Shown here: piece by piece, positions 1 to 35,661 of the stretch | Layout of the letters: each line of letters starts with the position of its first letter | Position numbering within the stretch: position 1 is the stretch's first letter | Origin: Candidatus Uhrbacteria bacterium | Lineage (GTDB): Bacteria > Patescibacteriota > Patescibacteriia > UBA9934 | Reading direction: 5' to 3' | Length of the DNA: 35,661 bases | Assembly: GCA_943359325.1 (NCBI GenBank) | Contig: CALRHD010000001.1 | Location: forward strand, 70,240 to 105,900 | The notes under the pieces: model-generated | The model's database searches: none | What the model was told of the DNA's origin: nothing | Seen by the model: the letters and a program-made list of their open reading frames with translations, nothing else | Program-made: the position numbers and the translations under genes

Positions 1-1360
1 GGAGTTTACGATTTTTGTCGATGGTAATTTCGCACATATCGCCACTGCGAAGCGCAGTGTCGAGCGGCACGGCAAGGTGATTGACGCGTGCCATTGTCGC
101 CTTGTTGCCGATTTCCGTGTGTACGGCGTAGGCAAAGTCGAGTGGCGTGGAGTCTTCGGGGAGGTCGATAACGTCGCCTTTCGGAGTGAAAACGAAAATA
201 CGATCGCGGAACATATCGAGCTTCATGTCGTCCAAATGCCGCATGAAGTCGGTACCGGTGAGCTCTTTTTGAATTTTTGCGAACTCTTCCATCCATGCAA
301 CTTTGCGGCTGTGTGCAGGGCTCCGTTCCTTGTATTGCCAGTGCGCAGCAATACCAAATTCGCTTTCCTCGTGCATCTGCAATGTGCGAATTTGGAACTC
401 GAGCACCGCACCTTCGTCGTCGAAAACCGTGGTGTGGAGCGACGAGTAGCCGTTGGGTTTTGGCTGTGCGATGTAGTCCTTGATGCGCCCTGACATTGGC
501 GTGTAGAGGCTGTGCAAAATGCCGAGCGCGGCGTAACAGTCGGCGACGTCTTTCACGACAATGCGCATTGCCATGACGTCGTACACTTTGCTGATGTCAT
601 TTTGATAGCGTTGTAATTTTTTGTACAGGCTGTAGCAATATTTAATGCGGCCGTGCATGTCGAGGCATTCGACGTCATGGTCGCGGAGCGCTTGCTCGAC
701 TTTCGGCAGTGCGCGATTCATGGCAGGGCCAAACGTACGAACACGTTCTTCGAGCAAATGTTGCGTCCATGTGTATTCCCGAGGGTTGAGGTATTTGAAC
801 GCGTGGTCTTCGAACTGGCCTTTGTATTCGCCCATGCCAAGGCGGTTTGCGATAGGGGCGTAAATTTCCATGACCTCATGAGAAATACGCAAGCGCTTTT
901 CTTCTGGGCGAGCGTAGAGCGTTTCCATGTTGTGCATGCGGTCGGCGAACTTGATGAAGATGACGCGCACGTCTTCTGCCATGGCGACGAACATTTTACG
1001 CAAGTTTTCGATGTAGCGTTCTTCGCCGCGGTACTTCACCTTGCCAAGTTTTGTACACGACTCGACCATGTGCGCAATGTCGTCGCCAAATTCCCGTTTG
1101 ACGTCGTCAAGCGTCCTCTCAGTATCTTCGGGGACGTCGTGAAGAAGGCCGGCGGCGATGACTTCGGCAGGGAGTTTGAGTTTCGCAAGCTTTATGGCTG
1201 TTTGGTAGACGTGGTTGAAATACGGCTCACCTGTAGAGCGAGCCTGCCCCTCATGCGCCAATTTTGCGTAGGTATAGGCATGTTCGAGGGTCAACAAATC
1301 CATGTCCGTGTAGCGGTCATCAAGGGCGACTTTGAGGTCGTCGAAGGTTTGGATGTCCAT
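1..1360 (-). CDS. rsh: RelA/SpoT-family (p)ppGpp synthetase/hydrolase, C-terminus cut by window start
   Basis: Minus-strand translation from ATG at 1360: MDIQTFDDLKVALDDRYTDMDLLTLEHAYTYAKLAHEGQARSTGEPYFNHV...AAGLLHDVPEDTERT...KFADRMHNMETL. HD-domain motifs typical of RelA/SpoT. Confidence 0.92.
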   Translation of the reverse strand, partial: MDIQTFDDLKVALDDRYTDMDLLTLEHAYTYAKLAHEGQARSTGEPYFNHVYQTAIKLAKLKLPAEVIAAGLLHDVPEDTERTLDDVKREFGDDIAHMVESCTKLGKVKYRGEERYIENLRKMFVAMAEDVRVIFIKFADRMHNMETLYARPEEKRLRISHEVMEIYAPIANRLGMGEYKGQFEDHAFKYLNPREYTWTQHLLEERVRTFGPAMNRALPKVEQALRDHDVECLDMHGRIKYCYSLYKKLQRYQNDISKVYDVMAMRIVVKDVADCYAALGILHSLYTPMSGRIKDYIAQPKPNGYSSLHTTVFDDEGAVLEFQIRTLQMHEESEFGIAAHWQYKERSPAHSRKVAWMEEFAKIQKELTGTDFMRHLDDMKLDMFRDRIFVFTPKGDVIDLPEDSTPLDFAYAVHTEIGNKATMARVNHLAVPLDTALRSGDMCEITIDKNRKL

Positions 1361-1435
1361 GGAATGAGTATAAAGAGGAAAAGGGAAAGTGGAAAGTGTG
1401 GTAAACTGCATGGAGAGTTTTTAGCGTTTTATTGT

Positions 1436-2116
1436 ATGGCACGACAAACGGAAGCGATGCGGAGGATGGCAGAGGGCGATAAGGAGGAACCTATCGCCGA
1501 TGCAACAGGCGATATTGCAACGGTGAGTCAAGATTTCGAGAAAATGATTCTTGACGCCGAAGACAAACTCATGCGATTCGAAGAGAGAGTCGAGGGGAAG
1601 CCGTACGGAGAGGCGCTCGATAGGCTGAAGGAGATACGGAAAGATCTTGGAGTTTTAGATTTGAAAATGACGGTCTCCGCGAAGCATTTTAATCGTGGCC
1701 ATGAAGTCACAGAAGCGGATGAAGCGGAATGGACTGCGCTACAGGCCTATGTGCATGATGTGAACGTTCGTGTTATTTCTTGGGAAGACGCGCTTATTGA
1801 AGAGGAAAAAGTTGTTGCAAAGCTTCAAAGCATTGCGCGTACACTGCGTGATCTTGACGGGATTATCAACGAGGTATTTCATGCAGACGTCGGCCTTGAT
1901 CGACCGAGCGATTTTGTTCGCATGTTCCCAATGCTCGAGGGGCGTCTTAACGAGTTGCGTGAAGATTTTAATAAGGGAAAGGAGAAACACGTGGATAAGC
2001 AACATCTTTCCCGAGACTTCGCAGAGCTCAACGAGGAATTTATTACCGTAAGGACAGGGCTTTACGGCGCAAAGGCGTGGTTCAAAGTAAAGTATCCCCA
2101 CATTCGTCCTGAATAA
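1436..2116 (+). CDS. Hypothetical helical/coiled-coil protein
   Basis: 3' part of the 653..2116 ORF. Upstream part is antisense to rsh; likely start is ATG 1436, with a -10-like TGTGGTAAACT at 1397-1407. Confidence 0.65.
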   Translation: MARQTEAMRRMAEGDKEEPIADATGDIATVSQDFEKMILDAEDKLMRFEERVEGKPYGEALDRLKEIRKDLGVLDLKMTVSAKHFNRGHEVTEADEAEWTALQAYVHDVNVRVISWEDALIEEEKVVAKLQSIARTLRDLDGIINEVFHADVGLDRPSDFVRMFPMLEGRLNELREDFNKGKEKHVDKQHLSRDFAELNEEFITVRTGLYGAKAWFKVKYPHIRPE

Positions 2117-2132
2117 AACACACCACACCGAG

Positions 2133-4487
2133 TTACTCTGTTACGTCGTCGTCTGACTTCTTTTTACGCTTTCCCCATGCCTTTTTTGGTGCGGCACGTT
2201 TTTTGATGAGCATGTCGATTGCTTGTTCTGGCGTGACAGTTTTTGGGTCGGTGTCCTTTGGTACGGTGACGTTTGTTTTCCCGTCGGTGACATATGGGCC
2301 GTAGCGACCGTCTTTAATGACGATTTTCCCTTTGCTCGTCGGATCGATACCGAGTTCGGCAAGCGGCGTGTTCATTTTTATTTTCTTCGCAACGCCTTCG
2401 GTGCAAATTTGAATAGCACGTTCAAGCGTAATATTTGCAGGATGGTCTTCTGGCATGAGTGGCTGTGGGAGCGAAATGTTGACGTCACCGCATTTCAAAT
2501 ACGGACCAAAACGGCCGAGCGCGGCGATAATTTCGTTGCCGTCGGTGTGTTTGCCAAGCGTACGGGGAAGTTCGAGGAGCTTCATCGCTTGTGCAAGCGT
2601 GACGTCGTCCATGAGGAGTTCTTTGGGGAGCGATGCGCGTTTTGGTTTTCCGGCGGAGCCGGATCCGGCTTTGCCGGACGGTTTTCCGGCGGAGTCGGAT
2701 TTGCTGGATGGCTCCTCAACTTCTCCCAACTGCACATATGGCCCAAAGCGCCCGGTACGCACAACGACCTCTTTGCCCGACTTTTCGTCGACGCCAAGTT
2801 TTCGCACCTTCATGACGCTTTCGTGCGTAATTTCTGCACTCTTCTCCACGATTTGTTCATGGAATGGGCCATAAAAACTCGCGAGCACCATTTGCCAGTT
2901 GTGACTGCCTTCCGCAATTTCGTCGAGTTTTTGCTCCATTTCTGCAGTAAAATTGTAGTCGACGATATTTGGAAAGTGCTCCTTGAGCAAATCTGTGACG
3001 ATCATTGCAATGTCGCTCGGAAAAAGTTTCTTGTTGTCGTCGCGCAGCACATAACCGCGGTCAATCACTGTCGTCAACGTCGGCGCGTACGTCGATGGGC
3101 GACCAATGCCGTGCTCTTCGAGCGCCTTAATAAGCGTTGCATCGCTGAAACGTGCAGGCGGTTCGGTGAAATGTTGTGTGGGCACAATTGTCGTGGGTTT
3201 TCCGACATTTTCACCTTCTTTCAGTTCGGGGAGCAGCGTATCTTCGGACGCATGCCACACCTTCATAAAGCCGGGGAACACGACGATGCTGCCATTTGCG
3301 CGCATGGTGTGGTTCGCGGCGACGAGGTCGATTGCCGTGCGGCGCACTTTTGCTCCCGGCATTTGGCTTGCGACGGTTCGCGACCAGATCATGTTATACA
3401 ATTTCCATTCTCCTGGTTCGAGTGTTGGTTTGAGCGATTCTGGTTCATGCGTGACGTCGGTCGGACGAATCGCTTCGTGTGCTTCTTGTGCGCCCTTACT
3501 TTTCGTGTGGTACTTCACGGCGCCGGTTGCATATTCTGCACCGAACGTCGTTTTCAAAAATTCTTGCGTTGCAGTAGTAAATTGTTCGGCGAGATTTTGC
3601 GAATCAGTACGCATGTAGGTTATGCGGCCCGTTTCGTAAAGCCGTTGTGCGAGCGTCATCGTTTGCTTTGCACTCATGCCCAAACGGTTGTACGCCTCCT
3701 GTTGGAGCGTCGACGTCGTGAGCGGTGTTGGTGGTTTGCGCGTTGCGTCTTTCATTTCGATTGACTGTACCGAAAAACTTTCTCCCGAAATTTTCTCGAC
3801 GATCGCTTTTGCCGCCGCTTCGTTTTTAATGTCGAGCTTCTCAACTTTTTTTCCGTCGATCGCGTGGAGTTTTGCCTCGAAGACGGCCGCATCTTTTGTA
3901 AAGGTGGCGTCGATCGTCCAATATTCATCGGTTTTGAATGCTTGACGTTCACGTTCTCGTTCGACAACGAGTCGGACGGCAACTGACTGGACACGACCAG
4001 CGGAAAGCCCGCGCTGTACTTTGTTCCAAAGGAGCGGCGACAATTCGTAACCGACGAGGCGGTCGAGAATGCGGCGCGTTTGCTGCGCGTCGACCATGCG
4101 CATGTCGATGTGTCGCGGCGTGTCAATCGCGTGGTCGATCGCTTTCTTCGTAATTTCGTGGAAGGTGATGCGCTTTGCAGTTTCGGGATTCAATTTCAAC
4201 ACTTCGGCAATATGCCACGCAATTGCTTCTCCCTCACGATCTTCGTCGGTTGCGAGGTACACTTCGCTGGCTTTTTTTGCCGCGGCTTTGAGTGCGTTTA
4301 CTTTTTGTTGTTTGTCGTCCGGCACTTCGTATGTCGGCGCAAAGCCATGCGCAACGTCAACGCCAATGGTTTTTTTTGGTAGGTCACGGATGTGGCCAAA
4401 CGATGAAAGAATCGTGTACCCCGTGCCCAAAAACTTCGTAATGGTTTTTGCTTTTGTTGGCGACTCGACAATAAGAAGTTTGGACAT
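2133..4487 (-). CDS. topA: DNA topoisomerase I
   Basis: MSKLLIVESPTKAKTITKFLG...TDEDREGEAIAWH...RVQSVAVRLVVERE...ITYMRTDS; C-terminal repeats GRFGPYVQLG / GRYGPYVTDG. Confidence 0.97.
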   Translation of the reverse strand: MSKLLIVESPTKAKTITKFLGTGYTILSSFGHIRDLPKKTIGVDVAHGFAPTYEVPDDKQQKVNALKAAAKKASEVYLATDEDREGEAIAWHIAEVLKLNPETAKRITFHEITKKAIDHAIDTPRHIDMRMVDAQQTRRILDRLVGYELSPLLWNKVQRGLSAGRVQSVAVRLVVERERERQAFKTDEYWTIDATFTKDAAVFEAKLHAIDGKKVEKLDIKNEAAAKAIVEKISGESFSVQSIEMKDATRKPPTPLTTSTLQQEAYNRLGMSAKQTMTLAQRLYETGRITYMRTDSQNLAEQFTTATQEFLKTTFGAEYATGAVKYHTKSKGAQEAHEAIRPTDVTHEPESLKPTLEPGEWKLYNMIWSRTVASQMPGAKVRRTAIDLVAANHTMRANGSIVVFPGFMKVWHASEDTLLPELKEGENVGKPTTIVPTQHFTEPPARFSDATLIKALEEHGIGRPSTYAPTLTTVIDRGYVLRDDNKKLFPSDIAMIVTDLLKEHFPNIVDYNFTAEMEQKLDEIAEGSHNWQMVLASFYGPFHEQIVEKSAEITHESVMKVRKLGVDEKSGKEVVVRTGRFGPYVQLGEVEEPSSKSDSAGKPSGKAGSGSAGKPKRASLPKELLMDDVTLAQAMKLLELPRTLGKHTDGNEIIAALGRFGPYLKCGDVNISLPQPLMPEDHPANITLERAIQICTEGVAKKIKMNTPLAELGIDPTSKGKIVIKDGRYGPYVTDGKTNVTVPKDTDPKTVTPEQAIDMLIKKRAAPKKAWGKRKKKSDDDVTE

Positions 4488-4566
4488 AGATGCGTCGAAC
4501 AATATCGGTGTGTGCGATTGCGGTCAAGTCCTGAATACAACACTAAGCACGGACAGTGCGTAGTGT

Positions 4567-4577
4567 TGTGGTAAACT
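4567..4577 (+). promoter_or_regulatory. Extended -10-like element TGTGGTAAACT
   Basis: Same motif class as at 1397, 14903 and 17125; each lies just upstream of a + strand start codon. Confidence 0.45.
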
Positions 4578-4603
4578 ATGGGTAACGATTAAAGAGTTTT
4601 GTT

Positions 4604-7600
4604 ATGCCTGATAGAGAGGGTGGAGGACGACCGAGGGGAGAGGTCGAGCGTCCCGTCGATGTTGCGCAAAAATATGATCGGCAGTCAATAGCAAGGGATC
4701 TTCGCAACTCATATCGAGCGGCATATGCGTTGGGTGATTTGGAGAAACTCGATGCAGGAGATAGGGCGGAGGTAGTGGAGGATGCTGAACTGCGTGAAGC
4801 GGCGCGGCAGGGAATTATTGCGTCATTGCGCAACGGGAATTATGAGGAGATGCAGTCGATACAAGATTTTTTTAAATTTGGATTGGTAGCGTTGCGTGCT
4901 TCGGAGGGGTTTCAAGATGCGGCGCGGGAAGGGGCGGTGAAACAGATTATTGAGTTTGGTCAATTTCCAGAAAATGCTGCCAGGTTGAAAACCGCGTTTA
5001 CAAATCTCCATAAAAAAGAAAAAGAGTCACCAGAAATTTTAGATGCCACCGCACGAGCGGTGAAGCAGCTTGTGACTATTGGGCGCTGCGACGAGTTGCC
5101 AAAGTTATTGTTTTATGCCCCTGTTCGCGAGGAGAGCCTCCGTGTTCCTGCAATACAAAACTGGGTAACGCATACAATAAGAAAAGCATTCAAGGAGGGA
5201 GTCGACGAGCATGCAGAGGTGCTGCAAAAAATGTTTCATGTCGAGGCAAGCGTGTACGATGAGCTTGTACGAGATGCAGTGAAGGTGAGATTGGAAAATG
5301 GTGATGTGTGGTTTGGGGAAAAACTCTACCGAACGCTGCATCCTGCCGATACATCTGGTGAGAGTTTGAAGTCTGCATCACCGGACATTCTTGATGCAGC
5401 AAAAAACGGTATACTGAACAAACTTCGAGAGGGGAGTCATGAGATGGCGGTTCAAGTTGCGAATGCGGTGGGTGCGAGTGAATATTTTCATTCTCCCGAA
5501 GCGAGATCGGCGGGGGAAGAAGGAATTGTTACGTTGTTGCATAGTGGTGTGAGACTAGGCGCAATTCGTCTCGGTAAACTTGTTGGTATTTCGGAGGAAG
5601 AAATACAAAATAATCCAAAGAATCGTGAAGCGATATGGAATTTCGTGTATCACTCGCTGTCAACGAGTCGAAGTGATTTGCCTTTCGATAATGCGAAAGA
5701 TACTCTAAAAGATTTTCCTCTTCCCGATAGCGCTCGTACTGCCGAACAGTCAGCCTGTGTGACGAGGGAGCTTGCAGGGCGCATGGGAATATCACAAAGT
5801 GCCAGATTCGAGGATGCGAAGCGGCTTTTCAATCCTACGAAGGAGGAAATACAGATTGCGGCGAGACGCGGTATCGTTGAATATCTCAAAAATGGTAGTC
5901 TCGAGCATTGTCTATACACTCTTCATACATATCATGTTTCAGAATCTGTATTTGGAGAATCGGATGTGCAAGAAGCTGCAAAGGAGGGATTCAAAAAAAA
6001 TCTTGAATATAGCGACATGCCAAGGGCATCTGCTATCGAAGAGCGCTGTTTTTTGTCAGAAGAGGTCGTGAATAAACTCGCACTTGATGCGGCTGCCCAA
6101 AGTTTGACGGAAGAAAATTTTGTGGGTAATGCACTGGAAATTATTGACCACTATCGTTTGAACATCAACGAAGCAACATATGCGGAACATTTTCAGAAAT
6201 GGGCACGCGTACAATTTGAGAGGTCGTTGGCAAATGGCCTCATATACCAAGCAAAGAGATTACGCGACACATTCGCTCTTTCACCAGAGGCGTGTCGTGA
6301 AGCTGCTACTACACGGTTTGGAATACTGTTGGCAGACGGGAATGTCGAAAAATGTGTTGCAGTCGTGAACGAAATGGGGTTACCGAGCACGTTGTTTACT
6401 GCGCCAGAATTTGCAGAGAGTGCGAAGCAGGGATTGCGAAGAGTGCTTGGTAATGCGAACGTGGACGTTGCGTATGTCATTGAGGATTTATGTGCAATGA
6501 AGGCAAAAGACGTACAAACTATTGCTAATGAGTCGTTTGCTGCGGTGTTACGTGATGGTAATTTCGGTGGTGCCAAGGTGATGAACGAAATTTATGCGGT
6601 CGAGATGGCAGGCATAAAGTCGAGTGACATTCCATTCAATGTGTTGATGCAACTTCCTCGTGAATTAGGATTTGAAAAGCTGTATGAGCAAGATGCATGG
6701 CACGATGGAATAGAGATGCTCTTGAAGCTGCAGGCTCGCGCAGCAAAAGCGGAACATGACCCATGGATGACGGACATGAAACCGCTTGTTGAGCTTCTTC
6801 TTGAGTGTGGTGTTATCGATCGTGCGAATTCCGGAGATGCGGAGCTGATGGTTGAGTACGTCAAAGCATTTGGCATGTATAATTTACCGCAGATGGCACA
6901 GTTGTTTGTTGAATTGAAACGAGGTACAGAGTTTAACAAACTTTCTTCGGAGTCGCAGGATCAACTACGGACAATTATTGGTAAGAAGGTCGAAAAGATG
7001 AAGGGTGAACAGATTATTAATGAGCTGCGGCGTTTTCGACGTGAGATGCAAGGTACATTGCTTGCAGATAAGATTCCTCACGGCATCGAAACAGAAATCG
7101 GTACGGAGATATTTGCAGGGTTGAAAGGAGAAACAAAGTGGGGGAGGAGCGACTCCCCAACAGAAATCGTGGCAACATGGCGTGCATATGAAAAGAACAA
7201 TCCCGATAACGCAAAAGTGCCGGAAGGGTATCGTGAGAGAAGTATTGCCGTACCTCTTATTCATCGTCATGAAGTGTTGGAACAGCCAAACGTAGTAAAA
7301 GAACGAGAAGGAAAAATTTCAAAATTGTTGGCACGAAAAAATGGTGAGAACATGACGGAGCTCGGGGGTCATTTTGCGCTGCTCGAAGATGCTGCCGTGG
7401 AATTGCGTCGCGGTGTCGACAGGGAGAAGTGGTGGGAAGGACGTCGCATGTTGCTCGCGAAAGATGCGGCGTTCGACGGTTCTGGCGTAGAGAAGGCGAT
7501 AGACGAACGGAGTATTGCGTTGCGCGCAAATAACACTCCCGAAGAAAAGATTACAAAAATTCTTGGTGGTGTGCGGGCGGGATATGTAAAAAAACAGGAA

Positions 7601-8596
7601 CGGGCTTTGGCGCTGCAGGAAGTTATTCGCGGCTTGGATTATCCTCATGCGAGAGAGTCGAAAGAGGGAGTAGATGCGGGAACGGTTTCGTTTATGGAAC
7701 AGGTCTCAAAATGTGGGCGTGGGACGCTTGTAAAAAATACTTTACTGACATTGTCGATGGAGCATATTCGCAGTATTGCTCCGGAATGGGCGGCGCGATT
7801 CGACGCTGCATTGGAACCACATGGCGGTAATATTTCCGGAGAAAGGCTCGTTACGGTGCATGATGTGTATGTACAGTACATTCAAGAGCACTATTTGAGT
7901 CATGATGGAGAGGAGCACCACACGGGACACACAGCGTTTTCTCCAGAATTGATCGATGCGTTGACGTGGGCATACGGTATACCAAAAGAAATGGATAAAC
8001 ACGTGTTGTCCAAAACACGCGAAGAGGTTGAAGCGCTCGAGCGTGGCGACGTCGCCGCGAGCACCGAAACGATGAACGTCACGCTGGTGCCTGCACAGGG
8101 ATTGCTTCGTGTGTATGCAGGAGACATTGGCGATGCGTGTTATACAAGTCAGCATAGCCAATTAGCGCGGGGAGAGGTTCCTGATTTACACGCGGTGTTG
8201 TTTGTGACGAATCGAGGAACGGCGAAGGAGCGTTTGCAGGGGTCGGTGTTGTTTGTGGAAACGCGTACATCGAAGGGGGAGAATGTATTGTTGGTGCGTG
8301 CGAACAATCCCCGAGAAAATCTTATAGGCCAAGTAGATGCAAATGTGCTCGTGCAACAAACCATTGACCAAGCGATTGCGACCGCAAAAGAGCGTGGGCT
8401 TGATATTGTCGCTGTTCCGCTCGACGGTGCGTCGGCATCCTGTTCAAACCGTTCCGCGGTTGCGGAGTATTACAAGAAAAAGTTTTCTGGTGCAGAGAAA
8501 ATTGTGCTCATTCAAGAAGCAGAGACGATGTTTAACGGATATGACAATTGGAATGCTGAGGGGACGCACCCATCAGTTGTGGTGTGGCGAAGGTAG
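4604..8596 (+). CDS. Large (1330 aa) helical-repeat protein with a distinct C-terminal domain, function unknown
   Basis: Single long ORF. N-terminal ~700 aa show recurring ~35-38 aa units such as EAARQGIIASLRNGNYEE / DAAKNGILNKLREGSHEM / IAARRGIVEYLKNGSLEH. Confidence 0.85.
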   Translation: MPDREGGGRPRGEVERPVDVAQKYDRQSIARDLRNSYRAAYALGDLEKLDAGDRAEVVEDAELREAARQGIIASLRNGNYEEMQSIQDFFKFGLVALRASEGFQDAAREGAVKQIIEFGQFPENAARLKTAFTNLHKKEKESPEILDATARAVKQLVTIGRCDELPKLLFYAPVREESLRVPAIQNWVTHTIRKAFKEGVDEHAEVLQKMFHVEASVYDELVRDAVKVRLENGDVWFGEKLYRTLHPADTSGESLKSASPDILDAAKNGILNKLREGSHEMAVQVANAVGASEYFHSPEARSAGEEGIVTLLHSGVRLGAIRLGKLVGISEEEIQNNPKNREAIWNFVYHSLSTSRSDLPFDNAKDTLKDFPLPDSARTAEQSACVTRELAGRMGISQSARFEDAKRLFNPTKEEIQIAARRGIVEYLKNGSLEHCLYTLHTYHVSESVFGESDVQEAAKEGFKKNLEYSDMPRASAIEERCFLSEEVVNKLALDAAAQSLTEENFVGNALEIIDHYRLNINEATYAEHFQKWARVQFERSLANGLIYQAKRLRDTFALSPEACREAATTRFGILLADGNVEKCVAVVNEMGLPSTLFTAPEFAESAKQGLRRVLGNANVDVAYVIEDLCAMKAKDVQTIANESFAAVLRDGNFGGAKVMNEIYAVEMAGIKSSDIPFNVLMQLPRELGFEKLYEQDAWHDGIEMLLKLQARAAKAEHDPWMTDMKPLVELLLECGVIDRANSGDAELMVEYVKAFGMYNLPQMAQLFVELKRGTEFNKLSSESQDQLRTIIGKKVEKMKGEQIINELRRFRREMQGTLLADKIPHGIETEIGTEIFAGLKGETKWGRSDSPTEIVATWRAYEKNNPDNAKVPEGYRERSIAVPLIHRHEVLEQPNVVKEREGKISKLLARKNGENMTELGGHFALLEDAAVELRRGVDREKWWEGRRMLLAKDAAFDGSGVEKAIDERSIALRANNTPEEKITKILGGVRAGYVKKQERALALQEVIRGLDYPHARESKEGVDAGTVSFMEQVSKCGRGTLVKNTLLTLSMEHIRSIAPEWAARFDAALEPHGGNISGERLVTVHDVYVQYIQEHYLSHDGEEHHTGHTAFSPELIDALTWAYGIPKEMDKHVLSKTREEVEALERGDVAASTETMNVTLVPAQGLLRVYAGDIGDACYTSQHSQLARGEVPDLHAVLFVTNRGTAKERLQGSVLFVETRTSKGENVLLVRANNPRENLIGQVDANVLVQQTIDQAIATAKERGLDIVAVPLDGASASCSNRSAVAEYYKKKFSGAEKIVLIQEAETMFNGYDNWNAEGTHPSVVVWRR

Positions 8597-9940
8597 TTGC
8601 TCGGAGCTTTGATTTTTCAAGATATCATTCTCCGTCACCCAATGTGTGCGCAGTTCGCCGGCGAGGTAGAGGGAGCCGGTGATGAGAATGAGGGCAGGTT
8701 GTAGCTTGTAGGTCGGAGCTTGTAGATGGGAGGCAAAGTGAAGGGCGTCGTGTGCATGTGCAAATGTTTTTCCGCGTTTTGCTTTTGGCACCATTGTAAG
8801 GAGTACGTTGGGATCCATGGGCTTGCCGCGACCATGGGTGTATTGTGTGGTGTGGATGATGGAGGCGTGTTTTGCGAGCACTGCAAGCATTTTTTTTGCG
8901 TCTTTGTCTTGTTTGCAACCGAAGATAATAACAAAAGGTTGTAGGTTGTAGCGGGTAGGTTGTAGGATTTGGTTGAGTGTTGCTTTTATCTTTGCAACGT
9001 TGTGTGCGCCGTCGAGAATGATTGTTGGATTTGACTGCATGATCTCAAATCGGCAGGGGAGGCGCTTGTGGTTTTTTATGGCGCCTGCGATGGCTTTTTG
9101 CGATACGCCGACCGCGCGGGCTGCGGCGGAAGCGATGGCGATATTTTGCAAGAGATGTGATGCGAGTTCGTGTGAGGGGGTCAGGTCTTGATATTGCTCA
9201 TTTTTTGTAACAAAGGAAATAGACGCGCTGACGGCTTTTGCTGCGTGCGTAAAAATTCGTTGTAAAGATTTTCGTGGCTCGCCGCAGATGACGGTGCAGG
9301 GCGTCGTGATAATGCCTGCTTTTTCGTACGCAATTTTTGAGAGTGCGTTGCCGAGTACGTCGGTGTGGTCGAGGTCGATGTTTGTGATGACCGCGACGTC
9401 TTTTTTTGGAATGATGTTCGTGCTATCCCAACGTCCACCAAGTCCAACTTCAAGTACGCACCACTCGACGTGTGCATTTCTGAATGCGACGAATGCAATG
9501 CATGTCGTGAGTTCAAAAAACGATAGTGGTGAGTTGGTTGCGTGGCGATGTTTTGTGTGTGCGGCGAGCACAATGTCGATAGCATCACAGAGCGCGTCAG
9601 GTGCAATGAGTTTTTCATTCACGCGAAAGCGTTCGAGAAGTGTTGTGGTGTGGGGCGAAGTGTAACTCGCGACTCCTCGATTGTGTTCCCTTCGACTTCG
9701 CTCAGGACCTTCGGCCGCCAGAAGCATGTCGTGAATGAGTGCAGTCACACTGCCTTTGCCACTTGTTCCTGTGACATGAATGTAGCGCATCGTTGCTTCG
9801 GGGTTACCGAGTCGTGTGAGCATTTGTCGTAAACGTACGAATGACGCCGCAAGCGACGCGGGATCGTTATGACGCCAATGCGTTTCGTGTTTTTGTTCTG
9901 CGAGGAGTCGTTGAACAGTTTTGTGATAGCGGGCAAACAT
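8573..9940 (-). CDS. folC: Folylpolyglutamate synthase/dihydrofolate synthase
   Basis: VTGTSGKGSVTALIHDML...YTSPHTTTLLERFRVN...EVGLGGRWDSTN...ILDGAHNVAK. Contains two apparent repeat-derived segments. Confidence 0.93.
   Translation of the reverse strand: MFARYHKTVQRLLAEQKHETHWRHNDPASLAASFVRLRQMLTRLGNPEATMRYIHVTGTSGKGSVTALIHDMLLAAEGPERSRREHNRGVASYTSPHTTTLLERFRVNEKLIAPDALCDAIDIVLAAHTKHRHATNSPLSFFELTTCIAFVAFRNAHVEWCVLEVGLGGRWDSTNIIPKKDVAVITNIDLDHTDVLGNALSKIAYEKAGIITTPCTVICGEPRKSLQRIFTHAAKAVSASISFVTKNEQYQDLTPSHELASHLLQNIAIASAAARAVGVSQKAIAGAIKNHKRLPCRFEIMQSNPTIILDGAHNVAKIKATLNQILQPTRYNLQPFVIIFGCKQDKDAKKMLAVLAKHASIIHTTQYTHGRGKPMDPNVLLTMVPKAKRGKTFAHAHDALHFASHLQAPTYKLQPALILITGSLYLAGELRTHWVTENDILKNQSSEQLPSPHHN
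9177..9204 (-). repeat. 28-bp interspersed repeat, copy 1 (inside folC)
   Basis: + strand GGGGTCAGGTCTTGATATTGCTCATTTT; minus translation NEQYQDLTP. Confidence 0.85.
9686..9714. repeat. REP-like segment inside folC
   Basis: TTCCCTTCGACTTCGCTCAGGACCTTCGG; encodes EGPERSRREHN immediately before the conserved YTSPH motif. Confidence 0.55.
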
Positions 9941-9952
9941 AGTCTCGGCTTT

Positions 9953-11020
9953 TTATTTCGTATAACACATTCCTCCCGTATTTCGTATATGTCCTTTTAT
10001 TTCGAGGAGTGCCAGCGTGCTTGTGACGATTGATGATGAGAGGTTTGTGGCGCGTGCGATGTCGTCGACATGGAGCGGTTCGCGAGAAAGGACGTCGTAC
10101 ACTGCTTGCGACGTTGTGTCGAGATTTTGTGGCGGGAGCGTTGGGGGCAATGTTGCATCAACACCGAGCACCTCCAAAATGTCACGCGCCTCAGTGACGA
10201 GATGCGCGCCGTCCTTGCAGAGGTGATTTGTGCCTTCAGATGTTGGGGAGGTGATGGGGCCGGGCACGGCAAAGACTTCGCGGTTCTCGGCAATTGCGGC
10301 ACGAGCAGTAATAAGTGAGCCGGATTTTTCCGCAGCCTCTACGACGAGTACGCCTTTGCTCATGCCGGAAATAATGCGATTGCGGATAGGGAAGTTTTGG
10401 GGGAGTGACGGCATTTCAGGAGGAAATTCGCTGATGATTGCGCCGCCGAGTGCGATTATTTTTTCCGCAAGATTTTTCTTCCGTTGTGCGTCGTTGCCGT
10501 CGAGTCCGCAGCCGAGAATTGCGATAGTGATTCCTCCGACGTCGACAGTCGCCTTGTGTGCGGCTTCGTCGATGCCCCATGCGAGGCCGCTGACGATCAC
10601 GATGCCTTTTGCGGCGAGGGCGCCAGAGAGTTCACTGGCAACGCGAAGGCCATACGGTGTTGCGGCGCGGGAACCAACAACACCGATGCACAACGCATCA
10701 TGCGGCGGCAGTTTGCCGCGAACGTAGAGTGTGAATGGCGGGTCGTGAATGGTTTTAAGGAGCGCGGGGTAGGTGTCATCGTCGATGGTGACAACGGTCA
10801 TGTTGCGTGCCAAGACGCTGTTGAAAATTTTTTCTGGATTTTGCGTTGCACGCCACGCGATGAATGCTTCGATGACATGACGCGATACGCCGTCGACGGA
10901 AAGTTCGGCGAGTGACGCATGCCAAATTGTATCGTCATTGCCAACCGTGGCCCGCAACGCTGCATGCGTCACCGAACCGATTTTTGCAAAATGGTTTATG
11001 GCGACGGTGTAGTGCCTCAC
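9953..11020 (-). CDS. dprA: DNA processing protein DprA
   Basis: YPALLKTIHDPPFTLYVRGKLP...GVVGSRAATPYG...SGLAWGIDEAAHKA...ILGCGLD...NFPIRNRIISGMSKGVLVVEAAEKSGSLITA. Confidence 0.95.
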   Translation of the reverse strand: MRHYTVAINHFAKIGSVTHAALRATVGNDDTIWHASLAELSVDGVSRHVIEAFIAWRATQNPEKIFNSVLARNMTVVTIDDDTYPALLKTIHDPPFTLYVRGKLPPHDALCIGVVGSRAATPYGLRVASELSGALAAKGIVIVSGLAWGIDEAAHKATVDVGGITIAILGCGLDGNDAQRKKNLAEKIIALGGAIISEFPPEMPSLPQNFPIRNRIISGMSKGVLVVEAAEKSGSLITARAAIAENREVFAVPGPITSPTSEGTNHLCKDGAHLVTEARDILEVLGVDATLPPTLPPQNLDTTSQAVYDVLSREPLHVDDIARATNLSSSIVTSTLALLEIKGHIRNTGGMCYTK

Positions 11021-11574
11021 AAAACAATCGTCTGTTCACGCACACCATTCTGCACAATATCGAGCGCAATTTCCCCCGCTTTTCTGGTCGAAGAGAGAAA
11101 AGGGGTCAGGTCTTGATATTGCGCATTTTGTAAAACGTAGGCTTCAAGAGGAACGTTCGGAGGTGGTACGCCAACGCCAATACGCACACGAATAAAACTG
11201 TCGCCGATTGCCTCGATAACAGACTTTAAACCATTGTGCCCACCTGCTGAACCGCCGATTCGTAGGCGAATTGTGCCATTTGGCAGTGTAACGTCATCGG
11301 AAATAATCACGATGTGCTCGGGGAGTACACGATACTTTCGTGCAAGTGCCATGACAGCCTTACCCGAGAGATTCATGAATGTCGTCGGTTTCGCGAGAAC
11401 GATTTTTTTGTCGTCAACAAACGTCTCTACAATTTCGGCAGGCATGAGAAATTTCTTTTTCATGTTGACATTGAGCTTATCTGCGATCGCATTGACCGCA
11501 AGAAACCCTGCATTATGGCGCGTTTGCGCATATCGAACCCCAGGATTTCCAAGACCCACGATGAGATATGTCAT
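11017..11574 (-). CDS. pth: Peptidyl-tRNA hydrolase
   Basis: MTYLIVGLGNPGVRYAQTRHNAGFLAVNAIA...KPTTFMNLSGKAV...GGSAGGHNGLKSV. Confidence 0.95.
   Translation of the reverse strand: MTYLIVGLGNPGVRYAQTRHNAGFLAVNAIADKLNVNMKKKFLMPAEIVETFVDDKKIVLAKPTTFMNLSGKAVMALARKYRVLPEHIVIISDDVTLPNGTIRLRIGGSAGGHNGLKSVIEAIGDSFIRVRIGVGVPPPNVPLEAYVLQNAQYQDLTPFLSSTRKAGEIALDIVQNGVREQTIVL
11102..11129 (-). repeat. 28-bp interspersed repeat, copy 2 (inside pth)
   Basis: + strand GGGGTCAGGTCTTGATATTGCGCATTTT; minus translation QNAQYQDLTP. Confidence 0.85.
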
Positions 11575-11577
11575 ATC

Positions 11578-11605
11578 AAAATGAGTAATAACAAGACCTG
11601 ACCCC
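11578..11605 (+). repeat. 28-bp interspersed repeat, copy 3 (immediately upstream of pth start)
   Basis: AAAATGAGTAATAACAAGACCTGACCCC; identical to copy 4. Confidence 0.85.
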
Positions 11606-11607
11606 CA

Positions 11608-12987
11608 TTATCGTTTTACGCCGGGATCAGAGTGTTTCTTTTGCATGGTTTTGACGCGAATGCGAATGGGCGTGCCGTTGAATTCGTGATGCATGCGCAG
11701 CTGCTTTTCGAGGAAGCGAACATACGATGGTGCGAGCGCATCTTCGCGGGGCTGGTTGATGGTGAGAATGAATGTGGGAGGATTGACGCGTGACTGCACG
11801 AAGCTTTTGATGTGTGGGTGCCACGTACCGCGGAGTTTGCTTGGCTTGTGGCGTGCGATGGCTTGTGAAATAAAGTTTTTCGTTTCTTCGTCGTTTAATT
11901 CTGTAAAACGGCTTGCGAATGTTTTTTCGATTACATCGAATGTGTCGTCGACGCGTTTGCCGGTGAGTGCTGATGTAAACAAAATCGGTGCGTACGAAAT
12001 TTGTGGCAGCGAACCGCGAATGAGCTCTTCGTATGCGTTGATCGTGTTTGTTTCTTTGTCGGGAATCAGGTCCCACTTGTTCGCAATGATGACGACACTC
12101 GCGCCATGCTCTGCCATGAGTCCTGCGAGGTGGCGGTTCTGCGACGTGATGGGCTGACTGATGTCGAGTACGAACAGTGCAACTTGGCAGCGGCGCAACA
12201 TGTCGACGGTTTTCTCGACGCCGTGTTTTTCGAGCTCGTTGCCGCGCTGGTTGCGTTTTGCCTGGCGACGCATGCCTGCAGTGTCGATAAAAATATAGTC
12301 CTTGCCGTTTTTGTGAATGTGGACGTCGTTTGGTTGTCGTGTGGTGTGTGCAATAGGAGAGGCGAGAAAACGCTCTTCGCCGAACAGGGTATTGAGGAGG
12401 GATGACTTGCCGACGTTCGGTTCGCCAAAAACACCGACGCGCATTGGCTGAATGACTGCGGGGTCGACGGGGTCGACGCCAATGGTTTTCAGCGCCTCGT
12501 ACACGGCGTCCAGCATATCGCCGACGGCGATGCCACGCCCCGCAGAAATCGCGAGCGGTCGCGACAGCGGCCAGTTGCGCCACGCGGCACCTTCGACGGT
12601 CATACGTAGTTCAGCATTGTCGGCTTTGTTCGCAACAACGACAACGGGCTTTCCTGCGTCGCGAAGTTTTTTTGCAATTGCGAGGTCGTCGGGCGTAGGG
12701 CCAACGACGGCGTCGACGAGAAAAATAATGACGTCAGCCGACTTCACCGCCATTTCGCTTTGCGCAATAATGCCGCGTTCGATCGGGTCGTTCGGGTTTA
12801 CGTCCACACCACCCGTGTCGACGATGCGCACTGCCTTGCCGCGCCACAAACAATCGCCTTCAAATCGGTCGCGCGTCGTTCCCGCTACCTCGGAAACAAG
12901 CGATTTTTGCTCCTCGATACATTTATTAAAAAGCGTCGACTTCCCGACGTTTGTGCGGCCAATAATTGCGATTGTTGGGATGCGCAT
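11608..12987 (-). CDS. der: Ribosome biogenesis GTPase Der
   Basis: Two tandem GTPase domains: MRIPTIAIIGRTNVGKSTLFNK...DTGG...NKAD and VGVFGEPNVGKSSLLN...DTAGMRR...NKWD. Confidence 0.97.
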   Translation of the reverse strand: MRIPTIAIIGRTNVGKSTLFNKCIEEQKSLVSEVAGTTRDRFEGDCLWRGKAVRIVDTGGVDVNPNDPIERGIIAQSEMAVKSADVIIFLVDAVVGPTPDDLAIAKKLRDAGKPVVVVANKADNAELRMTVEGAAWRNWPLSRPLAISAGRGIAVGDMLDAVYEALKTIGVDPVDPAVIQPMRVGVFGEPNVGKSSLLNTLFGEERFLASPIAHTTRQPNDVHIHKNGKDYIFIDTAGMRRQAKRNQRGNELEKHGVEKTVDMLRRCQVALFVLDISQPITSQNRHLAGLMAEHGASVVIIANKWDLIPDKETNTINAYEELIRGSLPQISYAPILFTSALTGKRVDDTFDVIEKTFASRFTELNDEETKNFISQAIARHKPSKLRGTWHPHIKSFVQSRVNPPTFILTINQPREDALAPSYVRFLEKQLRMHHEFNGTPIRIRVKTMQKKHSDPGVKR

Positions 12988-12988
12988 A

Positions 12989-14491
12989 TCAACGTAACAC
13001 GAGCGAAGATGCATCCTCCCCTACAATAATGAGAAAGTCAATGTTTTCGGTTGTGCTGAGACTTAATGGTGTTGTGGCGGCGAGCGATGTAGGAACAACG
13101 TTGTCGGCGTACACCCAGCCCGCATTTGCCATGACAATATCGGCGCCTAAAAACTCTTTGAGTGCGGAAAGTTCAACGGCTTTGCGGCCGCTTGTCATGT
13201 CGTAAATTGTTGTGCGTGTAAAGTCTTTTGTTACTGCGTTGCCGATTTTGACGACATTGACGTTCGAACCTTCAAGCCGTTGCGCGGTGACGAACGCGAG
13301 CCCCGACATTGTTGTGCCGTTTTGAATTTCGACGTTGATTGACGGTGCAGTGGGCGTGGTAGCGACGGTCGGTGTTGCGGTTGGTGCTTCACCTAACGTG
13401 AAGATATTTTTTGCAATCGCTTTCAAGTCTGACCAATCGTCGTGACGGGGGAGGACGATGTAGCCTGGTCCGGGAAGTATAGTTGTGCTGTACAACGGGC
13501 CATTTGGTGCGGTATCGAGCACCTTCATATTGATATGTTCGGTGGTAATGTTTGGTGCGTATTTTGCGAGCTTGATAATTTCCCAGAACGATAAGTTCGT
13601 CGCAATATGGCTGCTGATTGTGTTCAAAATGCGTGTGAGTTTTGCGGGGTTCAAAAGTACGCCTGCCGAAAGCGCGCGGTCCTTCACGGCGAGGAGAATT
13701 TTTTGCTGACGTGCCGCGCGGGCAAAGTCGGTACCTTCGCCGCCGTCACCGTGTCGGCTACGTGCGTATTGTAACGCCGTGTCGCCGTTCATATGTTGGC
13801 AACCCTCGGTAAACGTCAACACAATATATGTGGGCGACCCTTCGTATTCTGGGTACTGGTTATCGGTGAATGTTTGATCGACGCAAATGTCGACACCACC
13901 CAACTGGTCGATGAGTGTTGCGAAGCCACTGAAATCGACGCGCACGACATAGTCAACGGGCTGGTCAAGAATATTTGTTACGACCTGTGATGCCAGATCG
14001 AGACCCTTGCCTTCACCTGCTTCTTCGCCGTACGCATTTGCCGCGTTGATCTTGCTTGAGCCGCGGCCAGGAATGTGCACGTAGAGATCGCGTGGAATTG
14101 AGAGGAGGCCGAGTGCGTTCGTGGACGGCTGATAACTTCCAAAAATCATGGTATCGGCGAGCTGTGCACCATCGTGACCATATCCGCCAACGCCCATGAG
14201 AAGAATATTTACGCGATCACTTTCTTCGCCGCCGAGGGACTTATCACCGCTCGTGATGAGCCGCGCAAAAGATGATGAGAATGTTGAAAAGAGCGAGAGG
14301 CTGCCGATGTCCTTTTCGTCACCATGTGTGATTTGTGCAATGTGGTATGAAAAAAATATGCCAACGAGTGCGAGAACGGTGCATACAGACATCAAAAGCC
14401 GCCCCGTGCGCGAAACTTTTGCACGAACTTCACGTTCAGTGGGGATATCGTATTTTTGTTGGAGAAAGTCGACGCGATGTGGGTCGGACAT
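12989..14491 (-). CDS. LytR-CpsA-Psr (LCP) family protein with LytR_C-like C-terminus
   Basis: N-terminal TM, RVNILLMGVGG...ADTMIFGSYQPSTNALGLLSIPRDLYVHIPG...INAANAYG...YARSRHGDGGEGTDFARAARQQKIL; C-terminal NVEIQNGTTMSGLA. Confidence 0.92.
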   Translation of the reverse strand: MSDPHRVDFLQQKYDIPTEREVRAKVSRTGRLLMSVCTVLALVGIFFSYHIAQITHGDEKDIGSLSLFSTFSSSFARLITSGDKSLGGEESDRVNILLMGVGGYGHDGAQLADTMIFGSYQPSTNALGLLSIPRDLYVHIPGRGSSKINAANAYGEEAGEGKGLDLASQVVTNILDQPVDYVVRVDFSGFATLIDQLGGVDICVDQTFTDNQYPEYEGSPTYIVLTFTEGCQHMNGDTALQYARSRHGDGGEGTDFARAARQQKILLAVKDRALSAGVLLNPAKLTRILNTISSHIATNLSFWEIIKLAKYAPNITTEHINMKVLDTAPNGPLYSTTILPGPGYIVLPRHDDWSDLKAIAKNIFTLGEAPTATPTVATTPTAPSINVEIQNGTTMSGLAFVTAQRLEGSNVNVVKIGNAVTKDFTRTTIYDMTSGRKAVELSALKEFLGADIVMANAGWVYADNVVPTSLAATTPLSLSTTENIDFLIIVGEDASSLVLR

Positions 14492-14585
14492 AGTACGAGA
14501 GGAGTATACGCGAGTTTGCACTATCGCGGAAGCCTCTCACCGCTTGATTTTTTCTTCTCATTTGATTACGATCTTGTTTGATTAT

Positions 14586-14662
14586 GGATGTTTAGCTCAG
14601 CTGGTTAGAGTGCTGTCCTCACACGACAGAGGTCGGTGGTTCGAGCCCACCAACATCCACCA
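14586..14662 (+). tRNA. tRNA-Val (anticodon CAC), CCA encoded
   Basis: Cloverleaf: acceptor GGATGTT/AACATCC, anticodon arm CTGTC-CTCACAC-GACAG, T-arm GGTGG-TTCGAGC-CCACC, then ACCA. Confidence 0.95.
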
Positions 14663-14695
14663 AAAAAATCCCTTGCATTGTGCAGGGATTTTTTT
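14663..14695 (+). terminator. Rho-independent terminator after tRNA-Val
   Basis: AAAAAATCCCTTGCA-TTG-TGCAGGGATTTTTTT stem-loop with T-tract. Confidence 0.85.
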
Positions 14696-14697
14696 AT

Positions 14698-14846
14698 GGA
14701 TGTTGAGCATGCCAACTGCTTGGCGTGCGTGTGGGCGAGAACGCCGGAGCGATGTTCCGTCACCAGACGGAACCGCGAGGCGGTGCCCAGCCCGAGGGGA
14801 GTGACGACGACCCGAGAGGCGCGGGCGAGCCCACCAACATCCACCA
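14698..14846 (+). other. Structured 149-nt element bounded by tRNA-Val acceptor-stem sequences
   Basis: Begins GGATGTT and ends AACATCCACCA. The last 21 nt (14826-14846) are identical to the tRNA 3' end (14642-14662). Internal hairpins GCATGCCAA/TTGGCGTGC and GTTCCGTC-ACCA-GACGGAAC. Confidence 0.65.
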
Positions 14847-14850
14847 CGAA

Positions 14851-14878
14851 AAAATGAGTAATAACAAGACCTGACCCC
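14851..14878 (+). repeat. 28-bp interspersed repeat, copy 4 (intergenic, upstream of lepB)
   Basis: AAAATGAGTAATAACAAGACCTGACCCC. Confidence 0.85.
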
Positions 14879-14885
14879 TTTCTGC

Positions 14886-14913
14886 TTGCGCGAACTGTTT
14901 TTTGTGGTATAAT
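14886..14913 (+). promoter_or_regulatory. Sigma70-like promoter for lepB
   Basis: TTGCGC - 16 nt - TATAAT with extended -10 (TGTGGTATAAT). Confidence 0.6.
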
Positions 14914-14937
14914 CCGTGTAATTTTTGCCATTTGCTT

Positions 14938-15579
14938 ATGCTTTTTCGCAGACGGGAGGACGTGACGCCGATGTTTGTACGGTGGTTTGGGCCAACGGTT
15001 GGTTCGGTGGCGGTGTTCCTCGCGGAAATCGTGCAGGTCGTTACTGTTGCCTTGATCATCATTTTTGCAGTTCGATACTTTCTCATTAAACCATTCGTGG
15101 TGAAAGGTGCATCGATGCAGCCGAATTTTTACGACAGCGAATACCTCATTATCGACGAACTCACGTATCGTTTCCGCGAGCCAGAACGTGGTGAAGTCGT
15201 TGTGTTTCACCCACCTACAAAGGCTGGAGGCATTGAACCGAGCGCGCAGTACTATATTAAACGCATCATCGGCTTGCCTGGCGAAAAAGTCGAGGTTCAT
15301 AACGGCGTCATCACCATTTATAATGACGACCACCCAAACGGTGTGGTGCTTGACGAGCCCTACATTGGCGAGTACACCGACGGGGATATTAGCCGCCCGA
15401 TTCCTGAGAACGAATATTTTCTCCTTGGTGACAATCGTACGAACAGCCTCGATTCTCGTGTTTTTGGCCCCGTGCCCATCAGCAACATAATCGGCAAGGT
15501 GTGGTTTCGTGGGTTTCCTCTCGACCGCGCTGCAACGATCGCATCTCCTATTTACAACTTTGATATCGCAACGCAATAA
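14938..15579 (+). CDS. lepB: Signal peptidase I
   Basis: FLIKPFVVKGASMQPNFYDSEYLIIDELTYRFREPERGEVVVFHPP...YYIKRIIGLPGE...NEYFLLGDNRTNSLDSRVFGPV. Start chosen at ATG 14938; ORF opens at 14902. Confidence 0.94.
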   Translation: MLFRRREDVTPMFVRWFGPTVGSVAVFLAEIVQVVTVALIIIFAVRYFLIKPFVVKGASMQPNFYDSEYLIIDELTYRFREPERGEVVVFHPPTKAGGIEPSAQYYIKRIIGLPGEKVEVHNGVITIYNDDHPNGVVLDEPYIGEYTDGDISRPIPENEYFLLGDNRTNSLDSRVFGPVPISNIIGKVWFRGFPLDRAATIASPIYNFDIATQ

Positions 15580-15591
15580 CGTATTCATATT

Positions 15592-17094
15592 ATGATGAAG
15601 CCCCAAGAAAAAATCGTTGCTCCTGTCGCGCTAGTCGAAGTGAAGAAAAAAGGTGTGAAGTGCCCCGAACTCGTGCGGGGTTTTCGCGATGTACTTCCCG
15701 AGGAGCAGTGGTTTTGGAATCGTGTAGAGGAAGTCGCGCGCGATATTACAAAGTCGTACGGCTTTGGACGCATTCGTTTGCCCGTGCTCGAATTTGCGAC
15801 GTTGTTCGAACGGTCGGCAGGAAAAGACAGTGATGTCGTGACAAAAGAAATGTATGTGTTTGAAGACCCTGCAGGCGACCGCGTTGCACTCCGCCCTGAA
15901 GGTACGGCGCAGGTTGCTCGTGCATACATCGAACACGGTATGGTCAACGTGCCGCAGCCGGTAAAGTTGTGGTACATTGAGTCGTTTTTCCGTCACGATC
16001 GTCCGCAGTTTGGGCGGTATCGCCAGCTTGCGCAGCTTGGGCTGGAGGCACTGGGCAGTGCGGAGCCGATTATTGACGCACAGGTTATTCTCATGGCGCA
16101 CCGTTTTTACCGCACGCTTGGCGTTGAAACGATCATCCACATCAATTCGCTTGGTACGCCGTCGTCGCGCCGCGATTATATTGTGGAGTTGGTAAATTAT
16201 TTCCGCGGGCACAAAAATAAATTGTCGGAACTCGACAAACGCCGTTTGCAAAAAAATCCGTTGCGTCTTTTGGACTCGAAGGAGCCCGGCATGGCAGAAC
16301 TGAAGGGCGGTGCGCCGCAGATTGTGAACTATCTCGACGCCGAAAGTAAGGCGCACTTCATGAAGGTGCTCGAATATCTCGACGAAGCAGAAGTGCCGTA
16401 TGTGCTTGACCCACATTTGGTTCGTGGACTTGATTACTACACGCACACAATTTTTGAAGCGTTTGTTGCAGAACCGAAAACAGAAGAAATGAAGGGCCTT
16501 GCACTTGGTGGCGGTGGCCGTTACGACGGGCTGGTGCCAATGTTGGGAGGTCGTGAAAATACTTGCGCGATGGGTGCGGGGCTTGGCATTGACCGCACTA
16601 TTCTTGCCATGAAACAGGCAGGTGTGTACCAGCCGAGCGAAGAAAAGAAAGTCGACGTGTTTTTCTGCCAACTTGGTGACGCCGCTCGTCGTAAAGGTTT
16701 GGCAGTGTTCGAGAAAATGCGTGCAGGGGGCATAGTATGTGCAGAGGCGTTTGGAAAGGGGTCGTTGAAGGCACAGCTTGAAATCGCCGACAAGCTGAAA
16801 TCGAAGCTCACGCTTATTCTTGGGCAAAAAGAGGTGCTCGACGGCACCGTGATCATTCGCGACATGGACAGCGGTGCACAAGAAATTGTCGACGTGACCA
16901 AAGTCGTCGGCATTCTCGCGCGTCGTCTCGTTGCCAAAACAAAATTGTCGCTCGTCGAGCAAACGGCGCTCGACGCTGAGAACGAAGAAAACGGTATTGT
17001 GGTCAAAAAAGAGGAGCCGAAAAAAGAAGAAAAGAAAGTCGAGGCACCGGCGCGAGTCGAAAAGAAACGAAAGTTATTTGGACGGAGTCGGTAG
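15592..17094 (+). CDS. hisS: Histidyl-tRNA synthetase with Lys/Glu-rich C-terminal tail
   Basis: RGFRDVLPEEQWFWNRVEE...RPEGTAQVARAYIEH...RGLDYYTHTIFE...GGGGRYDGLV; tail KKEEPKKEEKKVEAPARVEKKRKLFGRSR. Confidence 0.96.
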   Translation: MMKPQEKIVAPVALVEVKKKGVKCPELVRGFRDVLPEEQWFWNRVEEVARDITKSYGFGRIRLPVLEFATLFERSAGKDSDVVTKEMYVFEDPAGDRVALRPEGTAQVARAYIEHGMVNVPQPVKLWYIESFFRHDRPQFGRYRQLAQLGLEALGSAEPIIDAQVILMAHRFYRTLGVETIIHINSLGTPSSRRDYIVELVNYFRGHKNKLSELDKRRLQKNPLRLLDSKEPGMAELKGGAPQIVNYLDAESKAHFMKVLEYLDEAEVPYVLDPHLVRGLDYYTHTIFEAFVAEPKTEEMKGLALGGGGRYDGLVPMLGGRENTCAMGAGLGIDRTILAMKQAGVYQPSEEKKVDVFFCQLGDAARRKGLAVFEKMRAGGIVCAEAFGKGSLKAQLEIADKLKSKLTLILGQKEVLDGTVIIRDMDSGAQEIVDVTKVVGILARRLVAKTKLSLVEQTALDAENEENGIVVKKEEPKKEEKKVEAPARVEKKRKLFGRSR

Positions 17095-17098
17095 GCCG

Positions 17099-17125
17099 AA
17101 AAGCGGGGCGTGATGCTCCGCTTTT
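17099..17125 (+). terminator. Terminator of hisS, abutting the next promoter
   Basis: AAAAGCGGGGC-GTGAT-GCTCCGCTTTT, 11-bp stem. Confidence 0.75.
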
Positions 17126-17135
17126 GTGGTAAGAT
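17125..17135 (+). promoter_or_regulatory. Extended -10-like element TGTGGTAAGAT
   Basis: Begins at the terminator's last T and ends 8 nt before ATG 17144. Confidence 0.5.
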
Positions 17136-17143
17136 AATAATCT

Positions 17144-17968
17144 ATGGAGATCAAGAAGATCGTTTTATTCAAGGGAAAGCAAATACGGAAAATGCTGCAT
17201 AATGGTGAGTGGTGGTTTTCGGTTGTGGATATCATTGCGGCGCTGACGGATAGTATTGATGCTGGCGCTTACTGGAGAAAGCTTAAGCAGAGGCTTGGAG
17301 AAGAAGGAAGTGAGGTCGTGACAAAATGTCACGGACTGAAATTGGCAGCATCCGATGGCAAAAAATACACAACTGACTGCGCTGACACGGAGGGTGTATT
17401 TCGTATTATTCAATCTGTACCATCACCCAAGGCCGAACCGTTTAAACGGTGGCTTGCGAAAGTTGGATATGAACGGGTGCAAGAAATTGAGAATCCGGAG
17501 TTGGCGACGAAGCGCACGAGGATGTTATATAAACTGAAGGGTTACAGTGACGGGTGGATCGAAAAACGCATGCGGGGTATTGTTGTTCGTGAAGAGTTGA
17601 CGGACGAATGGAAAAATCGTGGAGCGGACGAGAAGCGTGATTATGAAATTTTAACAGCGGAAATTTCCAAGGCGACATTTGGTGTAACGCCGAGCGAGTA
17701 TAAAAAGCTGAAAGGATTGAAACGCGAAAATCTCCGCGACCACATGGATGACTTTGAACTTATTTTTAATATGCTTGGCGAACGTGCAACAACGGAAATT
17801 CATCGCACAGAAAACTCAAAAGGTGTTCGGAAATTAAAAGCAGATGCAAAAGCGGGTGGTGATATTGCAGGCGGCGCACGAAAGAAACTTGAAAAACGCC
17901 TCGGCCGTTCTGTCGTTACCAAAAAGAATTTTTTGAAGAAGTCAGAGGGTGGAAGAAAATTGAAATAA
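17144..17968 (+). CDS. Bro-N/antirepressor-like protein
   Basis: MEIKKIVLFKGKQIRKMLHNGEWWFSVVDIIAALTDSIDAGAYWRKLKQRL resembles a Bro-N domain; C-terminal YEILTAEISKATFGVTPSEYKKLKGLKRENLRDHMDDFELIFNMLGERATTEI. Confidence 0.8.
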   Translation: MEIKKIVLFKGKQIRKMLHNGEWWFSVVDIIAALTDSIDAGAYWRKLKQRLGEEGSEVVTKCHGLKLAASDGKKYTTDCADTEGVFRIIQSVPSPKAEPFKRWLAKVGYERVQEIENPELATKRTRMLYKLKGYSDGWIEKRMRGIVVREELTDEWKNRGADEKRDYEILTAEISKATFGVTPSEYKKLKGLKRENLRDHMDDFELIFNMLGERATTEIHRTENSKGVRKLKADAKAGGDIAGGARKKLEKRLGRSVVTKKNFLKKSEGGRKLK

Positions 17969-17973
17969 TAGGT

Positions 17974-18600
17974 ATGAAAACAAAATTCATCCTCTTTGAT
18001 TTCGACGGGGTCATTTTAGATAGCAACGCAATGGTGCGTCGTCATGTGTTTTCGCACTGGGGTGACGACGACGAGGCGCAGAAGAAAACGCACGAAGGAA
18101 ATGTATGGAAGGGAAAGGGTGAGGTTGTGCCTGTAACGCTCGACAGTGAGCAGGAGAAAATTTCAGCGTCGTTCTTTTTCAATTACCGGAATGACATGAA
18201 AGAGTGTGTGGTGTTTGACGGAATGCGGGAAGTGGTTGCGTCGCTCGCCGAGCGCTATACACTTTATATTGTGTCGTCAACGATTTCTGACATTATTCGT
18301 GAGTATCTTGAACATTGCGGAATGACCAATTTTTTTACAGATATTTACGGTGTGGACATCGCGATTAGCAAGTCGACAAAAATCGCAATGATCATGGAGC
18401 GCGAAAAAGTCGATCCACGTGATTGCATCATGATCACCGATTCGCTCGGCGACGTTCGCGAAGCGGAGCATGTGGGTGTTGCCTCGATCGGCGTCACATG
18501 GGGCGTGCACAACAGAGAGAGTTTTGAAAAAGGGAAGACATTTCGCATTTGCGACAATCCCACAGAGCTTCTTGCTACCATTGACGAATACTTTGGCTAG
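17974..18600 (+). CDS. HAD-superfamily hydrolase (phosphoglycolate phosphatase-like)
   Basis: FILFDFDGVILDSN (motif I), IVSSTISD, CIMITDSLGDVREAEHVGVASIGVTWG (motif IV). Confidence 0.9.
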   Translation: MKTKFILFDFDGVILDSNAMVRRHVFSHWGDDDEAQKKTHEGNVWKGKGEVVPVTLDSEQEKISASFFFNYRNDMKECVVFDGMREVVASLAERYTLYIVSSTISDIIREYLEHCGMTNFFTDIYGVDIAISKSTKIAMIMEREKVDPRDCIMITDSLGDVREAEHVGVASIGVTWGVHNRESFEKGKTFRICDNPTELLATIDEYFG

Positions 18601-18634
18601 ACGCTACTATCATTGCGCCACACTTGGAGGCACG

Positions 18635-19180
18635 ATGATTCTCTTCTTGTTTGTTCCTTTTACAATGGGGCTTAACGATGAACTGATGTGTCTGGGTTGC
18701 GAAAACCCCGATCACGACGCGAGTCTCGGTGCATACATCGAATGCCGCGAGCATGTATTGATGCGATTCACGCTTGACGGCGACATGCCTTCGGCGGAGC
18801 TTAAGGTGAGCGAATTGCTTTCCGCACAAGACTACATCGGGAAGTGCGCATCGTTTGCGAAGTTACGGCTCGTGGAGTCCACGAAGGAGCAACAGCATGT
18901 ACAAGATATGCTGGCTCGCATGGGATTGCCGAACCCCGTGTGGCCTGACGATGGCATTCCACCAACGCGCGAACAACTCGTCGAGTCGAGTCGCTTGATT
19001 GATAGGCAGATCTACGAGTCGCGCGACATTCTCATCGACGCCGACAAGTGGAGTGCGCGGTACGGTTCACGACTTTACGAACTTTCCATGGACGCATGTT
19101 TTGGCACTGTCGAGATCGACGCTCCCGTGCCGCTGTGGCTGTGTCCATCGTCCCTGCTTCCTGTCCAATATCACTTCTAG
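18635..19180 (+). CDS. Hypothetical protein
   Basis: ORF from ATG 18635 with GGAGG SD a few nt upstream (cttggaggcacgatg); no recognised family. Confidence 0.55.
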   Translation: MILFLFVPFTMGLNDELMCLGCENPDHDASLGAYIECREHVLMRFTLDGDMPSAELKVSELLSAQDYIGKCASFAKLRLVESTKEQQHVQDMLARMGLPNPVWPDDGIPPTREQLVESSRLIDRQIYESRDILIDADKWSARYGSRLYELSMDACFGTVEIDAPVPLWLCPSSLLPVQYHF

Positions 19181-19293
19181 TTCTCCTTCACCGCCCCGGC
19201 CACGCTGGGGCAGGTTTGTTTTATAGAAGACTATGAGCACGTTGACGAAGCTGCATTGTCACAGTACGATAATAGTAATACTAAGTATACTTT

Positions 19294-19548
19294 ATGTCTA
19301 CAATGTCTTTTAAGACTGATGTTGCGTTTCGAGACACTTTGCAGGCGCTTGCACGGAAAAAGGGTGTGAACACGTCAGCGTATATCAAGCTTCTCTTAAC
19401 ACAAGAGATTACACAGGAACTCGCCACAGTGACGCAAAACGGTCTCACCATTGCCGAAGAAATGCGCATTTTGCATTCTGATGCACACGACAAGACTGTT
19501 GGGCCATTTACGAGTGCGAAAAAACTTTTCGCTGCGCTAAAAAAGTAG
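19294..19548 (+). CDS. RelB/DinJ-like antitoxin
   Basis: MSTMSFKTDVAFRDTLQALARKKGVNTSAYIKLLL...: ribbon-helix-helix-like N-terminus, directly followed by a RelE-like ORF. Confidence 0.75.
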   Translation: MSTMSFKTDVAFRDTLQALARKKGVNTSAYIKLLLTQEITQELATVTQNGLTIAEEMRILHSDAHDKTVGPFTSAKKLFAALKK

Positions 19549-19549
19549 T

Positions 19550-19813
19550 GTGAACATTTTTTACACGAGTACATTCAAAAAGCGTTTTGCAGTACTGCCA
19601 GAAAAAGTTCAACAAAAATTTGTATTACGTTTAGAGGTTTTCATCAAAAATCCGTTTCATCGAACATTGCAAAATCATCCGCTGAAGGGAAATCTCATCG
19701 GTTTTCGTTCGTTTTCTGTCACAGGCGACTACAGGGTAAAATTTGTTATGCTCGACACACAATCGGTGAAATTCGTTGATGTGGGCAGGCATTCACAAAT
19801 ATATAAAAACTAA
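19550..19813 (+). CDS. RelE/ParE-superfamily toxin
   Basis: GTG start; NIFYTSTFKKRFAVLPEKVQQKFVLRLEVFIKNPFHRTLQNHPLKGNLIGFRSFSVTGDYRVKFVML is a RelE/YafQ-like pattern. Confidence 0.85.
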   Translation: MNIFYTSTFKKRFAVLPEKVQQKFVLRLEVFIKNPFHRTLQNHPLKGNLIGFRSFSVTGDYRVKFVMLDTQSVKFVDVGRHSQIYKN

Positions 19814-19822
19814 TTTTTACGT

Positions 19823-20191
19823 ATGACCCCACAAGAATATATTCACAATGCGATGCGGACGGAAGGGGGGCAATATAGTTTTTCGGCAACGGGCGGGGTG
19901 ACGCCACGAGTTGAACATGCGATTATCGGTTTGGTGACCGAAAGTGCGGAATTGCTTGATGCAGTGAAGAAAACGAAGATCTACGGCAAGTCGCTCGACA
20001 CCGTAAACCTCGTGGAAGAAGCAGGGGACTGCATGTGGTATTTGGCGTTACTCTGTGACGAATTGCACATCAGCTTTGAGGACGTATGGGAGAAAAATAT
20101 TGCAAAATTACGTACGCGATACCCCGAAAAGTGGGAGCAAGCGAAGGCGCTCGACCGCGACCTTGACGCAGAGCGTGCAGCGCTGCTATAG
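19823..20191 (+). CDS. MazG-like nucleotide pyrophosphohydrolase
   Basis: HAIIGLVTESAELLDAVKKTKIYGKSLDTVNLVEEAGDCMWYLALLCDEL; EExxE/ExxD-type MazG pattern. Confidence 0.85.
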   Translation: MTPQEYIHNAMRTEGGQYSFSATGGVTPRVEHAIIGLVTESAELLDAVKKTKIYGKSLDTVNLVEEAGDCMWYLALLCDELHISFEDVWEKNIAKLRTRYPEKWEQAKALDRDLDAERAALL

Positions 20192-20228
20192 TCCTGCCAA
20201 CCTTTTGAAAGGGGGTTCAGCAAATTTC

Positions 20229-20480
20229 ATGTCTATCATTGAAGTAAAACGTAAAAAAGGTGAGAGTTTTGAGGCGGTTTTTCGCCGTTTCACTCGTCGC
20301 ATGCAAATGAGCGGCAAACCGCTTACGGTTCGTGCCAAGCGTTTCCGCGCGAAACCGCCGAGCAAAAATCGTACGCACGAAAGTGCATTACGTCGCCGAG
20401 AAATGGGTGAGAAACGCGAGTATCTCCTCAAAACCGGAAAAGTCAAAGAAGAAGACTTGCAGCAGTCACGCCGACGATAA
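20229..20480 (+). CDS. rpsU: 30S ribosomal protein bS21
   Basis: MSIIEVKRKKGESFEAVFRRFTRRMQMSGKPLTVRAKRFRAKPPSKNRTHESALRRREMGEKREYLLKTGK. Confidence 0.85.
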   Translation: MSIIEVKRKKGESFEAVFRRFTRRMQMSGKPLTVRAKRFRAKPPSKNRTHESALRRREMGEKREYLLKTGKVKEEDLQQSRRR

Positions 20481-20487
20481 ACACGAG

Positions 20488-20509
20488 ACACGGGCTTGCC
20501 CCGTGTTTT
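20488..20509 (+). terminator. Terminator after rpsU
   Basis: ACACGGG-CTTGC-CCCGTGTTTTT-like stem with short T-run. Confidence 0.6.
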
Positions 20510-20550
20510 GTGTATGCTACTATGTGGCAAAGTATTACGCAGTGTTTTTT

Positions 20551-20997
20551 ATGAACATTACTGAGCAAATTCGCGAAGACATGAAGAACGCCATGCGGAG
20601 CAAGGACATGACAACGCTCGACACGGTGCGTATGTTGTTGTCATCGATTAAAAACAAGGCGATTGACATCGGGAAAGATCTGGAAGACGCCGAGGTGTTT
20701 GCGGTGATTAAGAGCGACCTTAAAAAGTTGAAAGACGGTCTTGACTCGTTTGTTTCTGCGGCACGCGAAGATTTGGCGCAAAAGGCACGCGAAGAAATTC
20801 TCGTACTCGAAAAGTACTTGCCTTCACAAATGCCAGATGACGAACTCGAGAAAAAGGTAAAAGAGATTTTGGAAGAGATCGGTCTGAAAGACGCCTCAGA
20901 AATCGGCAAAGCAATGGGCGCACTCATGGCTCGCCTCAAGGAAGCTGCCGACGGCAATCGCATTCGTGCGATGGTCGAGAAGATTTTGAAGGGATAA
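20551..20997 (+). CDS. yqeY: GatB/YqeY domain protein
   Basis: MNITEQIREDMKNAMRSKDMTTLDTVRMLLSSIKNKAID...EILVLEKYLPSQMPDDEL...GKAMGALMARLKEAADGNRIRAMVEKIL. Confidence 0.93.
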   Translation: MNITEQIREDMKNAMRSKDMTTLDTVRMLLSSIKNKAIDIGKDLEDAEVFAVIKSDLKKLKDGLDSFVSAAREDLAQKAREEILVLEKYLPSQMPDDELEKKVKEILEEIGLKDASEIGKAMGALMARLKEAADGNRIRAMVEKILKG

Positions 20998-21987
20998 TTA
21001 TTTCCCCAAAAGCGTTGTTCGGAGATCGTTCAGCGCTTTTTTTGTATCGCGCGGCAGATGCCAAACATTTTTTGCAAATTGCCATAATGTAGGTTTTGGG
21101 TGTGATGAGATTGAATCGGGGAGTGTGCTACTTGAGAGTGGAGAGGGTGCCCATCTTTTTTTCACGTCTACTGCGGCAAGAAAATTTGCCGGTTCAGGCA
21201 TGAGCGTCATGTTTGCAATGGACGGTTGGTGGCCGATAATACCTTCCCAATATGCAAAATTTTTCGCACATGTCTGGGTGATAAGTTGTGGCCAGTGTTT
21301 TGCAGAGAGTATGAGGCCGAGATGTTCAGAGAGTAATGCCTTCTCGTATGATGTGAGTTTTTCAGATACCTGTGTGAGCTGCGTATCGAGTACAGAAAGA
21401 AATTCAACGATGTCCGTTGTGTGTACGGCTCTGTCGACGCCGTGTCGTGTGGCGCGGTGCTCTTTTTGTGTGCGCTCATTTGCGCCGAGTTCTACCATTT
21501 CAACTCCTCCTCTCCCCATGTCTATGAGTGGTTGAAACGGACTTTCATTTATCGCGAATGTTGGTGCAACCTTTTTCGCATCTTCCGGTGCGTGTGCCGC
21601 AAATGCAATATAGTCTTGTAGATTTTCTACATCGGTGCGTCTGTCCCTGAGGGTCTCCATGACCACGTCACTTTGTAGACCCACGTGCATGTCGAGCAAA
21701 TGCGCATCGCGCAATGTCAGGTTTGGGAGAAGTTCCAGTTCGTTGACGCGATTCCATGCCTCAAGAATTCCTGCGATGTCACGTTTTTCGGTGAGTGCAG
21801 CAAGTACTTCTCGACGCTCTTTTCTCTCCTTAGCTTTTTTTTGTGCTTCTGTTTGTACGAGACGATTTTCAATTGCTGCAGCTTCAGCCTGTTGCCACAC
21901 CTTTCTCACTTCTGGAGTCATTTTTGTTTTTTCACCTACGTGGACTGCAACGTGTGGTGGGATAGGCGTTGTTTCTCGTGTATGCAT
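20998..21987 (-). CDS. Hypothetical protein
   Basis: Long minus ORF (20998..22023); likely start MHTRETT. Charged helical N-terminal half; no recognised family. Confidence 0.7.
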   Translation of the reverse strand: MHTRETTPIPPHVAVHVGEKTKMTPEVRKVWQQAEAAAIENRLVQTEAQKKAKERKERREVLAALTEKRDIAGILEAWNRVNELELLPNLTLRDAHLLDMHVGLQSDVVMETLRDRRTDVENLQDYIAFAAHAPEDAKKVAPTFAINESPFQPLIDMGRGGVEMVELGANERTQKEHRATRHGVDRAVHTTDIVEFLSVLDTQLTQVSEKLTSYEKALLSEHLGLILSAKHWPQLITQTCAKNFAYWEGIIGHQPSIANMTLMPEPANFLAAVDVKKRWAPSPLSSSTLPDSISSHPKPTLWQFAKNVWHLPRDTKKALNDLRTTLLGK

Positions 21988-22033
21988 ATACCGAAATATA
22001 ACACTTCCGCATATCGGCGTCATGGGTTAGAGT

Positions 22034-23125
22034 GTGGGTATGTATAACGCAATACTTGCCGACCTCGTACATTTCGCAGTTCCCAAACACGAAGCAGAGG
22101 AACGCATGGCAGAACTTGAAGAGTTGACGCGGACGTACGGTGGCGTTGCCGTGGTGACGACGATTCAGCGTCGCCAAAAGCCCGACTACCGGACGTTTCT
22201 TGGGAGTGGAAAGGTGGAGGAGCTGCTCGTACTTGGTAAAAAGCTTGGTGCGAACTTGCTTATTGTGAACGAGATTTTGAAGCCGCAGCAGATTTTTAAC
22301 TTGGAAGAAGCGTTGCGTCCCGCGAAAATTGTGGTGTGGGACAGGGTTGACCTCATTTTGCACATTTTCGAAAAGCATGCGAAGACGGCAGAAGCAAAAC
22401 TCGAAATAGAACTGGCGCGTATCCGCCACATGGGCCCACGAATCTTTAACATGGGTGGCGAGCTTGGGAGGCAACGCGGTGGAACGGGAACGCGCGGCGG
22501 TAGCGGCGAAGGCAACACCGAGGCGATGAAGCGCCATTTACGAGAACAGGAAAAGACGATAGTGAAGAAGCTAGAAAAATATCAGGGCACACGAAACGAA
22601 CATCAGCGTTATCGTGCGCGGCATGAAAAAAAGACGGTTGCGATTGTGGGCTACACAAACGCAGGGAAGACGTCGCTGTTGAATGCGCTCGGGAAAAAAC
22701 ACGAATACGCTGCGGATAAATTGTTTGCAACACTCGATACGCGTGTTGCCGATGTGTACATTCCCGATTTGCAGGAAACGGTTTTGCTTTCGGATACCAT
22801 CGGATTTATTCAGGGACTGCCACCATTGCTCATTCGTGCATTCACGTCGACGCTTTCTGAAGCAGCGTCGGCAGATTTGCTGCTGCATGTTATTGATGTG
22901 AGCGACGCGAAGTTTGCGCAGAAAATTGTGGTCGTCGAAGAAATCTTGGAAAGTATCGGTATGGGTGAGCATCCTCGCATGTTTGTTTTTAACAAAATTG
23001 ACGTGATGAAAAACCCCGCGCAGCTTTTGCGCGATATCGGTACAACAGGCGTTTTGGTTTCTGCACATACGAAAGCGGGGCTCGATGCGCTGAAGTCGGC
23101 GATTGCGAATTTCTTTGTTGCGTGA
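22034..23125 (+). CDS. hflX: GTPase HflX
   Basis: FLGSGKVEELLVLGKK...VNEILKPQQIFNLEEAL...VWDRVDLILHIFEKHAKTAEAKLEIELARIRHMGPRI...GGTGTRGGSGEGNTE...VAIVGYTNAGKTSLLNAL. Confidence 0.96.
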   Translation: MGMYNAILADLVHFAVPKHEAEERMAELEELTRTYGGVAVVTTIQRRQKPDYRTFLGSGKVEELLVLGKKLGANLLIVNEILKPQQIFNLEEALRPAKIVVWDRVDLILHIFEKHAKTAEAKLEIELARIRHMGPRIFNMGGELGRQRGGTGTRGGSGEGNTEAMKRHLREQEKTIVKKLEKYQGTRNEHQRYRARHEKKTVAIVGYTNAGKTSLLNALGKKHEYAADKLFATLDTRVADVYIPDLQETVLLSDTIGFIQGLPPLLIRAFTSTLSEAASADLLLHVIDVSDAKFAQKIVVVEEILESIGMGEHPRMFVFNKIDVMKNPAQLLRDIGTTGVLVSAHTKAGLDALKSAIANFFVA

Positions 23126-23156
23126 GATAGCTCGCATCTAGCTTTATATTATAACA

Positions 23157-23191
23157 AAAATGGCACTAAGCATTGACTTTCTGGCCATTTT
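23157..23191. promoter_or_regulatory. 8-bp inverted repeat around the -35 region (possible operator)
   Basis: AAAATGGC (23157-23164) and GCCATTTT (23184-23191). Confidence 0.45.
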
Positions 23192-23201
23192 ATGCTATTA
23201 T
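23173..23201 (+). promoter_or_regulatory. Sigma70-like promoter of the DGR target gene
   Basis: TTGACT - 17 nt - TATTAT, preceded by TGC (extended -10). Confidence 0.65.
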
Positions 23202-23219
23202 TACTACCTGTTGAGCACA

Positions 23220-23250
23220 GCGTTTTGTTCCGCTAAGCGGGCTAAAACGC
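23220..23250 (+). other. Leader hairpin upstream of DGR target
   Basis: GCGTTTT-gtt-CCGC-TAA-GCGG-gct-AAAACGC, nested perfect stems. Confidence 0.6.
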
Positions 23251-23336
23251 CGTGTTTAACCAATGGTCTGCATCATTTCGGCATCCGCCGGAAGAAGTGT
23301 CTGCCCACGGCTTTTTAAAAAAAGGAGGCTCGCCCC

Positions 23337-24164
23337 ATGGCTCGCCTTGCAACACTCACGAAAGGAATCTGGGAATCGTTCGAGCGCAATCTCTCCGCCA
23401 ACGGCCTCACTGCCGAAGACGTGGTCAAGCTCAACAGTGACCCCACCATCATCGGTTTCATGCTCGCTTTTATGCGTGAGCAGCCTGCCTTCCGTCTCAT
23501 CCACGGGCGGTTCACCCCGCTCGCGGACAAGATCGCGATGGTCAAGGAGTGGCCCGGCATCAACCCCGAGGACGTTGACGCCGCATTCGCTACCGCGACA
23601 GAGAGCGGCACGATCGCGGGCTACGAGAGCGAAGTGACGAGCAACCCCTTCCTCGATATCGTCGTAACGGTTTACCGCGAGTCCATCGCCGCCACTCTTT
23701 TCTACTCGCGTGAGCGAGCGAAGGATGCTTGGGGCGACAAGTACAGCGAGTGGGCGGAAGCCTTCGCGCAGAACGTCGACGAGAACCGTGTGAAGGCCAT
23801 CCCCAGCGCGAAGCAGTTCAGTCCCAACCGGATCGTCATCGAGGTCGTTGACCTCGGGGCGAACTGGAACCGGAAGGATGGCATCGTGCTGGAGGAAGTC
23901 CAGAAGGCTCAGGCCCCGACGCTCGCGGATTTCGCGGTCATTTACGACGCGATTCAGAGTCCGAAGTGGGTCGAGCAGATGGACGGCGAGAACGTGCCCT
24001 ACGCCCTCGTCGCCGCGCTTCTCCTCAACGTGCCGGGCGACGTTTCGTGGCGTTATTCGCCGGACGTGTGGCGTGATGGCGGCAGGGCGAAGCTGAACGG
24101 CATCCGCGTCGGGAACCGTTTCAGCCTCAGCGCGATGCCCGTCCTCCGGGAGTACAAGCGCTAG
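23337..24164 (+). CDS. DGR target (variable) protein, C-terminal VR
   Basis: 275-aa ORF with SD AAAGGAGG (23321-23328) 8 nt before ATG. The C-terminus VPGDVSWRYSPDVWRDGGRAKLNGIRVGNRFSLSAMPVLREYKR is encoded by a sequence matching the downstream TR except at TR adenines. Confidence 0.93.
   Translation: MARLATLTKGIWESFERNLSANGLTAEDVVKLNSDPTIIGFMLAFMREQPAFRLIHGRFTPLADKIAMVKEWPGINPEDVDAAFATATESGTIAGYESEVTSNPFLDIVVTVYRESIAATLFYSRERAKDAWGDKYSEWAEAFAQNVDENRVKAIPSAKQFSPNRIVIEVVDLGANWNRKDGIVLEEVQKAQAPTLADFAVIYDAIQSPKWVEQMDGENVPYALVAALLLNVPGDVSWRYSPDVWRDGGRAKLNGIRVGNRFSLSAMPVLREYKR
24030..24153 (+). repeat. DGR variable repeat (VR)
   Basis: Ungapped 124-bp alignment to 24625-24748; 14 differences, all at TR adenines. 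Confidence 0.95.
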
Positions 24165-24215
24165 GCACTGGGACACTTGTGACTTGGGAGCCTCGGGACT
24201 TGTCCCTTGGCTCTC

Positions 24216-24230
24216 GTCCGCGAAGCGGAC
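24216..24230 (+). other. Short hairpin downstream of VR
   Basis: GTCCGC-GAA-GCGGAC, 63 nt after the VR end; possible analogue of the cruciform found downstream of VR in some DGRs. Confidence 0.4.
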
Positions 24231-24624
24231 TCGCGACATCTGGAAAATGCCAGCTCCAACGGGGAGCGGCATCACCAGGTGTCGCTCTTCTATTTTTGAA
24301 ACTTTTTCGATAAACTTTGGAGCGGAAAGTAGGCCAGTGCGCTGACGTTTACGGACGTTAGTCGCCGAAATCTCTCGCAATCCCAATATACCGGCAGAAT
24401 CCTGTTACCCCTTGGTCGCAGGAGCGGACGGAGCGGATTGATGAGCACTCCGCATTGCTTTTTGGAATCAGGGCCTCGCCCGATAGGCTATGGCCGAGGG
24501 ATCAGCCCGACGGATTCCGCATAAAATTCAGGGTACGGTTAGTACGAGCCACGGGTGTGGAGATTCGGCTAGTCTCGGATGTGTCTGTACTCGGTGGTCT
24601 AGAAGAAAGCAGTGTGAAGGGGGC

Positions 24625-24748
24625 GTGCCAGGCAACGATTCGTGGCGTTATTCGCCGAACGTGTGGCGTAATGGCGACAAGGCGAAGCTGAACGGCAACC
24701 ACGTCGAGAACCGTTTCAACAACAACGCGATGCCCGTCCTCCGGGAGT
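24625..24748 (+). repeat. DGR template repeat (TR)
   Basis: Noncoding near-copy of VR, rich in AAC/AAT at variable sites; conceptual peptide VPGNDSWRYSPNVWRNGDKAKLNGNHVENRFNNNAMPVLRE. Confidence 0.95.
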
Positions 24749-24760
24749 TCTCGTCAAGGC

Positions 24761-24784
24761 AAGGAGCGCCTCACGGCGCTCCTT
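24761..24784. terminator. 10-bp perfect hairpin between TR and avd stop (terminator or DGR RNA structure)
   Basis: AAGGAGCGCC-TCAC-GGCGCTCCTT; no strong T-tract. Confidence 0.5.
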
Positions 24785-24787
24785 ATG

Positions 24788-25186
24788 CTAGCTCAAGGAC
24801 TTCATCCAGCCCCCAAGCATTTTTCCAGTGTCGATGAGTTTGGATTCGACTTGGAGGTATTGCACGTTGGTAATACACTTGCAGTCTTTGCAGAGTCGCA
24901 CGAGGAGTTTTGCGGTGTCGACTTTTGCGCTTGCGTCTTTCAATCGTGCAGATTTCTCCACAATATTCGATGTGGTTGCGGCTCCGAGCAGCAGTTCAAG
25001 CGTTGCAAGGAGGTAACGCGAGCAGGTTTCGCCGAGCGTGTAACGTTGCGGTTTGGGAAATTTTTCCATCACCTCGCTCCACAAAACATAAGCGTCATAA
25101 AGCGTATGCACGATGGGAATATCACCTGGACCTCCACGGAGCAACCGTCGCTCTTCTCCATTAAGTCGGGGGGGAAATGGTACCAT
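24788..25186 (-). CDS. avd: Avd-like DGR accessory protein (four-helix bundle)
   Basis: IPIVHTLYDAYVLWSEVMEKFPKPQRYTLGETCSRYLLATLELLLGAA...AKVDTAKLLVRLCKDCKCITNVQYLQVESKLIDTGKMLGGWMKSLS; start position uncertain. Confidence 0.9.
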   Translation of the reverse strand: MVPFPPRLNGEERRLLRGGPGDIPIVHTLYDAYVLWSEVMEKFPKPQRYTLGETCSRYLLATLELLLGAATTSNIVEKSARLKDASAKVDTAKLLVRLCKDCKCITNVQYLQVESKLIDTGKMLGGWMKSLS

Positions 25187-26162
25187 TCATAGAATCGGGA
25201 ACAAGAATTTATTTGAGCGTTTGGCGTCGATTGAGAACTTGCTTAAGGCATGGGAACGCTTCCGAAAAGGCAAGCGAACGCGAGAAGACGTCATGGTATT
25301 CGAACGAAGGCTCGAAGACAACCTCTTTGAAATTCAGGATGAACTTATCTCAGGCCACTATCGCCACAGCCCGTACGAACCGTTCACCATCCATGACCCG
25401 AAACAACGCACGATTCATAAGGCTCTCGTGAGGGATAGAGTTGTTCACCAAGCAATTATTAATGTCATCGAACCTCTGTTTGAACAACGGTTTATCCATG
25501 ACAGTTATTCATGCCGTGTCGGCAAAGGTACGCATGCCGCTGTTTCACGCCTCCAGGGTTTCTTCCGACAGGCGAGTAAGAATGGAATGCGCACTATCTA
25601 TGCCGTAAAGTGTGATGTCCGGAAATTCTTCGCATCTGTGAACCACGAGACACTTCTCAGCTTTCTCGCAAAGCGCATCTCCGATCCAGACACGATGACG
25701 CTTCTTCGGCTGATCATTGAAAGCTTTTCGGTAACTCCCGGCACAGGTGTGCCGCTTGGTAATCTTACGAGCCAGCTCTTCGCCAATATCTATCTTCATG
25801 AACTCGATTGGTACATCAAACAAAAACTCCATATTAAACACTACGTTCGTTATTGCGATGATTTCGTCATGCTTACGTCATCACGCTCCGAGGGATTCGC
25901 TCTGGCCGAAAAGGCAGATGCATTTTTGCGCGGTAACCTGAAGGCAGAGCTTCATCCGAATAAGTTACATGTACGAACATGGTCGCAGGGTGTTGATTTC
26001 CTTGGGTATGTTCTTATGCCGCATGCGATTATTTTACGCCCGACGACCGCAAAACGAATGATTGATAGAGTAACGGAAACAAACTCCAGCTCGTATTTTG
26101 GATTGTGCGCACATGCAAATGCATATGAGCTGGAATGTACGGTGAGAAATAAGCTCGGCTAA
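25113..26162 (+). CDS. DGR reverse transcriptase (5' end uncertain)
   Basis: NLFERLASIENLLKAWERFRKGKR...YEPFTIHDPKQRTIHKALVRDRVVHQAI...FIHDSYSCRVGKGTHAA...KCDVRKFFASVNH...GVPLGNLTSQLFANIYLHELD...RYCDDFVML (YCDD at 25851-25862)...LGYVL. The GNLTSQ motif is of DGR/retron type. Confidence 0.95.
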   Translation: MGISPGPPRSNRRSSPLSRGGNGTIHRIGNKNLFERLASIENLLKAWERFRKGKRTREDVMVFERRLEDNLFEIQDELISGHYRHSPYEPFTIHDPKQRTIHKALVRDRVVHQAIINVIEPLFEQRFIHDSYSCRVGKGTHAAVSRLQGFFRQASKNGMRTIYAVKCDVRKFFASVNHETLLSFLAKRISDPDTMTLLRLIIESFSVTPGTGVPLGNLTSQLFANIYLHELDWYIKQKLHIKHYVRYCDDFVMLTSSRSEGFALAEKADAFLRGNLKAELHPNKLHVRTWSQGVDFLGYVLMPHAIILRPTTAKRMIDRVTETNSSSYFGLCAHANAYELECTVRNKLG

Positions 26163-26206
26163 GACAAATCTTTAAAGGAGAAAGAAGATAAACAGAATAT
26201 TAAATG

Positions 26207-26250
26207 TTGTACACACCGCCTCGTGAATCTCGCGTCGATCTCGTGTACAA
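26207..26250. promoter_or_regulatory. 8-bp inverted repeat overlapping a -10-like TACAAT
   Basis: TTGTACAC (26207-26214) and GTGTACAA (26243-26250); TACAAT at 26246-26251 is 10 nt before ATG 26262. Confidence 0.45.
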
Positions 26251-26261
26251 TAGTGGCAGCT

Positions 26262-28025
26262 ATGCACATGGGAAAGTTTGCACGTCCCGTCCTCTTTGTC
26301 GCGGTAATGTTTTCGGTGTTATTTTTGCCGTACATTGTGTTTGCCGATACCGCGAGCGATGTTGCGACAACAGCCGGATATAGCACAACGCAAAGTTTGC
26401 TCGGAACCATTGGCACGATTATTTCTGTCGTGCTTGGTTTGCTTGGTGTCATTTTTCTCATCCTGCTCATTTATTCAGGCTGGGTGTGGATGACCGCAGG
26501 CGGTGAAGAAGAAAAAATCAACAAAGCAAAACGCATTCTCATTAACGCCGTTGTCGGACTCGTCATCACGCTTTCGGCCTATGCCATTGCGTCGTTTCTT
26601 TTGAACGCTATTGGTGACGCAACAACAAATTCTGGCGGCAGCACGAATGGGAGCGTCACTACGGAAGCGCTTTCTGGTTCGCTCGGCAGTGGTTCTATTC
26701 AGGACCATTACCCATCTCGGAACGCAACAGGCATCGCCAGAAATACGCGGATCATGGTGACGTTCAAACGTGCAATGGACCCCGCCTCGTTTATTGAAGG
26801 CTATAACGCCGACAACACGGCGACGACAATCAACGCAAGCAATGTTGCAATTTATCCCACCGCGGAAGGGGAGGGCGCAGCGATCACGGCAGCAGACGTA
26901 TACTTCACCGAAGATATGAAGACGGTGGTGTTCGACCCGACAGACTATCTTGGTTCCGCAGATGCTGATACGTCATACACTGTTTCGTTGGATACCGACA
27001 TTGCGTACGCAAACGGTGACGACGCATTTACCGGTTCATATTCGGGTGGCTACGAATGGTCGTTTGAAGTGAGTACCGTCGTCGACCTCGACCCTCCAAC
27101 AGTGACGGGCATTGCGCCGTCAGCGTCAGGAACATACGACCGCAACATCACGGTCGAGCTCACATTTAATGAAGCGATCGATCCAACGTCGGCGACAGGC
27201 ACGCGTACGGCAACAAGCGGCTTTCAAAACATTCAGACAGTTGGCGATGCAGGAACGGCCGAAGCAGGTACATACGAAATAAGCAACAGCTACCGCACGG
27301 TGACGTTCACAACGGCAAACGCGTGCGGCACGAATTCGTGCGGTGAAACGATTTATTGTTTACCAGGACTGCAAACGATTACCGTTACCGCGTACGCCGC
27401 AACAACAACGAACAGCCCGCCACAAGCCGATAGTTTCCCATACGACGGTATTACCGACACCGCGGCGAACAGCATGGACGGCAACGACGACGGCACTGCG
27501 GGCGACGACTACACGTGGACGTTCTCGACAACCGACGACATCAATTTGACGGGCCCGACCATTGAGTCGATTAGCCCAAATATTTTAGAAGAAGGTGTCG
27601 CACTCGATCAAAGCGTTGTCGTAACGTTCGACAGCGTGATGAAAACTTCTTCGCTCACGAATGCGAACATCACAATGGAGAATGACGAAACGTCGACGAA
27701 TACGAGTCACGAAATGTGGTACACGGTCGGCAATGTAAATTTGCAAGCAGACGGCACCACGGTTACGTCGCCGTCGCAAACTGCTGCGCAAACCGAAGCG
27801 ACGATTTCGCACGGCGTGTTCCTCGAATCCATCGATGGCCTCACCTATTTGTATGGTGTTGCGGTCGGGCAGGGAGTGCGGAACGAATACCAAAATTGCT
27901 ACAGCCCTGCGGAAGGGCCGACGGTTTCTGGTGGCACGTGCGCGGTGGGTGACACGTCGCCGTCGTGCTGTAACGGCGATCCAAGCGCAGCAGCATGTGA
28001 CTTCTTTAGTCCGACAAACGAATAA
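26262..28025 (+). CDS. Surface protein with pilin-like (TrbC/VirB2-like) N-terminus and Ig-like (Big_5-like) ectodomain
   Basis: Signal peptide MHMGKFARPVLFVAVMFSVLFLPYIVFA, two TM helices around YSGWVWMTAGGEEEKINKAKRILINAVVGL, then repeats such as YPSRNATGIARNTRIMVTFKRAMDPASF and PTVTGIAPSASGTYDRNITVELTFNEAIDP. Confidence 0.85.
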   Translation: MHMGKFARPVLFVAVMFSVLFLPYIVFADTASDVATTAGYSTTQSLLGTIGTIISVVLGLLGVIFLILLIYSGWVWMTAGGEEEKINKAKRILINAVVGLVITLSAYAIASFLLNAIGDATTNSGGSTNGSVTTEALSGSLGSGSIQDHYPSRNATGIARNTRIMVTFKRAMDPASFIEGYNADNTATTINASNVAIYPTAEGEGAAITAADVYFTEDMKTVVFDPTDYLGSADADTSYTVSLDTDIAYANGDDAFTGSYSGGYEWSFEVSTVVDLDPPTVTGIAPSASGTYDRNITVELTFNEAIDPTSATGTRTATSGFQNIQTVGDAGTAEAGTYEISNSYRTVTFTTANACGTNSCGETIYCLPGLQTITVTAYAATTTNSPPQADSFPYDGITDTAANSMDGNDDGTAGDDYTWTFSTTDDINLTGPTIESISPNILEEGVALDQSVVVTFDSVMKTSSLTNANITMENDETSTNTSHEMWYTVGNVNLQADGTTVTSPSQTAAQTEATISHGVFLESIDGLTYLYGVAVGQGVRNEYQNCYSPAEGPTVSGGTCAVGDTSPSCCNGDPSAAACDFFSPTNE

Positions 28026-28027
28026 TT

Positions 28028-31000
28028 GTGTTTCAACTTCGCCTAAAACGCTTCGCCCCGTACTTCCTTGCACTTCTTGTGGTTGGCGTGTTTGCGTTTG
28101 TTGTACCACATAGTGCGTTCGCACAAGCAACGACCGACGCACTCACAAGTGTTGGTGACGCAACAGGGCTTGGCGGTGACGACCCTCGCGTGATTGTTGC
28201 GAGAATTATCCGCACGGGCATTACGCTGCTTGGCGTGCTTGCGGTACTTATCGTGCTGTACGGCGGATTTGTTTGGATGACGGCGGGTGGCAACGAAGAA
28301 AAAATCGAAAAAGCAAAAAAAATTCTCATTCGTGGGAGCATCGGACTCGCGATTATTCTGATGTCGTGGGCGATCACGACGTTTGTCATCACTGCACTTT
28401 TGAGTGCGACGCAGGACGGCGGCGGTGGAGGGTCGAATTCGAGTGGCAACGGCGGAAGTTTGGGCGGCGGTTCAACGTCGAGTTTTATCGTTACGGACTT
28501 TTCACCTGATGCAGCGGTTGCCATTCGGAACATTCAACTTCGTGTCACATTCAGTAAAAATTTGGACGCAACAACAGCGGGAAACGGCGTCACGGTAACG
28601 AACGGAGCAACGGGCGCGCAAGTTGATGGCGTTGTTTCCGCGTCAGGTAATCACCTCACATTTGTGCCGAGTGCAGCATGCCCTACGCCGAACGAAGACC
28701 GTTTCTGTTTTGATGCTGACACTGCGTTTACGGTTTCCGTGTCGGGTGACATTCGAAGTAGTACAGGCACAAAGCTCGTGTGTTCAGGCGATCGCTGTAC
28801 GTCGTCATTTACAAGCGGCAATCTTGTTGACACGGAAAATCCTGTTGCAATACTTTCGAACCCTGAAGATGGCGACGGTGTACCCACTGACTCGTTGCAA
28901 GCAGTGCAGGCAACGGCAACTGATGACAGTGAAGTATCGAGCGGAGAATTTTTGCTCGACACAACGGCATTCGATAGCGTTGGCGCAGCAGGCGATGATC
29001 TCGGTAACGTCATTCTCGAAACGGCACTCGACACGGGTGACATGCAAAACGGCAGCACGTATCGGTTGTCGGTTATCGTCACGGACATTGCCGGCAACAC
29101 CGATACCGATTCTATACAAATTGATGGTCGACCAGCGTGGTGTTTTAATGGTGCGCTCGACACTGACCGCGGCGAAACAGGCATTGACTGCGGCGGCGAC
29201 ACGGCGAGCAACGACTATTGCGGTGCATGCGATGGCAGTAGCTGCACCAGCGACGCCGAATGTTCAAGCGGCAGCTGTGTGGACGGCGTGTGCGCAACAC
29301 TTCCCGAAATTACGAGCGTGTCTCCCGATAACGGTGCGGTGGGTTCGTATGTGACCATTGCGGGAACGGGTTTTGGTAGTCTCGACGGGACGGTTGCGTT
29401 TACTGCGGCAGATGGCGGAACAGTCGAAGCAGATATCCCGTCGTGTAGCAGTGGCTGGTCGTCAACAGAAATAGTTGTCGAAGTGCCGACAGGTGCAGCG
29501 GACGGCCCGATTACGTTGACGACATCCTCCGATCGCGTCGAGACAACCGACGACGATAACGGTGCGGTGCTCGCTGACTTTGATGTGAACGATGTCGTGC
29601 GGCCAAAACTATGCAGCCTTTCGCCGAACGACGGTGCATCGACTGACGCCGTGACGCTTGCAGGATTGGATTTTGGCGATACGCAAAATAGTTCTACCGT
29701 ACTATTTGGAACGACGGCAGCAGGAACATACACGTCGTGGGCCGACACCAGCGTTTCGGCAACGGTGCCATCGCTTTCGGACGATGACTATAGTGTGACG
29801 GTGATGGTCGATGGTGTTGCGAGCAACGCAGTCACGTTTACTGTGCTCGCAGATAGTCAGGACGCGCCAACAATAAGTGGCGTTGATCCCGAGAGCGGTG
29901 CGATTGGCGATTACATCACTATCGCAGGCGATAATTTCGGTGCGTTAACTGGCACGGTGTGGTTCGAAAGTGCAGAGTCGGGATTGCTTGCACTTGGCAG
30001 CATGGATTTCCCCGCGGCATGCGATGGTGACACATGGAGCAACGACGAAATCACCGTGATTGTTCCCGACGTATTTCAGAATGCAGAGAGTGTCACCGCG
30101 GGTTCATACACGTTGTACATAGAGGATCAAAACGGCACGCAATCGAATGCGATCGACTTTACGGTGACGGACGGCGCTCCCGATCCAGGAATTTGTTCGT
30201 TGACTCCCGAAAGTGGTGCGGCGGGTGACACTGTTGTCATCGCAGGCGAACGATTGGGGAGCACAGCAGGAGCGGTGACATTTTATAGTGGCGTTGCAGG
30301 CACGGTTACAGACAGCGATTGGTCAAGTACGGAGATTACGGTGCTCGTTCCTCTAGGAACAGCAACAGGACCGGTTGCTATTACATCGTCGGCGGGTGCA
30401 GAAAGTAACACGCTCAATTTTAGCGTCGGCACGTCGTCGACGTCGTCAAGCGAAAACGTCACGGCTGCGGCGTACGGATGGTATTTCTCGAGCGGGAGTA
30501 TTCCTGAAACGCCTGAACTCATTGTTGACTGTTCCGACACGGTGGTGAGTGCGGTACCGAACGAACGTTTTACGGCTGAAGTGTGTACGAATGCGGTGGT
30601 GTACGGAGAATTTTCAACATTGATGAACGAAGGATCAGTGGGCGACGCAGTGCGTGTGGAGGAATGTACGGCAGGCGGCGACCAGCCGTGCGACACAATA
30701 GTGGACGTTGCAGGTGCGGCGACTGTTGCGTCATCGGCCGTCATGACATATTTCACTTGGGTACCGACGGCAACAACGTTCACTACTGATACGGAATACC
30801 GTGTGACTGTTTCGACTGCGGCCAGTTCGGCGAGCGGTGTGGCGATGGCGGCTGATGTGTCGTGGAATTTTACGACCGCTACAACGGAAACAACATGCCG
30901 CGTGAGTGCGGTGCATGTCTCGCCGTCGGCGTCGACGATTGCGGAGTTGAACGGCATGGACGCATTTCATGCGTTGCCGATTTCTGGATGCGTGGTGACA

Positions 31001-34000
31001 AATGCGTCGTCGTACACATGGGACTGGACCGTGAACAATAGTTTTGCCGACTTTGTTGCATCGAGCAGCGGAACATGCGACGCAGGCACGACGTCGTGTG
31101 CGACGGTCGAAGCATTGGCAGAAGGTGTCACGCCCGTTACGGCCGAAGAAACAGATAGCAATATTGACGGCTCGTCGACGCTGACGATCGCATTTACCGA
31201 TCCGTACGTCGAAAGTTTCGAACCGAACTGTGACGCTGCATGCTCAAACGCAGCGATTGCGGCGACGTTCAACATTGGCATGGACGCCGCAACAATAGAA
31301 GCACCCGGTGCGGTGACGCTCTACACATGTGCAAACGAATTGTGTGCGAACCTCACCGAATATCCGTCGTACACCGTTGCGTGCGCCTCAACGACGGAAG
31401 ATGCAACGCGTTGCGACAAAGCGGTGATTACGATTGGGAGCGACTTGGTTGCGGACACGTACTATCGTGTCATTGTCTCAGGTGACGTCGAAAGTGCGAG
31501 TGGCGTTCCGTTGACGCGCACAAACTACAACGGCGATTATTCGTGGACGTACAAAGTGAAGGATGGTGTTGTGGTGTGTTCGACCGATCGCGTGTCGCTC
31601 ACTCCTGCCGCAGCAACAGCAAGTGTCATTGGTCAACGGCAAACATTTACTGCTGTTGCGTACGGTCCACAAGATTCGTGTTCCGTGGCAGGACAGGAGC
31701 TCACTGCTGCAGATTTTAACTGGAGTTGGACGAACCCGATTGCCGACGACGGTGCGGACGCCGCGATTGCGGTTGCAGAATGGTGGAGCACGGCAACGGT
31801 CGATACGGATGTGTCAGGCATTGCAGCAGGTTGTACTGCATCGTGTATTGCAGGAGGCAGCAATGCGTACGAAGCGATTTGTGGCGACACGAAGCGGGGC
31901 ACAGGCGAAGAGTGCGAAGACGGTAACACCGTGAATGGCGACGGCTGTTCGTCGTTGTGTTTGCGGGAAGGCGGCGACATCGTCGGCGTGTGCGGTAATG
32001 GAACGCTCGAACAGAACAGTAGCAGTGCAGGTGAAGATTGCGATGACAGCAACACCCACAGTGGCGACGGGTGCTCGGCGACATGTTTGAACGAAGGCGC
32101 AACGCAAGCGAACACGACATGCGGAAACAACGATATTGGCTACGAGGCAACGCTTGGCGGTGAGGATTGCGACGACGGCAATGTGCAACGCGGCGATGGC
32201 TGTGACGCGCAATGTTTGAATGAAGGTACGCCAACATTGTCGAGTTTGGGCGGTGCGTTGTGCGGAAATAGCGTTGTTGACGCGCCATACGAAAATTGCG
32301 ATACCGCACTTTCTCTGCAGGGTTGTTCGTCGACGTGTCTACTTGAAGGTGCTTCCGCGCTCTACAGCACGCCGTCAACATGCGGCGATACTATTATAGG
32401 AACGGGCGAGGAATGCGACGTGGGCGATGTTCTGGATGACGATGGATGTTCTTCCGACTGTTTGCTCGAAGGATCGTCGACAAGTTTTGGTGTGCCGTCA
32501 TTCTGTGGTGACGGAACGGTCGGTGTCGGCGAACTGGCAACATGCGAAGCGTCCGGCGGCGACACAAATGTTGATGCACTGCAACTTGCATTTATTGGCG
32601 ATGATGCTGCGCAAGAAGTGAGCACAACGACGCATGAAGCGAACGCAACTATTGTCGTTACCGAGCCTGCGTCGGGCGTTGGTACCACGGGCACATTTAC
32701 ACTTTCGTGTACCGCCGCAAGCGACGAAGACTGCCCGAACAGCACGACGTATGGTGTCGGTACCGCAAATTGCTGCATGGAACGGCCGACGGTAACGCTA
32801 TACCCGAACGGGAGCGACGTGTGCCGCAACGCCATGATGTACGGCGTGTTTACGCAGGAAATGAACACTGCGTCATTTATGACAACGGCGTCAGATGGCT
32901 CGACGACGCCACGCATGTATGCTGCGCTCGACCTTTCGACGACCGCCGATGGCGTGTGCCCGAGCGACCACACTTCGCTTGTTATGGCGCCGGCTGGCAG
33001 CTGGGCGGCACGTGCGTGGTTTGCCGTTCGCCGATTTGTCGCAGGAGCAACGGCACAAGCCGACACAGGTGATTGCGTTGCGCCGATCGACAGTTTCTCT
33101 CAAACCGCGAATGCCAGTGGAACGTATACGGTTCGTATGCGCTACACTGCGGCACTTGTTGCAAATGCAAATTACACGCTGCACCTCGACGTTGACGCCG
33201 ACAACACCGACGGCGTTGCTGCAGGTGTGACGTCGCTTGACGGTGTTGCGCTCTACAACGCGAGCGGCAAAGAAGAGTCGACGTTTACGACGGGCAGCGA
33301 CATCTGCACGCTCGATGTGTTGCAAGTCGAAGATACGGACGACAGTGCAAATTATTTCTCGGCGACAGGTGAAGATCACATTTTTACCACCACTGCATTG
33401 TCGTACGCAACAGGTGAGCCGCAAGAAATAAGTCCTGTTGCCGGCGTGTATGACTGGACCATTTCGTCGTGGTCAGAAGACACTGATGCTGAAATTTTTA
33501 TTGCTGCCGTCGATGCGACAGATGCGACGAACGCGACCGTGACTGCCGCAGGAGAAAACGGCAGTGGCAATATTCTTGCAACTGCGACGGTAACCGCCGA
33601 CGTTATTGGTAGCACAACGGGCGATACAGTTGTGGGAAGCGCCGACGCAACCGCAAATTTGTGTGTCAATCCATGGCCAGCAATTGCCGCGTTCCCGTGG
33701 GAAGACGCCACAATGGGCATCGCACTGCACTATTGCCGTGACGCAGGCGACGAAACAGTTACGACCGACGACTACCCCGTGGTGACGGCGGTGCAAGCGG
33801 CGCGCCGTCCAATTTCTGGCGACACCGTCATAAAAGAATATTTGTTTGAAGTCGCAGGCAGCACCGACGCGATTGGTTTGCGCGTTGTAAGCAACGAACA
33901 CTATTTGAGCCCTACGGCGTGGTATGCAGCGCAAGGGTTTACAGGAACGCCTGCAGCAACAACAGTGGATGGTTTTGAGGCGATAACAGACGGCCGCACG

Positions 34001-35661
34001 ACGTATGTTTCCGCACCGAACGCCGAGGCAGACATTTATTCGAACATCTACGTGTTGTCCTACAACGAAGGGGCGAGCGACGAGACGATAGAAATTTATA
34101 ACCAAATGGTGGCGGACATGGCGCTTACGACATCGCTAGACGACACTGCGCTTTGTTATACGTCGAGCGGTGCACTTGCAACCAGCACGACGACGGGAGA
34201 AGTTGTCGCATGTACGTCCGACAACGACTGTAACACGTCGACGGCCGAATATTGTGGCGATCTAAAAGCAAAAGTACAGCGTGACACAAAACGTCTCGCT
34301 GATTTGACGACGATCTCGGCGGCGATTACGACGTACGGCGACGAGAACGGAATGTGCAGTGCAACCGTGAGTCAAAGTTGTACGACAGACGCAGATTGTC
34401 CGGGGGTCGAAACGTGCGAAGCCGTGGTGCCCACACTTGGCAGCGGAACATTTGTGCGTTCACTTGGAGCAAGTGCGTGGACGTCGTGGTCGGACTTGCT
34501 CGGGGAGGCAATCGGCCTCGAGGAATCTGTCGCCGATCCGCTCAATACATACATTGGCTGTGGCACAGGAACGCTCGCCGACTACGACGCAGCGACGTGC
34601 GTCAATAGCACCGCAGGAACGTATGTCTGCCCAAGTGACAGTCATGTGTATCATTATCGACCGAGCGGTGCGCAGTCGTATAGCCTTTACGCCGATTTGG
34701 AATACAGTGGGGCGTACTGGGAAAACCCAATCGACGAAGACATTACAGACGGCGTGTCACTCATTGCCTCGAGTGACAACGGGGACAATGCATATTTGAC
34801 CGGTTTCACGATTGACCCATTCTGTGACAGCACAGTGTACGGCGGCACAGGGACGTGCGGCGACGGTATTGTGAACACCGATGCGGATGGCACGGTGGAG
34901 GAGTGTGAAATCGGCGAAGCGGGCGGTACGGCAAGCGCATGCGACAGCGATGGCAATGGCACGGACGACGGTACGCAGAGTCAAACATGCAACAGCGTTT
35001 GTACAGGTTTTACGTCGAACGCCAGTGCCGCGTGTATTCCTGCGGCGTGCGGGAACGCAGTGATTGATACAGGCGAAACATGCGACGACGGTGACTACAA
35101 TGGGCGTTACGGATACTGCAGTGCTTTGTGCGACTACGTCACGGCGACATTTTGCGGTGACGGTGCGCTTTCGGGGAGCGAAGTGTGCGACTGTGGCGCG
35201 TCTTCGTTGTCGGCGTTACCAACAGATGCTCGACCATACGGCGGCACTCCAGGAACATGCAGCGGTGTGAACGGTGTGTACGACAGTAATGTCAATACGA
35301 CATGTGCATGGGATTGCCAAGGTCCGTCGTCGTATTGTGGTGACGGTACAATAGATAGTGGTGAAGTGTGTGATGGTGGGAGCGACAGTTGGGAAGGCGC
35401 ACTTTGTAATATCAATTCGACTGCAGCAACGTTTGGGGAAGCGTGTACAAGCGACGACGACTGTGAACGGTACAGTTCGCTTTCGGGTGCCGATCCGTTG
35501 TGCGGTGGGGAAGATGGCACAGGGCTTGAAGCATGTCCCGAGGCAACAATTTGTGTGCAGGGCAATACAAGTTTGCATGGCACGGTGTGCGAAACAGACG
35601 ACGACTGCGGAACAGGCGGCGTGTGCTCGGTGGCAATATATCAAACGTACCGAACCCGAAC
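28028..35661 (+). CDS. Giant surface protein (>2,544 codons, open at window end): pilin-like N-terminus, IPT/TIG-like domains, Cys-rich repeats
   Basis: GTG start FQLRLKRFAPYFLALLVVGVFAFVVPHSAFAQ, VWMTAGGNEEKIEKAKKILIRGSIGLAIILMSW. Frame read open to the last full codon. Absent from the ORF track because it has no stop in the window. Confidence 0.88.
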   Translation, partial: MFQLRLKRFAPYFLALLVVGVFAFVVPHSAFAQATTDALTSVGDATGLGGDDPRVIVARIIRTGITLLGVLAVLIVLYGGFVWMTAGGNEEKIEKAKKILIRGSIGLAIILMSWAITTFVITALLSATQDGGGGGSNSSGNGGSLGGGSTSSFIVTDFSPDAAVAIRNIQLRVTFSKNLDATTAGNGVTVTNGATGAQVDGVVSASGNHLTFVPSAACPTPNEDRFCFDADTAFTVSVSGDIRSSTGTKLVCSGDRCTSSFTSGNLVDTENPVAILSNPEDGDGVPTDSLQAVQATATDDSEVSSGEFLLDTTAFDSVGAAGDDLGNVILETALDTGDMQNGSTYRLSVIVTDIAGNTDTDSIQIDGRPAWCFNGALDTDRGETGIDCGGDTASNDYCGACDGSSCTSDAECSSGSCVDGVCATLPEITSVSPDNGAVGSYVTIAGTGFGSLDGTVAFTAADGGTVEADIPSCSSGWSSTEIVVEVPTGAADGPITLTTSSDRVETTDDDNGAVLADFDVNDVVRPKLCSLSPNDGASTDAVTLAGLDFGDTQNSSTVLFGTTAAGTYTSWADTSVSATVPSLSDDDYSVTVMVDGVASNAVTFTVLADSQDAPTISGVDPESGAIGDYITIAGDNFGALTGTVWFESAESGLLALGSMDFPAACDGDTWSNDEITVIVPDVFQNAESVTAGSYTLYIEDQNGTQSNAIDFTVTDGAPDPGICSLTPESGAAGDTVVIAGERLGSTAGAVTFYSGVAGTVTDSDWSSTEITVLVPLGTATGPVAITSSAGAESNTLNFSVGTSSTSSSENVTAAAYGWYFSSGSIPETPELIVDCSDTVVSAVPNERFTAEVCTNAVVYGEFSTLMNEGSVGDAVRVEECTAGGDQPCDTIVDVAGAATVASSAVMTYFTWVPTATTFTTDTEYRVTVSTAASSASGVAMAADVSWNFTTATTETTCRVSAVHVSPSASTIAELNGMDAFHALPISGCVVTNASSYTWDWTVNNSFADFVASSSGTCDAGTTSCATVEALAEGVTPVTAEETDSNIDGSSTLTIAFTDPYVESFEPNCDAACSNAAIAATFNIGMDAATIEAPGAVTLYTCANELCANLTEYPSYTVACASTTEDATRCDKAVITIGSDLVADTYYRVIVSGDVESASGVPLTRTNYNGDYSWTYKVKDGVVVCSTDRVSLTPAAATASVIGQRQTFTAVAYGPQDSCSVAGQELTAADFNWSWTNPIADDGADAAIAVAEWWSTATVDTDVSGIAAGCTASCIAGGSNAYEAICGDTKRGTGEECEDGNTVNGDGCSSLCLREGGDIVGVCGNGTLEQNSSSAGEDCDDSNTHSGDGCSATCLNEGATQANTTCGNNDIGYEATLGGEDCDDGNVQRGDGCDAQCLNEGTPTLSSLGGALCGNSVVDAPYENCDTALSLQGCSSTCLLEGASALYSTPSTCGDTIIGTGEECDVGDVLDDDGCSSDCLLEGSSTSFGVPSFCGDGTVGVGELATCEASGGDTNVDALQLAFIGDDAAQEVSTTTHEANATIVVTEPASGVGTTGTFTLSCTAASDEDCPNSTTYGVGTANCCMERPTVTLYPNGSDVCRNAMMYGVFTQEMNTASFMTTASDGSTTPRMYAALDLSTTADGVCPSDHTSLVMAPAGSWAARAWFAVRRFVAGATAQADTGDCVAPIDSFSQTANASGTYTVRMRYTAALVANANYTLHLDVDADNTDGVAAGVTSLDGVALYNASGKEESTFTTGSDICTLDVLQVEDTDDSANYFSATGEDHIFTTTALSYATGEPQEISPVAGVYDWTISSWSEDTDAEIFIAAVDATDATNATVTAAGENGSGNILATATVTADVIGSTTGDTVVGSADATANLCVNPWPAIAAFPWEDATMGIALHYCRDAGDETVTTDDYPVVTAVQAARRPISGDTVIKEYLFEVAGSTDAIGLRVVSNEHYLSPTAWYAAQGFTGTPAATTVDGFEAITDGRTTYVSAPNAEADIYSNIYVLSYNEGASDETIEIYNQMVADMALTTSLDDTALCYTSSGALATSTTTGEVVACTSDNDCNTSTAEYCGDLKAKVQRDTKRLADLTTISAAITTYGDENGMCSATVSQSCTTDADCPGVETCEAVVPTLGSGTFVRSLGASAWTSWSDLLGEAIGLEESVADPLNTYIGCGTGTLADYDAATCVNSTAGTYVCPSDSHVYHYRPSGAQSYSLYADLEYSGAYWENPIDEDITDGVSLIASSDNGDNAYLTGFTIDPFCDSTVYGGTGTCGDGIVNTDADGTVEECEIGEAGGTASACDSDGNGTDDGTQSQTCNSVCTGFTSNASAACIPAACGNAVIDTGETCDDGDYNGRYGYCSALCDYVTATFCGDGALSGSEVCDCGASSLSALPTDARPYGGTPGTCSGVNGVYDSNVNTTCAWDCQGPSSYCGDGTIDSGEVCDGGSDSWEGALCNINSTAATFGEACTSDDDCERYSSLSGADPLCGGEDGTGLEACPEATICVQGNTSLHGTVCETDDDCGTGGVCSVAIYQTYRTR
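29303..30432 (+). other. Four tandem IPT/TIG-like domains in the giant protein
   Basis: PEITSVSPDNGAVGSYVTIAGTGFG; PKLCSLSPNDGASTDAVTLAGLDFG; PTISGVDPESGAIGDYITIAGDNFG; PGICSLTPESGAAGDTVVIAGERLG. Confidence 0.8.
31880..32560 (+). repeat. Cys-rich (DUF4215 / Myxococcus-type) repeats, cluster 1
   Basis: CGDTKRGTGEECEDGNTVNGDGCSSLCLREG; CGNGTLEQNSSSAGEDCDDSNTHSGDGCSATCLNEG; CGNNDIGYEATLGGEDCDDGNVQRGDGCDAQCLNEG; further copies follow. Confidence 0.85.
34855..35400 (+). repeat. Cys-rich (DUF4215-type) repeats, cluster 2
   Basis: CGDGIVNTDADGTVEECEIG; CGNAVIDTGETCDDGDYNGRYGYCSALCDY; CGDGALSGSEVCDCG; CGDGTIDSGEVCDGGSDSW. Confidence 0.8.

Follow-up and report, generated by a model that had tools for sequence, protein, structure and literature searches.

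The window analysed here, a stretch of 35,661 nucleotides, carries a diversity-generating retroelement (DGR) whose template would be an independent RNA of ~460 nt with a folded 5′ domain, and whose cDNA would be self-primed from an adenosine lying beside the 3′ end of the template repeat (TR). We give this reading a probability of about 0.72. The element meets the defining features of a DGR. It is a new variant in that two BPP-1-type features are not met, and a new member revealing features common to the Patescibacteria clade. The presence of DGRs in Patescibacteria is itself already known and not new ('DGR clade 2', Roux et al. 2021, PMC8144416; PMC10907252; PMC8867640). With these Patescibacteria/CPR elements the window shares the phylum, the occurrence of multiple DGRs per genome and targets without recognisable domains. 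The genes and repeats are as follows.

23337..24164, + strand: DGR target ORF, 275 aa, with the variable repeat (VR) at its C-terminus; homologues in the Uhrbacteria contigs L038 and L040
24030..24153, + strand: VR (start 24029/24030), with 14 differences to the TR, all at TR adenines
24625..24748, + strand: TR (start 24624/24625), an ungapped match to the VR at an offset of 595
24788..25186, − strand: avd, 132-aa ORF, identified by bAvd PF22296 and PHROG; antisense to TR and reverse transcriptase (RT)
25113..26162, + strand: DGR RT ORF, identified by RVT_1, PHROG 1423, a PDB match and a tree

The host belongs to the Patescibacteria, close to Ca. Uhrbacteria, contigs of Candidatus Uhrbacteria being the nearest named relatives of the window. 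The genome (790 kb, 24 contigs, 94% complete) contains a second complete DGR on contig 11. The genes flanking the window DGR, encoding an HflX-type GTPase, YqeY, HisRS, an EngA-type GTPase and a topoisomerase, are chromosomal, and the element is therefore not a phage element. It is probably a functional chromosomal DGR, its activity being inferred from the sequence in the absence of transcript, cDNA or protein data.

When VR and TR are aligned over 124-125 bp without gaps, 14 differences are observed, each at an A of the TR. Thus, 14/30 adenines are changed versus 0/94 other positions (hypergeometric P 1.3e-10), with A>G in 10 cases, A>T in 3 and A>C in 1. In the frame of the target, 29 of the 30 TR adenines occupy codon positions 1 or 2. 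The first-pass annotation had described 14 substitutions, all at TR adenines with 0/94 elsewhere, and the alignment bears this out; the 12 amino-acid changes and the silent Pro site that it lists are reproduced exactly. Over 69 loci, compared by a search tolerant of A changes, TR and VR differ at 1176 of 2144 adenines and at 37 of 6219 other positions. No further VR for the window TR was found in this genome. A 21-nt invariant block at the 3′ end is only a candidate for the IMH; pairing of its last bases (GGAG, then T) with the 5′ RNA domain is possible.

A gap of 8 nt separates the end of the VR from the stop codon of the target, a protein with six homologues that are 38-56% identical. No relative of the target was found in Pfam, NCBIfam or the PDB, a PDB profile search included, and only one weak match was obtained among viral proteins. 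A PHROG 'esterase/lipase' match (E 0.0012 over 65 aa) was not accepted. Its structure as modelled by AlphaFold is of intermediate confidence (pLDDT 70, pTM 0.73), and comparison of this model by Foldseek with PDB and viral structures gave nothing usable and no fold match. In DGR targets the VR usually lies near the C-terminus, and a C-type lectin (or Ig) fold is a feature of such proteins. By analogy, the window target may plausibly adopt a C-type lectin fold; this is not shown.

The RT matches RVT_1 (E 5.6e-20) and PHROG 1423 (E 1.6e-108), and it keeps both GNLTSQ and YCDD. Its homology begins near residue 30 of the ORF, so that the true start is probably near 25200. Among PDB chains, the best match is 8ub7 'Reverse transcriptase' (E 7e-46; 9 entries); 8ub7 and its companion entries are presumably the BPP-1 DGR set. 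With phmmer, the window RT matches 8ub7 at 160 bits, the highest-scoring group II RT reaching 95. In the tree, 77 Patescibacteria sequences form one clade (support 100/100) beside the phage DGR RTs, and the window RT falls within it. A retron-type RT was also considered and excluded, as the enzyme is of DGR type and the retron RT model gives 46 of 235 bits, far below its cut-off. Avd, which is common in DGRs without being universal, is recognised by bAvd PF22296 (E 3.7e-12) and by PHROG 'Avd protein of DGR' (E 1.7e-16); homology runs from residue 24 onward and the start codon is uncertain. These results uphold the earlier description of the locus as a complete DGR with TR/VR, target, an Avd-like gene and a DGR-type RT: phmmer, PHROG 1423 and the tree agree on the enzyme, which is placed in the DGR clade and not with group II introns. 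That description mentioned neither the orientation of avd, nor the non-coding nature of the VR-TR region, nor a terminator after the TR.

The position of avd departs from that in phages. The gene lies between TR and RT on the minus strand, and it overlaps with the RT ORF, 5′ end against 5′ end. RT homologues were gathered from the family, the class and the phylum, and each locus was oriented by its RT. In 79/79 Patescibacteria loci having both RT and Avd, avd is antisense and upstream of the RT, and at every one of these 79 where a TR was found it lies 3′ of the TR. Among phage DGRs with a detected Avd, avd is on the same strand and 5′ of the TR in 9/9, BPP-1 included. As the loci were found using the window RT as query, other DGR clades of the phylum may differ. 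The DGR of the Bordetella phage BPP-1 (mtd-avd-TR-brt; NC_005357) shares with the window the RT family, Avd, A-specific TR/VR divergence and a C-terminal VR. In BPP-1, however, a structured spacer lies 3′ of the TR, whereas in the window a domain lies 5′ of the TR and a terminator directly after it. The window departs from the canonical BPP-1 layout in its antisense avd 3′ of the TR, in the lack of a 3′ spacer RNA and in its structured 5′ domain.

Across loci, the interval between VR and TR measures 150-560 nt and has no evident gene. In the window, this interval and the TR flank contain the following elements.

24160..24215, + strand: CTTGG-like repeats with a period of 7-8 nt, directly after the VR (z 3.6 in the window)
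24216..24230, + strand: inverted repeat GTCCGC-GAA-GCGGAC, read directly from the sequence, 62 nt after the VR
24261..24298, + strand: terminator-like hairpin ending the target transcript, a 13-pair stem followed by a T run
24311..24316, + strand: -10-like box TAAACT of the template RNA, positioned from relatives
24758..24789, + strand: terminator hairpin directly after the TR (dG -22.5, z -3.8)

The CTTGG-rich repeats after the target stop reach z 20 for identity at lag 7/8 over 69 loci, and the same repeat class follows the VR in most Patescibacteria DGRs. The inverted repeat is a possible, weakly supported counterpart of the hairpin that follows the VR in BPP-1; it lies farther from the VR and has a shorter loop (PMC3240598). 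The hairpin ending the target transcript has an equivalent at 48/68 loci, but also in 35% of shuffled sequences, and is weak as a class. A best -10 score of at least 6 is reached at 66% of 68 loci versus 6% of shuffled sequences; the window's own -10 box is weak and no -35 box was identified. A terminator-like hairpin within ~35 nt after the TR is found at 57/69 loci, as compared to 8% of shuffled sequences. In controls, such a hairpin follows the TR in 1/12 phage DGRs and occurs inside avd at 5/69 loci. Because of this terminator, the TR transcript should end ~40 nt past the TR, leaving no room for a spacer of BPP-1 type. This end, like the start near the -10 box, is inferred.

Upstream of the TR lies a structured domain supported by covariation and by a covariance model.

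24322..24618, + strand: structured 5′ domain of ~300 nt
24332-24334/24364-24366, + strand: helix P1
24339-24350/24353-24363, + strand: helix P2
24390-24394/24428-24432, + strand: helix P3
24400-24409/24414-24423, + strand: helix P4
24452-24463/24604-24615, + strand: helix P5
24465-24469/24513-24517, + strand: helix P6
24531-24535/24588-24592, + strand: helix P7

Twelve loci belonging to, or near, the RT subclade of the window were aligned by MAFFT, which is blind to structure, and folded by RNAalifold. The resulting seven helices comprise 51 pairs, 42 of which show compensatory double changes. Paired cells amount to 91.0%, against 72.4 ± 1.1 in shuffled alignments (0/500) and 39-50% when the helices are slid. 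Double-change cells number 141 versus 44 ± 6 (0/500), and the covariation score is 0.70 versus 0.32 (0/500). The case rests on this covariation, since the single-sequence MFE of the window domain is not lower than that of shuffles (z 0.77).

Two covariance models, from which P1-P2 are excluded, allowed the distribution of the domain to be followed. The first, built on 11 loci with the window left out, matches the window at 24385-24618 (E 6.9e-27) and recovers many held-out Patescibacteria loci, with matches ending beside the TR; no match was obtained in 12 phage DGRs (0/12). The second (29 loci) finds the domain 5′ of the TR in 63/79 Patescibacteria loci. The 16/79 loci without a match are clustered in a few lineages, where the RNA may be present in a diverged form. 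On the 790-kb genome, exactly two matches are returned, which are the two DGRs. RNA and RT are present in the identical 14 of 23 genomes of the family; among 286 genomes of the class, 81 have both, 19 the RT only, 11 the RNA only and 175 neither (Fisher P 4e-40). Matches are scattered across the deep forks of the RT clade, and the RNA is therefore probably ancestral to it. No Rfam 15 family matches the domain at gathering or permissive thresholds. From its sequence organisation, the TR looks like the 3′ part of a stand-alone RNA composed of a -10 box, the 5′ domain, the TR and a terminator.

This domain is linked to the TR end by a long-range pairing, P8, of which helix P8b is shown by covariation.

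24439..24445, + strand: 5′ strand of P8b, TGATGAG, pairing with 24750-24756
24750..24756, + strand: 3′ strand of P8b, CTCGTCA, directly 3′ of the TR, pairing with 24439-24445
24447..24451, + strand: ACTCC, able to pair with the last 5 nt of the TR, 24744-24748

The stretch immediately upstream of P5 was singled out by a search for pairing within the RNA; P8b was absent from the model that located this stretch. Over 58 loci, the mean duplex energy between the stretch and the TR region -6..+20 is -11.27 kcal/mol. It is -6.54 ± 0.33 kcal/mol when TR ends are swapped among the loci (z -14.2). The stretch shows no pairing with the TR interior, the TR 5′ end, position +40 or avd (z between -0.7 and -0.1), and five control windows give z near 0. 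P8b alone retains z -11.9, and z -10.1 over 40 non-redundant loci (0/3000 permutations); P8a, the pairing with the last TR bases, is weakly supported (z -2.1). Just 3′ of the P8b strand, an A-C-T is nearly invariant (A in 50/58 loci, C in 52/58, T in 55/58); in the window, TGATGAG is followed by one C and then by A24447-C-T. A24447 can be regarded as a candidate priming or branch adenosine, an inference made without cDNA data. Taken together, P8b and A-C-T would provide a primer-like geometry in a retron-like order, permuted relative to BPP-1.

The following mechanism may be envisaged. Transcription from the promoter near 24311 would yield a template RNA of ~460 nt, made of the domain (24322-24618), the TR (24625-24748) and the terminator (24758-24789). 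The 5′ domain, to which binding of RT-Avd is inferred, would hold both ends of the TR, since P5 ends ~10 nt before the TR and P8b pairs just after it. The P8b strand would then sit on the template immediately downstream of the TR, with its 3′ side facing the TR as a primer would. The cDNA would be self-primed from the 2′-OH of the A-C-T adenosine (A24447 in the window); priming there is most likely because P8b sets A-C-T beside the last TR nucleotide. Reverse transcription would proceed through the TR and halt at P5, this inferred stop defining the other end of the cDNA. RT and Avd would copy the template with errors at adenines, and the mutated cDNA would replace the VR in the target gene.

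Other explanations have to be weighed. The window could be a canonical BPP-1-like DGR with a functional spacer 3′ of the TR, extending across the antisense avd in the direction of the RT, while the 5′ domain would be a riboswitch or leader without relation to the DGR. In favour of this stands BPP-1, whose structured priming element is the spacer 3′ of the TR (PMC12875486; PMC8867640). The idea is disfavoured, and we hold it for improbable, given the terminator-like hairpin within ~35 nt after the TR (57/69 loci versus 1/12 phages) and the fact that, after the TR, only P8b and the hairpin pair specifically with the domain (controls at +40 and in avd). Furthermore, the domain tracks DGRs only and pairs with the 3′ flank of the TR. 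A lesser departure from the self-primed template would keep the same stand-alone RNA but restrict the domain to recruiting RT-Avd and protecting the RNA, the primer being either the folded-back 3′ end of the RNA or nicked target DNA. The terminator hairpin does supply a nearby 3′ end, and target-primed DGR models have been proposed (PMC3240598), so that this variant, unlikely as it is, retains some weight. However, P8b sets a strand of the domain, not the 3′ end of the RNA, beside the TR 3′ end, which is exactly where the nearly invariant A-C-T falls, and in BPP-1 priming takes place at an adenine inside the spacer (PMC12875486), a mode possibly shared by the window.

It could also be imagined that the window DGR is decayed and inactive, as are two relics in its own family, L036 and L130. 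This seems very improbable here: the reading frames of RT, avd and target are unbroken, the RT motifs are kept, TR and VR differ at A only, and the RNA pairs and P8b are retained.

The self-primed template may be compared with other known systems. Cassette surveys classify DGRs by the orientation of TR, VR and RT (PMC6642488; PMC3521204). 'Inverted' DGRs of DiGReF group 4 (PMC3521204) share with the window the use of both strands and a template RNA separable from the RT mRNA; in that group, though, the RT is inverted relative to TR/VR, whereas in the window these three run in the same direction and it is avd that is inverted. With retrons (msr-msd-RT), the window shares an order, namely a folded 5′ part in which the presumed priming residue lies, a 3′ template and a closing 5′/3′ pairing. 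The likeness is limited to this RNA order, the window RT being of DGR type and working with Avd. In retrons, by contrast, a guanosine serves for priming and no VR is mutagenised. In the DGR literature searched, no mention was found of an avd in antisense orientation, of a structured RNA 5′ of the TR or of the terminator; a prior description is not excluded.

What is known of the DGR mechanism comes, to our knowledge, essentially from a single phage element, where the RNA controlling cDNA synthesis is 3′ of the template. It seems somewhat more probable than its contrary that most Patescibacteria DGRs use a permuted, retron-like RNA, whose 5′ domain would bind RT-Avd and prime in cis, and that target, RNA, TR and terminator would form a portable cassette that can be served in trans. 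If the clade does use a self-contained RNA, comparison of the two kinds of element would allow the RT binding site, priming and cDNA ending to be tested, and targeted protein diversification would profit from a compact template unit that works separately from RT and avd. In addition, the covariance model offers a means of finding DGR templates, including trans-acting or decayed units, in uncultivated genomes, independently of the RT or of VR/TR divergence.

Units without an RT occur. On a 3.2-kb locus of another genome of the same genus (L146, contig 6 of G001), target, RNA domain, TR and terminator are present without avd or RT. Its TR and VR show 10 differences, 10/10 at A (P 1e-8), and both P8b partners are kept. 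Either this unit is served in trans by the RT-Avd of other DGRs of the same genome, or the loss is recent; since both readings require it, the template unit is separable from RT and avd. L146 is possibly a relic whose RT was lost not long ago. In the genome G018, the position syntenic to L038 retains a target with a premature TAG and a partial RNA domain, TR, avd and RT being lost; L130 is a second decayed copy.

The genome to which the window belongs carries another complete DGR on contig 11 (oriented coordinates 6338-8413), with an antisense avd as in the window's DGR and a target of a different family. Its TR and VR differ at 18 positions, all of them at A (18/18). In the same-genus genome G001, a target, an RNA domain, a TR and a terminator stand alone, without avd or RT (G001:C6:18618-21844), and the 10 differences between TR and VR are all at A (10/10). 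It is possible that this unit is a non-autonomous DGR, on which the machinery would act in trans. In the class survey, the RNA domain was present and the RT absent, meaning no match at E 1e-40, in 11 genomes (for example G228, G254 and G176); trans-acting units, decayed units or divergent RTs are candidate explanations.

Two relic loci were observed in the family genome G018, where target genes keep part of the RNA domain. At L036 (G018:C4), the target has a premature TAG and TR, avd and RT are all lost; at L130 (G018:C1), the TR/VR substitutions are of mixed type. In the window's RNA, the loop of helix P7 (24536-24587) is about 35-40 nt longer than in relatives and carries a GGATGCGTCTG motif.

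Directly 3' of the VR, repeats with a 7-8 nt period are found (CTTGG-like, 24160-24215 in the window). Over the first 90 nt 3' of the VR (69 loci), this periodicity is CTTGG-like in Patescibacteria (z 20); in the phage loci L113-L124 it is ACTG/ATCTG-like in several (z 5.8). Such repeats are possibly a general feature of DGR target sites.

A close homologue (56%) of the window's DGR target lies on a contig labelled Lentisphaerae (MHBF01000027.1), with neither TR nor RT nearby; mis-binning or transfer could account for its presence there. Two further genes of the window stand out:

26223-28025: immediately 3' of the DGR, a fusion of a Type IV secretion-type pilin domain with Big_5 domains
17144-17968: BRO-N domain gene, adjoining HisRS

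The BRO-N domain gene may be of phage origin.
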